Part shown: one piece after another, positions 1 to 64,000 of the stretch | How positions within the stretch are numbered: the stretch's first letter is position 1 | Layout: the number at the start of each line of letters is the position of its first letter | Source: Euzebya tangerina | Lineage (GTDB): Bacteria > Actinomycetota > Nitriliruptoria > Euzebyales > Euzebyaceae | Reading direction: 5' to 3' | Assembly: GCF_003074135.1 (NCBI RefSeq) | Contig: NZ_PPDK01000001.1 | Span: forward strand, 1 to 64,000 | Length of the DNA stretch: 64,000 nucleotides | Notes under the pieces: model-generated | What the model was told of the DNA's origin: nothing | The model's database searches: none | What the model saw: the letters and a program-made list of their open reading frames with translations, nothing else | Program-made: the position numbers and the translations under genes

Positions 1-288
1 ACCCGTGATCATGTTCTTGACATAATCAGCATGGCCCGGCGCATCCACGTGGGCGTAATGCCGATTGTCGGTCTCATACTCCACATGCGACACATTGATG
101 GTGATGCCACGCTCCTTCTCCTCCGGAGCCTTATCAATGGCATCAAACGCCGAGGCCGTCACATTCGGGTTGTGCTTGGCCAACACCGTCGTGATCGCCG
201 CCGTCAACGTCGTCTTCCCATGATCGACATGACCAATCGTGCCGATATTCATATGCGGCTTCGTACGCTCGAACTTTTCCTTACCCAT
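1..288 (-). CDS. tuf: Elongation factor Tu, N-terminal part (cut by window edge)
   Basis: The GTPase that delivers aminoacyl-tRNA to the ribosome. The 96 codons present start at an ATG at 288 and read [14 protein letters not shown], then the P-loop GHVDHGKTT (G1), the switch I region with RGITI (G2), and the start of the DAPGHADY (G3) motif, ending in YVKNMITG at the window edge. These motifs are diagnostic for EF-Tu. The remaining roughly 300 residues lie outside the window. Downstream on the same strand are tRNA-Met, tRNA-Thr and tRNA-Tyr, resembling the tRNA genes that accompany tuf-secE-nusG in many bacteria. Confidence 0.97.
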
Positions 289-379
289 GCCTGTTCAGGC
301 TCCTGTGTCATGGCGAGAGCGGCCGAGTCATCGCGGCCGACGTGGACAAGCCTCCAAACCGGTTCTCGGTTGGAGGCAG

Positions 380-452
380 TAGCGGCGGGTGGACTTGAAC
401 CACCGACACCTCGATTATGAGCCGAGTGCTCTAACCCCTGAGCTACGCCGCC
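380..452 (-). tRNA. tRNA-Met (CAT), elongator type
   Basis: The reverse strand folds into a 73-nt cloverleaf. The acceptor GGCGGCG pairs with CGCCGCT (G1-U72), the D arm starts TAGCTCAG, the anticodon loop is CTCATAA with anticodon CAT, the T arm is GGTGG-TTCAAGT-CCACC, and the discriminator base is A73. A paired first acceptor position argues for elongator rather than initiator Met, though a CAT anticodon could also be lysidine-modified tRNA-Ile. The CCA end is not encoded. Confidence 0.9.
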
Positions 453-466
453 GTGTATGTGATTCG

Positions 467-539
467 AGCCCCCCAACGGAATCGAACCGTTGACCTTCTC
501 CTTACCATGGAGACGCTCTGCCGACTGAGCTAGGGGGGC
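467..539 (-). tRNA. tRNA-Thr (GGT)
   Basis: A 73-nt cloverleaf on the reverse strand. The acceptor GCCCCCC pairs perfectly with GGGGGGC, the anticodon arm is TCTCC-ATGGTAA-GGAGA with anticodon GGT, the T arm is AACGG-TTCGATT-CCGTT, and the discriminator is T73. CCA is not encoded. It lies 14 nt upstream of tRNA-Met on the reading strand side of the cluster and is probably co-transcribed with it. Confidence 0.93.
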
Positions 540-782
540 CTGGATGTTGCAGTGGTCGAGGGACCGACCGAGCGTCAGAGTATCGGCCGTCCTCCGCCCC
601 TGCGCAACCTGTCGCCATGGCCGGCCAGACTCGACCGAGCAGGTACCGACTGGGGTTGGCCTGCGTGGCCTGAACGCCCCGAGCGGAGCGGAGGGCACCT
701 GGTGCAACCACGCGGACTTCCCCGACTGAGCACCGCAGGTGCGAAGGACCGGGACACCGCGAGCGCAGCGAGTCGGTCCGCG

Positions 783-864
783 TGGTGGGTGAAGGATTCG
801 AACCTTCGTAGGCGAAGCCGCTTGGTTTACAGCCAAGTCCCTTTGGCCACTCGGGCAACCCACC
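783..864 (-). tRNA. tRNA-Tyr (GTA)
   Basis: An 82-nt class II tRNA on the reverse strand. The acceptor GGTGGGT pairs with ACCCACC, the anticodon arm is CTTGG-CTGTAAA-CCAAG with anticodon GTA, the variable arm CGGCTTCGCCTAC is long, the T arm is GAAGG-TTCGAAT-CCTTC, and the discriminator is A73. The long variable arm with GTA is specific for tyrosine. About 240 nt separate it from tRNA-Thr, and nothing recognisable lies in that gap. Confidence 0.95.
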
Positions 865-912
865 GGGAGCGGACAGCGTAGCAGCGGCGTTTCCCTCGAC
901 ACCCGGGCCGTC

Positions 913-918
913 TACGCT
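913..918 (+). promoter_or_regulatory. Candidate -10 box (TACGCT) for leaderless yajQ
   Basis: TACGCT fits the actinobacterial TAnnnT -10 pattern and ends 8 nt before the yajQ ATG at 927. No Shine-Dalgarno sequence lies in front of that ATG. Both facts point to a transcript starting at or next to the start codon. No convincing -35 box was found, so support is weak. Confidence 0.35.
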
Positions 919-926
919 CCACGGCT

Positions 927-1415
927 ATGGCAGATTCAAGCTTTGATGTGGTAGCCGAAGTCGACCGCCAGGAGGTCGACAACGCGCTGAACCAGGCCGG
1001 CAAGGAGCTGGCTCAGCGCTACGACTTCAAGGGCACGAACGCCTCGATCCGGTGGTCGGGTGACGAGATCGTCATCGAGGCCAACTCCGAGGAGCGAGTC
1101 GCGGCAGCCCTCGATGTGTTCAAGACACGCATGATCAAGCGGAAGCTGAGCCAGAAGGCCCTGGACGTCCGTGACGTGAAGCCAGCCGCCGGGTCGATGT
1201 ACCGCCAAGAGGTCGCGCTGGTGTCCGGCATCCCCAAGGACAAGGCCAAGGCGATGGTCAAGGTCATCAAGCAGTCCAAGCTCAAGGTGACCCCCGCGAT
1301 GCAGGACGACAAGATCCGAGTCAGCTCCAAATCGCGCGATGCCCTCCAAGAAGTCCAGGCGCTCCTGCGAGCCAACGACCAGGACCTTCCGCTGCGATTC
1401 ACCAACTACAAGTAG
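927..1415 (+). CDS. yajQ: YajQ family nucleotide-binding protein
   Basis: A 162-residue protein of the YajQ/UPF0234 family, cytoplasmic proteins with two ferredoxin-like RNP-type folds. Some family members bind cyclic di-GMP and act in transcription control; that is family knowledge and is not visible here. The N-terminus MADSSFDVVAEVDRQEVDNA followed by RYDFKGTNASI, and the C-terminal LPLRFTNYK, are hallmark family segments. The length equals the usual 160-165 residues. The ATG start gives the normal N-terminus, and no ribosome-binding site precedes it. It stands alone on the plus strand, divergent from the tRNA-Tyr gene. Confidence 0.93.
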   Translation: MADSSFDVVAEVDRQEVDNALNQAGKELAQRYDFKGTNASIRWSGDEIVIEANSEERVAAALDVFKTRMIKRKLSQKALDVRDVKPAAGSMYRQEVALVSGIPKDKAKAMVKVIKQSKLKVTPAMQDDKIRVSSKSRDALQEVQALLRANDQDLPLRFTNYK

Positions 1416-1510
1416 CTTGTTGCACACTGCGTAACAAAGGAACTTCGTAGAGCAGTGTCCAACCGGACAAGGGCGGGGGCGGCGTGAGCTGTGTTAGCAG
1501 TTGCAAGCGG

Positions 1511-1519
1511 TGCTATAGT
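1511..1519 (+). promoter_or_regulatory. Candidate extended -10 promoter for the small gene at 1566
   Basis: TGCTATAGT is a good extended -10 element (TG-N-TATAGT) in otherwise GC-rich DNA. It lies about 47 nt before the start of the small gene, so the transcript would carry a leader with the strong ribosome-binding site at about 1550. No clear -35 box was seen. Confidence 0.4.
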
Positions 1520-1565
1520 AAGGGACGTAACTAAGAACGATCCTTTCACCGGGAGGTGACCCGTT

Positions 1566-1724
1566 ATGTCGAACACTGAGTTCGAAACGTCCTTCAAGAA
1601 CCTGCTCAAGGCGTTCAACCGCCACCAGGACCTGCGTGCGCGGGGCGCCGACCTTGGCACCCTCGCCCGTTCCAGCCACCGGCTGCACGTCGACGGCATG
1701 AAGGCGTACCGCGCCATTCGCTAA
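1566..1724 (+). CDS. Small basic protein of unknown function (52 aa)
   Basis: I do not recognise this protein. It begins MSNTEFETSFKNLLKAFNRH and ends KAYRAIR. It has no cysteines, no membrane segment and no signal peptide. The composition (FKNLLKAFNRHQDLRARG, then LARSSHRLHVDGMKAY) suggests one or two amphipathic, positively charged helices. Support that it is real: an excellent ribosome-binding site GGGAGGTGA about 7 nt before the ATG, an extended -10 promoter upstream, and a 10-bp hairpin 23 nt after the stop. It appears to be an independent short transcription unit between yajQ and osmC. Confidence 0.7.
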   Translation: MSNTEFETSFKNLLKAFNRHQDLRARGADLGTLARSSHRLHVDGMKAYRAIR

Positions 1725-1746
1725 GTAGTCCCAAGCAGTCCCGCCA

Positions 1747-1777
1747 CGACCCCGATTGCCCTTGGTGATCGGGGTCG
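1747..1777 (+). terminator. Hairpin terminator after the small gene
   Basis: A perfect 10-bp stem, CGACCCCGAT (1747-1756) pairing with ATCGGGGTCG (1768-1777), with an 11-nt loop. It starts 23 nt after the stop of the small gene and sits before osmC. There is no long T-run after it, as is common in GC-rich actinobacteria. Confidence 0.6.
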
Positions 1778-1886
1778 CTTGCTGCTCCGAGCCACGCGCC
1801 ACCCCGCAGCCACCGCATGGGTGGGGTTGCGCCGAATCGGGTAAGCCCGCCAGGTACGCCGACACCGCACGCAAGGAGATCTGATC

Positions 1887-2303
1887 ATGGCCATCGAACG
1901 CACGTCAGCAGCAGAGTGGAAGGGCGACCTCAGGGGTGGGTCCGGGACCCTCGAGCTTGGAAGTGGCGCCTACTCGGGCAACTACTCGTTCGTCTCCCGG
2001 TTCGAGACCGGCGAAGGAACCAACCCCGAGGAACTGATCGCCGCAGCCCACGCAGCGTGCTACTCGATGGCGCTGTCGAACGAGCTGGCCAGCGGCGGCC
2101 ACACCCCCGACAGCGTCGCGACCGAGGCGACCGTCACGCTCGACGGTCTGGAGATCACCACGATCCACCTGGCGTGCACCGCGTCGGTGCCTGACATCGA
2201 TGACGCAGCGTTCCAGGAGGTTGCGGCCGGCGCCAAGGAGAACTGCCCGGTCTCCAAGGTCCTCGCTGGAGCTGAGATCACGCTGGAGGCCACGCTCCTG
2301 TAG
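1887..2303 (+). CDS. OsmC family peroxiredoxin-like protein
   Basis: A 138-residue OsmC-type thiol protein, a family that reduces organic hydroperoxides in the cytoplasm as a homodimer. The two redox cysteines expected for the family are present: one in AAHAACYSMALS (about residue 59) and one in AKENCPVSK (about residue 118). The Ohr/OsmC N-terminal pattern FETGEGTNPEELIAAAHAAC is clear, and the length is typical. The start ATG follows a strong ribosome-binding site (AAGGAGAT). The last 26 nt overlap the end of the convergent hutI gene, and no terminator fits between them. OsmC and Ohr differ in substrate range, and I call only the broader family. Confidence 0.9.
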   Translation: MAIERTSAAEWKGDLRGGSGTLELGSGAYSGNYSFVSRFETGEGTNPEELIAAAHAACYSMALSNELASGGHTPDSVATEATVTLDGLEITTIHLACTASVPDIDDAAFQEVAAGAKENCPVSKVLAGAEITLEATLL

Positions 2304-3612
2304 CCCGCCACACCACCTGTCCGGCCTCGATGGTGGTGTCGATCAGCGGCATCCCGGGTCGATAGGCGAGGTGATCTGGCGTCGGGGCCGACACCACCGC
2401 GAGGTCGGCTCGTGCACCGGTCTGCAGGTGTCCGATGTCACTCTGCCGCAACGCGGTCGCGCCGCCGGCTGTCGCGGACCACAGTGCCTCCGGGAGGGTC
2501 ATGCGGCAGTCCCGCACCGCCAGGGCGATGACCAACGCCATGGCCGAGGTGAAGCTCGACCCCGGGTTGCAGTTCGTCGCCAACGCCACCACCGCTCCGG
2601 CATCCAGCAGTCGCCGGGCGTCCGGGTAGGGCTGTCGGGTGGAGAAGTCGGTGGCCGGCAGGAGGGTCGCCACCGTCGACGAACTCCCCAGCAGCGCGAC
2701 GTCTTCGTTCGTGAGGTGGGTGCAGTGGTCCGCGGACGCACACCCCAACTCGACCGCAAGCGCCACCGCGGGTCCGGCCTGCAGCTGGCCTGCGTGGATC
2801 GTCGGCGTCAAGCCTGCAGTCGCGCCAGCCTCGAGGACGGCGCGGGACTGATCCACATCGAACGCGCCCCGCTCGCAGAAGACGTCGACCCGAGTCGCCA
2901 GCTCTGCACACGCCGGCGTCATCTCCTCGACCACCAAGCTCACGAACGCGTCGGCGTCGACCTCGGGGGGGACGACGTGGGCGCCGAGCAGGGTCGTGTG
3001 CGAGGTGACCTCTCTCGCCATCCGCAGCAGTCGGGCCTCGCCGGAGGTGGACGCGGCGTAGCCGGACTTGATCTCTCGCGTCGTGATGCCCTGGGCACGC
3101 GACTCGGCGACCCGTCGACGCAGTCCCTGGCGCAGTTGCTCGGCCGACGCCGCGCGTGTTGCCTCGATCGTGGTTGCGATACCGCCTGCCTGGTAGGGCG
3201 CGCCGGCCATACGAGCGGCGAACTCGGCTGACCGGTCTCCGGCGAACACCATGTGGGTGTGACTGTCGACGAAGCCCGGGATGACCGTGGCGCCCTCCAC
3301 GTCCATCACCCCGTCGGCGGCAGGTGGGTGACCAGTCCCGGTTCGCAGCACTCGTGCCACCCCATCGGATCCGGGGCCGAGGACCAGCCACGCCCCCGTG
3401 AGCCCCGTCCCAAAATCTGGGCGGCCATCTGGCTGGTCCCCCAGGACACGTGGATGAGCCGGATCGTGGGTCACCAGAACGCCGATGTTGGCGATCACCA
3501 CGGTCCGGGCCGGGTCGGCCAGGTTCCCCACCGGGTCGGTCAGGTTCCCCACCGGGTCGGTCAGGTTCCCTGCCCGGCGGTTGGCTGCGGCACCCCCGAA
3601 CGGAGCGTTCAC
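2278..3612 (-). CDS. hutI: Imidazolonepropionase HutI
   Basis: Third enzyme of histidine degradation, a metal-dependent amidohydrolase that converts imidazolonepropionate to N-formimino-L-glutamate. The 444-residue protein shows the metal site VDSHTHMVFAGDRS, the segments TTREIKSGYA and GAHVVPPE, the HAGQLQ histidine, and SADHCTHL near the second metal ligand. Start: a GTG at 3612 overlaps the hutF stop as GTGA, the arrangement used by most genes in this operon. This start gives about 35 residues before the usual HutI beginning, containing three 7-residue repeats (GNLTDPV) encoded by a 21-nt tandem repeat. The function is secure; the extended N-terminus is less certain, but the only in-frame start coupled to hutF is this one. 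Confidence 0.93.
   Translation of the reverse strand: MNAPFGGAAANRRAGNLTDPVGNLTDPVGNLADPARTVVIANIGVLVTHDPAHPRVLGDQPDGRPDFGTGLTGAWLVLGPGSDGVARVLRTGTGHPPAADGVMDVEGATVIPGFVDSHTHMVFAGDRSAEFAARMAGAPYQAGGIATTIEATRAASAEQLRQGLRRRVAESRAQGITTREIKSGYAASTSGEARLLRMAREVTSHTTLLGAHVVPPEVDADAFVSLVVEEMTPACAELATRVDVFCERGAFDVDQSRAVLEAGATAGLTPTIHAGQLQAGPAVALAVELGCASADHCTHLTNEDVALLGSSSTVATLLPATDFSTRQPYPDARRLLDAGAVVALATNCNPGSSFTSAMALVIALAVRDCRMTLPEALWSATAGGATALRQSDIGHLQTGARADLAVVSAPTPDHLAYRPGMPLIDTTIEAGQVVWRATGAWPPA
3512..3574 (-). repeat. Three 21-nt tandem repeats inside hutI
   Basis: Three consecutive 21-nt units (3512-3532, 3533-3553, 3554-3574) differ at only a few positions and begin GGGTCGG on the plus strand. 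On the reading strand they encode GNLTDPV, GNLTDPV and GNLADP near the HutI N-terminus. The length is a multiple of three, so the repeat number can vary without breaking the frame. Confidence 0.9.
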
Positions 3613-5033
3613 AGCGACCCCTCCCCGACCAGCGCACGGACAGACCGCTGCAACTCCCCTGCGACGTCGACTGACCGATGGGCCCTGTCGGTGACGATGA
3701 ACCCTCCCCCCACCACGGTGTGACGCACGTCGGCCGCCGTCGCCGCGAACACCACGCGCGACAGCAGATCACCAGACCCGGCAAGTCGGGGGCCGTCGAG
3801 GCCCACGACGCAGAGGTCTGCTGGCGCCCCGACCTCGATCCGGCCGCACTCCGGCCACCCCACACGTGCAGCTCCACCACCCGTGGCAGCGGCCAGCAGC
3901 GTCGCTGGGTCGAGGATGCCTCGGCGGCCGGTGATCAGTCGCAGGTTGAGCTCGACCGCCCGGGCCTCCTCGAACAGGTCGGTCATCACATGTTGGTCCG
4001 TGCCCAGGGAGAGAGGCACACCCCGCTCGAGCAGCCGGTCCGCCCGCACGACGCCGTCGCCCAGGTCCCGCTCGGTCGTCGGGCAGACGCACACCCCGCC
4101 GCCCCGCCGGGCCAACTGCAGGACCTCCTCCTCGTCCAGCCACACACCATGGACCGCCGTGAAGCCGGCCCCGACCAGACCGCTGCGGTCCAGCAGCGCC
4201 AGCGGACCCTCCCCGTAGCGGTTGATCGTGGCGCCCACCTCCGCCGGCTGCTCAGCGACGTGGGCGTGCACCACAGGGTCCGACCCCAGGACGCCTGCGG
4301 CCAGCACGTCGGCGAGCTCGACCTGCTGTGGACCTGGGACAGCGCGGACGGAGTGCACCGCCGCGCCGAACCGGATCCGCTCGGAGGGGACGAGCCGCCC
4401 AACCCGGTCGGCCCAGGCGTGCACCGAGCCGTCGCTGAAGCGTCGCTGGACCGGCGAGAGCCCGGGATCATCCGCAGGCCGATCCACATCCGCCGTCAGG
4501 TACAGCGCATCGAGCAGGGTCAGCCGGATGCCGACTTCCTCGGCGGCCGACGTGAGGGCGTGCCCCATCGCGTTCGGGTCGCGGTACCGTCCGCCGCCGG
4601 AGGGATGGTGCAGGTAGTGGAACTCGCCGACCGTGCTGATGCCGGCGAGGGCCATCTCGGCGAACACCGCAAGGGCGAGGTGGTGATAGCGGTCGGGGTC
4701 GAGCCGGCTCGCGGCGGCGTACATCACCTCGCGCCAGCGCCAGAAGTTCCCCTCCGCCTGGGCCCCCTGGACCCGTCCCCGAAGTGCTCGGTGAAAGGCG
4801 TGGCTGTGCGCGTTGACCAACCCTGGCAGCGTCACCCCGCGAAGGTGCACCGCCCCAGCGGCCCGTGCGACCTCAGGCTCGACCTCCACCTCGACGCGCA
4901 CGACTTGGCCCTCGGCGATGCCCAGCAGGACATCGCGACGTACGGCACCGTCGATCAGGGCGTGGTCGCACCGGTAGGTCTGGACCGGCCCGCTCGTCTT
5001 GGTCGTCGACGCTGCGGCCAGGTCGGCCACCAT
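3609..5033 (-). CDS. hutF: Formimidoylglutamate deiminase HutF
   Basis: An amidohydrolase that hydrolyses N-formimino-L-glutamate to N-formyl-L-glutamate and ammonia, the branch of histidine degradation that then needs a deformylase. The protein has 474 residues, close to the usual 450-460. Visible motifs are the metal site NAHSHAFHRALRGR, FGAAVHSVRAV, HVHVAEQ-like HAHVAEQPAE, and SLGTDQHVMTDL with the metal-binding aspartate. The start was set at the ATG at 5033 because it overlaps the stop of the upstream deformylase gene as ATGA. The longer open frame upstream is only the shadow of that gene. It sits in the operon hutH-hutU-def-hutF-hutI. Confidence 0.94.
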   Translation of the reverse strand: MVADLAAASTTKTSGPVQTYRCDHALIDGAVRRDVLLGIAEGQVVRVEVEVEPEVARAAGAVHLRGVTLPGLVNAHSHAFHRALRGRVQGAQAEGNFWRWREVMYAAASRLDPDRYHHLALAVFAEMALAGISTVGEFHYLHHPSGGGRYRDPNAMGHALTSAAEEVGIRLTLLDALYLTADVDRPADDPGLSPVQRRFSDGSVHAWADRVGRLVPSERIRFGAAVHSVRAVPGPQQVELADVLAAGVLGSDPVVHAHVAEQPAEVGATINRYGEGPLALLDRSGLVGAGFTAVHGVWLDEEEVLQLARRGGGVCVCPTTERDLGDGVVRADRLLERGVPLSLGTDQHVMTDLFEEARAVELNLRLITGRRGILDPATLLAAATGGGAARVGWPECGRIEVGAPADLCVVGLDGPRLAGSGDLLSRVVFAATAADVRHTVVGGGFIVTDRAHRSVDVAGELQRSVRALVGEGSL

Positions 5034-5614
5034 CACGCCCCCACCCGCGCCACGTAGGCGGCGATCCGCTCCTCGAAGGCCGCCCGGTGGTAGCGGTCGT
5101 AGTTCTCCCACGTCGTGAGGGTCCTGGTGTCGGCGACCCGGTCCAGGAAGACAATCCCGGCCAGATGGTCGCACTCGTGCTGGAACGTCCCGGCCGTCAC
5201 GCCTCGTCGGGTCTCGTCGTGGGCCACGCCGTCCTGATCCAGCCACTGGACCCGGACAGCCGTGGCACGCGGTAACTCACCCCGGAGGCCCGGGACGGAC
5301 AGGCACCCCTCGTTGATGGTCTCGGTGCCCTCGTCCAGCACGGTCAGGACCGGGTTGATCAGCACCGTCAGCGGGATCGGAGGCTTGTAGGGGTACCGGG
5401 CCCTGGTGTGGTCGTCCACCTCGGCAATGGCAACCTGCCGCGACACGCCGATCTGGGGCGCGGCGATCCCAGCTCCTCCAGCTGCTCGCATCGTGTCGAT
5501 GAGGTCGGTGATGAGCGTCTGCAGGTCGGCGGAGGCGATCTCCTCGGCGTCGACCGGGCTCGCGGGTGCACGCAGGACCGGGTCGCCGATGTGGACCAGC
5601 GGTCGGACGGTCAC
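5033..5614 (-). CDS. Peptide deformylase-family hydrolase inside the hut operon
   Basis: A 193-residue protein of the polypeptide deformylase family, metalloenzymes that remove N-formyl groups. All three active-site motifs are intact: GAGIAAPQIG (residues 47-56), EGCLS (102-106, metal ligand C104) and HECDHLAG (H146, E147, H150). The GTG start at 5614 follows GAGGGT, 10 nt after the hutU stop, and the end overlaps hutF as ATGA. The gene therefore cannot easily be expressed apart from the hut genes. No fmt, priA or rsmB neighbour is present, unlike many housekeeping def genes. HutF produces N-formylglutamate and no hutG is seen, so a role as N-formylglutamate deformylase is a reasonable inference. 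A second ordinary peptide deformylase is the alternative. Confidence 0.9.
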   Translation of the reverse strand: MTVRPLVHIGDPVLRAPASPVDAEEIASADLQTLITDLIDTMRAAGGAGIAAPQIGVSRQVAIAEVDDHTRARYPYKPPIPLTVLINPVLTVLDEGTETINEGCLSVPGLRGELPRATAVRVQWLDQDGVAHDETRRGVTAGTFQHECDHLAGIVFLDRVADTRTLTTWENYDRYHRAAFEERIAAYVARVGA

Positions 5615-5624
5615 CGGCGCACCC

Positions 5625-7307
5625 TCACTGCTCCAGCAGCGGAATCCGCACGCCGCGCTCCCGTGCCACCTGGGCCGCCCGCTCGTAGCCGGCATCGGCA
5701 TGGCGCATCACGCCCAGGGCCGGATCGGTGGTGAGCACCCGCTGCAGCTTCTGCGCTGCCAGGTCGGTGCCGTCGGCCACGCAGACCATCCCCGCGTGGA
5801 TCGAGCGTCCGATGCCGACCCCGCCGCCGTGGTGCAGGCTGACCCAGGTGGCGCCGGAGGCGGTGGTGGCCAGCGCGTTCAGCAGCGGCCAGTCGGCGAT
5901 GGCGTCCGAGCCGTCCTTCATGGCCTCGGTCTCCCGGAAGGGCGAGGCGACCGAACCGGAGTCGAGGTGGTCCCGCCCGATCACGATCGGTGCCGACACC
6001 CGGCCGTCGCGGACCAGGTCGTTGAACACCTGTCCCAGTCGGGACCGCTCGCCGTAGCCGAGCCAGCAGATGCGAGCCGGGAGGCCCTGGTAGGCCACCT
6101 TCTGCGAGGCCTGGGTGATCCACCGGTGGAGCGGCTCGTCGTCCGGGAACGTCTCCAGCACGGCCCGATCGGTCACGGCGATGTCAGCGGGATCCCCGGA
6201 CAGCGCCACCCAGCGAAACGGCCCCCGACCCTCGCAGAACAGCGGGCGGACGTAGGCCGGGACGAAACCGGGGTAGTCGAAGGCCCGTTCGAAGCCACCC
6301 AGCTGGGCTTCTGCGCGCAGGCTGTTGCCGTAGTCGAAGACCTCCGCGCCGGCATCGGCGAAGCCGACCATGGCTCGGCAGTGCGTCGCCATCGACGCCC
6401 GGGCCCGGCGGGTGAGCTCGGCAGGGTCGTCCGCGGCCATCCGCGCGGCCGCCGCCGGTGAGAGGTCCACCGGCACATAGGTCAGTGGGTCGTGCGCGGA
6501 GGTCTGGTCGGTCACGATGTCGGCGGGAAATCCGCGGTCGAGCAGTTCTGGAACAAGAACGGCGGCGTTGCCGATCAGGCCGACGCTGAGCGCCGTCCCG
6601 GCATCCCGGGCGGCCACGCACTGCTGGACGGCGTCCTCAACGTCGGCCGCGATCACGTCGAGGTAGCGGTGTTCGACCCGCCGCTCGGCGCGGGCTTGGT
6701 CGACCTCGATGCACAGCGCAACGCCATCGTTCATGGTCACGGCCAGCGGCTGTGCGCCACCCATGCCGCCCAGGCCGGCGGTCAGGGTGATGGTCCCGGC
6801 CAGCGAGCCCCCATGGCGACGTCGGGCGATCTCGGCGAAGCACTCGTAGGTCCCCTGCAGGATCCCCTGGGTCCCGATGTAGATCCACGATCCCGCCGTC
6901 ATCTGGCCGTACATGGTCAGGCCCTCCGCCTCCATCCGGCGGAAGGTCTCCCAGTCGGCCCAATCGGGGACGAGGTGGGAGTTGGCGAGCAGGACCCGTG
7001 GCGCCCACGGGTGGGTGCGCAGGACCCCGACCGGCTTGCCGGACTGGACGAGAAGCGTCTCGTCCTCCTCCAACTCGGTGAGGCAGGCCACGATCGCGTC
7101 GAACGCCGCCCAACTCCGCACCGCCCGACCGGTCCCGCCATAGACGACGAGGTTGTCGGGGTCCTCAGCCACAGCGGGGTCGAGGTTGTTCATCAGCATC
7201 CGGAGCGGCGCTTCGGTCTGCCACGACTTCGCGGTCAGCGTGGGCCCTCGCGGTGCCCGGACGGGGCGGGCGCCAGCCGTGACGGCGCGGGACCGAGCGG
7301 CAGTCAT
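5625..7307 (-). CDS. hutU: Urocanate hydratase HutU
   Basis: Second enzyme of histidine degradation; it hydrates urocanate to imidazolonepropionate with a tightly bound NAD acting as electrophile. The 560-residue length matches the family (about 555). Signature stretches include [30 protein letters not shown], the cysteine-bearing [16 protein letters not shown], and [14 protein letters not shown] followed by [15 protein letters not shown]. The start ATG at 7307 lies one nucleotide after the hutH stop. The longer frame upstream runs through hutH coding sequence and was discarded. A short Arg/Ala-rich N-terminal tail of about 30 residues precedes the conserved domain. Confidence 0.97.
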
Positions 7308-7308
7308 G

Positions 7309-8880
7309 TCATGGGCTCCTGTGGTCAGGGGTGCGTGGGGGTGGCCAGGGAAGGTCGGCGTGCTCGCGGGCCCGCGCCAGCACCGTGCCATCGGCGATCA
7401 ACGCCTCGACGGCCCGCAGTCGCGGCGCCAGGTGCTGGTCGTCGCCAGGCCCACCCGCAGCGGAGATCACGGCCTCGGCGACCGCACCGGTGCACGGCGA
7501 CGCGGTCAGCGGGCGGCGGAGGACCTGGGCGTGCGTGGCGGCCAGCAGTTCGACGGCGAGGATCCGTCGCAGGTTGCCCACACTGGCGCGCAGCGCGCGG
7601 GCGGCACCCCAGCCCATCGAGACGTGGTCTTCTTGGCCACCGCTGGTCGACGCGCTGTCCACACCTGCGGGGGCCGCCAGTCGTCGGTTCTCGGCGACCA
7701 TCGCAGCCTGGGTGTACTGCGCGATCATCAGGCCGCTGTTGACCCCGGCATCCACGGCGAGGAAGGGCGGCAGGCCGGCGGAGCGCGCCGGGTCGAGCAG
7801 CCGGTCGGTGCGGCGCTCCGAGAGCACTCCGAGGTCGGCGATCGGGATGCGGAGCATGTCGGCGGCGTAGGCCAGGGGGACCCCGTGGAAGTTGCCACAG
7901 GAGGCGACCCGGCCGTCAGGCAGCACCACGGGATTGTCGATGAAGCTGGCCAGCTCATGTCCCGCGACCGTCTCCGCGAACGCGATGATGTCCCGCCCGG
8001 CACCGTGGACCTGCGGCGTGCAGCGCAGCGAGTAGGCGTCCTGGACGCGCCCGTCACCGTGTCGGTGGCTGGACACGATCCCCGACCCGGCGAGGATGGC
8101 CCTGAGTGCCCGGGCACTGTCCTGCTGGCCCGGCTGGGGACGCATGGCCACCAGGTCCGCGTCGAATGCCCGATCGGTGCCGAGCAGTGCCTCCACGGTC
8201 ATCGCGGCCACCACGTCCGCGACCGCGTACAGCGCCCGCAGGTCGGCCAGCGCCATGACGAGCATGCCGAGCATGCCATCGGTCCCGTTGATCAGCGCCA
8301 GGCCCTCCTTCGCCGACAACACGAGCGGCTGCAGCCCAGCTGCCTGCAGCGCCCCCGCAGCCGCCTGCCGACCCGCTGCAGTCGTGACCTCGCCCTCGCC
8401 GGTGAGCACCAGGGCGCAGGCGGCCAGGGGGGCCAGGTCGCCACTGGCCCCGACGGACCCGTACTCATGGACCACCGGCGTGATGTCGTGGTTGAGGAGG
8501 TCGAGGATCGCCTGCGCGACGACCGGGCGTGCGCCGCTGTAGCCCATCGCCAGACTGCGGGCGCGGAGGAACATCATGGCCCGGACAACCTCGCGCTCAA
8601 TCGGTGCGCCCATCCCCCCGGCGTGGGAGCGGACCAGTGCAACCTGCAGCTCTGCGGAGCGCTCGAGCGGGATGACGGTCCCTGCCAGCGCACCGAACCC
8701 GGTGGAGACACCGTAGACGGGCTCGGGGTTGTCGGTGAGCGCCCGCACCACCGCTGCCCCCCGCGTCAGGGCCGCTCGTGCCGCATCCCCGAGTCGGACG
8801 GGTGCGTCCGCACGAGCGACGGCGATCACGTCGTCCGCGCTGACCCCTCCGGCCTCGAGTAGGATTCCACCTGCTTCCAC
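7309..8880 (-). CDS. hutH: Histidine ammonia-lyase HutH
   Basis: First enzyme of histidine degradation, eliminating ammonia from L-histidine to give urocanate. The 523-residue protein carries the Ala-Ser-Gly triad (about residues 145-147, in [14 protein letters not shown]) that cyclises to the MIO prosthetic group, plus [13 protein letters not shown] near the N-terminus and [14 protein letters not shown] later. The GTG at 8880 is the only start that keeps the whole conserved N-terminus. It lies directly 3' of a promoter-like TTGACA-18-TACCTT, 7 nt after the -10 box, so the mRNA is probably leaderless. It heads the hut operon and is divergent from the IclR regulator. Confidence 0.97.
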
Positions 8881-8890
8881 ACTGTGGAAG
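8874..8890. promoter_or_regulatory. Inverted repeat, probable IclR operator of the hut operon
   Basis: CTTCCAC-ACT-GTGGAAG is a perfect 7-bp inverted repeat with a 3-nt centre in the hutH/iclR intergenic space. It overlaps the hutH start codon and its -10 box. Another TTCCAC half-site lies exactly 10 bp away at 8865-8870, and a TGGAA at 8905-8909. Position and symmetry suit repression of hutH by the divergent IclR protein. Confidence 0.6.
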
Positions 8891-8917
8891 GTACTTCTGT
8901 CAGATGGAATGTGTCAA
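8888..8917 (-). promoter_or_regulatory. Promoter of the hut operon
   Basis: On the minus strand a consensus -35 TTGACA (8917-8912) is followed after 18 nt by TACCTT (8893-8888), fitting TAnnnT. The hutH GTG begins 7 nt further on, so transcription would start at or next to the start codon. Confidence 0.6.
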
Positions 8918-8931
8918 TCGGAGTGGATGAG

Positions 8932-9639
8932 ATGTCCTCGTCAACACCTCGGTCCAGCGACCGCGTCCTCAGCCTCCTCGCCGCCGTCGTCGACGGTGAC
9001 AGCCCGTCGGGCGGCCCCACGCTGACCGAGTTGGCCGACGCCGTGGGTCTGGCACCCTCGACCACCACGCGGCAGCTCGCGTCGCTCGAACTGGCCGGGT
9101 TCGTCGACCGTTCCGCAACCGGCTACCGCCCGGGACCTCAACTGCTCCGGCTGGCGCACCGGGTGGTCGGGGGCCATCCGCTGCCGCGACTGGCCCAGCC
9201 GATCCTCGATCAACTCGCCCGGCGGACCGGTGAGACCGCCTACCTCGCTGTCATCCATGATGAGGACACGGCCAGCTACCTCGCTGCGGCCGAAGGCGGC
9301 CACACCCTGCGCCACACCGGGTGGCGGGGACGAGCGGTGCCCCGGACCGGGACCGCCGTCGGCGCCGTGCTGGCGGGCGGCGTGCCGCCCGGTGCGACCG
9401 AGGTCGCCCACGACAACGTGGAGACGGGCGTCACCGCTGTCAGCTCGCCGGTGGTTGATGCGACCGCTCACGCCGTCGCCGCACTGTCCGTGCTCGGACC
9501 GTCATTCCGACTGCGCGACACGACGCTGCAGCAAACTCGTGAGGCGGTCGCCGACGCCGCGGCCGAGCTGTCCTCACTGCTGGGCTGGGTTGGGACCGGC
9601 GGGACGGACGGCCCGTTTCGCCCGGCAACTCCTCGGTAA
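8932..9639 (+). CDS. IclR family transcriptional regulator, probable hut regulator
   Basis: A 235-residue IclR-type protein. The N-terminal winged helix-turn-helix spans about residues 7-65 (SSDRVLSLLAAVVDGD, then PTLTELADAVGLAPSTTTRQLASLELAGFV), followed by the effector-binding domain. I chose the ATG at 8932 because it gives the usual short lead into SSDRVLSLL. A GTG at 8884 in the same frame would start inside the operator. It is divergent from hutH and separated by about 50 nt holding one palindrome, so local control of the hut genes, perhaps with urocanate or another intermediate as effector, is a fair inference. The family is certain; the regulon is inferred from position. Confidence 0.9.
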   Translation: MSSSTPRSSDRVLSLLAAVVDGDSPSGGPTLTELADAVGLAPSTTTRQLASLELAGFVDRSATGYRPGPQLLRLAHRVVGGHPLPRLAQPILDQLARRTGETAYLAVIHDEDTASYLAAAEGGHTLRHTGWRGRAVPRTGTAVGAVLAGGVPPGATEVAHDNVETGVTAVSSPVVDATAHAVAALSVLGPSFRLRDTTLQQTREAVADAAAELSSLLGWVGTGGTDGPFRPATPR

Positions 9640-9680
9640 GGGTTTTGATGAGAGGGGATCGAGCCTGACCCCCGCTTATT

Positions 9681-9697
9681 GCCGGTCAATGACCGGC
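9681..9697. promoter_or_regulatory. Perfect palindrome upstream of the four-helix-bundle gene
   Basis: GCCGGTCA-A-TGACCGGC is an 8-bp inverted repeat around a single base, 46 nt before the ATG at 9744. The 1-nt centre is too tight for an RNA hairpin loop of this size, so a protein-binding site is likelier than a terminator for iclR. Confidence 0.45.
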
Positions 9698-9743
9698 GTT
9701 CCCTCTTGTTCGCCGATTCCAAGACCACAGGAGAGAGATTTTC

Positions 9744-10178
9744 ATGTCATCCGTGCTGAAGGACCTCGTTGAGACGCTCGAGGACGGGAAGAAGGGAATG
9801 CACGACGCGGCCGACAAGCTGGCCGGCGACGGCCACACCAGCATCGCCGACGTCCTTCGCCGCTTCTCGTCCCAGCGTGCGGAGTTCTCCGAGGAGCTGC
9901 GGACCCTCGCCTCGTCACAGGGCCAGACCTTGGAGGAGAGCGGCTCGCTCGCCGGCTCGTTGCATCGTGGCTGGATGGGGCTGAAGGATGCGCTGAGCGG
10001 TTCGGATCCGTCGAGCGTGCTGAAGGCTGTCGAGTCCGGAGAGGAGCACGCCGTCTCGGAGTACGAGGATGCGCTGAACAATGACGACCTCCCCGAGACC
10101 GCCCGTCCCGTCGTGACCCAGCAGTTGGCTGGGATCCGCTCGGCCAAGTCCGAGGTGGACGCCTTGACGATCAGCTAG
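9744..10178 (+). CDS. PA2169/DUF2383 family four-helix-bundle protein
   Basis: A 144-residue soluble, acidic, helix-rich protein resembling the PA2169/DUF2383 family of ferritin-like four-helix bundles: LKDLVETLEDGKKGMHDAADK, FSSQRAEFSEELRTLA, GSLHRGWMGLKDALS, and a last helix with ARPVVTQQLAGIRSA. The biochemical role of the family is not established; such genes are often seen in stress-related contexts. A strong ribosome-binding site (AGGAGAGA) precedes the ATG. It has its own upstream palindrome and a terminator downstream, so it is probably monocistronic. No metal-binding ExxH pair is obvious, so a ferritin-like chemistry is not claimed. Confidence 0.8.
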   Translation: MSSVLKDLVETLEDGKKGMHDAADKLAGDGHTSIADVLRRFSSQRAEFSEELRTLASSQGQTLEESGSLAGSLHRGWMGLKDALSGSDPSSVLKAVESGEEHAVSEYEDALNNDDLPETARPVVTQQLAGIRSAKSEVDALTIS

Positions 10179-10199
10179 CCCAGCTGACTCACCCCCTCG

Positions 10200-10229
10200 A
10201 GCCCCCGCCACCACACGGTGTCGGGGGCT
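10200..10229. terminator. Bidirectional hairpin terminator
   Basis: AGCCCCCG (10200-10207) pairs with CGGGGGCT (10222-10229) around a 14-nt loop. It lies between the convergent ends of the four-helix-bundle gene (10178) and the alpha/beta hydrolase (10240), followed by TTCTGC on the plus strand. It can serve both genes. Confidence 0.75.
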
Positions 10230-10239
10230 TCTGCAGCCC

Positions 10240-11139
10240 TCAACTCCCCAGATGCTCCACGAACCAGTCGCGCTGAACCGTGGACGAGAGCTCGAAGGCC
10301 TCGTCGACGTAGGCGTCGAAGTGACCGCCAGGCAGCGTCAACAGCTTCTTCGGTTGCAGGGCCGCCTCGTAGGCCCGGGCGGACAGGTCATAGGGGGTCA
10401 GGTGGTCGCCTCGAGCAGCCACCAGCAACAGCGGCGTGGGTGAGATGTTGGCGATGTAGGTGGTCGGCTCGTACTCCATGAAGAGCTCCACCGACTGCAG
10501 CGTGACCTGGTTCTTCCAGCCCTTCCCCCGGTCCGGCGGCAGCTGCGTGAAGAACTCGTAGGTGTCAGCGGTCGGCAGTGCGCACGGCTCACCCTCAGGA
10601 GCCGTCACCGGCATGACCGCGTGCGGCTCGCCCGTCATGCGAGCGGCACGGTCGGCATCGAACATGTCCCGCGTGGGGGCGAACATGTCGCCGCGAACCA
10701 ACCGCCGGGCCGACTCGAGCCCATAGGTCAGGGGGACCTGCGCGACGACGCACTTGACGCGCCGGTCGATCGCGCTGACGACCAGCACATGTCCTCCGGA
10801 GTAGCTGGAACCCCACACGCCGATGCGGTCCGCATCGACCTGCTGCTGGCTCTGCGCCCAGGTGATGGCATCGCGGTAGTCGCGGATCTGCTGCACGGGG
10901 TCGATGTGCTGACGCGGTTGGCCCTCGGAGTCACCGAACCCGCGATTGTCGTAGACCACCACGCCCAGGCCCGCGGCCGCGAACACCTCGGCGAAGTCAT
11001 CCAGATACATCTCCTTGGTGGCCGAGAAGCCGTGGGCCATCACGATGGTCGGGGCAGGTCCCGACGCTCCCTCCGCGTCGTAGCGCCAGCCTCGCAGGGT
11101 GACGCCGTCCTCGGTGCTGAACTCGATGTCGTGCCGCAC
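10240..11139 (-). CDS. Alpha/beta hydrolase, dienelactone-hydrolase-like
   Basis: A 299-residue cytoplasmic alpha/beta-fold hydrolase. The oxyanion/HG motif is MAHGFSATKEMYLDDF, the nucleophile elbow is GSSYSGGH (GxSxG), the acidic residue is probably in LLLVAARGDHLTPYD, and the catalytic histidine is in LPGGHFDAYVD. The segment VVVYDNRGFGDSEGQPRQHIDP fits esterases of the dienelactone hydrolase/acetyl xylan esterase type. The GTG at 11139 follows AAAGG; the longer open frame upstream is shadow of the divergent regulator. The substrate cannot be read from sequence. The divergent AraC regulator probably controls it. Confidence 0.85.
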   Translation of the reverse strand: MRHDIEFSTEDGVTLRGWRYDAEGASGPAPTIVMAHGFSATKEMYLDDFAEVFAAAGLGVVVYDNRGFGDSEGQPRQHIDPVQQIRDYRDAITWAQSQQQVDADRIGVWGSSYSGGHVLVVSAIDRRVKCVVAQVPLTYGLESARRLVRGDMFAPTRDMFDADRAARMTGEPHAVMPVTAPEGEPCALPTADTYEFFTQLPPDRGKGWKNQVTLQSVELFMEYEPTTYIANISPTPLLLVAARGDHLTPYDLSARAYEAALQPKKLLTLPGGHFDAYVDEAFELSSTVQRDWFVEHLGS

Positions 11140-11251
11140 TGTCGTACCTTTCGTCGATGGGGCTCCTAGCGTGGCTGAGCGATCGACGGCGGGGCTTGTT
11201 GTTCGGCGCACACGAGGTGATGATTCGTGCAACGTTCGAGCGGGAGTCGAG

Positions 11252-12193
11252 ATGACAGCGTCCACATCAGGGCACGGCACGTGGTCGGCGTCCGATCTTC
11301 CCCACTCCGGTCGCCTTGCTGGTGTCCGCGCGGCCCTGAGCGACACCCATCTCCCCTGGCAGATCGACCCGCCCAGCACGCCGAGCGTGGTCTGCGACCT
11401 TCGCTGGCACTCGCTGGACGATGCCAGAGTCGTCGAGTGCGCCACGGGTCCGATCGAGGGACGACGCGGCCGAGCCGAGCTGCGCCGCACCGACGATGAG
11501 ATGCTGGCCGTGCTGTTGGTCATGAGCGGACGTGAGCACGTCCGTCAGGGTGAGGTCGTGGTGGATCTGGGGGCCGGCGACCTGCTGGTGTGGGACAGCC
11601 GCGTACCGGCCTCGTTCTGCGTTCGCGAACCGCTCCACAAGATCACGCTGATGGTGCCGAGGGATCGCGTGCCCCACGCGCAGGCGACGTCGTTGATAGC
11701 CGCCGAGCGACCGTTGGGGGCGTTGCTCTCGTCCCAGGTGATGTCGTTGGCACGAGTGGCCACGGACATGGGACCTGTCGAGGCGGTCACCGCAGTCGAC
11801 GTCGTGACCGACCTGCTGTCTCGCACCCTGGCTGGCTCCGCTCCGGTGGTGGACGGCAACTCGCTGCTGGCATCACGCGCGATGACGATCATCGAGCACG
11901 AGCTGGACGATCCCGACCTCGGCCCGACGGTGCTCGCATCTCGGCTGGGAGTGTCTGTGAGAACGCTGCACCTCGCCTTCTCGAGCGTCGGAAAGACGCC
12001 GGCGGCGCACATCCGGATACGCCGACTGGAGCGTGTGCGGCGCGACCTGGCCGACCCTCGCATGGCGGCGAGGACGATCACCGAGATGGCCCATCGCTGG
12101 GGCTTTGCCGACGCCGCTCACCTCTCCCGGACCTTCAAGAAGGCCTACGGGATCACACCCTCGGCGCACCGCCAGGACGCAGTTCCCTCCTGA
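11252..12193 (+). CDS. AraC family transcriptional regulator
   Basis: A 313-residue regulator with an N-terminal cupin-like AraC-binding domain (about 40-190, including GREHVRQGEVVVDLGAGDLLVWDS) and a C-terminal double helix-turn-helix of about 100 residues: LASRLGVSVRTLHLAFSSVG, then ITEMAHRWGFADAAHLSRTFKKAYGITPS. The ATG at 11252 has GGGAG upstream and gives a normal length. An in-frame start further upstream would overlap the divergent hydrolase. The 112-nt gap to that hydrolase contains the short inverted repeat CACGA/TCGTG (11211-11229), a possible binding site. The inducer is unknown. Confidence 0.9.
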   Translation: MTASTSGHGTWSASDLPHSGRLAGVRAALSDTHLPWQIDPPSTPSVVCDLRWHSLDDARVVECATGPIEGRRGRAELRRTDDEMLAVLLVMSGREHVRQGEVVVDLGAGDLLVWDSRVPASFCVREPLHKITLMVPRDRVPHAQATSLIAAERPLGALLSSQVMSLARVATDMGPVEAVTAVDVVTDLLSRTLAGSAPVVDGNSLLASRAMTIIEHELDDPDLGPTVLASRLGVSVRTLHLAFSSVGKTPAAHIRIRRLERVRRDLADPRMAARTITEMAHRWGFADAAHLSRTFKKAYGITPSAHRQDAVPS

Positions 12194-12227
12194 GCGATCA
12201 AGGCCTCTTGCTGATCAGGGCCACGTC

Positions 12228-13718
12228 TCAGCCGCCAGCGACCAGGGTCGACATCTCCGCGAAGCCGGCGAAGACACCGGGCAGGATGCCGAGCACGACA
12301 GCCGCCGCTGCCAGGCCGCCGATGACCGTCCCCAGGGGGATGCCGGGCTTGAGCGTCAGGCTCCCATCTGCAGGGTCGTCCATCCACATCGTGCGCGCGA
12401 GGCGCAGGTAGTAGAAGGCGCCGATGACGCTGTTGACGACGATGGCGACGGCCAGCGCGATCCCGACCGCGTTGGCGGGCTGGACCACGGCGGCCAACGT
12501 CACGAACTTGGCGTACCAGCCGACCAGCGGCGGGATGCCCGTGAGGGCCACCAGGAACATCGTCAGAGCGATGGCCATGCCCGGCTGGGTGTGCCCCAGG
12601 CCCGCGTAGTCGCTGATCAGCTTGCGTGGCTTCTGCCGTGCCATCGCGATCACCACGCTGAACGCCCCCAGGTTCATGACCGAGTAGACCAGCAGGTACA
12701 CCATCACGGCTTGGAAGGCCTGGGAGTTGATGTCGACGGCGCCGGACTGGACGATGCCGAAGGGCACCAGGATGAACCCGCCGGTGGAGACCGAGGAGTA
12801 GGCCAGCAGGCGGACGACGTTGTCCTGCTGGAGCGCGGTGAGGTTGCCCAGCGTCATCGTGAGGATGGCGATGAGGGCGAGGACGGGGGCCCACACGGCG
12901 GCGAGGGGCTCGAAGGCGATGAAGCAGACCTGGAGCAGACCGGCCATGCCTGCGGCCTTGGAGAGCACCGACAGGAACGCGGTGACCGGCAGCGGCGCAC
13001 CCTCGTAGGTGTCGGGCGCCCAGAAGTGGAACGGCACCGCAGAGATCTTGAAGCCGAACCCGACGATGACGAACAGCATCGCGCCCAGGACCAGCGGCTC
13101 GGTCGACAGGCCGGCGAGCGCCTCACCCATGGCCACCAGGTCCGTCGTGCCGGTGTAGCCGTACAGGATCGAGGCACCGAAGAGCAGGACGGCGATCGAG
13201 AGCACACCGATGAGGAAGAACTTCATCGCGCCCTCGTTGGAGCGGATGTCGAACTTCCGGAGGCCCGCCATGACGAAGCCCGGGACGCTCACGATCTCCA
13301 GGGCGATGAAGACCATCACCAGGTCGCGGGCCGAGGCCATGAGCAGCATCCCGACGAAGGAGCTGAGCAGCAGGAAGTAGTACTCGCCCTGGTAGGTACG
13401 GACCTCCTGGAAGTACCGCCAGCTGAGCAGCAGGATCAACAGGCCGCTGAGCAGGAAGAAGCCCTTGAACAGCAGGGCGTAGTTGTCGACGACGAACATG
13501 TTGCCGAACGAGCTTCGGACGCCGCCGTCGTCCAGCGCCAGCCACACGACCGCGCCGAAGGACGCCAGGGTCCCGACGATGCCGATGGGGTTGACGATCC
13601 AGACCCGGTCCCGCCGGACGAACGGCTCGACCAGCAGGACCACGAAGGTGGTGACGAGCAGGATCAGCTCGGGAGCCAGGGACTCCCAGTCGATCGAGGT
13701 TGGGTCAACCGGTGGCAT
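12228..13718 (-). CDS. nuoN: NADH-quinone oxidoreductase subunit N, locus 1 (detached)
   Basis: An antiporter-like proton-pumping membrane subunit of complex I (496 residues, about 14 membrane helices). Recognisable elements are VMVFIALEIVSVPGFVMAG, the lysine-bearing FKISAVPFHFWAPDTYEGAPLPVTAFLSVLSKAAG, and LLAYSSVSTGGFILV. It lies 9 nt after nuoM; together they form a two-gene unit about 16.7 kb away from nuoABCDHIJKL at 31917-40362, the only nearby cluster lacking M and N. A second nuoN sits at 52618-54402 and is clearly divergent (594 residues). The end converges on the araC regulator with only 34 nt between. Confidence 0.95.
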   Translation of the reverse strand: MPPVDPTSIDWESLAPELILLVTTFVVLLVEPFVRRDRVWIVNPIGIVGTLASFGAVVWLALDDGGVRSSFGNMFVVDNYALLFKGFFLLSGLLILLLSWRYFQEVRTYQGEYYFLLLSSFVGMLLMASARDLVMVFIALEIVSVPGFVMAGLRKFDIRSNEGAMKFFLIGVLSIAVLLFGASILYGYTGTTDLVAMGEALAGLSTEPLVLGAMLFVIVGFGFKISAVPFHFWAPDTYEGAPLPVTAFLSVLSKAAGMAGLLQVCFIAFEPLAAVWAPVLALIAILTMTLGNLTALQQDNVVRLLAYSSVSTGGFILVPFGIVQSGAVDINSQAFQAVMVYLLVYSVMNLGAFSVVIAMARQKPRKLISDYAGLGHTQPGMAIALTMFLVALTGIPPLVGWYAKFVTLAAVVQPANAVGIALAVAIVVNSVIGAFYYLRLARTMWMDDPADGSLTLKPGIPLGTVIGGLAAAAVVLGILPGVFAGFAEMSTLVAGG

Positions 13719-13727
13719 CAGGGGGCC

Positions 13728-15257
13728 CTACGCCGAGAAGAACGACATCAGGGAGTTGACGTCCGGCGTCGTGATGCCCCAGACGAGGAAGGGCAGGACA
13801 CCCAGCAGCAGGGTCATGGCCAGCAGCGGCATCCAGGTACCCCACTCGATCACACTGACGTCCTTGAGCCCCGCGGACAGCCATCGCTGTGGCGCCGAGC
13901 CCATGTTGATCCGCTGCAGCATGTACAGGAAGTAGCCCGCGGTCAGCACGGTACCGAAGGCCGCCAGGACCATGAGGACGCGGTAGAAGGTCAGGAAGCC
14001 CGCTGCCTCCAGACCCGGCGCCGGCTGGAAGGCACTCAGCAGCGCGCCGAACTCACCGGGGAATCCAGCCAGGCCCGGCAGGCCCAGCGAGGCGATCGAG
14101 ACGTAGGTGAAGATCACCGCCATCTTCGGCATCACCTGCAGGGCGCCACCGCCGATCTCGGCGATGTCGCGGGTGTGGTAGCGCTCCTTCATCGACCCGA
14201 CGACGAAGAACAACATCCCGGTGATCACGCCGTGGGCGATCATCCCGAAGATCGCCGCATTGATCCCGACCGGCGTGAGCGTGGCGATGCCGAGCATCAC
14301 GAAGCCCATGTGCCCGACCGATGAGAAGGCGATCAGCCGTTTGAGGTCGGTCTGGGCCATGCAGCACAGGGCGCCGTAGATGATCGCGATCACCGACAGC
14401 ACGCCCACGATGGGCGCGAAGTCCATCGCCCCCTCCGGCAGGATCGGGATGGCGATGCGGACGAAGCCGTACGTGCCCATCTTCAGCAGGATCCCGGCCA
14501 GCAGCACCGACCCGACGGTGGGGGCTTCGGTGTGCGCGTCGGGCAGCCAGGTGTGGAAGGGCCACATCGGCACCTTGATGGCGAAGCCCAGGAAGATCCC
14601 GAGGAATGCCACGCGCTGGAAGGTCAGCGTGAACGCGCCGGCCTGGCCCATCTCGGCGAGTTCGACCATGTCGAAGGTGCCGGCGGTGAACCGCAGGGCC
14701 AGGAAGGCCACCAGCATGAAGACCGAGCCGAAGAGGGTGTAGAGGAAGAACTTGACGGCGGCGTACTCACGACGGGGACCGCCCCAGACCCCGATCATGA
14801 AGTACATCGGGACAAGCACGACTTCCCAGAAGACGAAGAAGAGGAGCAGGTCGAAGGCGATGAAGGTGCCGGCCATGCCGGTCTGCAGCAGCAACATCAG
14901 GGATAGGAAGGCCTTGGGCTTCCCGGGCTCCTCGATGTGGTGGTAGGCGTAGACGCTGCAGAGGAAGGTCAGCAGGTAGGACAGGACGAACAGGGGCAGG
15001 CTGATCCCGTCGATCCCGATGTGGTAGTTCGCGCCGACCGCGTCGATCCAGGGGACGTTCACCTCGAACTGCAGGCCAGCCGCGTCGAAGTCGTACCCCG
15101 CAAGGATGCCGAGGCTGAGCGCGAATCCGATGACGGACACGACCAGCGCGACGGGCTTCGCGTTCTCCTCCGCGCGCTTGGGGATCAACGCGATGGCGAT
15201 CGCACCGAGCAGCGGTGTGAGCAAGGTGAGCGTGATCGCCCAGTCAGACCAGAACAT
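13728..15257 (-). CDS. nuoM: NADH-quinone oxidoreductase subunit M, locus 1 (detached)
   Basis: A proton-pumping membrane subunit of complex I (509 residues). Typical segments are LLLQTGMAGTFIAFDLLLFFVFWEVVLVPMYFMIGVWGG (with the conserved glutamate of helix 5), FAIKVPMWPFHTWLPDAHTEAPTVGSVLLAG (with the conserved lysine), and LIAFSSVGHMGFVMLGI. The ATG at 15257 is preceded by about 93 nt of leader and a promoter element that is nearly identical to one in front of nuoA (40436-40470). It leads the detached nuoM-nuoN pair. Confidence 0.96.
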   Translation of the reverse strand: MFWSDWAITLTLLTPLLGAIAIALIPKRAEENAKPVALVVSVIGFALSLGILAGYDFDAAGLQFEVNVPWIDAVGANYHIGIDGISLPLFVLSYLLTFLCSVYAYHHIEEPGKPKAFLSLMLLLQTGMAGTFIAFDLLLFFVFWEVVLVPMYFMIGVWGGPRREYAAVKFFLYTLFGSVFMLVAFLALRFTAGTFDMVELAEMGQAGAFTLTFQRVAFLGIFLGFAIKVPMWPFHTWLPDAHTEAPTVGSVLLAGILLKMGTYGFVRIAIPILPEGAMDFAPIVGVLSVIAIIYGALCCMAQTDLKRLIAFSSVGHMGFVMLGIATLTPVGINAAIFGMIAHGVITGMLFFVVGSMKERYHTRDIAEIGGGALQVMPKMAVIFTYVSIASLGLPGLAGFPGEFGALLSAFQPAPGLEAAGFLTFYRVLMVLAAFGTVLTAGYFLYMLQRINMGSAPQRWLSAGLKDVSVIEWGTWMPLLAMTLLLGVLPFLVWGITTPDVNSLMSFFSA

Positions 15258-15349
15258 GTTGTGTCGGAGACCTCAGTTGTCGATTGACCTCGGAAGAGGG
15301 TAGCCCGCGATGGCAGCGCAGCGTCGGGCCCGGTGTCGAGAGTTGCGGG

Positions 15350-15384
15350 CAGTCTACGAAACCCTCGCCCGTCCTGCCGAATCC
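15350..15384 (-). promoter_or_regulatory. nuoM promoter element shared with nuoA
   Basis: On the minus strand: GGATTCGGCA, 11 nt, then GGTTTCGTAGACTG. The same two blocks with exactly the same spacing occur upstream of nuoA at 40436-40470, while the 11 nt between them differ. TAGACT (15356-15351) fits a TAnnnT -10 box, and GGATTCGGCA could be the -35 region or an activator site. Confidence 0.65.
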
Positions 15385-15420
15385 ACCGCACTCAGGCTGC
15401 CGTGGCCGACCGAGCAGGAA

Positions 15421-15735
15421 TCAGCAGTCGGCCATAGCGGATAGCCGCTGGCATATCGCACCGGTGGCTTCGAGGCCGAGCGCCCCCACCCGGTCCGTGA
15501 GGAATGCCCGGCGAATGGGTTGGAGGTTGTCGAAGGAGGCGACGCAGGGCTCCGGGAGCCCGTGATCCTCGTCGAGGGGTAGCTCGGTCGGGATCCCTCT
15601 CACCGTGCGAGTGACCGGCGCGGCCACCAACCAGCCGAGGTGGGGAACGGCGTCACTTCTCGTCACGATGAGGACCGGTCGCCGCTTGTCCTCTGCTTCG
15701 GCCCACCAGATCTCCCCCTGCTGAGGTGTACTCAC
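15421..15735 (-). CDS. MazF/PemK-type toxin (endoribonuclease)
   Basis: A 104-residue protein of the MazF/PemK family, sequence-specific mRNA interferases. Family marks are the N-terminal QQGEIWWAEAEDKRRPVLIVTRSDAV (GxIWW...RPxLIV), TRTVRGIPTELPL, and EPCVASFDNLQPIRRAFLTDRVGAL with the conserved S-x-N/D-x-x pattern. The GTG at 15735 overlaps the antitoxin stop as GTGA, the usual coupling in such modules. It forms a module with the ribbon-helix-helix antitoxin upstream. Confidence 0.9.
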   Translation of the reverse strand: MSTPQQGEIWWAEAEDKRRPVLIVTRSDAVPHLGWLVAAPVTRTVRGIPTELPLDEDHGLPEPCVASFDNLQPIRRAFLTDRVGALGLEATGAICQRLSAMADC

Positions 15736-15980
15736 CAAGGCTCCTCGGCGATCATTGCTGTCGTTGCCGCGTCGGCCCAGCCGACCTCGGTGTCAGTCTG
15801 TGGGATTCTCTTGTAGCCCTCGGCGATCTGCCGGCCGATCTCCCGTCGGCGGTACCGGTCGAGCATCTCGCGCAGTCCCTGTCGAAGGGCATCCGATCGA
15901 GACGCGAAGACGTCCTCGGATACGAGCCTGTCCAACTCCGCCAGCGTGTCGTCGTCCAGGCGTGTCATGATCTGTGTCAT
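15732..15980 (-). CDS. Ribbon-helix-helix antitoxin of the MazF-like pair
   Basis: An 82-residue protein. The N-terminal ribbon-helix-helix DNA-binding fold (MTRLDDDTLAELDRLVSEDVFASRSDALRQGLREMLDRY) is followed by an acidic, flexible tail (DTEVGWADAATTAMIAEEPW) suited to toxin neutralisation. The ATG at 15980 was taken; an ATG four codons downstream is possible. Antitoxins of this type bind their own promoter, and the divergent space to the kelch-like gene holds a GTCATG/CATGAC inverted repeat (15976-16006). Confidence 0.88.
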   Translation of the reverse strand: MTQIMTRLDDDTLAELDRLVSEDVFASRSDALRQGLREMLDRYRRREIGRQIAEGYKRIPQTDTEVGWADAATTAMIAEEPW

Positions 15981-16006
15981 GTGAACGACATTACACTCTG
16001 CATGAC
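15976..16006. promoter_or_regulatory. Inverted repeat in the antitoxin/kelch divergent promoter
   Basis: GTCATG (15976-15981) and CATGAC (16001-16006) are 6-bp inverted copies separated by 19 nt, overlapping the antitoxin start. It is a plausible autoregulatory site for the ribbon-helix-helix protein, but the arms are short. Confidence 0.3.
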
Positions 16007-16013
16007 GACTTGA

Positions 16014-16019
16014 TAGTGT
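16014..16019 (+). promoter_or_regulatory. Candidate -10 box (TAGTGT) for the kelch-like gene
   Basis: TAGTGT ends 6 nt before the GTG at 16026, and a weak -35 TTACAC lies 17 nt upstream (15991-15996). No Shine-Dalgarno sequence fits in the remaining space, suggesting a leaderless transcript. Confidence 0.4.
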
Positions 16020-16025
16020 GAGGGC

Positions 16026-17843
16026 GTGGACGGGGCATCGACGACGGCAGCACGGTCTCGGCGGCCGTGGCTTGTCGGCGTGCTGTGTCTGGCAGTGGTC
16101 GGTGTGGCCTGGGTCGCTCGTCCGTCGGTGGTCGAGGACACACGACCGACCCTGAGCGCATCGCCAGCCGACGTGCCAACGAGTAGCGGGCGACCGGGGC
16201 AGCCACCGGTCGTCGCCAGCCAGCCGGCAACACCCAAGGACCGCCCTGGACCCTCGTGGCCTCCGCCTCTCTCGACGCTCTCGACGCTGCAGGGTCTGCA
16301 GTACGAGCTGCCACTTGTCCGTGGCGAGTGGAGCCGGCCGGCTCCACCATTCCCCGACAGCGAGGTGTCGGTCAACCGGCCATTGACGTTCGCGTGGGAC
16401 GGCCAGGAGGTGATCGTGATTGCTCTATCGACGGTGAGAGCCTACGACCCGGACACTGGGACGTGGCGGCGACTGCCGGACCTGCCCGACGATCGGTCGC
16501 TTGGGAGCGAACGACGGGCGTTCGTGCTCGAGGGTCAGGTCGTGGTGGTGGACACCGAGTGGCCGCCACCCGCAACTGAGGGTCCGGTCGACGGGATTCG
16601 CACCGGTGCGTGGGTGCTCGAGGAGGAGTGGGTGGCGGTCGAACCTCCACCGCCGGGAAACCTGATTGGAACGATCGACGACATGGTCCTGGTGGCAAGG
16701 GTCCGCCAGCCGCCGGACGAGCGGGATCCCGCGATCGTGGACTACTCGCGGTGGACACCCGGCGGGTCGATAGCGCCCCTCGATGTGCCCGACGAGATCC
16801 TCGTTGACTTCCTCGTGGACACCCCCGACGGCTTCGTCCTGATCGGCCGGCCGACGCTCGAGGCTGATCCGCCCACTGGGCCGGTGGTGTACGCCTTCAC
16901 CGATGGCCGATCGTGGCGGCGGCTGCCGGATGCTCCGGTGTTCTCCTCGGCGGAGGGCTCGATGTGGCTGCCCGGCGGGTTGGTGGCAGGCCAGTTGGTG
17001 CTGGCGGGTGGCCTGGTGGACGAGAGCGGCGTGGCCATCGCGAGCCTGGACTTGGAGGAAGCACAGCAGGACGCCGACGCAAGTTGGGAGACGGTGCGGC
17101 TGCCGCTCGACCCGTCGGCAGCCGAGACCGGCGTGCGAGCGTGGCTCGCCCTCGCCTGGGACGGCCTGGGGACGGTGTACGCCTACGGCACTGACCCGTC
17201 CCCGATCTTCGTGTCGTTCGGGATTGAGTCCGGCGAGCTGAGTGTGGCGGTGCACGACGGGCGCAGTGTCCGGGGGACACTGCATTGGGCCGGAAGCCAA
17301 CTGCTGCTCCTCGGCGGGTTGGGCGACTCGGGCCCGGTCGCCGAAGTCCGAGCCTGGTCGCCGCTCGGCGAGGTCATGGCACCCCTGGACCCCGACCAGC
17401 CCGAACTCTCGGGCTGCGTGACACTGAACCCGCGGATCAGACGCGGTCAGGTCGATGCGCCCGCGGGCGTCGGTATGCAGCTGACCCTCGAGGAAGGCCT
17501 GCGGGACGGCTGGACCTTGGCCAGTGGTCTCGTTCAGGTCCGGGCCTACGATCAGGGTGTGGACGGCATCTACTACACCGGTGCCGTGGTCCGCGACCCG
17601 GACGACGTCGAGGATCTCGCCGTCTGGGTGTCTCCGGACAGCAACGCCACGCTGATCGGGAACGGCGCGGGCGTCGACCAGACGACTGGTCTCATCGACG
17701 TTGAACCCGACGAGGTCTACATCTACGCGGCCGACGAGGTTGCTGAGGCTGCTGCAACCTGGCGGCGTGCAGAAGACGGAGCGGGCGACGCCAGCGATTT
17801 GGACCAGATCACGGCTCGCCTGGCGTCCTGCTTGGGTCAGTGA
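16026..17843 (+). CDS. Exported kelch-like beta-propeller protein
   Basis: A 605-residue protein of unknown specific role. An N-terminal basic stretch (ARSRRP) and hydrophobic segment WLVGVLCLAVVGVAWVA (residues about 14-30) suggest an exported or membrane-anchored protein. A Pro/Ser/Thr-rich linker (about 35-85) follows. The rest resembles kelch/galactose-oxidase repeats: TFAWDGQEVIVIALSTVRAYDPDTGTWRRLPDLPDD, then VYAFTDGRSWRRLPDAP, then LLLLGGLGDSG. No catalytic motif is apparent. It is divergent from the MazEF-like pair and probably leaderless. A binding or carbohydrate-related surface role is conceivable but not shown. Confidence 0.75.
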   Translation: MDGASTTAARSRRPWLVGVLCLAVVGVAWVARPSVVEDTRPTLSASPADVPTSSGRPGQPPVVASQPATPKDRPGPSWPPPLSTLSTLQGLQYELPLVRGEWSRPAPPFPDSEVSVNRPLTFAWDGQEVIVIALSTVRAYDPDTGTWRRLPDLPDDRSLGSERRAFVLEGQVVVVDTEWPPPATEGPVDGIRTGAWVLEEEWVAVEPPPPGNLIGTIDDMVLVARVRQPPDERDPAIVDYSRWTPGGSIAPLDVPDEILVDFLVDTPDGFVLIGRPTLEADPPTGPVVYAFTDGRSWRRLPDAPVFSSAEGSMWLPGGLVAGQLVLAGGLVDESGVAIASLDLEEAQQDADASWETVRLPLDPSAAETGVRAWLALAWDGLGTVYAYGTDPSPIFVSFGIESGELSVAVHDGRSVRGTLHWAGSQLLLLGGLGDSGPVAEVRAWSPLGEVMAPLDPDQPELSGCVTLNPRIRRGQVDAPAGVGMQLTLEEGLRDGWTLASGLVQVRAYDQGVDGIYYTGAVVRDPDDVEDLAVWVSPDSNATLIGNGAGVDQTTGLIDVEPDEVYIYAADEVAEAAATWRRAEDGAGDASDLDQITARLASCLGQ

Positions 17844-17874
17844 GCCGCTCCGCGTTCGCGGGCAGCCCGGCTCA
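17841..17874. terminator. Weak terminator-like hairpin
   Basis: TGAGCCG (17841-17847) pairs with CGGCTCA (17868-17874), and an inner CCGCG-TT-CGCGG lies between them. It spans the stop of the kelch-like gene, between convergent genes. There is no T-run. Confidence 0.35.
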
Positions 17875-17949
17875 AGTCGGCGCTCGTGCCCCACACACGT
17901 AGTACCGGAACATCCGGGCGAACCGACACTTGAACGGGATCTAAGGCGC

Positions 17950-18447
17950 TCAGGAGCCGGCCCCGGCGCCCAGCAATCCGCGGACGTTGTTGTCCAGTCG
18001 GTCCAGGGCCGAGGTGAGCAACCCAAGTTCAGCCTCGGTGAAGCCTTCGAACACCCGGCGGCGTTCGGCGACGGTGTGTGCTAACACGTCGTCCGACAGG
18101 GCCCGCCCCGAGTCCGTCAGGGAGATGACCAGGGCACGGCGATCCGACGGGTCGCGCTCCCGAAGGAGCAGTCCACTCGTCACTAGGCTGTCCACCAGTC
18201 GGCTGACGTTCGGGGCATCCTCGAGCCCCTCGACGGTCAACTGGCCCTGTCGCAGGGGCCCGTCCTGCTGCAGTCGCGCGATCAGGAACCACTTCTCCGG
18301 CGTCAGCACCGGGTGGATCCCGCGCAGGAACCGCGACAGGTGGGTGAGCAGCAGCCGGTTGGTGCGGTGGAGGCGAAACGCCACGGCGTCCTCGAGGTCC
18401 GGCGAGTCGTGAACGCTCTCCGCCGTCGCTGCCAGCGGCTCCGTCAT
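17950..18447 (-). CDS. MarR family transcriptional regulator
   Basis: A 165-residue winged-helix regulator: LHRTNRLLLTHLSRFLRG, LTPEKWFLIARLQQDGPLRQGQLTVEGLEDAPNVSRLVDSLVTSGLLLRERDPSDRRALVISLTDSGR (recognition helix and the D-x-R-D-x-R wing) and a C-terminal dimerisation helix. The ATG at 18447 overlaps the stop of the upstream monooxygenase gene as ATGA, so the two are co-expressed. By analogy with many MarR/oxygenase pairs it may sense phenolic or quinone-type compounds and repress its own operon; that is inference. Confidence 0.9.
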   Translation of the reverse strand: MTEPLAATAESVHDSPDLEDAVAFRLHRTNRLLLTHLSRFLRGIHPVLTPEKWFLIARLQQDGPLRQGQLTVEGLEDAPNVSRLVDSLVTSGLLLRERDPSDRRALVISLTDSGRALSDDVLAHTVAERRRVFEGFTEAELGLLTSALDRLDNNVRGLLGAGAGS

Positions 18448-18746
18448 CAGGGACCGACCCGGTCTCCCTGGTAGTAGGCGGAGTCCGGCGGCGCAGCCAG
18501 GCAGGGACCCGCGATGGCCATCGTCTTCTTGAAGTGATCCGAGGCGACGTAGGTGTCGAAGTCGTCCTTGGTGGCCCACTCCTCGGCGATCATGACCGTG
18601 TTCGGGTCATGGGTGTCGACGGAGACGACGAACAGCTCACAGCCCTCGAACGTGGTCGGGACGGACGCCGCCTCCGCACTCAGGGTGTCGATCAGCGTCT
18701 GACGACCTTCGTCGGTTGCGGTCACTCGAACTCGTGCGGTCAGCAT
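18447..18746 (-). CDS. Antibiotic biosynthesis monooxygenase (ABM/YgiN-like) domain protein
   Basis: A 99-residue ferredoxin-like-fold ABM domain protein, related to YgiN-type quinol monooxygenases and detoxifying mono-oxygenases that need no cofactor. Typical features are MLTARVRVTATDEGRQTLIDTLSA, the central GCELFVVSVDTHDPNTVMIAEEWATKDDFDTYVASDHF (the EEW...SxHF signature), and a short tail. The ATG at 18746 has GGAGG directly upstream. It is the first gene of a two-gene operon with marR. The likely substrate class is quinols or polyphenols, from family knowledge only. Confidence 0.85.
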   Translation of the reverse strand: MLTARVRVTATDEGRQTLIDTLSAEAASVPTTFEGCELFVVSVDTHDPNTVMIAEEWATKDDFDTYVASDHFKKTMAIAGPCLAAPPDSAYYQGDRVGP

Positions 18747-18761
18747 GGCTCCTCCATTTAG

Positions 18762-18773
18762 TTGCCTGAGCAA
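18762..18773. promoter_or_regulatory. Candidate MarR operator
   Basis: TTGC-CTGA-GCAA, with a further TTGC at 18777-18780, lies just upstream of the monooxygenase gene. Its position suits autoregulation by the MarR protein, but the arms are only 4 bp. Confidence 0.3.
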
Positions 18774-18788
18774 TAGTTGCGTGCGCCA

Positions 18789-19556
18789 CTATACACCCAG
18801 CTCGAACTCGACGTACCGATGGATCTCGATGAAGCCCAGCCGCCGGTAGACCCCGACCGCAGCCGCGTTGCTGGCCTTGACGTTGAGCCCGACGGTCAGC
18901 CCTCGATCGAGCAGCAGACGGCTCAGCCGTGCGGTCACCGCCGCGGCATGCCCCCGTCCACGGGCGTCGGGTGCGGTGATGATGCCACCCAGGCCGGCGA
19001 CCCCGTACTGCTCGCTCAGCACATGGGTACCGCCAGCCGCGACCAGCCGACCTGCCTCGCGAACGCCGACGAACACACCGGCCCGGAGCATCGAGGGCAG
19101 GAAGTAGGCGGCCCCCGGATCGGTGTCGTACAGCGCCTGCAGATCGGCCAGGTCGTCCGTGCTCAGGACCTCGGCGCTGCCCGCTCCTACCGGCTCTCGA
19201 AGAGCCGCTGGCGAGATGCTCATCTTCACGTGGGTGCCGAAGCTGTCCACCGCCCGCACCCGGGCCATCGCCTCGTCGGCCCCCACCGGGGCGAGGACCA
19301 GTGCACCCGCCGGGATCTGGTCCACGACATCGGTGAGCAGCGCGGTCGTCAGGTCGGGCGCCCGCGGCGAGATCGCGTAGACGGCGACCACACCTTCAGG
19401 CCCAGGAAGCCGAACTCGACCGACCGCGGCTGCGCCGTCACGCCACCACACCGAGTTGTCCCAGAAGCGGTCTTCGAGATCGGCCAGGCCGTAGACGTGG
19501 ATGGCCGTGTCTCGGCGGAACAGCGCGGCCAGCCCATCCCGATCAGTCGTCATCAT
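18789..19556 (-). CDS. GNAT family N-acetyltransferase
   Basis: A 255-residue protein whose C-terminal half is a GNAT domain: THVLSEQYGVAGLGGIITAPDARGRGHAAAV contains the acetyl-CoA pyrophosphate-binding R-G-x-G-x-A motif, and VKASNAAAVGVYRRLGFIEIHRYVEFEL is the standard last helix and strand. The N-terminal half (IHVYGLADLEDRFWDN...) resembles the extra lobe of FR47/DUF4081-type GNATs. The ATG at 19556 overlaps the upstream deaminase stop as ATGA, making it the last gene of the vapBC-ahcY-ahcY-deaminase series. Its substrate is unknown; co-translation with nucleoside metabolism genes is the only clue. Confidence 0.87.
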   Translation of the reverse strand: MMTTDRDGLAALFRRDTAIHVYGLADLEDRFWDNSVWWRDGAAAVGRVRLPGPEGVVAVYAISPRAPDLTTALLTDVVDQIPAGALVLAPVGADEAMARVRAVDSFGTHVKMSISPAALREPVGAGSAEVLSTDDLADLQALYDTDPGAAYFLPSMLRAGVFVGVREAGRLVAAGGTHVLSEQYGVAGLGGIITAPDARGRGHAAAVTARLSRLLLDRGLTVGLNVKASNAAAVGVYRRLGFIEIHRYVEFELGV

Positions 19557-20902
19557 CAGTCGGCTGGGTGCGTGGGCCATCGCAGCTCTCCGGCGACGAC
19601 GGTTGCGGCACAGGTGCCCGCGCCGGACCGGACGATCTGGGTCACGGCGTCAGCGGCGGCCACGCCCGGCAGGTAGAACACCGCCAGGTCCGCCCGCTTG
19701 CCGGGCTGAAGGGACCCCAGACGGTCGGCCAGCCCCAACGCACCTGCACCACCGAGCGTGGCCGCGTGGAGCAGTCGGTCGAACACATCGGGGGCGTCGT
19801 AGCCGCCGGCGAACGCCAGGTCGGCCAGCACCGCGAGGTCCTCCAGGGGGTCGAGCGAGGTGGAGGAGGACAGGGAGTCGGTGCCGACCCCGAAGGCCAC
19901 GCCTTCGCGCAGGAAGGCGGCGACCGGCGGATAGTCGACCCCGACGACGTGGTTGGAGCGGGGACACAGCGCCACGACGGAGCCGTGCTCGGCCACTCGC
20001 CGTCGGCCGTCCTGACCCAGATAGACACCGTGTGCGAGGTGGACGTCGGGCCCCAGCAGGCCCAGCTGCTCCACGAACTCGCTGGTGCTCAGGCCGGTCC
20101 CGCCCTGCTCGAGGATCGGCATCGGACGGCGGCTGACCACACGCAACCGGTCGGCCAGCGTGCCTGAGCCGCAGCGGAAGTACTCCTCCTCGCCGTCGGA
20201 CTCCGCGACGTGGATGTGGAGGCGGACGCCGAGCTCGCGGGCCAGGTGGGCCATGGCTCGGAGCACGGACTCGTCCAGGCTGTAGGGCGCGTGGGGCGAG
20301 ATGCCAACGGAGGTCACCTCGCTCGTGGGTGCCGTGGCGACGGCCTCTCGGAGCTCGTCGCCCACACTGCCCGTCCACTGGTCGGCATCGACGGCGATCA
20401 GTTCGAGGAAAGCGACGCCGGGGAGGCCGGCGTCGAGCAGCACGTCCCGGGCCTCGAAGTTGGTGACGATGTCGCTGACGCAGGTGACGCCGGCCGCCAA
20501 GGACCGGGCGACCCCCTGCTCAGCCGAACGCACCCAATCGCCGTCGGCCTGTCGGGCGTACTCCTCGTTGAACGCGATCGACCAGGCCGTGTAGTCCTCG
20601 TAGGGGGTCGAGCCGACGGCGGCGAAGGAGGTGTACTGCAGGTGGGTGTGGGCGTTGACCAGCCCAGGTGTGAGGACCCCGCGATGCTCGACGACCTGCG
20701 CGCCTGACCCGTCGGCAACGAGTTGCTCGGCGGTCCCCACGTCCGTGATGATCCCATCACGGACGGCGACGGCTCCCTCCGGGATCGGGGGGCTGACGAC
20801 CGGGAGGACCACGTCCGCGACGTGGATTTGACGCGATCGTGCAGAAACCCGCGCATGCGTGGGTTTCTGCACGATCGTGTCGACGGCGGGCCGGTCGGTC
20901 AC
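19556..20902 (-). CDS. Amidohydrolase, probable S-adenosylhomocysteine/purine-nucleoside deaminase
   Basis: A 448-residue metal-dependent amidohydrolase of the chlorohydrolase/MtaD-DadD branch. Metal ligands: H85 and H87 in LVNAHTHLQYT, a histidine in GISPHAPYSLDES, one in LHIHVAESDGEEEYF, and the aspartate in GVGTDSLSSSTSLD. This subfamily deaminates adenine nucleosides such as S-adenosylhomocysteine, methylthioadenosine or aminofutalosine. Two adenosylhomocysteinase-type genes directly upstream favour S-adenosylhomocysteine (inference). The GTG at 20902 forms a GTGA overlap with the upstream stop, as elsewhere in this operon. The first 25 residues are unlike the family and contain the translation of a 44-bp palindrome (residues 9-23). 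Conserved sequence begins at about IHVADVVLPV. Confidence 0.85.
   Translation of the reverse strand: MTDRPAVDTIVQKPTHARVSARSRQIHVADVVLPVVSPPIPEGAVAVRDGIITDVGTAEQLVADGSGAQVVEHRGVLTPGLVNAHTHLQYTSFAAVGSTPYEDYTAWSIAFNEEYARQADGDWVRSAEQGVARSLAAGVTCVSDIVTNFEARDVLLDAGLPGVAFLELIAVDADQWTGSVGDELREAVATAPTSEVTSVGISPHAPYSLDESVLRAMAHLARELGVRLHIHVAESDGEEEYFRCGSGTLADRLRVVSRRPMPILEQGGTGLSTSEFVEQLGLLGPDVHLAHGVYLGQDGRRRVAEHGSVVALCPRSNHVVGVDYPPVAAFLREGVAFGVGTDSLSSSTSLDPLEDLAVLADLAFAGGYDAPDVFDRLLHAATLGGAGALGLADRLGSLQPGKRADLAVFYLPGVAAADAVTQIVRSGAGTCAATVVAGELRWPTHPAD
20834..20877. repeat. 44-bp near-perfect palindrome
   Basis: The 17-nt arms at 20834-20850 (CGATCGTGCAGAAACCC) and 20861-20877 are exact reverse complements. 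The 10-nt centre GCGCATGCGT continues the symmetry apart from one G-T pair, so the whole 44 bp is essentially self-complementary. It lies within the first codons of the deaminase gene, 21 nt from the ahcY stop. In RNA it would form a very stable hairpin. Confidence 0.9.
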
Positions 20903-22110
20903 CACCGAAGAGAGGCCTCCACCTGCGCGGGCGACGGAACGTCGATCGTGACCCCGACCGCGTGGAGTTGTGACAGGGCCACCTCGTCGTCGATGTGCTT
21001 CGGCAGCAGGTGAACTCCGACGGGCAGATCAGCTTCGACCAGGTAGTCGAGCGCCCGCATCTGCAGCGCCAACGACAGGTCCATCACCTCGATCGGGTTG
21101 CCCTCCGCTGCGGAGGTGTTCGCGCAGAACCCCTCGGCGATGACGAAGACGGTTGGGCCACCCGCCACCACCAGTTCCCGGACCCCCGGTCGAACCACCT
21201 CACCGAACTCCAGCACCACCCCGTCCGTCGGGGTCGGGTCGAACTCCGGAGGCCCCATGCCGCCCACCGCGACGATCGCCCCGTCCGGCATCGCCGCGAC
21301 GTGCTCAGCCGTGAGTGAGTGACCGATGCCGGAGGCGGTGATGACGACGTCGGCCCACGTCACAGCCTCAGCCACGGGCGCGACATCGTGACCGTCGTGG
21401 TGGGCTGCCAGCGCCTCGACCGGGTCGATCTCGGTCACGGTCACTCTCGCACCCAGTGCCCGGGCGGACGATGCGATGCCCTTGCCCACGCGGCCGTACC
21501 CGACGACCACGACGCGTTTGCCCTGCAGTTGGGTGTTGGTTACGTCCAGGACCGCCATGACGACGGACTGGCCCGTGCCGTGCACGTTGTCGAACAGCAG
21601 CTTGGTGCGGGCGTCGTTCACGGCGACGGCGGGCACCGCCAACGATCCGTCAGCGGCCATGTTCCGGAGCGGACGTACACCACTGGTCGTCTCCTCCGCC
21701 ACGCCGATCAGCCCCTCCAGAAGCTCAGGCCGGTCGGAGTGGAGGTACCTGATGACGCTCGCGCCGTCATCGGCCAGCAACTGCGGCTCGGTCGCGACGA
21801 ACGCCGCCCGTAGTTCGGCCGCCCGCTGGGCTGACGCGCCTCGTTCGGCGAAGACGGCGATGCCGGCCTCCCGCAGCGCGTCGGCGGTGGCGTCCTGCGT
21901 GGAGTTGGCCGACCCGGCAACCACCACTTCGGCGCCGAGCGAGTCCAGTGCCAGCGCCAGGTTGGCCGTCTTCGGCTCCAGGACCAGCGACAGGGCCACC
22001 CGCTTCCCCGCCAGCCGGCCGCCAGTGCGGGCGACATTGGTTGCCGCGGCGAGTGCGGGCATGTGCCGGCCAGCAAATCCGATTGCCCGCTGCCCGTGGG
22101 AGGCACTCAC
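20899..22110 (-). CDS. Adenosylhomocysteinase-family protein with altered active site
   Basis: A 403-residue paralog of S-adenosylhomocysteine hydrolase. The NAD-binding core is intact (KRVVVVGYGRVGKGIASSARALGARVTVTEIDP), as are ADDGAS, AEETTSG and the lysine/aspartate region NDARTKLLFDN. Three histidines normal for the substrate site are replaced: HLEAKTA-type is LVLEPKTA (V43), the GHxDxEID-type segment is GGMGPPEFD, and GHP is GNP (before IEVMD). The protein is therefore unlikely to be an ordinary hydrolase. It could act on another substrate, bind without catalysis, or pair with the intact paralog encoded just upstream (22107-23402). The GTG at 22110 forms a GTGA overlap with that gene. 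Confidence 0.88.
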   Translation of the reverse strand: MSASHGQRAIGFAGRHMPALAAATNVARTGGRLAGKRVALSLVLEPKTANLALALDSLGAEVVVAGSANSTQDATADALREAGIAVFAERGASAQRAAELRAAFVATEPQLLADDGASVIRYLHSDRPELLEGLIGVAEETTSGVRPLRNMAADGSLAVPAVAVNDARTKLLFDNVHGTGQSVVMAVLDVTNTQLQGKRVVVVGYGRVGKGIASSARALGARVTVTEIDPVEALAAHHDGHDVAPVAEAVTWADVVITASGIGHSLTAEHVAAMPDGAIVAVGGMGPPEFDPTPTDGVVLEFGEVVRPGVRELVVAGGPTVFVIAEGFCANTSAAEGNPIEVMDLSLALQMRALDYLVEADLPVGVHLLPKHIDDEVALSQLHAVGVTIDVPSPAQVEASLRW

Positions 22111-23402
22111 GACGCCTCCTCCCCGCTGAACAGCTCGCTGAGCGTGTCGGTCTGACTCACATCCAGCGCGTCGAGCGAGATCCCCCGACTGGCGAGCTTG
22201 GCTCTGGCGATCGCGTCATCAAGCTCCACCGGGAAGTCGTGGACACCCGGCGGCAGCGGCTCCCCGGAGGCGTCGGCGGCAGCCAGCAGGTGACACCCCA
22301 GGGCCTGCACGGAGAAGGAGAGGTCCATGATCTCGATCGGGTGCCCGAGCCCGCCAGCGATGTTGACCAGTGCGCCCTCGGCCAGGACGTAGACGTGTTT
22401 GCCATCCAGGTCGAGCTGGGTGACGCCCGGCCGGACCTCCTCCTCTGCCACTGCCAGGGCACGGAGGGCCGGCACGTCGATCTCGTGATCGTGGTGGCCG
22501 GCGTTGGCCAGGACCACGCCGTCGCGCAGCGCCGCCGCATGACCCTCGGACACCGCCCGGAGCCCACCGGTGGCCGTGATGACGATGTCGGCCGCAGCCA
22601 GCGCGGCCGCGATGTCGGCCACGTCGTGCCCGTCGGTGTGGGCCTCGAGCGCCTTGACCGGATCCACCTCGACCGCGGTCACCCGCGCCCCGAGGCCTGC
22701 GCAGTAGGTGGCGATCCCCCGGCCGACCCAGCCGTACCCGACGACCACCACCCGCTTGCCCGGCAACCGGAGGTTGGTGAGCTGGAGGATGGCCTGGACG
22801 GTCGACTGGCCGGTGCCGTACCGGTTGTCGAACAGGTGCTTCAGCTTGGCGTCGTTGGCGGCGATCGCGGGCATCGGCAGCCCGTCACGCTCGTGGAGTT
22901 GGACGAGTCGGGCGACGCCGGTGGTCGTCTCCTCCGACACACCTCGAACGGCGGCGTACTGCTCCGGCCGGTCGCGAGCCATCCGAATGGTCAGCTCGGC
23001 GCCGTCGTCGATGATGAACTCCGGACCGGTATCCGCCACGGCGAGCAGGTCCTTCTCCCACTCCTCGACTGTGGACCCCCTGGTGGCGTGGACCTGGATG
23101 CCGCGCTCGACCAGCGCCGCGGCGACGTCGTCCCGAGTGGACCAGGGGTTGGATCCGGCAGCCACCACGACGGCACCGGCATCCGCCAGCACCGTTGCCA
23201 GCAACGCCGTCTTGGCCTCCAGGTGAACGACAACTGCGACCCGCCTGCCCTCCAGCGACCCGTCGGAGAGCCGCCGACGGACCATCCCATCGAGCACCGG
23301 CGAGCGACGACGGGCCCACTCGATCGCCTGGTGCCCGGATGCCGCCCGGGCGGGTTCGGCGATCCTGCTCCACGCGGCCGCATCCGAGGCGCCGCTGCTC
23401 AC
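22107..23402 (-). CDS. ahcY: Adenosylhomocysteinase (archaeal-type), possibly S-inosylhomocysteine hydrolase
   Basis: A 431-residue NAD-dependent hydrolase that splits S-adenosylhomocysteine, or in some archaea S-inosylhomocysteine, to homocysteine plus nucleoside. Active-site elements are intact: HLEAKTA (H60), IDDGAEL, SEETTTG, NDAKLKHLFDNRYGTGQS, the NAD fold VVVVGYGWVGRGIATYCAGLGARV, AGHHDHEID and GHPIEIMD. The YGTGQS and HLEAKTA variants, and the absence of the insertion and long C-terminus of the eukaryotic/E. coli-neighbour type, match the shorter archaeal form. The GTG at 23402 overlaps the vapC stop as GTGA; the longer upstream frame is vapC shadow. The deaminase two genes downstream suggests the inosyl route. 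Confidence 0.92.
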   Translation of the reverse strand: MSSGASDAAAWSRIAEPARAASGHQAIEWARRRSPVLDGMVRRRLSDGSLEGRRVAVVVHLEAKTALLATVLADAGAVVVAAGSNPWSTRDDVAAALVERGIQVHATRGSTVEEWEKDLLAVADTGPEFIIDDGAELTIRMARDRPEQYAAVRGVSEETTTGVARLVQLHERDGLPMPAIAANDAKLKHLFDNRYGTGQSTVQAILQLTNLRLPGKRVVVVGYGWVGRGIATYCAGLGARVTAVEVDPVKALEAHTDGHDVADIAAALAAADIVITATGGLRAVSEGHAAALRDGVVLANAGHHDHEIDVPALRALAVAEEEVRPGVTQLDLDGKHVYVLAEGALVNIAGGLGHPIEIMDLSFSVQALGCHLLAAADASGEPLPPGVHDFPVELDDAIARAKLASRGISLDALDVSQTDTLSELFSGEEAS

Positions 23403-23824
23403 GAGCCGTCGTCCTCGACGGTCAAGCTGGCCGCATCCATCTGGAGCGCCATGATCGTGGCGATGCGCGCGAGGTCGCGGTCCTGGGCCAGGACTGGAAC
23501 GTCCTCGCTCTGCGCCACGGCAGCGATCATGCAATCGAGGAGGCCGCGGGGCGTGACCCCCCGTGCTCGACACGACCGGTAGATGGTCACCGCGCCGTCG
23601 AAGTGCGCCGTGGGACGAAACCGGAGCAGCGGGAAGCGGGCCATCATGCGACGCAACTGTTGCTCTCGGGCGGTGTCTCGTGCACCGGCCAGCACCTCCA
23701 TCACCACCGGCTCGGTAACAGCCACCCGGTTGGTCGTCGCGATGAGGGCGGTCAGCCGCCGATCGACCGCGCTTCCGGTCGCCCGGTCGAACTCCACCCA
23801 GGCCGAGGTGTCCACGAGGATCAC
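23399..23824 (-). CDS. vapC: VapC-type PIN-domain ribonuclease toxin
   Basis: A 141-residue PIN-domain protein. Acidic metal-binding residues are in the expected places: ILVDTSAWVEFDR (first Asp), EPVVMEVLAGARD (Glu), RGLLDCMIAAVA (Asp) and LAQDRDLARIA (Asp). VapC toxins cleave tRNA or rRNA. The GTG at 23824 overlaps the vapB stop as GTGA. Unusually, its own stop overlaps the start of ahcY in the same way, tying the module to downstream metabolic genes. Confidence 0.92.
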   Translation of the reverse strand: MILVDTSAWVEFDRATGSAVDRRLTALIATTNRVAVTEPVVMEVLAGARDTAREQQLRRMMARFPLLRFRPTAHFDGAVTIYRSCRARGVTPRGLLDCMIAAVAQSEDVPVLAQDRDLARIATIMALQMDAASLTVEDDGS

Positions 23825-24042
23825 GACGCGCGATCGGCACCAGGCGGGAAGACGTCATCCGGGACGTCGGCCATCGCATTGGTGCCACGCATCGCCAGCG
23901 CCTCGGCCCTCGTCATGGGGTCCGCGCTCAGACGCCGGAGCGCAAGATCGACCGCCTCGGTCTTCGTCGACAGTCCGTACCGTTCCATCACCGTCGCCAG
24001 AGCCTGATCGTCGATCTCTATGTTCGTGCGACTCCGGCCCAT
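23821..24042 (-). CDS. vapB: VapB-type antitoxin
   Basis: A 73-residue antitoxin: MGRSRTNIEIDDQALATVMERYGLSTKTEAVDLALRRL is the standard ribbon-helix-helix of VapB (type II, with R-T-N-I-x-I-D and the TKTEAVDLALR helix). The C-terminal tail NAMADVPDDVFPPGADRAS would contact VapC. The ATG at 24042 was preferred to a GTG at 24057, which would almost touch the stop of the ABC transporter ATPase gene. Only 15 nt separate it from that gene, so read-through from the transporter operon is likely. Confidence 0.88.
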   Translation of the reverse strand: MGRSRTNIEIDDQALATVMERYGLSTKTEAVDLALRRLSADPMTRAEALAMRGTNAMADVPDDVFPPGADRAS

Positions 24043-24057
24043 ACACCAATCGTACAC

Positions 24058-24822
24058 CTAGAGCCGCCCAGCCTCGATGATGCGTTGGAGGAACTGACGG
24101 GTTCGCTCCTCCTTCGGGTCGCTGAACAGGGCCTCAGGAGGTGACTCCTCCACGATCCGGCCGCTGTCCAGGAAGCAGACCCGGTCCGAGACATCGCGCG
24201 CGAACCCCATTTCGTGGGTCACGATCAGCATCGTCATGCCCTGGGCCTTCAGGTCCCGGATCACGGCCAGCACGCCACCGATGAGTTCGGGGTCGAGCGC
24301 CGCCGTCACCTCGTCCAGCAGCAGGACGTCCGGCCGGGTCGCCATGGCCCGGACGATCGCCACGCGCTGCTGCTGCCCGCCGGAGAGCCGGTCGGGGTAG
24401 GCGTCGACGAAGTCACCCATCTCGAACAGCCGCAGCAGCTCGAGCGCGTTGGACTCCGCCTCCTCGCGCGTCACGTCGTGCACTTTGCGAGGCGCCAGCG
24501 TCACGTTGTCCAGGACGCTCATCGTGGGGAAGAGGTTGTAGGACTGGAAGACGATGCCGACCCGCTTGCGCAGCTGTCGCTCCGGCAGCGTGCCGCTGGC
24601 GAGGTCGACGCCGTCCAGCAGGATCTCGCCGTGGTCATAGGGCACGAGCCGGCCGGCACACCGCAGCAGGGTGGACTTGCCCGAGCCGGAGGCGCCGATC
24701 AGCGTGACGACCTCATGCTCGGCCACGTCCAGGTCGATCGCGTTGAGGACGAGCGTCTCGCCGTAGTACTTCGTCAGCCTGCGGATCGAGAGCTTGGGCG
24801 CGGCAGGGCTGGTCTGGCTCAT
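24058..24822 (-). CDS. Polar amino acid ABC transporter, ATP-binding protein
   Basis: A 254-residue ATPase of the GlnQ/HisP type. Walker A is GASGSGKST, the Q-loop is FQSYNLFP, the signature is LSGGQQQR, Walker B with the catalytic acidic residue is VLLLDEVTAALDP, and the H-loop is IVTHEMGFA. It drives uptake through the adjacent permease and substrate-binding lipoprotein. The ATG at 24822 overlaps the end of the permease gene as ATGA. The polar amino acid subfamily is clear; the exact solute is not. Confidence 0.93.
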   Translation of the reverse strand: MSQTSPAAPKLSIRRLTKYYGETLVLNAIDLDVAEHEVVTLIGASGSGKSTLLRCAGRLVPYDHGEILLDGVDLASGTLPERQLRKRVGIVFQSYNLFPTMSVLDNVTLAPRKVHDVTREEAESNALELLRLFEMGDFVDAYPDRLSGGQQQRVAIVRAMATRPDVLLLDEVTAALDPELIGGVLAVIRDLKAQGMTMLIVTHEMGFARDVSDRVCFLDSGRIVEESPPEALFSDPKEERTRQFLQRIIEAGRL

Positions 24823-25694
24823 GCGGTCCGCTGCAGTCGCCGCTCCGCGTCACGCCGGGCGTACCAGTCGGCGAACCGGGCCAGCGGAACGCTGGCGATC
24901 AGGAACAGGATGGCCGCGACGATGAAGGAGGAGTAGTTGAACGTCCGGTCCTTGATGATCTGCGCCTCGCGGACGGCATCGCGGATCCCGATGACGCTCA
25001 GCAGCGCGACGTCCTTCTGCAGTGACACCAGACCGTTCAGCAGGGCCGGCGCGACGTTGCGGATGGCCTGGGGGATCACGGCGTACCGCATCGTCTGCCA
25101 CTGGTCCAGACCGAGGGCCTTGGCGGCGGCCCGCTGCCCGTCGTGGACCGAGTCCATGCCGGCGCGGTACACCTCTGCGGTGTAGGCCGAGTAGCCGGCC
25201 ACCAGCGCAACCGTTCCCCAGAACAGCGCCCCGTTGGGCAGACCCGGCAACTGGAGGGCCGGGACCCCGAAGCCCAGCAGCAGGATCAGCAGCAGGGCCG
25301 GAACCCCGCGCAGGAAGTCGATGTAGGCGATGGCGAAGACCCGCAGGGGGGCGAACAGCGGCCCGGTCAGCGATCGCATGACCGCGAGGACCAACGAGAC
25401 GACCAAGATCAGGATCTCGGCGATCACCCACACGCGCATGTTGATCCAGAAGCCCTCCAGGACGGCCGGGAAGGCCTCGACCATGGCCTCGCCCGAGAAG
25501 AACTGGCGTTGGACCACCGGCCACTGCTCCGAGGACCCGATCCACCACGCCAGCAGCCCACCGACCACGACCGTCGAGAGGATCGACAGCAGGATCGGCG
25601 TCCATCGCTCCCGGCGGCTCAGCCGGACGGGGGCCGGCGCAGCAGGAGCCGGATCGGTCGCGCTGGCCTCGCTGGAGGCGACCTCAGCGGTCAT
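24819..25694 (-). CDS. Polar amino acid ABC transporter, permease
   Basis: A 291-residue HisM/GlnP-type permease. An N-terminal hydrophilic tail (about 30 residues) is followed by one membrane helix (ILLSILSTVVVGGLLAWWIG) and the standard permease domain with FWINMRVWVIAEILILVVSLVLAVM and YIDFLRGVPALLLILLLGFGVP. The EAA-type loop is YRAGMDSVHDGQRAAAKALGLDQWQTMRYAVIPQAIRNVAPALLNGLVSLQKDVAL. Only one permease gene is present, so it probably works as a homodimer. Confidence 0.92.
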   Translation of the reverse strand: MTAEVASSEASATDPAPAAPAPVRLSRRERWTPILLSILSTVVVGGLLAWWIGSSEQWPVVQRQFFSGEAMVEAFPAVLEGFWINMRVWVIAEILILVVSLVLAVMRSLTGPLFAPLRVFAIAYIDFLRGVPALLLILLLGFGVPALQLPGLPNGALFWGTVALVAGYSAYTAEVYRAGMDSVHDGQRAAAKALGLDQWQTMRYAVIPQAIRNVAPALLNGLVSLQKDVALLSVIGIRDAVREAQIIKDRTFNYSSFIVAAILFLIASVPLARFADWYARRDAERRLQRTA

Positions 25695-25713
25695 CTCGCG
25701 GCCATGTCGGCGA

Positions 25714-26640
25714 TCAGGACTCGATCAGGGGGATGTCACCGTCGCCCTGCAGCCACTCCACCGCGAGCTCGTCCAGGGTCCCGGCCTCGTCAAGACTGGT
25801 CAGGGCGGCGTCGACACACGGCTTCAGCTCACTGCCCTCGCTGAACAGCAGACCCATGCCCTCGCCCTCGGTGCCCTCCTCCGCAGGGAGGACGGCGGCG
25901 ATGGTGGCGTCCTCGATCTCCACGGCGGTGAGGAACAGGGCCGTCGGGAGCGCGGCGACGGTGGCGTCGATCTGCCCGGCGACCATGGCTGCGACGACAT
26001 CGGCCTGGGTGTCGAAGACGGCGACGTCCTCGAGCTCCAGGACGTTCTCCATGTAGTCCAAGTCGGTGGTTCCGACGGTGGCGCCCCATGTACCGGCCTG
26101 CAGCTCCTCGAAGCTGGTGGCCTCAGCCGCGGGTGTGCCGTTCAGCGCGATGACGGATTTCTGGCTCTCGTAGTAGGGCACCGAGAAGTCGACGACCTCG
26201 TCGCGCTCCTCGGTGATGGAGTACTGCTGCATGTTGAAGTCGTAGTCCTTGTCACCCGGCGTGATGGCCGCGTCGAACTCGGTCCGAACCCACTCGACTT
26301 GGTCGGCGCTGAAGCCCATCTCCTCCGCCAACGCGTAAGCGACGGCACTCTCGAAGCCCTCACCGTTGGTCGGGTCGTCGTCGATCATCCACGGTGGGAA
26401 GACCGGCTCGCCGGTGGCGATGGTGAGGGTTCCGTCGGCGAACAGCGGCAGGCTGTCGACCTCGCAGTCGCCCGCCTCGGCCGCTTCATCACCGGCGTCC
26501 TCGTTGGCCTCGTCGCTTGCCTCCTCGTCCGTGGCCTCCTCGGTGCCGTCAGTCGTCCCCTCGTCGTCGGTGGTCTCACCGCCACACGCGACGATCAGGA
26601 GGGCCAGAACGGTCAGGAGGGCGAGCAGCCGTGTGTTCAA
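25714..26640 (-). CDS. Amino acid ABC transporter, substrate-binding lipoprotein
   Basis: A 308-residue family 3 solute-binding protein. The signal peptide ends in the lipobox LIVAC (C19), followed by a strongly acidic 40-residue Glu/Asp/Thr linker, then the binding domain (GTLTIATGEPVFPPWMIDDDP, EVVDFSVPYYESQKSVIAL, and the VGTTDLDYM domain crossover). A TTG at 26640 is the only start that provides the signal peptide. The first gene of a transporter operon whose permease follows after 19 nt. The ligand cannot be inferred; the neighbouring nucleoside/homocysteine genes raise the possibility of a sulfur amino acid. Confidence 0.92.
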   Translation of the reverse strand: MNTRLLALLTVLALLIVACGGETTDDEGTTDGTEEATDEEASDEANEDAGDEAAEAGDCEVDSLPLFADGTLTIATGEPVFPPWMIDDDPTNGEGFESAVAYALAEEMGFSADQVEWVRTEFDAAITPGDKDYDFNMQQYSITEERDEVVDFSVPYYESQKSVIALNGTPAAEATSFEELQAGTWGATVGTTDLDYMENVLELEDVAVFDTQADVVAAMVAGQIDATVAALPTALFLTAVEIEDATIAAVLPAEEGTEGEGMGLLFSEGSELKPCVDAALTSLDEAGTLDELAVEWLQGDGDIPLIES

Positions 26641-26660
26641 TGTCGTGTCTCTCGTGAGGG

Positions 26661-26681
26661 GCCGTCTCTTCGGAGGACGGC
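26661..26681 (-). other. Leader hairpin before the transporter operon
   Basis: GCCGTC and GACGGC flank a short TC/GA stem extension (one bulged base), ending about 20 nt before the TTG start of the binding protein. On the minus strand a possible -10 box TAGAGT lies just upstream, so the hairpin would be in the mRNA leader. Function unknown. Confidence 0.3.
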
Positions 26682-26827
26682 AGCGGATCGCGTGACTCTA
26701 TCGAAGGGGTTCGCTGGACGCCAGACGACCACAACCGGTTGGCAGCCTGTCTCCTCGGTCCAAGGATGCGGACTCGTGGGACATACAGTCGAACACGGAG
26801 ACCAGCGCAGGGTGTACACCTCTACGC

Positions 26828-29800
26828 ATGGCCAACTTCCATGTGCAGACCGTGACAGTTCGTCGGACGTTGCCCGGCACGTTGGTGGTGGCCGTGGTGG
26901 CAGCGCTGCTCCTGGTCGGGCCGGCACCGGTTGGCGCGATGCCCCCCGATCCGGTCGACATCGACGCCGGAGGAAACCGGACCTGTTCGGTCACCGCCGA
27001 CAACGACGTGCGGTGCTGGGGTGTGGACGACTACGGCTCGGCCACACCGCCGACGGATCTGGACGATGCGACCTCGGTCTCCGTCGGGAGCAACCACGCG
27101 TGCGCCGTGACTGCGGCCGAGAGTGTGGTCTGTTGGGGGCTGAACGACGAGGGGCAGGCCTCACCCCCACCGCTGGTGGCCGTGAGCAGCGTGTCCGCCG
27201 GAGGCAGCCACTCCTGCGCCGTCGACGGCGGCGGCACGGTGACCTGCTGGGGTGACGACGCGTTCGGGCAGTCCACCGTTCCGGATGGGCTCGAGGCGGC
27301 GCAGGTCACAGCCGGCGGCAGCCACACCTGTGCCCTTCGGGTGCTGGAGGACACGGTGGTCTGCTGGGGCAATGGCGCCGACGACCGATTGGATGCCCCG
27401 GCCGGGGAGTTCACGGCCATCAGCGCCGGTGTCGGCCACACCTGTGGCGTGACCCTCACGGCGACGGTGGCGTGCTGGGGTCTGAGCGCCCAGGGTCAGG
27501 CGGCGCCTCCCGCCCTCACGGCGGTGACCGACGTCGTTGCGGGGGCCTCCCACTCCTGCGCCGTGCACTCTGACGGCCAGGTGGACTGCTGGGGGCTGGA
27601 CGACGTCGGCCAGTCGACGGTCCCGGCCGGCCTCGCCCCGATGGTGGCGGTCACGGCGGGGGTCGATGTGTCCTGCGCGCTCCCACCGACCGGGGAGCCC
27701 GTCTGCTGGGGCAAGGACGTCACCACACCCTCCTCACCGCCCGCGACGCTTGGTCTGATCGACGTCATCTCCTCCGGCGCCTCCGGCAGCTGCGCGATCA
27801 CCGTCACGGCCGCCATCAGCTGCTGGGGTGACGCGACGGTGAGAGGTCTGCCGCCGCTCACGCTCACGCAGGTGGTTGCGGTCTCGGTCGGCGACCAGCT
27901 CACCTGCGCGATCGACGGTGCCGCTGAGGCGGTCTGCTGGGATCAGGCCGGAGCGGTCGATCCCCCGATTGACCCAGGTCCGGTACGGGAGATCTCCACG
28001 GGTGGAGCCCACGTGTGCGCCGTCGGACGCGACGACGACCTGGTGACGTGCTGGGGCGCCGACGGGGACGGTCAGGCCACCCCGCCGGTCGGGTTGGGGC
28101 CCGTTCGGTCGGTGTCGGCCGGCGCTCGTCACACCTGCGCTGTGGACGATGATGCCGTGGTGGTCTGCTGGGGCGACGGCACTGACGATCAGACCAACCC
28201 GCCCGGCGATCTGCCCCTCGCAGCCGCGGTTGCAGCAGGTGAGGAGCACACCTGCGCGCTGAGCACCACCGGCACCGTGCGCTGCTGGGGTGGGGACACC
28301 TTCGGGCAGGCCACCAGACCTGGCGGCCTGGGCAATGTGGAGAGCATCGCCGTCGGCCCGCGGACGAGTTGCGCCCAGATCACCGGGGGCTCAGTCCAGT
28401 GCTGGGGTGATGACCGGCTCGTCCAGCCCGCTGCGACGGAGGCGCTGGAGCAGGTCTCCGTCGGCACGGACCACGTGTGCGCGATCGACATCGACAGCAG
28501 ACCCGTCTGCTGGGGAGCCGCACCGGGCGGCCTGCTCGGTGCCGACGCGGACCTGGTCGCTCCGGCCTTCCCCACCGTCGAGGTCGGACAGCCGGTGCGG
28601 TATCGGGCCTACACCACGGGGGCGCCGCTCCCGACCATCGAGGTGACCGATGGTGCCCTCCCTGCTGGCCTCTCCCTCTCCTCCATCGGCGTCATCACCG
28701 GCACACCCACAGAAGGTGGGCTGTTCACGGTCACCCTCACGGCTGCCTCCGGCGTGTTCGGACCGGCTTCTCAGGTCATCGACATCCTGGTCCTGACCGA
28801 CCCCGAGATCGACATCACACCCTCCAGTCCATCCGTGGCGAAGGGTGACACCGTCCAGTTGGCGGCCGCCGTCAGCGATGCGGACAACAACGACCCGGAC
28901 AATCCGGCGCGGGGACTGCGGGTCGACTGGGATCTTGACGACGACGGTCAGTTCGATGATGTGGAAGACGCGTTCGAGGTGTCGTTCGACGCCTCCGCGC
29001 TCGACCCCGGGACCTACGACGTCACCGCGCGCGTGACGGACGACGAGGACGACACGGCGACCGCAGCCGTGACCGTGACCGTGACGAACCAACTGCCGAC
29101 GGTGACGCTGAGCCCGACGAATCCGAGCGTGCGAGCAGGCGAATCCGTGGTGCTCACCGCGGCCGCCAGTGATCCCGATGGTGGACCGGTCGCGACCGCG
29201 TGGGACACCGACGACGACGGATCCTTCGATGACGCAGACGGAACGGCGGTCACGTTCACCACCGCTGGCAGAGGCCCCGGCACCTACCGGGTCGCCGTTC
29301 GTGTGACCGACGACGAGGGCGGGACGCGCATCCGCGCCACCACCGTCACGGTGACCGCCGCCCCGACCCCGACACCCACACCCACACCGACCCCGACACC
29401 GACACCGACACCGAGCCCGACCCTGGCCGCACCCACGATCACCGTTCAGGGGCCGGGCGCCGACGACCCGGCAGGACAGATCACCCTGGTGGTGACCGCG
29501 CCGGAGGCGGGACCGATCGACACCACGCCCGTCGCCGTGCTGGTCGAGGGGGCCGCTGACGTCACCGCGTCCGAGGACTGTGCCGTGGGAACCTCCGGCG
29601 TCGCCTGCAGCCTGGACAGCTTGGGGCCCGGGGAGCAGCGGAGCTTCGTGCTGGTGGTGCAGCCCGCTGGAGTGACACCGGTGACCGTGTCGGTGGCTGG
29701 GCAGGTCGTGGTCGTCGACACCCAGATCGCCGACGACCCGATCCCCTTCGCCATCCAGGTGTCGCGCGAGCGGTTCCCCCAACCGTCTGGACAGTCAGGG

Positions 29801-30673
29801 CGCGCCGCCGCGCACGTGGTGCTGTCCCGCAATGACGTCTTCGCCGACAGCCTGGGCGGCAGCGTATTGACCGCCGGAGCTCCACTGCTGTTCACCCCCA
29901 GCAGTGTGCTGGACGCCGCCACCGCGGCTGAGATCGATCGTCTGCTCGGTGGCACGGGGCTGGTCTACCTCCTCGGTGGCGAGGTCGCGCTGTCGCTGGA
30001 GGTGGAGGCGGCGCTGACCGGCGCCGGGTACGACGTGATCCGTCTGGCCGGCCCGTCACGGGTCGAGACCGCCGTGGCCATCGCCACGGAGCTCGAGCAG
30101 GCCCAGGGACCGGCCCGGGAGGTAGCGATCGCCCGAGCTGACTCACCCGCAGGCAACCCCACGGCTGCGTGGGCCGACGCGGTCACGGCCGGCGGCTGGG
30201 CGGCGGACACCCTGAGCCCGATCCTGCTGAGCCCCACGTCGGGACTGCACCCGGCGACGGCTGCCTTCCTCAGCGGCCGGCCCGACGCATCGATAACGCT
30301 GCTGGGTGGCGATTTCGCCATCGGGGACGCGGTCGAGGATGCGCTGGTGGATCGGGCACCGAACCGCATCGCGGGGGTCAACCGGTACGCCACGGCCGCC
30401 GCGGTGGCGGCGGGTCTTTGGGATGCGCCAGCCCAGGGTCGGATCCTCGCTCCCGGTGGGTCGGAGGACGGCTGGGCCTTCACGCTGGCCACTGCCGGTC
30501 TGGCCGCCGACACGGATCAGCCGGTGCTGCTGACCGAACTCGACCGACTACCGGCCGAGACGGATGCAGCGCTCTGCACGGCAGAGGGGCGGCGGCCGTT
30601 CCTCCTGTTGACCCCCGCCGACCGGACGGACGCCGCGGTGACAGCGACTGTGGCGGCCGCGTGCCAATCCTGA
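26828..30673 (+). CDS. Large cell-surface protein: RCC1 repeats, PKD-type domains, CWB2 anchor
   Basis: A 1281-residue exported protein. The signal peptide ends near VGA (about residue 37). Residues about 45-570 are 14 RCC1-like units, each carrying an xxCA-type cysteine and a CWG (once CWD) cysteine, which fits two seven-bladed propellers with one disulfide per blade. Next come a putative-Ig (He_PIG) domain (575-657), two PKD-like domains with DLDDDGQFDD/DTDDDGSFDD (658-840), a Thr-Pro linker (846-865), a further beta domain, and from about 976 to the end three cell-wall-binding type 2 repeats (SRNDVFADSLGG, VYLLGGEVAL, ITLLGGDFAIGD). CWB2 repeats hold proteins to wall polymers. The role is probably binding or display; no enzyme motif is seen. 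Confidence 0.9.
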   Translation: MANFHVQTVTVRRTLPGTLVVAVVAALLLVGPAPVGAMPPDPVDIDAGGNRTCSVTADNDVRCWGVDDYGSATPPTDLDDATSVSVGSNHACAVTAAESVVCWGLNDEGQASPPPLVAVSSVSAGGSHSCAVDGGGTVTCWGDDAFGQSTVPDGLEAAQVTAGGSHTCALRVLEDTVVCWGNGADDRLDAPAGEFTAISAGVGHTCGVTLTATVACWGLSAQGQAAPPALTAVTDVVAGASHSCAVHSDGQVDCWGLDDVGQSTVPAGLAPMVAVTAGVDVSCALPPTGEPVCWGKDVTTPSSPPATLGLIDVISSGASGSCAITVTAAISCWGDATVRGLPPLTLTQVVAVSVGDQLTCAIDGAAEAVCWDQAGAVDPPIDPGPVREISTGGAHVCAVGRDDDLVTCWGADGDGQATPPVGLGPVRSVSAGARHTCAVDDDAVVVCWGDGTDDQTNPPGDLPLAAAVAAGEEHTCALSTTGTVRCWGGDTFGQATRPGGLGNVESIAVGPRTSCAQITGGSVQCWGDDRLVQPAATEALEQVSVGTDHVCAIDIDSRPVCWGAAPGGLLGADADLVAPAFPTVEVGQPVRYRAYTTGAPLPTIEVTDGALPAGLSLSSIGVITGTPTEGGLFTVTLTAASGVFGPASQVIDILVLTDPEIDITPSSPSVAKGDTVQLAAAVSDADNNDPDNPARGLRVDWDLDDDGQFDDVEDAFEVSFDASALDPGTYDVTARVTDDEDDTATAAVTVTVTNQLPTVTLSPTNPSVRAGESVVLTAAASDPDGGPVATAWDTDDDGSFDDADGTAVTFTTAGRGPGTYRVAVRVTDDEGGTRIRATTVTVTAAPTPTPTPTPTPTPTPTPSPTLAAPTITVQGPGADDPAGQITLVVTAPEAGPIDTTPVAVLVEGAADVTASEDCAVGTSGVACSLDSLGPGEQRSFVLVVQPAGVTPVTVSVAGQVVVVDTQIADDPIPFAIQVSRERFPQPSGQSGRAAAHVVLSRNDVFADSLGGSVLTAGAPLLFTPSSVLDAATAAEIDRLLGGTGLVYLLGGEVALSLEVEAALTGAGYDVIRLAGPSRVETAVAIATELEQAQGPAREVAIARADSPAGNPTAAWADAVTAGGWAADTLSPILLSPTSGLHPATAAFLSGRPDASITLLGGDFAIGDAVEDALVDRAPNRIAGVNRYATAAAVAAGLWDAPAQGRILAPGGSEDGWAFTLATAGLAADTDQPVLLTELDRLPAETDAALCTAEGRRPFLLLTPADRTDAAVTATVAAACQS
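29363..29422 (+). repeat. Thr-Pro-encoding short tandem repeat
   Basis: Twenty codons alternate Pro and Thr (once Ser), built from 6-nt units such as CCGACA and CCCACA. They encode residues 846-865 of the surface protein, an extended linker between the PKD-type part and the C-terminal anchor region. It is prone to length change in steps of two codons. Confidence 0.9.
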
Positions 30674-30677
30674 TCGG

Positions 30678-31883
30678 CTAGGCCCCGTACTTCGCGAACC
30701 TGCCAGCGGCCGCCATCATCAAGGGCAGCAGGTGCTGGGTCGGCCGCAGGCCGAAGAGTCCACCGGCACAGGCCCGTTCACCGAAGGTCGTCACGTCGTC
30801 CACGCCGGCCGATCCCCCGGCCAGCAGCGTGGGGACCGGGTGCCAGGAGTGACCGAACGCCGACGCTGGTGAGGCGTGGTCTCCCGTGACGGCGACCACG
30901 TTGGCCTCTGCCGCCTCGAGCAGGGCGGGGATGTCGGCGTCGAGGTTCTCGAGCGCCTCGACCTTCGCCTCGCGGTTGCCGTCATGACCGGCGGCGTCGG
31001 CATACTTGAAGTGGACGAAGTGGTAGTCGTAGTCCTCGCGGTGCTGGGCCACCAGGTCGATCTGCTCGCGCATCGTCGTCGGAGGGCCGAGCACGTCGAA
31101 GCCGATCAGCTGGGCCACGCCCCGGTACATCGGGTAGGACGCGATGGCGCAGGCCCGCATGCCGGTCCGGTCGGTGAAGTCCGGCATGTCGCGCAACGAG
31201 TCGAACCCCCGCATGAGCAGGGCGTCAGGCGTTTGGTCGTGCAGCGCCTCGCGGATGGCCGCATCCAGTCGGTCGAGCACGTCGGCCGTGTGCTGGGCTG
31301 CCGGATCCTGCGGCTTCGCGGGCAGCGGCGGCACGCCGACCTCCTGAGGGTCCATGTCGTCGATTCGCCCATCAAGACCCTCGCCGCGCAGGATGACGAC
31401 GACCCGGTGCTCCGACTCCGGCTCGAAGAACACCTCGACGTCGTCAAGAGCGACCCGTTCGCGCAGCTTCTCCACGACCGGTCGGGCCTGCTCGTCGGGG
31501 ATCCGGCCAGCACGCCGGTCGGTGATGTTGCCGTCGTCATCCAGGAACGCCAGATTCCCTCGGGTGGCGACGTCACCCGGCTTCATGTCGAAGGAGACAC
31601 CCACCGCGGACAGGACCCCGCGACCGAGGTCGTACCGCCACGGGTCGAAGCCGAACAGCGCGAGATGGCCAGGGCCCGACCCGACCGTTATCCCGGGACC
31701 GGCCGGCTCGGTCAGACCGGTGATGCCCGACGCCGCGAGCGCGTCGAGGTTGGGCGTGTGCGCGTCCTCCAACTCGCTCCCCCGATCGGCTTCGGGAAAG
31801 CCGCCCAGTCCGTCCACGACGAGCAGGAGCATCCGCCCCCCGTCCTGCAGGAGCGGCGTGTAGCGGTCGAAGTCGAGTCCCAT
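30678..31883 (-). CDS. apgM: 2,3-bisphosphoglycerate-independent phosphoglycerate mutase, archaeal type
   Basis: A glycolytic/gluconeogenic enzyme interconverting 3- and 2-phosphoglycerate, of the alkaline-phosphatase superfamily (401 residues, near the usual 400-410). Metal and active-site segments: MLLLVVDGLGG, AHTPNLDALAASG, the nucleophile serine in TVGSGPGHLALFG, FVHFKYADAAGHDGN, VAVTGDHASP, and the histidine in FGHSWHPVPTLL. The set matches ApgM rather than the bacterial GpmI or GpmA. It follows nuoL by 33 nt on the same strand, so it may be the last gene transcribed from nuoA. It ends convergent with the surface protein, 4 nt away. Confidence 0.93.
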   Translation of the reverse strand: MGLDFDRYTPLLQDGGRMLLLVVDGLGGFPEADRGSELEDAHTPNLDALAASGITGLTEPAGPGITVGSGPGHLALFGFDPWRYDLGRGVLSAVGVSFDMKPGDVATRGNLAFLDDDGNITDRRAGRIPDEQARPVVEKLRERVALDDVEVFFEPESEHRVVVILRGEGLDGRIDDMDPQEVGVPPLPAKPQDPAAQHTADVLDRLDAAIREALHDQTPDALLMRGFDSLRDMPDFTDRTGMRACAIASYPMYRGVAQLIGFDVLGPPTTMREQIDLVAQHREDYDYHFVHFKYADAAGHDGNREAKVEALENLDADIPALLEAAEANVVAVTGDHASPASAFGHSWHPVPTLLAGGSAGVDDVTTFGERACAGGLFGLRPTQHLLPLMMAAAGRFAKYGA

Positions 31884-31916
31884 GGGGCGGAGTCTAGGAC
31901 CTGGCCACGCCGAAGG

Positions 31917-34088
31917 TCAGGCGGCAGCAGCGAAGAGCACGCCGAAGAGGAAGACACCGATGAACATGGCGCCGGCGTAGGCCTGCACGTTGCCTGACTG
32001 GGCGAACTTGATCAGCCCGCCGGTCCAGTTCGCGCCGGTCCCGGCACCGTTGACGACGCCGTCGATACCCTTCTGGTCCACGACCTTGTACAGCCCCCGG
32101 CCGGTGGCCGTCGTCGAGGCGCCGGCGAGATACACGACCCGATCGATCACCTTGTCGTTGATCCAGTACATGGCCGGGGAGATCCGGTCCCGCACCGTGT
32201 GCATGATCACGCCCGAGTACAGGTCATCCAGGAAGTACTTGCGCTGCAGGACGGTGGTGACCAGACCCAGGTTGTTGAACGGGTCCTCCGCCGGTGCCTT
32301 ATACGTCCGGTACATCAGGTAACCCAGTCCCAGACCCAAGACCCCCAGCAGGGACGACCCGGCCGCCAGCGGCAGATCGAACAGCGCCGGGTGGGTCGCG
32401 AAGTACTCCAGGCTCGGCATCGTCCAGGCGGCGAAGCCGTAGGGGTGGAAGAAGTCGAACGGCAGGTTGATGAAGCCGATGAGTGCCGCGGGCACGGCGA
32501 GCAGGATCAACGGCCACTTCATCGACGGCGGCGACTCGTGTGGGGTGCCCTCACCGCGGTAGGTGCCGAAGAACGTCATCGTCGTCGCCCGCGCCATGTA
32601 GAACGCGGTGACGAACCCACCGATGGCCCCGAGCGTCACCACGACCGTTCCCGTGTACCCACCGGTCGTGAGCGCACTGACCAGCGCCTCGTCCTTGGAC
32701 CAGAACCCGGCCAGGGGTGGCACGGCGGCCAGCGCCAGGGTGCCGACGACCCAGGTCCAGAAGGTGACGGGCATCTTCCGTCGCAATCCGCCCATGTTGA
32801 CCATGTCGTTGGAGTGGACGGCGTGGATCACCGAGCCGGAGCCGAGGAACAGCAGCGCCTTGAAGAAGCCGTGGGTGAAGAGGTGGAAGATGCCGGCGGT
32901 GTAGCTGAAGGCCAGCGCCGCGACCATGTAGCCGAGCTGCGACACCGTCGAGTAGGCCAGCACCCGCTTGATGTCGTCCTGCACCAACGCGAGGAATCCC
33001 ATCGAGAACAGCGTGATCGCGCCGATGATCGCGATGACCGCCTTGGCGGTGGTCGACAGCGAGTAGACCGGGAAGATCCGCGCCACGAGGAACACGCCGG
33101 CCGTCACCATCGTGGCCGCGTGGATCAGAGCGGAGACCGGGGTCGGGCCGGCCATGGCGTCCGGCAGCCAGGTCTGCAGTGGGAACTGCGCCGACTTGCC
33201 GATCGCACCGATGAACAGCGAGATCAGCCCGAAGGTCAACAGCCCCTTGTCGAGCTCGGCGCCCCCGGCCTGCACGCCGGCGGTGGCGTCGTGGATGATC
33301 GTGCCGATGTTGAAGGTGCCGAACTGGGCCCACAGCGACACCACACCGACCATCAGCCCGACGTCGCCGAACTTGGTGGTCAGGAACGCCTTCTGCGCAG
33401 CGGACTGGTTCTTCCGACCTTCCCAGTAGAACCCGATGAGCAGGAACGAGCAGACGCCGACCAGTTCCCAGCCAACCAGCAGCTGCAGCATGTTGTTGGC
33501 GATCACCATGAGGAGCATCGACATGGTGAACAGGCCGAGCAGCGTGAAGTAGTAGGTGTACCGGGGCTCGCCCTTCATGTAGCCGGTCGAGTAGACGTGG
33601 ACCATCAACGACACGAAGGTGACCAGCAGGAACATCATGGCGGCCAGGCCGTCGACCCGCTGACCCGCCTCCAACTCGAAGTCGCCGCCCAGGCTGCCGA
33701 GCGACACGGACCTCTCGTTGACGAAGGACTCGAGCCCTGCCGGGATGACCACCTCGTCATCCGCCTCGGCCGCCAGGATCAGCCCGTCCAGGCCGGTCGT
33801 CGCGATGGCGACGTTGTCCAGGAGCGAGGTCTCCTCCCCCTCCTCACCGGCGCCGCCCTCCTCGTCGCCGTGGCCCTCCTCCTCGTGGGACTCCTCGAAC
33901 TCTGCGACCACGTCGACGTTGGCGGTGAAGACCTCGTAGGCAACACCGCAGGACAGCAGGAACGCGAACACCAGGGCGGTGATGCCGAACTCGGCACCCT
34001 TGCCCTTGAGGTGCTTGCCGAAGAGCCAGGTGAGCACGGCACCAACGCCCGGGATGACCGGGATCAGCCACGCGTAATCAGAGATCAT
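31917..34088 (-). CDS. nuoL: NADH-quinone oxidoreductase subunit L, locus 1
   Basis: The distal proton-pumping subunit of complex I, 723 residues, longer than usual (about 620-660). Core motifs: [86 protein letters not shown], and [16 protein letters not shown]. The long lateral helix and last membrane helix (FIGVFLFGVLFAAAA) are present. The extra length is an acidic loop after the first helices (about residues 50-130, EESHEEEGHGDEEGGAGEEGEE), predicted outside the membrane core. It ends the nuoABCDHIJKL cluster. Confidence 0.96.
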   Translation of the reverse strand: MISDYAWLIPVIPGVGAVLTWLFGKHLKGKGAEFGITALVFAFLLSCGVAYEVFTANVDVVAEFEESHEEEGHGDEEGGAGEEGEETSLLDNVAIATTGLDGLILAAEADDEVVIPAGLESFVNERSVSLGSLGGDFELEAGQRVDGLAAMMFLLVTFVSLMVHVYSTGYMKGEPRYTYYFTLLGLFTMSMLLMVIANNMLQLLVGWELVGVCSFLLIGFYWEGRKNQSAAQKAFLTTKFGDVGLMVGVVSLWAQFGTFNIGTIIHDATAGVQAGGAELDKGLLTFGLISLFIGAIGKSAQFPLQTWLPDAMAGPTPVSALIHAATMVTAGVFLVARIFPVYSLSTTAKAVIAIIGAITLFSMGFLALVQDDIKRVLAYSTVSQLGYMVAALAFSYTAGIFHLFTHGFFKALLFLGSGSVIHAVHSNDMVNMGGLRRKMPVTFWTWVVGTLALAAVPPLAGFWSKDEALVSALTTGGYTGTVVVTLGAIGGFVTAFYMARATTMTFFGTYRGEGTPHESPPSMKWPLILLAVPAALIGFINLPFDFFHPYGFAAWTMPSLEYFATHPALFDLPLAAGSSLLGVLGLGLGYLMYRTYKAPAEDPFNNLGLVTTVLQRKYFLDDLYSGVIMHTVRDRISPAMYWINDKVIDRVVYLAGASTTATGRGLYKVVDQKGIDGVVNGAGTGANWTGGLIKFAQSGNVQAYAGAMFIGVFLFGVLFAAAA

Positions 34089-34100
34089 GAAGGGACAGAC

Positions 34101-34418
34101 CTAGTACTTGAGGAGATCGGCGTCGTCGATGTTGACGGTCGCCCGGTTGCGGTACAGCAGCAGGATGATGGCAAGCCCCACACCGACCTCGGCAGCACCG
34201 ATGGCGATCACGAACAGGGCGAAGATCTGACCGGTGAAGATGGCGTCGCCGTTGCCGGCCGCCAGGATCCCGAAGGCCACGAGGTTCACCGTGACCGAGG
34301 CCAGCATCATCTCCACGCTCATCAGCACCAGCACGGCGTTCCGGCGGGCGAGCACGCCGTAGACGCCCGTGCAGAACAGCACAGCCGCAAACGTCAGCGG
34401 GATGATCATCTGCATCAC
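34101..34418 (-). CDS. nuoK: NADH-quinone oxidoreductase subunit K, locus 1
   Basis: A 105-residue three-helix membrane subunit related to MrpC. Helix 1 is IIPLTFAAVLFCTGVYGVLARRNAVLVLMSVEMMLASVTVNLVAF, with the conserved glutamate in VEMML. A second glutamate appears in GAAEVGVGLAIILLLYRN. Both belong to the proton path. The ATG at 34418 overlaps the nuoJ stop as ATGA. Confidence 0.96.
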   Translation of the reverse strand: MMQMIIPLTFAAVLFCTGVYGVLARRNAVLVLMSVEMMLASVTVNLVAFGILAAGNGDAIFTGQIFALFVIAIGAAEVGVGLAIILLLYRNRATVNIDDADLLKY

Positions 34419-35056
34419 TGACCACCTCGTCCCGATGCCACGACGGGCGCCGTCTCCGTCGACGGGATGGAGTAGCCGGGTTCGGCGACGGAGTCGCCAC
34501 TCCTGATCGGCGGTGCCTCCCCGGAGTCGATGAAGTCCTCGTCATCCGGCAGTGGGCCCTCACCCTCCTCAGCGCGGGCGATGATCACCGCGCCGACCAA
34601 CGCCACGGTCAGCAGGAAGCCCATGGCAAGCAGCGGGAAGGCCCACTCGACGTAGAGGAACTCGGCCAGTGCGATCGTCGGCGTGACCGAGAGGTTCAGC
34701 TCGACGCCGTTGAACGAGACGATGATCAGTGACATCAGGAAGCCGAAGAGGGCAACGCTGACGCCGAAGGCCAACCGTGCGTTCTCGGAGTCCTCTCGCA
34801 TCGGGCCGATCGGCGCACGCGTGAGCATGAGCCCGAACAGGATCAACACGATCACCGCGCCGGCGTAGACCAGCACCTGGGTCCAGGCCAGGAACTCGGC
34901 TCCCATGAGCAGGAACGCCCCGGCGACGCCGAGCATGACGACGACCAGGGAGAGCGCGGAGTGCACGACGTTCTTGTTGACGACCACGAAGACGCTGGCT
35001 GCCCCGGCCAGCACCAGGACGACCAGCATGAAGATGTCTGCCATTTCCAGGCCCAT
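34415..35056 (-). CDS. nuoJ: NADH-quinone oxidoreductase subunit J, locus 1
   Basis: A 213-residue membrane subunit with five predicted helices. Conserved region: KNVVHSALSLVVVMLGVAGAFLLMGAEFLAWTQVLVYAGAVIVLILFGLMLT, with the VLVYAGAV signature. The C-terminal 50 residues are a soluble acidic tail (EEGEGPLPDDEDFIDSGEAPP...). It starts 2 nt after the nuoI stop and overlaps nuoK at its end. Confidence 0.95.
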   Translation of the reverse strand: MGLEMADIFMLVVLVLAGAASVFVVVNKNVVHSALSLVVVMLGVAGAFLLMGAEFLAWTQVLVYAGAVIVLILFGLMLTRAPIGPMREDSENARLAFGVSVALFGFLMSLIIVSFNGVELNLSVTPTIALAEFLYVEWAFPLLAMGFLLTVALVGAVIIARAEEGEGPLPDDEDFIDSGEAPPIRSGDSVAEPGYSIPSTETAPVVASGRGGQ

Positions 35057-35058
35057 GG

Positions 35059-35853
35059 CTATCCCTCTTCCTTCGCGCGGATCTCGTCGGCCTGCCGCTT
35101 CTTCTCGGCACGAACATAGGCGGCCTTGGCCTTGGCTCGGGCCACACGCTCGCTCTTGCCCTCGGCGACCAGCTTGTCGAAGACGTCTTGGTCGATCTGG
35201 GCCTCGACGTGGATCGTGTCCTCCAGGCGCTGCTCGACCTCCTTCTTCTCACCCGAGTCCTGCTCGGCGTCGTCCTTCGCCGGTGCCGCCGCGGCAGTTG
35301 CGGCCGCCCGCTGAGCTGCCTTCTTCCGAGCGGCATCAAGACCCTGCTGGATCTCCTTGGGCAGTTCGGCACCGTACTCGAGCTCCGGCGGCGGAGGGAC
35401 CGTGTCCATCCACTTGCGGAGCTGCTCCTTCTCGTGGGTCAGCTCCTCGATGGTCTCGGTGGAGTACTCGAACTCCGGGCTCCAGAACAACGCATCGAAG
35501 GGACAGACCTCGACGCAGATCCCGCAGTACATGCAGAGGGCGAAGTCGATGGCGAAGCGGTCCAAGATGTTCCGGGTCCGGGCACGACCGCCGTCCTTGG
35601 GCGGGACCGTCTCCTTGTGGGAGTCGATGTAGATGCACCAGTCGGGACACTCCCGGGCGCAGAGCATGCAGACGGTGCAGTTCTCCTCCATCAGCGCGAT
35701 CACCCCACGCGTGCGCGGAGCGAGGTCTGGCTTGGTCTTGGGGTACTGCTGCGTCGTCGGCTTGGACAGGAAGGTCTTCAGCGTGACGCCGAGACCCTTC
35801 AGGAGACCGATCTGGGGCGGCCCCTTCTTCTTGGGCGCGGTTGGAGCTGACAT
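35059..35853 (-). CDS. nuoI: NADH-quinone oxidoreductase subunit I, locus 1
   Basis: A peripheral-arm subunit carrying clusters N6a and N6b. The two 4Fe-4S motifs are C59-x2-C62-x2-C65-x3-C69 ([12 protein letters not shown]) and [12 protein letters not shown] about 45 residues later. The ATG at 35853 has GGAGGA upstream. At 264 residues it is about 90 longer than usual: the C-terminal tail is rich in Ala, Lys, Arg and Glu ([21 protein letters not shown]..., [20 protein letters not shown]), partly coiled-coil-like. A 161-nt gap separates it from nuoH. Confidence 0.95.
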
Positions 35854-35926
35854 CAGATGGTCCTCCAAGACGAACGGGGAAGCAGCGCGTCCATCCGCGC
35901 GCCGTTGGCAACGCGCAGCGAGCGAC

Positions 35927-35943
35927 GCCTAGCGGCGCTAGGC
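35927..35943. other. Inverted repeat in the nuoH-nuoI gap
   Basis: GCCTAGC-GGC-GCTAGGC, a perfect 7-bp inverted repeat with a 3-nt centre, in the 161-nt gap between nuoH (ends 36015) and nuoI (starts 35853). The gap is unusual in an otherwise compact operon. It could be an RNA hairpin that changes downstream expression, or an operator. The rest of the gap shows nothing coding. Confidence 0.5.
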
Positions 35944-36014
35944 AAGTCGAGCCGCAAGGCAGCCAGCGGGGATGCGGGGGGCGCGGGGCGAGTCGGGCGT
36001 CGAAGGAGGGACAT

Positions 36015-37046
36015 CTAGGCGATCACCTTGCCGATGGCGGTGACGATGAGCTGGAGGATGGCGAGCGGGATCATGACGGTCCAAGCGAACCGCTGGAGTT
36101 GGTCCTCGCGTAGCCGGGGGTAGGTCGACCGTAGCCAGGTCATGACGAAGACGAGTCCGAGGATCTTGACCATCGACACGCCGAAGCCGATCAGGTTGGC
36201 CAGGATGGCGTTGTCGGGCAGCGGCACGCCCGGCCAGATGTTCCACCCACCGAGGAACAGGACCACCATCAGGGCGGAGTACACCACCATTCCGCCGAAC
36301 TCGGTCAGCAGGAAGAAGGCGAAGCGCAGGCCCGAGTACTCCGTCATGTGTCCGGCGATGACCTCGGAGTCGGCGATCGGCATGTCGAACGGCGGCCGGT
36401 TCAGCTCGGCCAGGGCTGCGATGCCGAAGATGACCAAGCCGATGGCCTGAGGCACCGCATAGGGCACCGGGATGCCGAACGCGGTGAAGTCCGCCTGCGC
36501 GTTGACGATCCCGACCAGCGACATCGTCCCGGCCTGCATCACGACGGCGGCTGCGGCGATGAACAACGGGATCTCGTAGGCGATGAGCTGCGCTGCCTCG
36601 CGGATCCCGCCGATCAGGGAGTACTTCGACGCCGACGCCCAGGCCGCCATCATCACGCCGACCACGCCAACGGAGGAGACGGCCAACGCGAAGAAGATCC
36701 CGACGTCGAGGTCTTCGGCGAACCCACCCGGTGAGAGCGGGAGCACGGCAATCATGATCAGCGTCGGGATCAGCACCACTCCGGGTGCCGCGGAGAACAC
36801 CCGCTTGTCCGCCGCGGCGGGGATGATGTCCTCCTTCTGGATGAACTTGATGCCGTCAGCCACAAGCTGCAGTGCACCGAACGGGCCGGCCTCCATCGGA
36901 CCCAGGCGGTTCTGCATGAAGGCCATGACCTTGTGCTCCTGGTACCCGGCGATCAGCGGGGCGACCAGGAAGAACGCGACGACGGCGACGAGCTTCAGGA
37001 TGAGTGACAGCCAGAAGCTGTCGAGGGCGAAGATCGACTCAGCCAT
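36015..37046 (-). CDS. nuoH: NADH-quinone oxidoreductase subunit H, locus 1
   Basis: A 343-residue membrane subunit forming most of the quinone-binding chamber, with eight predicted helices. Signature segments are QNRLGPMEAGPFGALQLVADGIKFIQKEDIIP, AELNRPPFDMPIADSEVIAGHMTEYSGLRFAFFLLTEF (the acidic quinone-site loop), and FVMTWLRSTYPRLREDQLQRFAW. It begins directly after the nuoD stop. No nuoE, F or G lies between D and H. Confidence 0.96.
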   Translation of the reverse strand: MAESIFALDSFWLSLILKLVAVVAFFLVAPLIAGYQEHKVMAFMQNRLGPMEAGPFGALQLVADGIKFIQKEDIIPAAADKRVFSAAPGVVLIPTLIMIAVLPLSPGGFAEDLDVGIFFALAVSSVGVVGVMMAAWASASKYSLIGGIREAAQLIAYEIPLFIAAAAVVMQAGTMSLVGIVNAQADFTAFGIPVPYAVPQAIGLVIFGIAALAELNRPPFDMPIADSEVIAGHMTEYSGLRFAFFLLTEFGGMVVYSALMVVLFLGGWNIWPGVPLPDNAILANLIGFGVSMVKILGLVFVMTWLRSTYPRLREDQLQRFAWTVMIPLAILQLIVTAIGKVIA

Positions 37047-38231
37047 CTATCTGTCCACATCCCCGACGACGAAGAAGACGGAGCCGAGGATGGCGATCAT
37101 GTCGGCCATCAACTGGTCCTTCAGCAGGTACGGGATCGCCTGGACGTTGGAGAACGACGGCGTCCGCATCTTCATCCGCCACGGCGTCTTCTGGCCGTCG
37201 CTGACCAGGTAGTAGCCGCCTTGGCCGAGCGGGTTCTCGGTCCGGACGTAGATCGACCCCTCCGGGGCCTTGACGATCTTCGGCAGCTTGACGTTGACCG
37301 GTCCCGCCGGGATGTTGTCGTGCACCTGCTCGATGATGTCGACCGAGGCCTTCATCCGTTCGATCAGGCAGTAGAACCGGTCGAATGAGTCGCCGTTGGT
37401 CCCCACCGGCACCCGGACATCGACCTTGTCGTAGGCGGCGTAGGGCTCGGAGATCCGGACGTCCTCGGTGATGCCGGTGGCGTGCAGGGCGCAGCCGGTG
37501 ACGCCGTAGTCGAGCGCCACGTCCTGCGGCAGCACGCCGACGTTCTTGGTGCGGAGCATGAAGATCTCGTTGCCGAGCAGCAGGTCCTCGTACTGCGCGA
37601 TGCAGGTCTTCATCCGCGTGGCCATGTCGGCGGACGCCTGCAGGAAGCCTCGCGGCAGATCCTCCTTCAGTCCGCCAACGCGGCAGTAGGTGAAGTGGAG
37701 GCGCCCGCCCGTGGCGGATTCGAGGATGTTCTGGATGTCCTCGCGCTCGCGGACGGAGTAGAACATCGGCGTCAGGGCGCCGAGCTCCAGCGCGTAGGAG
37801 CCGAGGAGGAGCAGATGGTTGAGGATCCGGTTCCACTCGCACATCAGGGTGCGGATCCACTGCGCCCGGTCGGGGACCTCCATCTCGAGCATGCGCTCGA
37901 CGGCGATGGCGACGCCGATCTCGTTGCAGAACGCCGAGAGCCAATCATGCCGGTTGACCAGCGCGATGATCTGGCGATAGTCGCGGTCCTCGGCCAACTT
38001 CTCGAAGCCGCGGTGCATGTAGCCGATGACGGGCTGGGCCTTGACGATCTTCTCGCCGTCCAGATCGACGACGAGGCGCAAGACGCCGTGGGTGGCCGGG
38101 TGGGCTGGCCCGACGTTGAGGTTCATCGAGGCGGTGTCGAGCTCGCCGCCGCCCGCGACCTCCACGAGCATCCCCTCCTGGGGGCCGCCGGGGATGACCG
38201 GGGCGTCCGGCCTGGCCAGGGTCTCACTCAT
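37047..38231 (-). CDS. nuoD: NADH-quinone oxidoreductase subunit D, locus 1
   Basis: A 49-kDa-type subunit, 394 residues, which with NuoB forms the quinone site near cluster N2. Key stretches are NVGPAHPATHGVLRLVVDLDGE (conserved HxxxH quinone-site motif region), GYMHRGFEKLAEDRDYRQIIALVNRHDW, RTLMCEWNRILNHLLLLGSYALELGALTP and the C-terminal end GSVFFVVGDVDR. Separate from NuoC and not fused. The ATG overlaps the nuoC stop as ATGA. Confidence 0.97.
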   Translation of the reverse strand: MSETLARPDAPVIPGGPQEGMLVEVAGGGELDTASMNLNVGPAHPATHGVLRLVVDLDGEKIVKAQPVIGYMHRGFEKLAEDRDYRQIIALVNRHDWLSAFCNEIGVAIAVERMLEMEVPDRAQWIRTLMCEWNRILNHLLLLGSYALELGALTPMFYSVREREDIQNILESATGGRLHFTYCRVGGLKEDLPRGFLQASADMATRMKTCIAQYEDLLLGNEIFMLRTKNVGVLPQDVALDYGVTGCALHATGITEDVRISEPYAAYDKVDVRVPVGTNGDSFDRFYCLIERMKASVDIIEQVHDNIPAGPVNVKLPKIVKAPEGSIYVRTENPLGQGGYYLVSDGQKTPWRMKMRTPSFSNVQAIPYLLKDQLMADMIAILGSVFFVVGDVDR

Positions 38232-39436
38232 GTCACATCGTCCTCTGCGGATTGGTCTCCGTCGTCGGCCGAGGGATCCCCTTCGGTCGTCGGGCGCGTC
38301 GTGTCGGCTGCAGGCACCGGATCGGCATCGTCGCCGTCGGAGGTGTCGCTGGCTTGTGCGTCCACGGCCTCGTCCCCACTGGGCCGTGCGGTCGAGTCGT
38401 CGAGGTCGTGGGTGCCCTCCGCCTCGACCCCCGGCGTGCCACCCGGGGACGCCGGACCACCCTCCGCGGCCGCTGCCTCCCGCTCCTCGTCGACCTTCGG
38501 TTCCCCGGAGTCGGGCTGCTCGCCGGTGGCGACGTCCTCGCCCGAGGTCGTGCCGGCCGCGGCATCCTTGGCGACAGCGGTGTCGGCGATCTTGGCGGCG
38601 CCCTCAGGCGTCGTCGGGTCGGGGGTGTGCGCGGGGGTCTCGGCCCCTGCGGCCGCGTCGGCGGCCTCACGGGCACTGCCAGGCTCGGCGTCGTCCGTGA
38701 TCGCCGATCCGTCGTCCGCCTCGGCCGCCGTGCCGTCCGGCTGCGGCTGCGAGTCGGCGCCCTCCGAGCCCGTGGGATTCTCAGCCGCCTCAGCCGCAGC
38801 GCGCTCCTCCGCCTTGCGCTTCCGAGCCGCCGCCGCCTTCTTCTTGGCCCGCTCGGCCTTGGCCTTCGCGGCAGCGGCCCGATCCTCCGGCTCGGCGGCA
38901 GCCGGCTCGGGCTTGGAGTCCTTCTTCTCGTCATCATCCGAGGAGTCAGTGGGCTCCTTGGCGCCCGGCCACGGCTTGACCACGCGACTGGCCAGCTTGA
39001 ACTCCTTGCGAAGCGGCCAGCCCTCGAAGTTCTCCACCGTCAGGATTCGCGGCAGCAGGCCCGGGTGCCCCTCGAAGAGGATCCCGAACATGTCGTAGGT
39101 CTCGCGCTCGTGCCAGTTGGCGCCTGCGTAGACACCGGTCAGCGTCGGGACCTTCGGCTCCTCGCGACCACCCGGGACCATGGTCTTGAGCAGGACCGAC
39201 TCCCGCTTGACGTGGTTGTAGACCCGCGCGACGACGCTGAACCCCTCCTCCCGCTCGTCGACCCCGCTGAGGAAGTCGAAGAACGTCATGCCCAGGTCGT
39301 TCTTGCAGAACCGCGCGACCTGCGGGAAGTACGCCGGGTCGACGGTGACCGTCAGCTGGTCGTAGGCGACATCGGTGCCCAGAACCCGTTCCCCCAGCTC
39401 ATCGCGGATGTGCTCCGCCAGCGTCTCCACAGCCAT
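38228..39436 (-). CDS. nuoC: NADH-quinone oxidoreductase subunit C with long acidic C-terminal tail, locus 1
   Basis: A 30-kDa-type subunit. The conserved domain covers only about residues 1-160 and includes the signature HERETYDMFGILFEGHPGLLPRILTVENFEGWPLRKEF. The remaining 240 or so residues are low-complexity: first Ala/Lys/Glu-rich (AAAKAKAERAKKKAAAARKRKAEERAAAEAA, coiled-coil-like), then Asp/Glu/Thr/Pro/Ala-rich and strongly acidic. The reading frame is open to the ATGA overlap with nuoD, so the tail is genuinely encoded. Such a tail is far outside normal NuoC length (about 170-230). Confidence 0.93.
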   Translation of the reverse strand: MAVETLAEHIRDELGERVLGTDVAYDQLTVTVDPAYFPQVARFCKNDLGMTFFDFLSGVDEREEGFSVVARVYNHVKRESVLLKTMVPGGREEPKVPTLTGVYAGANWHERETYDMFGILFEGHPGLLPRILTVENFEGWPLRKEFKLASRVVKPWPGAKEPTDSSDDDEKKDSKPEPAAAEPEDRAAAAKAKAERAKKKAAAARKRKAEERAAAEAAENPTGSEGADSQPQPDGTAAEADDGSAITDDAEPGSAREAADAAAGAETPAHTPDPTTPEGAAKIADTAVAKDAAAGTTSGEDVATGEQPDSGEPKVDEEREAAAAEGGPASPGGTPGVEAEGTHDLDDSTARPSGDEAVDAQASDTSDGDDADPVPAADTTRPTTEGDPSADDGDQSAEDDVT

Positions 39437-39439
39437 CCG

Positions 39440-39988
39440 CTACATCGGGTCCGACAGCGGGTGTGCGGTCGGGTCTCCGCCACCGACGACGATCGGCTGG
39501 CGGGCGTCTCGCTCGGCGTAGCGGTCCTTCAGCGACTCCTGTCCGATGAGCTCCTGCAGGTGGACGATCCCCTCCAGCAGCGCCTCCGGCCGCGGCGGGC
39601 AACCGGGGACGTACACGTCGACCGGGATGATCTGATCGACACCCTTGGTGACGGAGTAGGAGTCCCAGTAGGGGCCACCGCAGTTCGAGCAGGACCCGAA
39701 GCTGATGACGTACTTCGGCTCGGGCATCTGGTCGTACAGCCGCTTGATCGCGGGGGCCATCTTGTCCGTGAGGGTCCCAGCCACGATCATGAGATCGGCC
39801 TGGCGAGGCGCGTGCGCGAACGGGATGACACCCAGTCGAATGAAGTCATGGCGCGCCGTGGAGCCGGCGATGAACTCGATGGCGCAGCAGGCCAACCCGA
39901 AGTTGTACACCCAGAGGGAGTACTTCCGCCCCCAGTTCAAGACGAACTTGAGCGGCTTGGGAACGTCTACCTGGTCGCTCAGACCCAC
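39440..39988 (-). CDS. nuoB: NADH-quinone oxidoreductase subunit B, locus 1
   Basis: A 182-residue subunit that holds cluster N2, the last electron carrier before quinone. All ligand cysteines are visible: the tandem C34-C35 in [10 protein letters not shown], one in [13 protein letters not shown] and one in [14 protein letters not shown]. The GTG at 39988 overlaps the end of nuoA by 10 nt. A short tail follows residue 160. Confidence 0.97.
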
Positions 39989-40362
39989 TTCAGGACACCC
40001 TTCTTCAGTTCGTACGGCAACGTCACGGTGACGAAGAACAGGAACACCAGCATCACGCCGAGCACGAAGCCCTGATCAGGACCGGCGGACTCGAGGTAGT
40101 TGGCCCAGGGGAAGACGAACAGGGTCTCCACGTCGAAGATCACGAACATGAAGGCGAACATGTAGTACCTGATGTTCGTCTGAGCCCAGCCGAACCCGAC
40201 GGGGTCGATGCCCGACTCGAATGCGATCGGCTTCTCGCCATATCGTCCGTACTCCCGCTTGGGGCTGACGATCCGGCCCAGGAGGAACGCGATCGCGACG
40301 AGTGCGATGCCGGCGAGCAGGATCGCGATGACGGTCCCGTAGGCCTCGTAGTACTCGGTCAT
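39979..40362 (-). CDS. nuoA: NADH-quinone oxidoreductase subunit A, locus 1
   Basis: A 127-residue three-helix membrane subunit and first gene of the cluster. Conserved parts: [47 protein letters not shown] (ESGxxP and FxxFDVExxFLxPWA). I start it at the ATG at 40362 (MTEYYEAYG), giving a normal length. About 74 nt upstream of it lies the TAGACT -10 box of an element shared with nuoM. Confidence 0.96.
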
Positions 40363-40435
40363 TGGTCTCCAGGTCGGGTCGTCGGGTTGCTCTGCACGCA
40401 CGCACATCACGCCGTGGACGCGGCAGGGGCCCGGT

Positions 40436-40470
40436 CAGTCTACGAAACCGCGCTCCACCTTGCCGAATCC
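40436..40470 (-). promoter_or_regulatory. nuoA promoter element shared with nuoM
   Basis: On the minus strand GGATTCGGCA, 11 nt, then GGTTTCGTAGACTG: both blocks and the spacing equal those at 15350-15384 upstream of nuoM. TAGACT (40442-40437) is a TAnnnT -10 candidate. The surrounding sequence is not alike, so the match is not simply a recent duplication. Confidence 0.65.
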
Positions 40471-40528
40471 CTCCCGCCGCTGATGTTGCCTCGGCGACCA
40501 AGTGCGGCGGACATAGGTTGGGACTCCG

Positions 40529-41962
40529 TTGAGCCCCACCCTCACGCGGAGGACGATCACCCTCCTGCTGACCGTCATCGTCGCCATCATCGCGATGGCT
40601 GCGCTGCTCCTGCGCGTGCCGGTCGCCGGCTCCACCGACCTTGCCGATCAGCGGGACCGACAACCGAGTCCCAGCGGCGACATCCGTGAGGCGCCGATGG
40701 ACGAGGTGGCGGCAGCCCAGCTGTCACAGGGCGTCCTCGAGACCAGTGAGGAGCCGACGCCCGAGGCCGGCCCGCCACCACCCGCGGACCCGACCGCAGT
40801 CCCGGTCCCGACCCCACTGGCCACCGCTCCGCAGGACCAACCCACCGACGGACCACCGGTCGAGCCGACCTTCCCGGCGCGCATCCAGGGCGTCTGGGTC
40901 CACGTGCTCGACGACGTGCTCCTCACCCGTGGCTCGATCACCGGGATGCTCGACCGGGTGGTGGCCGGTGGCGGGAACACCGTCGTCGTGGAGGTCGGGC
41001 GGCGCTACGACGTCTACTACGACTCGGGGTTCCTCCCGCGAGCCGGGGACCTCGGCTTCGAGCCGGGCCTCGACGTGCTGGCCGAGGTGGCGAGCCAGGC
41101 CCGCGACCGAGGGATCAGCGTCCACGCCTGGTACACCGCCATGCCGGCCTGGACGCCTGAGACCGCCAAGAACCCCGACGCCGAGCCGAACTGGACGTTC
41201 ACCCAGCACGGTCGGGACGCCGCCCCGGAGGACACCTGGCTGACCTTCAACCAAGCCGGGGAGCCCAGCGACTTCCTGGACCCGGGCCACCCGGCCGTCC
41301 AAGACCTGGTCGTCGCCACGGCGGCGGAGCTGGCGAGGTACGACATCGATGCGGTGCACCTGGACTACCTGCGATACCCGGGCGCCGAGTACGGCTACAA
41401 CCCGACGGCCCTGGGTCGGTTCCAGGCCGAGACGGGCCGGACGGACATCCCGGCCCCCGACGATCCCGAGTTCTCCGACTGGCGGCGGGCCCAGACCACC
41501 CTCATCCTGCAACGGGTCAACCAGGTCATCGACGTCACCAACCCCGAGGTCGGGGTCTCGGCGGCGTTGATCGCGTGGGGAGACGGCCCGATCGACGGTC
41601 GACCGTTCGAGTCGACGCCTGCGTTCAGCCAGGTCTATCAGCCGTGGCACCAGTGGATGGCGGGTGACCTCGTCGACGTGGCCATGCCGATGCTGTACTT
41701 CCGCGAGAGCCGCCACGCGGCCTTCCACCGCAACTGGATGTCCTACGTGGCCGGCATCCGCAACGCTACCGGGGTGACGACCGCGCCCGGTCAGGGGTCG
41801 TGGCTGAACACGCCGGAGGAGTCGGTGCTGCAGCTGACCGCGGCACAGCCCTTCGTCGACGGTGAGGTGCTGTTCAGCTACCAGGAGACCGCGGTCGACA
41901 CCGGCCCGGAGGGGCTCCTCGGCGGGGCGCTGGCCCGGTCCGTCTGGTCCGACGATCAGTAG
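40529..41962 (+). CDS. Exported GHL10-type glycoside-hydrolase-like protein
   Basis: A 477-residue protein. It has an N-terminal membrane/signal segment (ITLLLTVIVAIIAMAALLL), a Pro/Thr/Glu-rich linker (about 45-115), then a domain resembling the glycosyl-hydrolase-like 10 family (PF02638 type): IQGVWVHVLDDVLLTRGSITGMLDRVVAGGGNTVVVEV, GISVHAWYTAMPAW, the DxVHLDYLRYPG motif with likely catalytic acid, VGVSAALIAWGD, and DVAMPMLYF. Family members act on or bind extracellular glycans such as peptidoglycan-linked sugars. A TTG at 40529 is the start that includes the signal segment; a TAGGTT box lies 9 nt before it. Confidence 0.85.
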   Translation: MSPTLTRRTITLLLTVIVAIIAMAALLLRVPVAGSTDLADQRDRQPSPSGDIREAPMDEVAAAQLSQGVLETSEEPTPEAGPPPPADPTAVPVPTPLATAPQDQPTDGPPVEPTFPARIQGVWVHVLDDVLLTRGSITGMLDRVVAGGGNTVVVEVGRRYDVYYDSGFLPRAGDLGFEPGLDVLAEVASQARDRGISVHAWYTAMPAWTPETAKNPDAEPNWTFTQHGRDAAPEDTWLTFNQAGEPSDFLDPGHPAVQDLVVATAAELARYDIDAVHLDYLRYPGAEYGYNPTALGRFQAETGRTDIPAPDDPEFSDWRRAQTTLILQRVNQVIDVTNPEVGVSAALIAWGDGPIDGRPFESTPAFSQVYQPWHQWMAGDLVDVAMPMLYFRESRHAAFHRNWMSYVAGIRNATGVTTAPGQGSWLNTPEESVLQLTAAQPFVDGEVLFSYQETAVDTGPEGLLGGALARSVWSDDQ

Positions 41963-41976
41963 CCGACCCCAGCAGT

Positions 41977-44652
41977 TCAGCGGGCGGTGAAGACGCTGAT
42001 GGCCTCCGTCCGCGAGCGGACGTCGAGCTTGGGGTAGATCCGGTACAGGTGGTTGGCGATCGTCTTCGGGCTGAGGTGCAGCGCCGACGCGATCTCCCGG
42101 TTGCTCTTGCCGGTCGCGAGCAGCAGCATGACCTGCCGCTCCGCGTCGGTCAGGTCGAAGGGATCCGGAGTCGCCTCGGCGCTGGTCAGACGGAGCCAAC
42201 CCTCGGCCCCCAGCTGACCGAGCGCCAGCCGAGCTTCCCGCGCATCCCTCTCCGCCAGGTCGGCTTCCCCAGCGGCGTCGTACAGCTGGGCTGAGCGCTG
42301 CATCGCCCGGGCCCGGTCGAAGGCGTCGACGACTGGATCCAGCACCTGCGTGGCACGGTCGACGTGTCGGCGGGCCAGTGACGGGTCGGTGCTGAGGATC
42401 GCCTGGCTTCGCGCCGCCACGCCGACCGTCCATCGGGTCGCCCCGGGTCGGGCGGCCTCGGCCTCCAGCCAGGTGCAGATCGCCGCAGCATCGTCATCTC
42501 GACCGTCGGCATGGTGCAGCTCGATCAGCTCGGGCGCCCAGCGGCCGAGCGTCGGTGCCAACGTTCCCCCCAGCTCCTCGAACAGCCGGCACTCCTCCAT
42601 CGCCTCGACCGCCCCGGCCGTGTCCTCGCCGACGCGTCGCACGGTCCCGGCGGCAGCGGAGAGGAAGTACCGCGCCCCGACCAGAGACAACTCCTCGGCG
42701 ATGACCAGCCCCAACTCGAGGTCCGCCTCGGCGTCCGGCTGACGACCCTGCAGCGCGTGCAGCCGGCAGCGGATGGCCAGCCAGAAGGGGGCGAACGCCC
42801 GTTGGCCGGTCGACAGGCTGAGGGCGATCGCCTCGGATGCCGTCCGGACCCCCTCGGTCCAGCGACAGGCCCGAAGTTGGATCTCGGCCATGGCCCCGAG
42901 CGTCATGGCGAGGGTCGGGCCGCCGTACCGGCCACGGCTGACGGCACGCAGGTCGGCCATGACCCGGTCGGCGTCGTCGAAGCGCTCGGTCAGGCCCAGG
43001 GGCCGACCGATGTGCAGCCCGATCATGGGGTCGATGGCGATGACCTGCTCGACATCGAGTTCGGGCAGGATCTTCTCGAGGAGCGACTCGCCGTGTCCCT
43101 CGCGGATCGCAAGGCTTGCGTGTGCCAGCGTGGCCGCGGCCATGGTGGCGATCGGTGAGTCCTCCGGCGCCAGGTCCAGGGCGACCTGCGCCTCTTCCTG
43201 GATCTGACGGGTCATCCCCAACATCCCGAGCGGCATGGCCATGCCGGCGTGGATCTGCGAGCGGACGTCGGCGCGGCGCTCCACCCGTGCGGCGTCCTGC
43301 AGCCGCTGCAGGGAGTCGAACGGGGCACCGTTCAAGGTCTCGAGGATCCCGAGGGTCAGGCTGGCCTCGGACCGGAGCTCGTCGTCGATCGTCTCCCCGA
43401 CCAGCGTCCGCAGCCGCTGGATCGCGGCGGCCACCGAGCCACCGGAGGCCAGGTTGCGGCACGCGCGCAGGGTCCAGCGGTCCACCAACGCCGGCTCCGC
43501 GACCAGACGGGCGGCCATCAGCCACAGCCGTCCTGCCTCGCCGGGTGCGCCACGTCGCTCCAGCCGGTCAGCTTCGAGAGCAGCTTGCTCCGCGATGCCG
43601 GCGTCCGTCCCCATCGTCGCGCCAGCCTGGTGGACCAGCCTGGCGTGGTCGCTGAGCCCCGGCACCCGCGCCAGCCGCGCGTGGAGGTCGCGCTGCTCGT
43701 CGGGCGAGAGATCAGCCAGCACGGCGGACCGCAGCAGCGGGTGGGAGAACTCCACGCTGCGGTCCTGAAGGCCCGCCAGTCCGTGTCGCTCGGCCTGCGT
43801 CAACAGCTCGTCGGCGGCCGAGCCGACCGCGGCTCGCACCACCTGCCAGCTCCCGTCGGTCGAGGTCGCTGCCAGGCGCAGCAGGTCGAGCACCTCGCCC
43901 TCCACAGCCTCCAGCGGCCGCGAGACGATGGCCTGCAGGTGGCCACTCAGCGGCAGCGGGTCAGGCAGGAGTGTCCGTCCCGTCAGCTCGTCCTCGGAGA
44001 GCCCCTGGGCGAGGTAGATCAGCGCCAGCGGATTGCCGACGGCCGAGTGGATGAGCACCTCGGCCACACGTGGGTTGATGTGTCCCTCCACCGTGGTGGC
44101 CAGCAGCTCGTTCGCGGCCGCGCTCTCCAGCCCAGGAAGCTCGATCACCCGTAGGCCATCGGTGAACTCGAGCACCGTCTCGGTCGGCCGTCCCGCGAGG
44201 ACCACGAGGACAGCTGCGTCCTGCAGCCGCCGAAGCGCCAGGCTGAGGGTGGTGCGGCTGATCGGGTCGACATCGTGCAGATCGTCGATGAACACGGCCG
44301 TCGGGCCCCGATCAGCGGCGTCGCGGAGGACCTGCTCCAGGGTCTGTGCCACACCCCAGACCTCGTCCTCCGCTGGTCGTGACCCGTCGTCAGCCAGTCG
44401 GGCCAGCAGTTCATCGACCAGACCGAACGGCATCGGAGAGGGTCCTGCGTACCCGACCAATGAGACGACCTGCCGTGCGGGGCAGCGCTCATGGGTCCGG
44501 ACGGCACCGCGGAGCGCTCGCATGACGGCTGACTTGCCCATGCCCGCGTCGCCCGTCAGGACCACCACGCGAGCTTCGCCGGCAGCAGTCCGCTCCCACT
44601 CCGCCAAGAGCGAACGCAGCACTCGGCTCCGCCCGAAGAGCTGCGGGCTCAC
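41977..44652 (-). CDS. LuxR family regulator with AAA-type ATPase (LAL/MalT-like)
   Basis: An 891-residue signal-transduction ATPase. Walker A is GDAGMGKS (residues 34-41), Walker B is AVFIDDLHDVDP, and a sensor-like VLVVLAGRP follows. A long helical, TPR-like middle region (about 330-800) precedes a C-terminal LuxR helix-turn-helix: LTDAERQVMLLLATGKSNREIASALHLSPKTIANHLYRIYPKL. Such proteins integrate nucleotide and ligand signals and activate transcription. The GTG at 44652 overlaps the stop of the upstream lipoprotein gene as GTGA, and polyprenyl diphosphate synthase lies before that. Its targets are unknown. Confidence 0.92.
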   Translation of the reverse strand: MSPQLFGRSRVLRSLLAEWERTAAGEARVVVLTGDAGMGKSAVMRALRGAVRTHERCPARQVVSLVGYAGPSPMPFGLVDELLARLADDGSRPAEDEVWGVAQTLEQVLRDAADRGPTAVFIDDLHDVDPISRTTLSLALRRLQDAAVLVVLAGRPTETVLEFTDGLRVIELPGLESAAANELLATTVEGHINPRVAEVLIHSAVGNPLALIYLAQGLSEDELTGRTLLPDPLPLSGHLQAIVSRPLEAVEGEVLDLLRLAATSTDGSWQVVRAAVGSAADELLTQAERHGLAGLQDRSVEFSHPLLRSAVLADLSPDEQRDLHARLARVPGLSDHARLVHQAGATMGTDAGIAEQAALEADRLERRGAPGEAGRLWLMAARLVAEPALVDRWTLRACRNLASGGSVAAAIQRLRTLVGETIDDELRSEASLTLGILETLNGAPFDSLQRLQDAARVERRADVRSQIHAGMAMPLGMLGMTRQIQEEAQVALDLAPEDSPIATMAAATLAHASLAIREGHGESLLEKILPELDVEQVIAIDPMIGLHIGRPLGLTERFDDADRVMADLRAVSRGRYGGPTLAMTLGAMAEIQLRACRWTEGVRTASEAIALSLSTGQRAFAPFWLAIRCRLHALQGRQPDAEADLELGLVIAEELSLVGARYFLSAAAGTVRRVGEDTAGAVEAMEECRLFEELGGTLAPTLGRWAPELIELHHADGRDDDAAAICTWLEAEAARPGATRWTVGVAARSQAILSTDPSLARRHVDRATQVLDPVVDAFDRARAMQRSAQLYDAAGEADLAERDAREARLALGQLGAEGWLRLTSAEATPDPFDLTDAERQVMLLLATGKSNREIASALHLSPKTIANHLYRIYPKLDVRSRTEAISVFTAR

Positions 44653-45323
44653 GGCTCGTACAGCGCGTCGACGGTCTCGGCATCCGCACCGGAGAGGTCC
44701 TCGATCGTCGCGGCGACCAACTGAGCGACCGAGGTGTCGTTGCGCGACGCCGTGGTCGCCACCGCTTGAGAGACCAGCCGCTGGGCCTCGATCAGATCGA
44801 AGCGCCAGCCGTCGGCCTCGTTCACAAATCGCCAGCGACGCGGCGTCTCGGCTCCGGTCCCCGGCTCGGTGGCGACACCGAGCACGGACTGGTCGCTGAC
44901 CGGGATGATGCGGCCCAACTCGCCGAGCGAGCGGTCCTGCCCGGCAAAGCCTCCACTGACGAGCGCCATGAAGGGGTCATCGGCATCCAGGAGCTCGTCG
45001 TTGAGGCGATAGGTGAGCACGAGCAGCTGCTCGGCGGCGGGGAGCGCCCGGACCTCCTCGGCCGGCGCGGAGCGCGCCAGCTCGACGATGCGGTCCTGAT
45101 CCTCGATCGAGTCCTCCGAGATCGCGCTGACGACCGCCTGAGCATCGCCCTGCGACACCCCGACCCGGTACTCGGCGAAGACGGCGTTGACGGCGCCCAC
45201 CACCTCTGGGCTGGCTGTCGGCGTGGCTGCCGTCTCAGGCTCCGACATCGATCCACATGCGGACACGACCAGCGCCACGAGGATGACGGTGGCCAGAAGA
45301 CGGCGCGTTGGAGTGGGGTTCAA
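44649..45323 (-). CDS. Putative lipoprotein of unknown function
   Basis: A 224-residue protein with a clear lipoprotein signal (RRLLATVILVALVVSAC, lipid-modified C23). The mature part has a segment resembling NTF2-like folds (VNAVFAEYRVGVSQGDAQAVVSAISEDS... and RWRFVNEADGWRFDL), but I do not recognise a family. TTG at 45323 is the only start providing the full signal peptide. It lies 25 nt after the polyprenyl synthase gene and overlaps the LAL regulator by GTGA, so the three form an operon. A role as an envelope sensor or partner of the regulator would be speculation. Confidence 0.7.
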   Translation of the reverse strand: MNPTPTRRLLATVILVALVVSACGSMSEPETAATPTASPEVVGAVNAVFAEYRVGVSQGDAQAVVSAISEDSIEDQDRIVELARSAPAEEVRALPAAEQLLVLTYRLNDELLDADDPFMALVSGGFAGQDRSLGELGRIIPVSDQSVLGVATEPGTGAETPRRWRFVNEADGWRFDLIEAQRLVSQAVATTASRNDTSVAQLVAATIEDLSGADAETVDALYEP

Positions 45324-45348
45324 CCGACGGTCAGGCGGGGCGCGCCGC

Positions 45349-46386
45349 TCAGCCGGCGCGGTCGGCGGCGTAGTCCGTGAGGTAGGTCAACCCGTCCATC
45401 ACCGGGGCGAAGGTGGGTGGCACATCCAACTCGTCCAGGGCGGCCTTCGCCAGCTTGGCTTGATCACGGGCGCTCTGGCGCGCACGTTCGAGCGCCTGAT
45501 GGGCGCGCAGCAGCGACAAGGCTGCCTCGACGTTGGCCTCGGTCGGGTCGTCCAGCAGCGCCGCCAGCTCGGAGCCCTCGCCCTCGTCCTCGAGCGCGTA
45601 GAGCACCGGCATGGTGTGGACGCCCTCGCGCAGATCGGTTCCGGGAATCTTCCCGGACTCCGTCTCCTGCGAGGCGATGTCGAGGACGTCGTCGGCCAAC
45701 TGGAAGGCGTAGCCCAGGTGGTGACCGAAGCGCGTGAGCGCCTCGATGTGGTCGCGACGCTGCCCCGAGAGCAGGGCACCCAGGCGGCAGGACGCACGAA
45801 TGAGCGACGCCGTCTTGCCATCGATGACGTCGAGGTAGTGCTGCCGGGTGGGCTCACGACGGACGGCGCCGTGCCGCGAGGCATCCAGTGACCCCTGCAC
45901 CTCGAGGATCTGCCCCTCACACAGCTCGGCGATCGTGCGGGCCATGATCCGGGTGACTTCGACACCGAGGGCGGCGGAGAGCTCAGAGGCCCGCGCCAAC
46001 AGGAAGTCGCCGGTCAGAATCGCAACGGTGTTCGACCACTTGACGTGGGTGGACGGGGTGCCTCGTCGAGTATCGGCCGCATCGATCACGTCGTCGTGAT
46101 AGAGCGTGGAGAGGTGGACGAGTTCGACGATCACCCCCGCGCTGACCAGGTCGGGGTGGTCGGCCCTCGCACCACCCAACATGCCCGTGAGCAGGGACAG
46201 CATCGGGCGGAAGCGCTTGCCACCCGCGTCGATGAGGTGGCGGGCACCGTCGGTGACGAAGGGATTGTCGCTGACGACGGTCTGGCGCATCTGACGTTCC
46301 ACGGCTTCAAGACCGGGGCGGAGGTCCACACCTTGCTGCGCCCCACGTTCGGTGAGGTCATCCAGGGCTTCGCGGGACAGTGGCAC
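45349..46386 (-). CDS. Polyprenyl diphosphate synthase (quinone side-chain type)
   Basis: A 345-residue trans-isoprenyl synthase that elongates allylic diphosphates with isopentenyl diphosphate. Both aspartate-rich motifs are present: LYHDDVIDAADTRRG (first, DDxxD) and FQLADDVLDIAS (second). GGKRFRPML and KTASLIRASC are also diagnostic. Length and the small residues before the first motif fit long-chain products such as the menaquinone tail (heptaprenyl to nonaprenyl). The product length cannot be fixed by eye. GTG at 46386. It heads the operon with the lipoprotein and the LAL regulator, and lies between the two complex I loci, whose substrate is the quinone. Confidence 0.92.
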   Translation of the reverse strand: MPLSREALDDLTERGAQQGVDLRPGLEAVERQMRQTVVSDNPFVTDGARHLIDAGGKRFRPMLSLLTGMLGGARADHPDLVSAGVIVELVHLSTLYHDDVIDAADTRRGTPSTHVKWSNTVAILTGDFLLARASELSAALGVEVTRIMARTIAELCEGQILEVQGSLDASRHGAVRREPTRQHYLDVIDGKTASLIRASCRLGALLSGQRRDHIEALTRFGHHLGYAFQLADDVLDIASQETESGKIPGTDLREGVHTMPVLYALEDEGEGSELAALLDDPTEANVEAALSLLRAHQALERARQSARDQAKLAKAALDELDVPPTFAPVMDGLTYLTDYAADRAG

Positions 46387-46501
46387 GCCCCAACGGTACC
46401 CACATCTCTCCGCGGCTGACCAAGCCAGCCACCCGACGAACCCCCGTCGGCCACGGCGGAGGCGCGAATGGTGCTGGCGGATGGGCGAACCCCGATTCAG
46501 G

Positions 46502-47404
46502 TCAGGCGGACGCGATGGCGGCGAGCAGGCGTCGCGCGGTGCGGACCGATGGCCGACCTCCGCGCCATACGATGCGGACGGGCTGGACGATCCGGGTATC
46601 GACCACCGGCACCTGCGTCAGCGCACCGTGCTCCAGGTCTCGTTCGATGCGGCAGGTCGGGAGGAACGCCACGCCATCACCATTGAGGACAGCCAGTCTG
46701 GCGGCCGTGGCACTGGGTACCTCGACGTGCTCACCCATCGCGCCGATGGCGTGTTGGGCGAGCGCGGCATCGACCACATCACGGGTGCCCGATCCGGGCG
46801 CCTGCAGGACCAACGTCGCAGACGCCACGGTTGTCGGTGGGAGCCCCCGGCGGCGACCGAACCACCGATGGCTCCGACCGACCACGGGCACCAGTCGCTC
46901 GGAGACAACGACCTGGGACCTGAGCCCGATCGGTGCCTGAGGACCGTCGGTGAACCCGATCAGGGTCTCACCACTGCGCACGGCCTGGGCCACGCGCAGG
47001 GTGTCGGCCTCGGTGATGTCCAGGCGAACATCGGCGAGGTCTGTGGCGCTGACCCAGTCGGAGAGGAAGTGGTCGACCACGTGACGGGTGGCGGCGACGC
47101 TCACCCGGGAGTGCTCGTCGCGCAGCTGCTCGGATTGATTGATCAGCTGCGATGCCACCGTGAGCAGTTCAGCACATGCGGGGGCCAGCTGGATGCCGTC
47201 AGCCGTCGTCTTCGACCCCGTTGGACCTCGATCGAGCAGACCGACGCCCAGCTGTCGTTCGAGCTTCTGCAGACGAGCGGTCGCGGACGGCTGGGACAGG
47301 CCGTGCCGCGCGGCCGCCTTCGACACGCTGCCCAGCTCCACGACGGTGAGGAACAGCCGCACCGAGGACAGATCGAGATCATCGGTCTCCGCGATTGTTC
47401 TCAT
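46502..47404 (-). CDS. LysR family transcriptional regulator
   Basis: A 300-residue LysR protein. The N-terminal winged helix-turn-helix is LDLSSVRLFLTVVELGSVSKAAARHGLSQPSATARLQKLERQLGVGLLDR, and a periplasmic-binding-like effector domain follows from about residue 95. The ATG at 47404 overlaps a 17-bp inverted repeat (47402-47418), consistent with autoregulation. It is divergent from the oxidoreductase-monooxygenase-exporter genes. LysR regulators paired with YeiH and with sulfonate genes are common, which supports it as the local regulator. Confidence 0.93.
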   Translation of the reverse strand: MRTIAETDDLDLSSVRLFLTVVELGSVSKAAARHGLSQPSATARLQKLERQLGVGLLDRGPTGSKTTADGIQLAPACAELLTVASQLINQSEQLRDEHSRVSVAATRHVVDHFLSDWVSATDLADVRLDITEADTLRVAQAVRSGETLIGFTDGPQAPIGLRSQVVVSERLVPVVGRSHRWFGRRRGLPPTTVASATLVLQAPGSGTRDVVDAALAQHAIGAMGEHVEVPSATAARLAVLNGDGVAFLPTCRIERDLEHGALTQVPVVDTRIVQPVRIVWRGGRPSVRTARRLLAAIASA

Positions 47405-47418
47405 AGGAACATCCTATG
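47402..47418. promoter_or_regulatory. Probable LysR operator, site 1
   Basis: CATAGG-AACAT-CCTATG, a 6-bp inverted repeat with 5-nt spacer, containing a T-N11-A core typical of LysR recognition sites. It covers the start codon of the regulator. Confidence 0.6.
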
Positions 47419-47432
47419 ACCTGAGAAGCGGT

Positions 47433-47446
47433 TTCGGGGTTCCGAA
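47433..47446. promoter_or_regulatory. Probable LysR operator, site 2
   Basis: TTCGG-GGTT-CCGAA, a 5-bp inverted repeat with a 4-nt centre, 30 nt before the ATG of the Gfo/Idh/MocA gene. It could be the activation site of the divergent regulator. Confidence 0.4.
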
Positions 47447-47476
47447 GTCGGCCTGCCCGGTCCACAGTCGGACCTC

Positions 47477-48673
47477 ATGCACCACAGCCCGCCATCGCCG
47501 CTCCGACCGATCCGCTACGGCGTGATCGGAACCGGGATGATGGGGATCGAGCACATCGAGAACGTCGGTGCCCTGGATGGTGCCGTCGTCACCGCCATCG
47601 CCGACCCGGCCGCCGACTCCCGGGGCCGCGGCCGGGCAGTCGCCGGTGATGGCGTCGCCGTCTTCGAGCGCCACGAGGATCTGCTCGGTAGCAGCCTGTG
47701 CGACGCCGTGGTGCTCGCCTCGCCCAACCACACCCACGCCGCGGTGATGGCCGACGTCCTGGCGACCGAGCTCCACGTCCTGGTCGAGAAGCCGCTGTGC
47801 ACGACCGTCGCGGACTGCCGCCGCCTGATCGAGCTGGACGCCAGGCGCCCCGCGGGGGCACTCACCTGGGTCGGCTTGGAGTACCGCTACATGCCGCCCG
47901 CTGCCGAGCTCCTGCGACTGGTGCGGCAGGGTGCCGTCGGGACACCTCGGATGGTCTCGATCCGCGAGCACCGGTTCCCCTTCCTCGTGAAGGTCGACAA
48001 CTGGAACCGGTTCACCGCCAACACCGGCGGCACGCTCGTGGAGAAGACCTGCCACTTCTTCGATCTGATGAACCTCATCCTGGGCGAGCGTCCCACCCGG
48101 GTGATGGCCTCCGGCGCCCAGGACGTCAACCACCTCGACGAGCGCTACGACGGACGGCCGGCAGACATGCTCGACAACGCCTTCGTCATCGTGGACTACC
48201 CGAGTGGTGCCCGTGCACTGCTGGACCTCTGCATGTTCGCGGAGGCGACGCAGAACCAGGAGGAGATCAGCGTCGTCGGTGACGCAGGGAAGGTCGAGGC
48301 GCTCATCCCCGACGACATCGTCCGGGTCGGCCGCCGCGACCGCGACGGGATCGGTGCGGTCGAGGTCAGACCGGTCGCCGACGCGCAGATCGCCCACGTC
48401 GGCCTGCACCACGGCGCCAGCTACCTGGAGCACCTCGCCTTCACCGCCGCCATCCGCGCCGGCCAACCACCCGCCGTGACGCTCGAAGACGGACTGTGGT
48501 CGGTGGCCATGGGCGTGGCCGCACATCGCAGCATCGACCTCGGCCGTCCCGTCCACCTCGACGAGGTCACGGGCCACGACGCCGCGGCCACCCACCAGGA
48601 ATCGTCCACCCACCACGAATCGTCCACCCAGCCCATGCACACCCCCGTCAACCGCCAGGAGATACCCGCATGA
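47477..48673 (+). CDS. Gfo/Idh/MocA family oxidoreductase
   Basis: A 398-residue NAD(P)-dependent oxidoreductase. The Rossmann fold starts YGVIGTGMMGIEHIENV, the conserved EKPLCTTVADCRRLIE contains the catalytic-region lysine, and GGTLVEKTCHFFDLMNLILGE matches the usual GG...D(x)xH motif. Most family members oxidise sugars or inositols; the substrate here is unknown. The stop overlaps the ATG of the SsuD-like gene (ATGA), so the two act together. The last 40 residues are unlike the family and contain a 6-residue repeat (QESSTH/HESSTQ) from two 18-nt repeats at 48596-48631. Confidence 0.9.
   Translation: MHHSPPSPLRPIRYGVIGTGMMGIEHIENVGALDGAVVTAIADPAADSRGRGRAVAGDGVAVFERHEDLLGSSLCDAVVLASPNHTHAAVMADVLATELHVLVEKPLCTTVADCRRLIELDARRPAGALTWVGLEYRYMPPAAELLRLVRQGAVGTPRMVSIREHRFPFLVKVDNWNRFTANTGGTLVEKTCHFFDLMNLILGERPTRVMASGAQDVNHLDERYDGRPADMLDNAFVIVDYPSGARALLDLCMFAEATQNQEEISVVGDAGKVEALIPDDIVRVGRRDRDGIGAVEVRPVADAQIAHVGLHHGASYLEHLAFTAAIRAGQPPAVTLEDGLWSVAMGVAAHRSIDLGRPVHLDEVTGHDAAATHQESSTHHESSTQPMHTPVNRQEIPA
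48596..48631 (+). repeat. Two 18-nt tandem repeats at the end of the oxidoreductase gene
   Basis: Two adjacent 18-nt units (48596-48613, 48614-48631) share GAATCGTCCACCCA. They encode QESSTH and HESSTQ in the C-terminal tail of the Gfo/Idh/MocA protein. In-frame, so length change is tolerated. Confidence 0.85.
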
Positions 48674-49791
48674 CCACCGCCCAGCCCGCCTCCGACACCA
48701 AGCCCGGCACCCGTCGTCCTGTCGAGATGTCGTGGTTCGCCGCCCTCTGCGACGACGACTACGAGTTCCTCGGCGTCCCTGATCCGCAGCTGCAGAGCTC
48801 CTACGAGCACTGCCGCAACATCGTCCTGACCGCCGACCGGTACGGCTACGACAACGTCCTGCTCCCGTCTGGGTACGCCCTCGGCATCGACGGCACGACC
48901 TTCGCCGCAGCGGTCGCACCCCAGACGTCCCTGCGCATGCTGCTTGCGGTCCGGTGCGGTGAACTCGTCGTGCCGCAGCTGGCCCGACAGCTCGCCACGC
49001 TGGACCAGATCATGGACGGGCGGCTCACGATCAACATCATCTCCAGCGACATCCCAGGCGAGGAGCTGGCCAGCGAGCCGCGGTACCGCCGCTCGACCGA
49101 GATCATGTTCGTGCTCCGTGAGCTGCTGGACGGCCACGCGGTGAAGTTCCACGGCGACTTCGTCGACCTGGAGCTGGACCCGCCCCGCGTCGGCACCGTC
49201 AGCGGCTCGAGTCCGCTGTTCTACTTCGGCGGACTCTCTCCCGCCGCCCGTGAGTGCGCCGCGGCCGGGGCCGACGTGTTCCTGATGTGGCCGGACACCA
49301 CCGACAAGGTGCTCGAGGTGAAGGCCGACATGGACCGTCGAGCCGCGGAGAAGGGACGGTCGCTGCGGTACGGCTGGCGCTCTCACGTGATCGTCCGCGA
49401 GACCGAGCACGAGGCACGGGGCGCGGCCGCACGGTTGCTGTCCAAGCTCGACCCGGAGCAGGGCCAGGCCATCCGCGCCCGGTCACTCGACTCGGCATCC
49501 GCCGGGGTGGCCAACCAGGCCGCGCTGCGCGAGTCGGCCGACGACGACGGCTTCGTGGAGCGTCACCTCTGGACCGGTATCGGTCGCGCACGGTCCGGTG
49601 CGGGCGCTGCCATCGTCGGAGATCCCGACCAGGTCCTGGGCAAGATCAACGAGCTCGTCGACGCCGGCATCGACTCCTTCATCCTGTCGGGCTACCCCCA
49701 CGCGGCCGAGTGCGACCTCTTCGCCCGCCACGTCCTGCCGCACATCAACCACGGGCGGCTCGAGTTCACGCCGGACCCGGTCGCGGTCTGA
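48670..49791 (+). CDS. SsuD-like flavin-dependent sulfonate monooxygenase (LLM class)
   Basis: A 373-residue bacterial-luciferase-like flavin monooxygenase, closest in pattern to alkanesulfonate monooxygenase SsuD. Shared features are the N-terminal MSWFAALCDD, YDNVLLPSGYALG, QLARQLATLDQIMDGRLTINIIS, FYFGGLSPAARECAAAGADVFLMW, YGWRSHVIVRETEHEARGAA, LWTGIGRARSGAGAAIVGD and GIDSFILSGYPHAAE. SsuD-type enzymes use reduced FMN and oxygen to cleave C-S bonds, releasing sulfite and an aldehyde. No flavin reductase is seen here. The ATG overlaps the upstream stop and has AGGAG before it. The downstream YeiH-type exporter suits removal of sulfite or sulfate. The exact sulfonate is unknown. Confidence 0.9.
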   Translation: MTTAQPASDTKPGTRRPVEMSWFAALCDDDYEFLGVPDPQLQSSYEHCRNIVLTADRYGYDNVLLPSGYALGIDGTTFAAAVAPQTSLRMLLAVRCGELVVPQLARQLATLDQIMDGRLTINIISSDIPGEELASEPRYRRSTEIMFVLRELLDGHAVKFHGDFVDLELDPPRVGTVSGSSPLFYFGGLSPAARECAAAGADVFLMWPDTTDKVLEVKADMDRRAAEKGRSLRYGWRSHVIVRETEHEARGAAARLLSKLDPEQGQAIRARSLDSASAGVANQAALRESADDDGFVERHLWTGIGRARSGAGAAIVGDPDQVLGKINELVDAGIDSFILSGYPHAAECDLFARHVLPHINHGRLEFTPDPVAV

Positions 49792-49836
49792 TCCCCCGCA
49801 CCGTCTGATCTCGCGCAACGTCCGATCGAGCACGCA
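49786..49836 (+). repeat. Three 17-nt tandem repeats between the monooxygenase and yeiH
   Basis: Units at 49786-49802, 49803-49819 and 49820-49836 begin GTCTGATC, GTCTGATC and GTCCGATC. The first contains the monooxygenase stop; the third ends exactly before the yeiH GTG. The 17-nt period and placement suggest regulatory sites or an expandable spacer. Confidence 0.75.
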
Positions 49837-50898
49837 GTGACCTCGACAGCCGACGTCGTGTCGGACCGACCCAGGTCGTCGGTCCGTCCGACCGGTCAGA
49901 AGGCCCCCAGCTCATCACTGCCGGGCCTGCTCCTGGTGGTGGGGCTGGCGGGCCTGGCCACCGTGCTGGCTGAGCTGAGCGATTCACTCTCCCCACTCGT
50001 CGTCGGGGTCGGGCTCGGGGCGCTGGTGTCCAACACCGTTGCCCTCCCGCAGACGACCGCACCGGGCATCGCGCTGGCATCGCGGCGGCTGCTGCGGATC
50101 GGGATCGTCCTGCTGGGCCTGCGCCTGTCGCTGAGCGACCTCGCCGAACTCGGCCCAGGTGGCCTCGGTGTGGTCGCCGTCGTCGTGACCGTCACGTTCA
50201 CCGGTACACGGCTGCTGGCACGACGGCTGGGCATCCCACCAGATCTCGGTCTGCTGGTCGCGACGGGCTACTCGATCTGCGGCGCCTCGGCCATCGCGGC
50301 GGTGAACGGCGTCGTCCGGGCCGACGAGGACGAGAGTGCCTACGCAATCGCCCTGGTGACGCTGTGCGGCACCTTGTCGATCGTGGTGCTGCCGGTCCTC
50401 GGCGGCCCGATGGGATTCGTGGGCGAGACCTTCGGCACCTGGGTGGGCGGCGCGGTGCACGACGTCGGCCAGGTGGTGGCGACCGCTGCTGTGGCGGGAG
50501 ACGAGGCGATTGCGGCGGCGACCGTGGTCAAGCTGTCACGAGTGGTGCTGCTCGCGCCGCTGGTCGCGGCCGTGGCCCTCTCCCGCCGGCGGGCCTCATC
50601 GGGGAGGGACGAGGCGACGGTCGAGTCCGCGAGCGCACAACCGCTGGTGCCGCTCTTCGTCGTCGGCTTCCTGGCGATGATCGCCGTCCGGACCTCCTCC
50701 GTGCTGCCGGTCGGTGTACTGGAGGCTGCTGCCCTGGCGGAGAAGCTGCTGCTGACCGCAGCTCTGGTGGCGCTCGGCATGGGCGTTCGTGTGGCGATGC
50801 TCCGCCGACTCGGCGGCCGCCCGCTCGTGCTGGGCCTGGCCGCCTGGGTCCTGGTCGCAGGGACGGCGGCGGTGGGAACGGCCGTCGTCGGCGTGTGA
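49837..50898 (+). CDS. yeiH: YeiH/UPF0324 family membrane protein, putative sulfite/sulfate exporter
   Basis: A 353-residue membrane protein with about ten predicted helices. Family marks are LSPLVVGVGLGALVSNT, RRLLRIGIVLLGLRLSLSDL, GYSICGASAIAAVNGVV, and HDVGQVVATAAVAGDEAIAAATVVKLSRVVLLAP. YeiH proteins are proposed exporters of sulfate or sulfite; this remains a family-level assignment. The GTG at 49837 directly follows the third 17-nt repeat. Co-oriented with the SsuD-like gene, 45 nt away, and under the same divergent LysR. Confidence 0.88.
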   Translation: MTSTADVVSDRPRSSVRPTGQKAPSSSLPGLLLVVGLAGLATVLAELSDSLSPLVVGVGLGALVSNTVALPQTTAPGIALASRRLLRIGIVLLGLRLSLSDLAELGPGGLGVVAVVVTVTFTGTRLLARRLGIPPDLGLLVATGYSICGASAIAAVNGVVRADEDESAYAIALVTLCGTLSIVVLPVLGGPMGFVGETFGTWVGGAVHDVGQVVATAAVAGDEAIAAATVVKLSRVVLLAPLVAAVALSRRRASSGRDEATVESASAQPLVPLFVVGFLAMIAVRTSSVLPVGVLEAAALAEKLLLTAALVALGMGVRVAMLRRLGGRPLVLGLAAWVLVAGTAAVGTAVVGV

Positions 50899-50925
50899 GC
50901 CGTACGAGGAGGCAGTTGGACGCAC

Positions 50926-50964
50926 TTGTCCGAGGTTTACCAGAATCCGGTAAAGCTCGGACAA
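50926..50964. other. Long hairpin after yeiH
   Basis: TTGTCCGAG (50926-50934) pairs with CTCGGACAA (50956-50964), and inside it TTTACC (50936-50941) pairs with GGTAAA (50949-50954) around a 7-nt loop, with one G-G mismatch between the two stems. A third GGTAAA follows at 50968-50973. It starts 28 nt after yeiH and ends 1 nt before the next gene's start codon. It could terminate yeiH, be an operator made of GGTAAA sites, or control the lipoprotein gene. Confidence 0.75.
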
Positions 50965-50965
50965 C

Positions 50966-52556
50966 TTGGTAAACCTTCCTCGGCGAGGCGGCCGGACATC
51001 GTCGAAGGACCCGTATTGGAACTCCGGACGGCTTCGGGGCGTCGAAGTCCGTACGCGCAGATTGGCCCTGATCGTTGCCCTGTCCTGGGGACTCGTGGGG
51101 TGTACGTCTCCGGATGCTCCGCCACCGGACGTGTCCGGCAGGGTGGCCACGTCCAACGCCTCGACGGACTCGACGGAACCGACGGAGGATGACGGGCGGC
51201 GACCGGTCCTCCGCGCCGGCTGGGAGTTGCGCGAGGTGACGGCGGACGGGACCGAGGTTGCGTTGCGCGTCTCACATGGGGCCTGTGACGGGTACGTAGG
51301 GCCGGAGGTGGTCGAGGACGGTCCTGACGCCGTCGAGATCCGGATCGCCTACCAGCGACCGGTCGGCGTTCAGGAGTGCAGCGCCGAGGAACTCATCGAG
51401 CTGGAGACCGTGCGGCTGCCGACCCGGCTCGGGGACCGCGAGCTGCGCGGCTGCCGCAGCATGGGCAGCTGTCAACGTCCCGATGCCGAGGCGGAGTGGA
51501 ACTCCAACCGCGGACTCGCCGTGACCGAGGGCGTCGTCGTCACCGTCGTCGATGACGGAATCCTCGGGCTGGACGAGCGCACGGGCGAGGAGATCTGGCG
51601 CGTCCCCCACGACCCCGCCGCCGGCACCTGGCTGGAGCAGCCGACCGCACTTGGCCAGGTCGTCCTGATTGTCGACCAAGTTGCCGCTGAGGGCGTCATC
51701 GCCCTCGACCCCGGCACCGGCGAGGAGCTGTGGCGGGCCAGCGGTCGCAACCCCTTCGCGGAGTTGTCCAGCCAGGTCACCGCCACCGGCTCGCTGGTCC
51801 TGCTGGCCCCGCGCGGAGGTGGCTCCGAGCCGCCGACAACGGGATCGGTGGAGGCGAGACGTCCTGACGGGTCCGTGGCCTGGTCGACCACCGTCGAGGG
51901 TCAGGTCTTCCAGACCTCTCTCAGCGACGGTCACGCGATCATCGTGTCCGGCCGGAGTCAGGACGGCCAGCAGCTGGGCTGGACGGTTCTCACCGCCCTC
52001 GATCCGCTGGACGGCACCACACGCTGGGAAGCCGTTCTTCCGGGTCAGCCCTTCGGTGTCGTCCCCCGGCCCGACGAGGACGTCCTGGTCGCCGATGTCC
52101 TGGGGGCCACCTATGGCCTGGAGCTCTCGACCGGGGAGGAGCTGTGGCGGCAGCTACCGCTCAACTACGGCGGGATCACCGATGTCGGCTCGGGGATCCT
52201 GCCTCCGCCCGGGCCGCTACGGCGACCCGTTCCTGCTGACAGACCCGCAGACCGGGGAACCGCAGGACGAGGTCCGTCGCAGCCAAGCGCTCATCGATCT
52301 CGACGTCCGACGCTTCGCCCGCTTGGACGACGATCTCTTCATCGCCCGTGAGGGGCAACTCCTCCGCCGGGACGTGACCGAGATCCCGTTGATCCAGCCG
52401 GACCCCGACCCGGTGTGGACGACCGACCTGTTCGCCTTGGCCGGCCCTCCCTCACTGGGCTCGGACGGACGGGTGGTCGTGCCCACGCCGCTGGGCGCAC
52501 GAGCCTACGACAGCCAGTCCGGTCAGATGCTCTGGGCCTTCGCCGACACGCCCTGA
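50966..52556 (+). pseudogene. PQQ-like beta-propeller lipoprotein, frameshifted
   Basis: A gene for an exported lipoprotein with a broken frame. The first frame (TTG at 50966) has a signal peptide RRLALIVALSWGLVGC (lipobox C46), a Pro/Asp/Thr-rich linker, a domain with several cysteines, and PQQ-propeller blades: GLDERTGEEIWRVPHDP, ALDPGTGEELWRASG, ALDPLDGTTRWEAVLPG, YGLELSTGEELWRQLPL. After GSGIL near 52200 it runs into meaningless sequence. The +1-related frame continues the fold (YGDPFLLTDPQTGEP, AYDSQSGQMLWAFADTP) to a stop at 52556. A single inserted or missing base in CCTGCCTCCGCCCGGGCCGC explains it. A sequencing error in this GC-run is as likely as a real mutation. The family scaffolds or binds; it is not necessarily an enzyme. 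Confidence 0.8.
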
Positions 52557-52617
52557 TCCCGCTGCGCTCGCGCCTGCAGCGCACAGGGGCACTGCAGGAT
52601 GGCTGGCCGGCAGCCGG

Positions 52618-54402
52618 TCAGAGGCCGGCGAACGTCCCGGCCTGTTGCGCCAGGTTGACGAGTGCGCCCGGGGCGACGCCCAAGGCCACGGTCACGGCCG
52701 CCGCGACGCCAAGACCCAGCATCGCCGGCGCGGTCTGGCTCATGTCGGCGACCTGGCGGGACATCGCCGTCTCGTCCTCGACGAACATCGACGCCATGAT
52801 CCGCAGGTAGAAGAACCCGGCGATCACGCTGGACACCACGGCCACCCCGACGAGGCCGAACTGGCCCGCCTCGACGCCGGAGCGGAAGACCGCGAACTTC
52901 GCCACGAACCCCGCGGTGCCGGGAATCCCCGCCAGTGAGATGAGGAAGAGCCCGAGTGCCATCGCGGGCGCCGGGTAGCGCCGCCCCAGACCGCGCAGGT
53001 CCTCCAGGGTCAGCGACTTCTTCACGCGCCGCTCGAACAGCGCGATCACGCCGAACGAGCCGATCGACATGAACGTGTAGATCAGCAGGTAGAGCAGCAT
53101 CGCGCCGACGGCCTCACGGCCGACCTCGGGGTTGCCGCCGACCGTCCCGGGCGAGAGGGAGACCAACCCGATGGCGACGTACCCGGCGTGCGCGATGGCC
53201 GAGAAGGCCAGGATCCGCTTGACATCGGTCTGCACTACGGCGAGCACCGCACCACCGAGCATGGTGATGACCGCCATCCCCGTCACCACCGGCGCCCAGG
53301 TCAGCTGCAGCGGTGCCAGCGCGCCCACGAAGACGCGCATGAACGCCGCGAAGGCGGCAGCCTTCGTCGCTGCAGCCATGAAGCCGGTCACCGGCGTCGG
53401 GGCACCCTGATACACGTCCGGCGTCCAGAAGTGGAACGGCACCAGACCGGTCTTGAAGGCGAACCCGACCAGCATGAGCACCATCGCCGCGATCACGATG
53501 CCGGTCGGGGCATCCAGACCCGACAGCGCGACCCCCATCTCAGGGATGTTCGTCGATCCGGTGACGCCGTAGACCAGCGCGATGCCGTACAGCAGGATTG
53601 CCGAGGAGAAGGCGCCCAGCATGAAGTACTTGACCGCCGACTCCTGGGCGTTGAGGTCGCGCTTGGCGATCCCGCTCATCACGTACAGGGCCAGGGAGAG
53701 GATCTCCACGGCGATGAAGACCATGATGAGGTCGTTCGAGGACGCCAGCAGGGTCATGCCCGTCGCGGCGAAGAGCAGCAGCGGGTAGTACTCACCGCGG
53801 TGGATCTGTCGGTCTTCCATGTAGGCGAAGCCGATCGGGATCGAGATCATCCCGGCCAGGCAGATCGAGAACCGGCTGAACAGCGCCACGCCGTCAACGG
53901 CGACCATGCCGCCGAGCAGTGAGTCGGTCCCCACGAACAGCTGCGCCGGATCGACCGCCGACGCCAACTGGCCGTCGTAGACCGTCCACTGCCAGATGGT
54001 CACGCCGAGACCCGCAGCGAACCCGATGAACGTCAGCAGGGCCCCGAGGGTCTTGGGGCGGTCCCTCCAGATCGCGGTGAGCACGAACTGCAAGACCGCG
54101 CCGAGGGCAATGAGCCCAGAGAGCACCGGCACCTGCGAATCCACATCACCGGCGTTCTGCCACAGCGCCACGCCGCAGCAGGCGAGGATCACGACACCGG
54201 CGACGAACGAGACCTGCAGGCGGCCGGCGTGCGGCCGGTCAGAGCCGACCGTCTTGCCCGATCCGGCCGTGTCGATCAGCAGGACCAAGATGCCGACGCC
54301 GAACAGGACCAGTTCCGGCGACAGCGCGGCCCAGGGGAAGTCGGGGACCACGAACTGACCTGGCGCCTGAGCCAGCACGAGTGGTGAAGCGAGGGTGATC
54401 AA
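52618..54402 (-). CDS. nuoN: NADH-quinone oxidoreductase subunit N, locus 2
   Basis: The last gene of the second complex I cluster, 594 residues and about 100 longer than its paralog at 12228. The extra length is at the N-terminus and in an early loop (TAGSGKTVGSDRPHAG..., AVDPAQLFVGTDSLLGG). Core motifs: LIMVFIAVEILSLALYVMSGIAKRD, FKTGLVPFHFWTPDVYQGAPTPVTGFMAAATKAAA and RILAFSAIAHAGYVAIGL. TTG at 54402 follows AGGA at good spacing, 6 nt after the nuoM stop. Confidence 0.95.
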   Translation of the reverse strand: MITLASPLVLAQAPGQFVVPDFPWAALSPELVLFGVGILVLLIDTAGSGKTVGSDRPHAGRLQVSFVAGVVILACCGVALWQNAGDVDSQVPVLSGLIALGAVLQFVLTAIWRDRPKTLGALLTFIGFAAGLGVTIWQWTVYDGQLASAVDPAQLFVGTDSLLGGMVAVDGVALFSRFSICLAGMISIPIGFAYMEDRQIHRGEYYPLLLFAATGMTLLASSNDLIMVFIAVEILSLALYVMSGIAKRDLNAQESAVKYFMLGAFSSAILLYGIALVYGVTGSTNIPEMGVALSGLDAPTGIVIAAMVLMLVGFAFKTGLVPFHFWTPDVYQGAPTPVTGFMAAATKAAAFAAFMRVFVGALAPLQLTWAPVVTGMAVITMLGGAVLAVVQTDVKRILAFSAIAHAGYVAIGLVSLSPGTVGGNPEVGREAVGAMLLYLLIYTFMSIGSFGVIALFERRVKKSLTLEDLRGLGRRYPAPAMALGLFLISLAGIPGTAGFVAKFAVFRSGVEAGQFGLVGVAVVSSVIAGFFYLRIMASMFVEDETAMSRQVADMSQTAPAMLGLGVAAAVTVALGVAPGALVNLAQQAGTFAGL

Positions 54403-54408
54403 CGGTTC

Positions 54409-55913
<1,505 letters not shown>

Positions 55914-55917
<4 letters not shown>

Positions 55918-57911
55918 GCACCTCCCCCGACGACGTCGGGGCCGAGGAAGGCCGCCGCGACCAGGATGCCGAGGAACACCGTCCCGGCCAGGATCCCCAG
56001 CGCGTAGGACCGGACGTACCCGGTCTGCGTTCGTCGGAGGCCGCCGGCAAGACGGCGGGTGAGGCCAGCCGAGCCGTTGACGATGCCGTCGATCCCGCCC
56101 TTGTCGGCCCGGGCGAAGCCGGTTGCCAGCGCCCCACCGAGCTTGACGGTGAAGAACTCATAGAAGGCGTCCACGTAGAACTTGTTGCGGGCGATGCCTG
56201 CCATTCCGGCGCCCGTTCCGACGGTCTTCATGTCCACAGCGCGGTACATCAGCACGCCCAGGCCGACACCGAGTACCGCCGCGGCGATGGCGGTCGGCAG
56301 GATCACGCCCTTGGGGATCCACGTCTCGACCCGCTCGAAGGCGACCACGATGCCGCCGAACCAGCCGTGCAGCCAGCCGTCCTCCGGCGAGGTGTTCAGC
56401 AGCCCACCGGCAGCTGATGCCACGGCCAGGATGCCCAGTGGCAGGGTCATCGAGAGCGGGGACTCGTGGGGGTGGACATCACGGGTCGGGGAGTCAGGCG
56501 ACGCGGCGTCACCCCAGCGCTTGTCGCCGAGGAAGATCAGCACGAACCAGCGGGTCATGTAGAAGGCCGTCATGGCGGCCACGATGATCCCGAGGATCCA
56601 GATGAGCTCGCCCCCCACCGTCTGCGCACTTGCCGCCAGGATCTCCTCCTTGGAGAAGAAGCCCGAGGAGTAGGGGAACCCGACGATGGCCAGCACCGCG
56701 ATCAGCGATGTGGTCGCCGTGATGGGCATCTTCCCGTAGAGGCCACCCATGTTGCGGATGTCGGTGTGGTCGGCCATGGCATGCATCACCGACCCAGCGG
56801 CCAGGAACAGCAGCGCCTTGAAGAAGCCGTGCGTCAGCAGGTGGAACACGGCAGCGGTGTAGTCGCCGACGCCGACGCCGATGAACATGTACCCGAGTTG
56901 CGAGACCGTCGAGTAGGCCAGGATCTTCTTCAGGTCGACCTGCGCGCAGGCGATTGCGGCAGACACGAACGCCGTGATCCCGCCGATCCACGCGACCAGC
57001 AGGCCGATGTCGGGAATCTCGGTGAAGATGGGCGAGGTGCGGGCGATCAGGTACACGCCGGCCGTGACCATTGTGGCGGCATGGATCAGGGCTGAGACCG
57101 GAGTCGGACCGGCCATGGCGTCGGGGAGCCAGACGTAGAGGGGGATCTGCGCGCTCTTGCCGGTGGCACCGACGAAGAGCAGCAACCCGATGGCGATCAG
57201 CGTGCCCGTCGTTGCGGTGGCAGCGGCCGGCAGGACCTCGTCGAACTCGAGCGAGCCGAACGTCGCGAAGATGATGAACATCGCGACCATGAACCCGACA
57301 TCACCGATGCGGTTGGTGACGAAGGCCTTCTTCGCCGCCGCGGCGTACTCCTTCTTCTCGAACCAGAACCCGATCAGGAGGTAGGAGGACAGGCCGACCA
57401 GCTCCCACCCGACGAACAGGGTCAGGAACGACGAGCCGAGGACCAGGACCAGCATCGAGGCGGCGAACAGGTTCAGGTAGGCGAAGAACCGCTCGTACCG
57501 GGGGTCATGGTCCATGTACCCCAGGGAGTAGATGTGGATCAACAGGCCCACGCCGGTGACGAGCAGCAGCATCATCGCCGAGAGCGGGTCGACCAGCAGG
57601 GACCAACTGACCGTGAACCCGGAGATGTCCAGCCAGGGCAGCACCTCGACGACGAACTGCCGGTGATCGGAGGGTTCGCCCTGCAGGAAGAGGAAGATCA
57701 GGACCGAGAGGGTCAGCGAGAAGCCGATGCCCCCGATGGCCAGAGCCGCGGAGAGCCGCCCCAGCCGCTTGCCGAAGATCAACAGGATCCCGGCCATGAC
57801 CGCGGGGACGACCGGGATCAGCCAGGCCAGGTCGACAACGGACCCTGCTGCCGCCTCGGAGACGGCGGAGAAAGGCTCGGCGCTCTCTGCGGCCAGGAGG
57901 AGGGCGCTCAC
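55914..57911 (-). CDS. nuoL: NADH-quinone oxidoreductase subunit L, locus 2
   Basis: A 665-residue distal pumping subunit with the C-terminal lateral helix. Motifs: [110 protein letters not shown] and the last helix region [20 protein letters not shown]. It lacks the acidic loop of its locus 1 paralog. GTG at 57911 overlaps the nuoK stop as GTGA. Confidence 0.96.
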
Positions 57912-58225
57912 AGCCTCAACCGATCAGCGTCGTCGGCGTCGATGGACGCGCGGAGTCGGAAGAGGTTGACGATCAGCGCCAGGCCGACGGTGACCTCGGC
58001 GGCCGCCACCACCATGACGAAGAAGCTCAGGACCTGGCCATCCAGGTTCCCGTTGATGCGGCTGAACGCGACCAAGGTCAGGTTGACGGAGTTCAGCATC
58101 AACTCGATGCACATGAAGATGACGATCATGTTCCGGCGGATCAGCACGCCGACGACGCCGATGGAGAACAATGCGGCCGCGAGCAGCAGGTAGTACCCCG
58201 CAGGGATGCCGGCTTCGGGACTCAT
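57908..58225 (-). CDS. nuoK: NADH-quinone oxidoreductase subunit K, locus 2
   Basis: A 105-residue three-helix subunit: [46 protein letters not shown] with the conserved glutamate, and a second glutamate in [21 protein letters not shown]. The tail [14 protein letters not shown] resembles that of locus 1. Overlaps both neighbours by 4 nt. Confidence 0.96.
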
Positions 58226-59088
58226 GCCTGGTCCCCATCCGTGCCCCTGGATTCGTCATCGGAGGTGTCGTCATCGGAGGTGTCGTCATCCCGGGTTGCC
58301 GGTCCATCTGCGGGCGCGGAGGTGCCCGCTCCCGGGCCGTTGGCACTCTCTGCTGACTCCGCGAGCTCGGGGGCCGCCGGAACCATGACCAACTCGTAGG
58401 GCTCACCCGGCGGATCCGCCTCGCCGCTGTCGACCAGCTCGGAGAGCTTGTCCGTCCGCTTGCCGAGGACCATCGCACCGATGGCGGCGACGACCAGCAG
58501 GACGCTGGTCACTTCGAACGCCCAGACGTAGTCGCCGAACAGCAGCCGACCGATCTGGGCGACGTTGCCGCCGGTCTCGTCGGCGTTCTGGGCCTCGAGA
58601 CCGGTGCAGGGCCGGGCGTCCGAGCCCTGCTCGGCGATCGCGGTCGTCACCGCCTCGGAGGTGTTGCAGGCCGAGTCGGTCCCCATGAAAGGACCGGCGA
58701 CCGACACCGTGAGCGCCGCGAACAGCACCACACCCAGCGTGATGCCGGCCACGCGTTGGCCGCGCACCTTGCCGGGACCCGCCTCGGCCTCGCGGTCGAC
58801 GCCCAGCAGCATCAGGACGAAGAGGAACAGGATCATGATCGCGCCCGCGTAGACGATCACCTGGATCGTGGCCAGGAACTGGCCCTGCAGGACGGCGTAG
58901 AGCAGCGCGAAGGTGAAGAAGTTGATCACCAACATCAGCGCCGCGTGCACGGGGTTCTTCAGGATCACCACGGAGATGGCAGCGGCCAGCGAGATCGGCG
59001 CGATGATCCAGAAGACCCAGAACTCGGCTGACCCGGACGCCGCGGTCACCTCAGCGGCGACCTCCTGCGCCAGGAGCAGTGCGCTCAC
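58222..59088 (-). CDS. nuoJ: NADH-quinone oxidoreductase subunit J, locus 2
   Basis: A 288-residue membrane subunit, longer than usual (170-220). Conserved: [52 protein letters not shown] with the VYAGAI signature. An extra loop (about 135-175) contains two cysteines, and the last 85 residues are an acidic Asp/Glu/Ser tail. GTG at 59088 overlaps the nuoI stop as GTGA. Confidence 0.95.
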
Positions 59089-59738
59089 GCGACGACCTCA
59101 CCGTCGTCATCGAGGCCGTCGTCCGGCTTGGTCGCGGGATTGGCCGGGACCTGTGCCGCCGCCAGATGCCCGTCCACACCCTTGGTCCGGCGAGGATCCG
59201 AGGCGTACGCCTGCGCCTTGCTGACGAGTGGCAGCTGTCCGGCGAAGTTGTCCTCGTAGTACTCCAGTCCGCGTGCGGCGACGTCAGCGTCGGTGTGTGG
59301 TGTCTCCTGGGCACCCTCGGGCAGCGGGGCGAGCAACTGGTCCTTGGTGAAGATCAATGATTCCCGGGTGTCATCCGCGATCTCGTAGTCGTTGCTCATC
59401 GTGAGGGCGCGGGTCGGGCAGGCCTCGATGCACAGGCCGCAGAAGATGCAGCGGAGGTAGTTGATCTGGTAGTCGACGCCGTACCGCTCGCCCGGTGAGT
59501 AGCGCGCATCGGGCGTGTTGTCCGCCCCGCGGACGAAGATCGCGTCGGCCGGGCAGGCCCACGCACAGAGCTCGCAGCCGACGCACTTCTCCAGGCCGTC
59601 CTCGTGCCGGTTCAGGACGTGACGGCCGTGGAAGCGCGGCTGGGTCGGTCGCTTGACCTCCGGATACTGCGTCGTGACCGCAGGCCGGAACATGGTCTTG
59701 AACGTCAGGCCGAAGCCCTTGCTGAGTGCTTGGAACAT
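59085..59738 (-). CDS. nuoI: NADH-quinone oxidoreductase subunit I, locus 2
   Basis: A 217-residue subunit with the two 4Fe-4S motifs [12 protein letters not shown] (followed by ADAIFV) and [18 protein letters not shown], the ligands of N6a and N6b. The N-terminal [13 protein letters not shown] helix and [18 protein letters not shown] lead are typical. It has no Lys/Arg-rich tail like its locus 1 paralog, only a modest acidic end. It starts 9 nt after nuoH. Confidence 0.96.
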
Positions 59739-59747
59739 GAAGAGGTC

Positions 59748-61073
59748 CTACTCGGCTCCGGCGCCGACCGGTTCGGGTTCGGCATCAGGGGCGTCGCCGC
59801 CGCCGTCGCTGTCACCGATCTGGTCGTCGGAGTCGTCACCGGGGCTACCCGGATCGTCGTCGAGAGTTGAGGTGGCGTCGTCACGGTCGGCGAAGAGTGG
59901 CGCCACCACGGAGATGAGGAAGAGCACGCCGAGGATGACCGCGCCCCAGGTCAGGAGGGTCTGGGGGGCGCCCTCGTTCCCGCGGGCGTAGGTGCGGATG
60001 ACCACCGCGAACCCGGTGAGGAAGACCCAGACGATGCCGAGGGGGAGCATGACCCTCCAGCCGAGGTCCATCAACCGGTCGTAGCGCATCCTCGGGAGCG
60101 TGGCGCGCAGCCAGATGAAGATGAAGATGAAGATGAAGACCTTGGCGAGGAAGTACCCCACGGGCAGGACGATCTGACCGATCGTGGCCACGACGCCGTC
60201 GCCGCTGGGGACCGGTCCTGAGGGACCGCCCAGGAACATGGTCACGACCAACGCGCTCATCGTGATCACGTTCATGAACTCGGCCAGGAAGAACATCGCG
60301 AACTTCGCGCCCGAGTACTCCGTGTGGAAGCCGGCCACCAGCTCACCCTCGGCCTCCGGGAGGTCGAAGGGTGGTCGCTGTGTCTCGGCGACGGCGGCGA
60401 TGAAGAACAGCAGGAACGCGGGGAACATCGGCACGATGTTCCAAGCCGGGATCGCGGAGATGACCGGGATCGAGTCGCTGATCAGCCCGCCGGCCTGCTG
60501 GGCGACGATGTCACTGGCACGGAGTGACCCGGTGTAGATGAAGACGGCTGCTGCGCCGAGCCCCATCGCCAGCTCGTAGGAGATCATCTGAGCGGAGGAT
60601 CGAACCCCACCGAGCAGCGGGTACTTCGAGCCGGAGGACCAGCCGGCGAGCACGATCCCGTACACCCCGATCGCGCCGGTGGCCAGTGGCCAGAGCAGTC
60701 CGATCTGGGGATCCCAGATCTGCAGGGTGATCTCGCGATCAGCCAGGGTGAACGTGCCACCGAAGGGCACCACCGCAAAGGTGACCATGGCGATGATGGC
60801 GCTGACCAGGGGTGCGGCGAAGTAGACGACCTTGTCGGCGGCCTTGGGTGTGATGTCCTCCTTGAAGAAGAACTTCGCTCCGTCGGCGAGGGTCTGGAGG
60901 ATCCCGAAGGGTCCCAGTCGGTTCGGGCCGATCCGTGACTGCATCTTCGACACCAGGCGGCGCTCGCCCCAGATGAGCAGCGCGGTGCTGATCAGGAACA
61001 GCGCCCAGCCGGCGACGACGACGAGGAGGATGACGAGGAAGTCGACCCAGTCGCCCAGCTCAGCGATCGGCAT
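59748..61073 (-). CDS. nuoH: NADH-quinone oxidoreductase subunit H, locus 2
   Basis: A 441-residue membrane subunit at the quinone chamber. Signature parts: SRIGPNRLGPFGILQTLADGAKFFFKEDITP, AETQRPPFDLPEAEGELVAGFHTEYSGAKFAMFFLAEF and FIFIWLRATLPRMRYDRLMDLGW. About 100 residues longer than the locus 1 copy, mainly a last membrane helix extension and a C-terminal acidic tail (DDDPGSPGDDSDD...). The ATG at 61073 overlaps the nuoG stop as ATGA. Confidence 0.96.
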   Translation of the reverse strand: MPIAELGDWVDFLVILLVVVAGWALFLISTALLIWGERRLVSKMQSRIGPNRLGPFGILQTLADGAKFFFKEDITPKAADKVVYFAAPLVSAIIAMVTFAVVPFGGTFTLADREITLQIWDPQIGLLWPLATGAIGVYGIVLAGWSSGSKYPLLGGVRSSAQMISYELAMGLGAAAVFIYTGSLRASDIVAQQAGGLISDSIPVISAIPAWNIVPMFPAFLLFFIAAVAETQRPPFDLPEAEGELVAGFHTEYSGAKFAMFFLAEFMNVITMSALVVTMFLGGPSGPVPSGDGVVATIGQIVLPVGYFLAKVFIFIFIFIWLRATLPRMRYDRLMDLGWRVMLPLGIVWVFLTGFAVVIRTYARGNEGAPQTLLTWGAVILGVLFLISVVAPLFADRDDATSTLDDDPGSPGDDSDDQIGDSDGGGDAPDAEPEPVGAGAE

Positions 61074-63532
61074 CAGCTGTCCTCTCCGTCGGCAGTGTCA
61101 TCGGAGCCTCCGGCGGCATCATCGCCGGACTCGCCCGCAGATTCCACTGCGGCGACCGCCACGAAGCGGTGCCCCCCACCCAGCTCACGCCGAGCGAGCT
61201 TGGGCACCACCACCGTGCCGGGGGCCACAGCAGGCGTGATCCGGCACTGCAGCTCGAGCGTCCCGGCCGCGCCGGTCACACTGACGACACCGCCGTCGGT
61301 GAGGTCTCCCGCATCGGCGGCGTTGACCCAGACCTGATGCGGTGGAGCGGACTCGAGCAGCTCCTTGGCGTCGGTGAGCATCGTGCCACCCTCGAGCAGC
61401 ATCGGGAGGACCGAGACGGCCAGCGACCGGTCCTCGCTGCGCTCGTCCGTGGGGGGCGATGAGGCCGTGGCCTGGGACGGTCCCCGCTCATCGGTGGCGG
61501 CCATCAGCGGTGCGGCCTCGCGCCGCACGTCGTTGGCCGTCTCCCAGCCCAGGTCGGGAGTGCCGTCGTCCAGGGCGTGCAACGCCCGGGAGACCTGTCG
61601 CAGGATGTCCCAGTCCTGCAGGGTGTGTCCGACAGCGCCCGTTGACTGGGGCCAGGCCTGTCGGCGGCCCTCCCAGTTGGTGAACGAGCCGACGCGCTCC
61701 GGGGGTGCGGTTGCAGGGAAGACGATGTCGGAGAGGCGGACGGTCTCGGTCGGCAGCAGGTCACTGGCGATCACCGTCGGCACTTTCCGCAGTGCCTGGC
61801 GACCGAGTTCTGGGTGGTCGAAGTCCGATGCCGGGTCGACCCCGATCAGCCACAGCACGTCGATCTCGCCGTTCGCTGCAGCGCTGAGGGTGCTGCCGGC
61901 GTCCATGCCGGGCTCCTCCGGCAGCCGCGTCCAGGCGCTTGCAACCGGACCGGGCGCCTCCAGTGGCCGCCCCCCGGGCAGTGATCCCGGCAGCAGGCCG
62001 GCCTCCACGGCACCGCGCGCACCCGGCTTCCGTGGCACCCATGCGAAGCCCGCGCCGACGGTGTCGGCCAGTGCCCGGGCTGCGGGCAGCGCGCCGTCGG
62101 AGGCGGCCAGTCGCTCGCCGGCCAGCACGACGGAGTGGTGGTCGAGCACGCCGGTGATCGGCGCCAGGGCGTCCACCGAGCCATCAGCCAGCGCCTCCAG
62201 CGCCGCAGCCTCCCCACCGACCTCGGTGGGCAGCCACTGCCAGGCGATCTCCTCGAGGCGGCCCATGACCGGGCCCACGACCACGATCTTCAGGCCACGG
62301 TCGCGCCACGCCTTGCGGAGCCGCAGGAAGAGCAGCGGCAGCTCCTCGTGCGGCTCGAGCCCGACGATCACGACCGCGGACGCGTCCTCGATGCGCTCGT
62401 TGGTGACCGCCGTCTCGCCGGCGATGGCGGGGAGGACCGCGAGGTCGTCGGCGTGTGGGGCGACCCGGAAGTCGACGTTGTCGGTGCCGATGACGTCACG
62501 GGCGAAGCGACTGACCGCGTAGGCGTCCTCGTCGGTCAGCCGTCCCCCGGTCAGGATCCCGACGCGCGTGGGGTCGACGCCATGCAGCGCCTCGGCCGCG
62601 GCGTCGATTGCGGCTACCCACGAGGTGGGCTGCAGCGAGCCCGAGTCGCCGCGGACCAGCGGTGTCGTCAGCCGCTCGGGTGAGGCGACGAACTCGTAGC
62701 CGTACCGGTTCTTGTCGTCCAGCCACGCGTCGTTGACGGCCAGGTTCGTCCGAGCCAGGGTGCGCTGGATGACGCCGCGTCGGACGTCGTGCCGGACGTT
62801 CGCGCCGGAGGCATCGTGGAAGGCGATGCCGGGTATGCGCTTGATGTCGAAGGGTCGGGCGCCGAAGCGGTAGGAGTTCGAGGTGAGCGCACCGACCGGG
62901 CAGATCTGGACGACGTTGCCGGCGAAATAGGACTCGTAGGGCTGATCGCCGTAGATCGACACCTGCTCCAGCGCGCCGCGCTCGAAGAGCTCGATGAACG
63001 GGTCGCCGGAGATCTGCTTGGAGAACCGGGTGCAGCGGGCGCACAGCACGCAACGCTCGCGGTCCAGGGCGATCTGGGCGTTGATCGGCAGGGCCTTGGT
63101 GAAGACGCGCTTCTTCTCATACATCCGGGAGTCGCCGCGACCGTGGGCCAGCGCCTGGTCCTGCAGCGGGCACTCGCCACCCTTGTCGCACTGCGGGCAG
63201 TCGAGGGGGTGGTTGACCAGCAGGAGCTCCATCTGGGACTCCTGGTACTCCCGGGCCAACTCGCTGGTCTCCTGGGTGCGGATGACCATGTCGGGCCGTA
63301 CGCGCTCGGAGCAGGCCGGCGTGGGCTTGCGGGCACCCTCGACATCGACCAGGCACTGGCGGCACGCGGCGACCGGGTCGAGCAGGGGGTGGTCGCAGAA
63401 GCGGGGGATGGTGACGCCGATCTGCTCGGCGGCACGGATCACCAGCGTCCCGGGCTCGACCTCCATGGCGACCCCGTCGATGGTGATCGGGATCAGCTCG
63501 GGCTTGGTGTCCTCAGACGCCGTGTCAGACAT
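61073..63532 (-). CDS. nuoG: NADH-quinone oxidoreductase subunit G
   Basis: An 819-residue peripheral-arm subunit. The N-terminal 2Fe-2S domain shows PRFCDHPLLDPVAACRQCLVDVEG and the later CSERVRP; the next region NHPLDCPQCDKGGECPLQDQA and ERCVLCARCTRFSKQISGD, VVQICPVGALTS holds further Fe-S ligands. The remaining 550 residues are the molybdopterin-oxidoreductase-like domain without obvious cofactor motifs, as is normal in NuoG. It has a C-terminal acidic tail. The ATG overlaps the nuoF stop by 8 nt. Its presence, with nuoF, marks locus 2 as the NADH-oxidising type. Confidence 0.96.
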   Translation of the reverse strand: MSDTASEDTKPELIPITIDGVAMEVEPGTLVIRAAEQIGVTIPRFCDHPLLDPVAACRQCLVDVEGARKPTPACSERVRPDMVIRTQETSELAREYQESQMELLLVNHPLDCPQCDKGGECPLQDQALAHGRGDSRMYEKKRVFTKALPINAQIALDRERCVLCARCTRFSKQISGDPFIELFERGALEQVSIYGDQPYESYFAGNVVQICPVGALTSNSYRFGARPFDIKRIPGIAFHDASGANVRHDVRRGVIQRTLARTNLAVNDAWLDDKNRYGYEFVASPERLTTPLVRGDSGSLQPTSWVAAIDAAAEALHGVDPTRVGILTGGRLTDEDAYAVSRFARDVIGTDNVDFRVAPHADDLAVLPAIAGETAVTNERIEDASAVVIVGLEPHEELPLLFLRLRKAWRDRGLKIVVVGPVMGRLEEIAWQWLPTEVGGEAAALEALADGSVDALAPITGVLDHHSVVLAGERLAASDGALPAARALADTVGAGFAWVPRKPGARGAVEAGLLPGSLPGGRPLEAPGPVASAWTRLPEEPGMDAGSTLSAAANGEIDVLWLIGVDPASDFDHPELGRQALRKVPTVIASDLLPTETVRLSDIVFPATAPPERVGSFTNWEGRRQAWPQSTGAVGHTLQDWDILRQVSRALHALDDGTPDLGWETANDVRREAAPLMAATDERGPSQATASSPPTDERSEDRSLAVSVLPMLLEGGTMLTDAKELLESAPPHQVWVNAADAGDLTDGGVVSVTGAAGTLELQCRITPAVAPGTVVVPKLARRELGGGHRFVAVAAVESAGESGDDAAGGSDDTADGEDS

Positions 63533-64000
63533 GGCCGACTCCGACCATCATCTTGGGCCGGTTGCTCTGCGCGTTGTCGGTGATGGCGCCGGCGTGCGGC
63601 GTGATGTGGTCGGGCAGTCGACCGCGCTGGATCAGGTACTCGTACTCGTCACGGAAGTACTTGATCGAGGACTTGACCGGGGACGTCGCCCCATCCGCAA
63701 GCGCGCAGAAGGAGCGCCCGAAGATGTTGTCGGCCAGTTCATCCAGCGTGTCGATGTCCTCCGGGCGACCCCGGCCGTCGAGCATCCGCTCGAGGATCTG
63801 ACCCACCCAGAAGTTGCCCTCCCGGCAGGGCGTGCACTTTCCGCAGGACTCGTGCTCGTAGAAGCGGATCCAGTTGAGCGTGGCCTCGACCACCGAGGTC
63901 TTGTCGGAGTACATCATCATCGCGCCGGTCCCCATGAGGGAGCCGGCCTCGGCGATGGAGTCGAAGTCCATCGGGATGTCGAAGTGCTCGTCGGTCAGCA
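63525..64000 (-). CDS. nuoF: NADH-quinone oxidoreductase subunit F, C-terminal part (cut by window edge)
   Basis: The C-terminal 158 codons of the NADH- and FMN-binding subunit. The N3 iron-sulfur motif ESCGKCTPCREG is present, with the fourth cysteine in FGRSFCALADGAT, and GAMMMYSDKTSVVEA and YFRDEYEYLI match the family. The frame is open to the window edge (EHFDIPMDFDSIAEAGSLMGTG), so the N-terminus with the FMN and NADH sites lies outside. The stop overlaps nuoG. Confidence 0.96.
   Translation of the reverse strand, partial: LTDEHFDIPMDFDSIAEAGSLMGTGAMMMYSDKTSVVEATLNWIRFYEHESCGKCTPCREGNFWVGQILERMLDGRGRPEDIDTLDELADNIFGRSFCALADGATSPVKSSIKYFRDEYEYLIQRGRLPDHITPHAGAITDNAQSNRPKMMVGVGHV

Follow-up and report, generated by a model that had tools for sequence, protein, structure and literature searches.

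The window, that is, the whole stretch of 64,000 nucleotides of Euzebya tangerina DNA analyzed here, carries at 26828–30673 (+) an ORF of 1281 residues that contains the entire feature: a run of repeats, a set of stalk domains, and a CWB2 anchor. The protein starts with a signal peptide (residues 1–37; 26828–26938, +), which was read from the sequence by eye and features an RR n-region, an LVVAVVAALLLVG core, and a likely cleavage near PVGA/MPPDP. The genes on either side run on the opposite strand: one flank holds an amino-acid-type ABC transporter, the other a phosphoglycerate mutase and subunits of NADH-quinone oxidoreductase. Hence, the propeller gene stands alone. A promoter scan yielded 0 sites compared with 0.1 expected and is thus uninformative. 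Throughout the 4.78 Mb genome, the Pfam model RCC1_2 gives 9 matches at E 0.001, all of them within this ORF. Elsewhere in the window, two adjacent and slightly overlapping genes (20899–22110 and 22107–23888, −) both match adenosylhomocysteinase, and a large regulator among the nuo genes (41977–44652, −) has a LuxR-type helix-turn-helix at its C-terminus and a weak match of the kinase/cyclase type.

The signal peptide is followed by 14 compact repeats of ~38 residues with a unit spacing of 36 to 40, which reach from residue 53 to 561 as judged by the Cys positions and span about window 26954–28543. The repeats carry 28 cysteines, namely one pair in each of the 14 units: 53/63, 92/102, 130/140, 168/179, 206/216, 244/254, and 283/293 in units 1 to 7, and 322/332, 360/370, 397/408, 437/447, 476/486, 515/525, and 551/561 in units 8 to 14. 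The spacing within the units is CX9C in 12 and CX10C in two, and four cysteines (918, 927, 1250, and 1279) lie outside the repeats. RCC1_2 matches the ORF at E 2.7e-66, above its cut-off and with 9 stretches passing individually, and the RCC1-like model WD40_RLD at E 2.1e-44; as judged by these sequence scores, the repeat and domain matches are not chance. A sequence-only reading of this DNA had placed 14 two-cysteine repeats with 28 cysteines at 26900–28560. Count and Pfam matches confirm these numbers, and the range agrees with that of the units. The CWG motif that it had assigned to each repeat is found at the second cysteine of 13 units, but unit 9 (Cys 370) reads CWD. The propeller region (26954–28543) is strongly acidic and nearly lysine-free, with 50 Asp, 13 Glu, 14 Arg, and one Lys among 530 residues.

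The 14 units are predicted to form two propellers, delimited by AlphaFold and structure comparison. Propeller 1 comprises units 1 to 7 (residues 38–298; 26939–27721, +) with seven three-stranded blades and 7 Cys pairs; propeller 2 comprises units 8 to 14 (about residues 299–575; 27722–28552, +), likewise with 7 Cys pairs and including the CWD of unit 9. The AlphaFold model of residues 38–660, which holds all 14 repeats and was built from a 7-row alignment, has a mean pLDDT of 71.7 and a pTM of 0.51. Ten-residue blocks within the repeats mostly lie at 75 to 93 and loops dip to 45 to 68; the pLDDT falls to 45 to 46 near units 7–8 and is under 50 beyond about residue 565. Units 1 to 7, modeled separately from an 11-row alignment, reach a pLDDT of 90.4 and a pTM of 0.87 and feature 21 strands arranged as seven triplets. 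Comparison of the 14-repeat model with known structures by VIA-align yielded two groups of matches, one per half. The first half (model 7–266) fits CR4 (7a0k) with a Z of 27.2 and an rmsd of 2.4 over 244, and the second half (model 262–518) fits BLIP-II (3qhy) with a Z of 31.4 and an rmsd of 2.0 over 247, the second ring being matched over model 262–543. The rows that span both halves are led by RCC2 (5gwn; rmsd 3.6), with a few others at an rmsd of 13 to 18. The propeller-1 model is closest to UVR8 (Z 33.9) and BLIP-II (Z 32.7, rmsd 1.6 over 239); the plant ectodomains of ACR4 (Z 28.0) and CR4 (Z 27.8) rank below UVR8, BLIP-II, RPGR, and HERC2. Both AlphaFold models and the structure comparison support two propellers of seven three-stranded blades each, which stand as predictions. 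These data support what had been proposed from the sequence: seven blades appear in the model of units 1 to 7, and known rings fit each half.

Each blade is probably pinned by one predicted disulfide, as strand positions in the models and the cysteines of relatives suggest. If the second and third strands of a blade pair in register about their hairpin, the start of the second strand plus the end of the third strand, as assigned by DSSP, should equal the sum of both Cys positions. This holds for 12 of 14 units in the 14-repeat model—the sums deviate by 1 in unit 9 and by 2 in unit 14—and for 7/7 units in the propeller-1 model, both counts standing without a control. As judged by where the strands begin and end, both cysteines of a unit would thus face each other. 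The relatives were surveyed with a cysteine-blind HMM and alignment-based scoring in 55 related ORFs, the window being excluded and ORFs without the motif being admitted. Among 451 units, 370 carry both cysteines, 72 neither, and nine a single one. Counted by ORF, 41 are paired throughout, one is mixed, and 13—all from genomes outside the class—have no pair at all; pairing is mostly a trait of the whole protein, and, hence, the 451 units are not independent. Eight of the nine single-Cys units are of the "HCLAL" type, whose cysteine precedes the paired site by one residue, and the ninth (L110, YTCMGL) resembles a paired site lacking its partner. In ORFs selected by the motif, including that of the window, the same scoring gives 384 units with both cysteines and one with neither. 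The genome has matches for DsbB (E 1.5e-13) and for a DsbA-type Thioredoxin_4 (E 3.6e-7), and a search of it for VKOR, with which DsbA usually works in actinobacteria, gave no match. One disulfide per blade, as put forward in the sequence-only reading, is supported only indirectly, by the strand positions and by the tendency of relatives to have both cysteines or neither.

Of the 66 genomes of the class, 19 match the repeat region, that of the window among them, which leaves 18 of 65 others; across the phylum, a search at E 1e-15 gives matches in 19 of 396 genomes, again counting that of the window. Two of the three other genomes of the genus (G023 and G024) carry no match to the repeat region, which marks the propeller gene as accessory. 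The set of relatives consists of 49 stretches around the listed matches and six named loci, with G012:C131 and G373:C128 among those left out; the blade counts cover untruncated runs of at least 4 units outside the window, 4 truncated runs having been set aside. Among the 24 untruncated compact runs, 11 have 7 units, five have 14, and two have 21; the remaining six have 4, 5, 8, 15, 16, and 16 units. The binomial p of 3.5e-11 for multiples of seven assumes independent runs, although several share a genome. The runs of 4 and 8 belong to one ORF (L040) and are separated by a step of 107 residues that might conceal two degenerate units. As judged by these sequences, compact relatives mostly, but not always, have whole rings of seven. 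Long-unit relatives have seven units in five of 12 runs and no multiple of seven in the other seven. The two ORFs with 21 compact units (L097 and L096) would hold three presumed rings in tandem. In another genome of the class, an Hsp70 domain and seven compact paired-Cys RCC1 units share one ORF (L070:4052-8101, +)—an odd combination of a chaperone-like ATPase with a propeller that is likely exported. A further paired-Cys propeller (L042) lies on a contig titled as a Klebsiella pneumoniae MAG; it has the longest branch in the tree and, hence, the organism label may be wrong.

The double propeller likely arose by duplication of a seven-blade ring, as judged by sequence comparison. A tree built from 36 blocks of seven units groups propellers 1 and 2 as sisters (97/86*), but its bootstrap had not settled, and the tree program flags both as long branches whose grouping may be spurious. 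L073, with a run marked as truncated, is not part of this tree. The match of unit i with unit i+7 is 39.9%, compared with 35.3 to 38.3% at the other cyclic offsets, which is a weak signal.

Two alternatives to this architecture bear on the rings and on the staples. A single large ring, or two rings of unequal size (for example 6+8), could be expected from the relatives with 15 and 16 units, from a WD40 protein of 15 blades that is predicted as 7+8 (PMC9218822), and from the low model confidence around the presumed boundary of the two propellers. However, units 1 to 7 alone close into a confident ring, most matched rings fit one half of the 14-repeat model only, and 7, 14, and 21 units are favored among the relatives; we hold such an arrangement to be very improbable. 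There is equally slight reason to expect that the cysteines bind metal or remain reduced. In the models, the pairs lie opposite each other on adjacent strands, and in the relatives, the two cysteines of a pair are nearly always present or absent jointly; the protein bears a signal peptide and its genome encodes DsbB, even if the lack of a VKOR match would suit reduced cysteines.

The propellers are followed by a putative Ig domain (He_PIG; residues 579–642, 28562–28753, +), identified by Pfam at E 4.4e-8, and by two PKD domains, for which Pfam yields two stretches at E 3.3e-14. PKD domain 1 lies at 28805–29086 (+), a range taken from its neighbors because Pfam gave a range for the better PKD stretch only, and PKD domain 2 at 29087–29353 (+; about residues 754–842). 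A linker of Thr-Pro repeats, visible in the sequence at 29354–29452 (+), connects the PKD domains to three CWB2 cell-wall-binding repeats at 29699–30544 (+), which are covered by Pfam and a structure-database match. CWB2 matches in three stretches with an E of 1.4e-26 and 93.3 bits compared with a cut-off of 24.9, and the region (query 958–1239) matches Cwp8 (5j6q) at E 5e-14. PILL-type motifs are found at residues 1019 (PLLF), 1131 (PILL), and 1232 (PVLL); the latter two, in the second and third repeat, fit P[ILV][ILV][ILV], and the first repeat has PLLF. The SlpA model NF033435 reaches an E of 3.1e-13 on the ORF but scores 49.4 bits, far below its cut-off of 650. PKD domains and three anchors had been named beforehand from the sequence and are confirmed by Pfam; the three CWB2 repeats, as a sequence feature, support anchoring of the propeller protein to the wall. 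Genome-wide, at least 163 CWB2 matches were counted with 150 of 339 first-look candidates scored. At three per protein, this would be some fifty or more proteins, and CWB2 anchoring seems to be heavily used in this genome; C. difficile has 29 CWB2 proteins according to the part of PMC4973711 drawn on here.

A Pfam scan of 17 relatives for anchors found CWB2 in one (L073), SLH in one (L102, with seven units in the same ORF), and neither in 15. The chromosomal seven-unit ORF of E. pacifica has no CWB2 of its own, and an adjoining ORF on the same strand has. On the E. pacifica plasmid (NZ_CP031166.1), there is an overlap between an RCC1-type gene and one whose annotation reads cell wall-binding repeat-containing protein. 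Both RCC1-type loci of E. pacifica (L076:6668-10719, +; L117:4873-8176, −), hence, adjoin a CWB2-bearing ORF of the same strand. These pairs look as if the fusion of the window existed as two genes; chance is possible, CWB2 genes being common.

The protein is best read, with a probability of roughly 0.7, as a secreted and wall-anchored display protein that carries a disulfide-stapled double propeller on a stalk with a CWB2 anchor and binds a ligand. Its role is most likely that of a rigid, surface-displayed binding platform, as fold, location, and stalk suggest. After export, the 14 paired-Cys units are predicted to fold into two consecutive seven-bladed propellers of the RCC1/BLIP-II type. 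One disulfide across the hairpin of the second and third strand would staple each blade—this draws on the strand positions and on the joint occurrence of the cysteines in relatives—and the staples may keep the rings rigid outside the cell. The Ig and PKD domains and the Thr-Pro linker would, by domain type, serve as the stalk; the CWB2 triplet would, by homology, hold the protein on a wall polymer; and the faces of the propellers may bind a putative protein or glycan ligand.

Other roles start from single parts of this protein. It could be a structural wall or S-layer-like component, with the double propeller as a spacer or lattice element and not a ligand binder: the CWB2 repeats match C. difficile S-layer proteins, and CWB2 matches are many in the genome. 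Such a role is rather unlikely given that the genome holds a single RCC1_2 ORF and that two of the three other genomes of the genus show no match, which argues for an accessory rather than a core part of the wall. Inhibition of beta-lactamases or related wall enzymes in the manner of BLIP-II would suit the shared fold and unit length and the close fit of propeller 1, but is quite unlikely as judged by sequence. In the printed alignment, several BLIP-II blades carry Phe, Tyr, or Trp on the face three positions before the first Cys, aromatics that we take to be binding hot spots. At this position, just before the usual His, none of the 14 units has an aromatic residue (four Ser, two each of Asn, Asp, and Arg, and one each of Gly, Gln, Ala, and Glu). 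In addition, BLIP-II, to our knowledge, has no wall anchor.

On a wider scale, it is possible, though doubtful, that bacterial envelopes hold a little-described class of stapled "crinkly" propellers with varied anchors, a counterpart and possibly the source of the CRINKLY4 ectodomain. Its members would mostly feature whole rings (7, 14, or 21 units) and be anchored by CWB2 or SLH within the same protein or by way of a neighboring CWB2 gene; the protein of the window would be a doubled, wall-anchored member. The protein offers a clean bacterial test case for blade count, Cys pairing, and ring closure on one exported protein and connects propellers on bacterial surfaces with the CRINKLY4 ectodomain of plants. 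The ligands of CRINKLY4 are still debated.

The ectodomain of CRINKLY4/ACR4 from plants (PDB 7a0j, 7a0k) likewise consists of extracellular C(X~10)CWG units of about 39 residues, with seven per receptor and predicted stabilizing disulfides, as described in the part of PMC4617170 used here. In a profile search of the PDB, ACR4 (1.1e-41) and CR4 (8.7e-37) lead ahead of UVR8 (8.6e-27) and BLIP-II (9e-27), the profile being biased toward ACR4/CR4 by its origin from paired-cysteine sequences; in both alignments, Cys sits on Cys. In a single-sequence search of the PDB, CRINKLY4 (1.6e-21) ties with BLIP-II (4.9e-21), and by structure, it ranks lower, as given above for propeller 1. CRINKLY4 has one propeller and the protein of the window two. 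The plant receptor carries TNFR-like repeats, a membrane helix, and a kinase (PMC4617170, in the part used), whereas the window protein carries PKD domains and CWB2. Identity as a CR4 receptor was rejected, as no kinase or TNFR model of Pfam matches the ORF at E 1 and PKD, He_PIG, and CWB2 are present instead.

BLIP-II of Streptomyces (PDB 1jtd, 3qhy) is also a seven-bladed RCC1-type propeller of compact units and a secreted actinobacterial protein. However, it is a single propeller and shows no cysteines in its rows of the printed alignments, whereas the window protein has paired ones. UVR8 and the RCC1-like domains of RCC1, HERC, and RPGR share the seven-bladed fold, with UVR8 as the top match of propeller 1, but their units are longer, and they are intracellular. 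The Cwp/SlpA family of C. difficile likewise features a CWB2 triplet and PILL-type motifs; the parts of PMC4973711 and PMC5842191 drawn on mention no RCC1 propeller for it. There, CWB2 triplets anchor wall proteins to the ligand PSII, with all three repeats required (PMC4973711), and PILL is said to help the three domains pack and not to bind PSII (PMC5842191). L073, from a genome of the same order (G016), is similar in layout, a single ORF joining seven compact paired-Cys units to three CWB2 stretches; it has a single propeller as far as visible, the contig ending at the 5' side of the ORF.

Among repetitive propellers, RCC1/BLIP-II proteins form a large group found mostly in bacteria; the same source (PMC9218822, in part) also cites a WD40-type protein whose 14 blades fold into two rings of seven. 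Within the open-licence literature, no description of two stapled rings on a CWB2 anchor was found, nor was a paired-Cys RCC1 propeller class found named in bacteria. The sequence-only reading had called the protein an unusual extracellular use of the RCC1 fold. This was overstated: BLIP-II is secreted, and the paired-Cys repeat of plants is published (PMC4617170, in part). The claim is further weakened by the RCC1-type matches in the other genomes of the class and by the CWB2 or SLH joined to the repeats in two of the 17 scanned relatives. The protein is not very unusual because CRINKLY4 ectodomains, secreted BLIP-II, and L073 already show its parts. It does not represent a mechanistically new kind of system: every element is already known, and the double stapled ring on CWB2 follows known logic.
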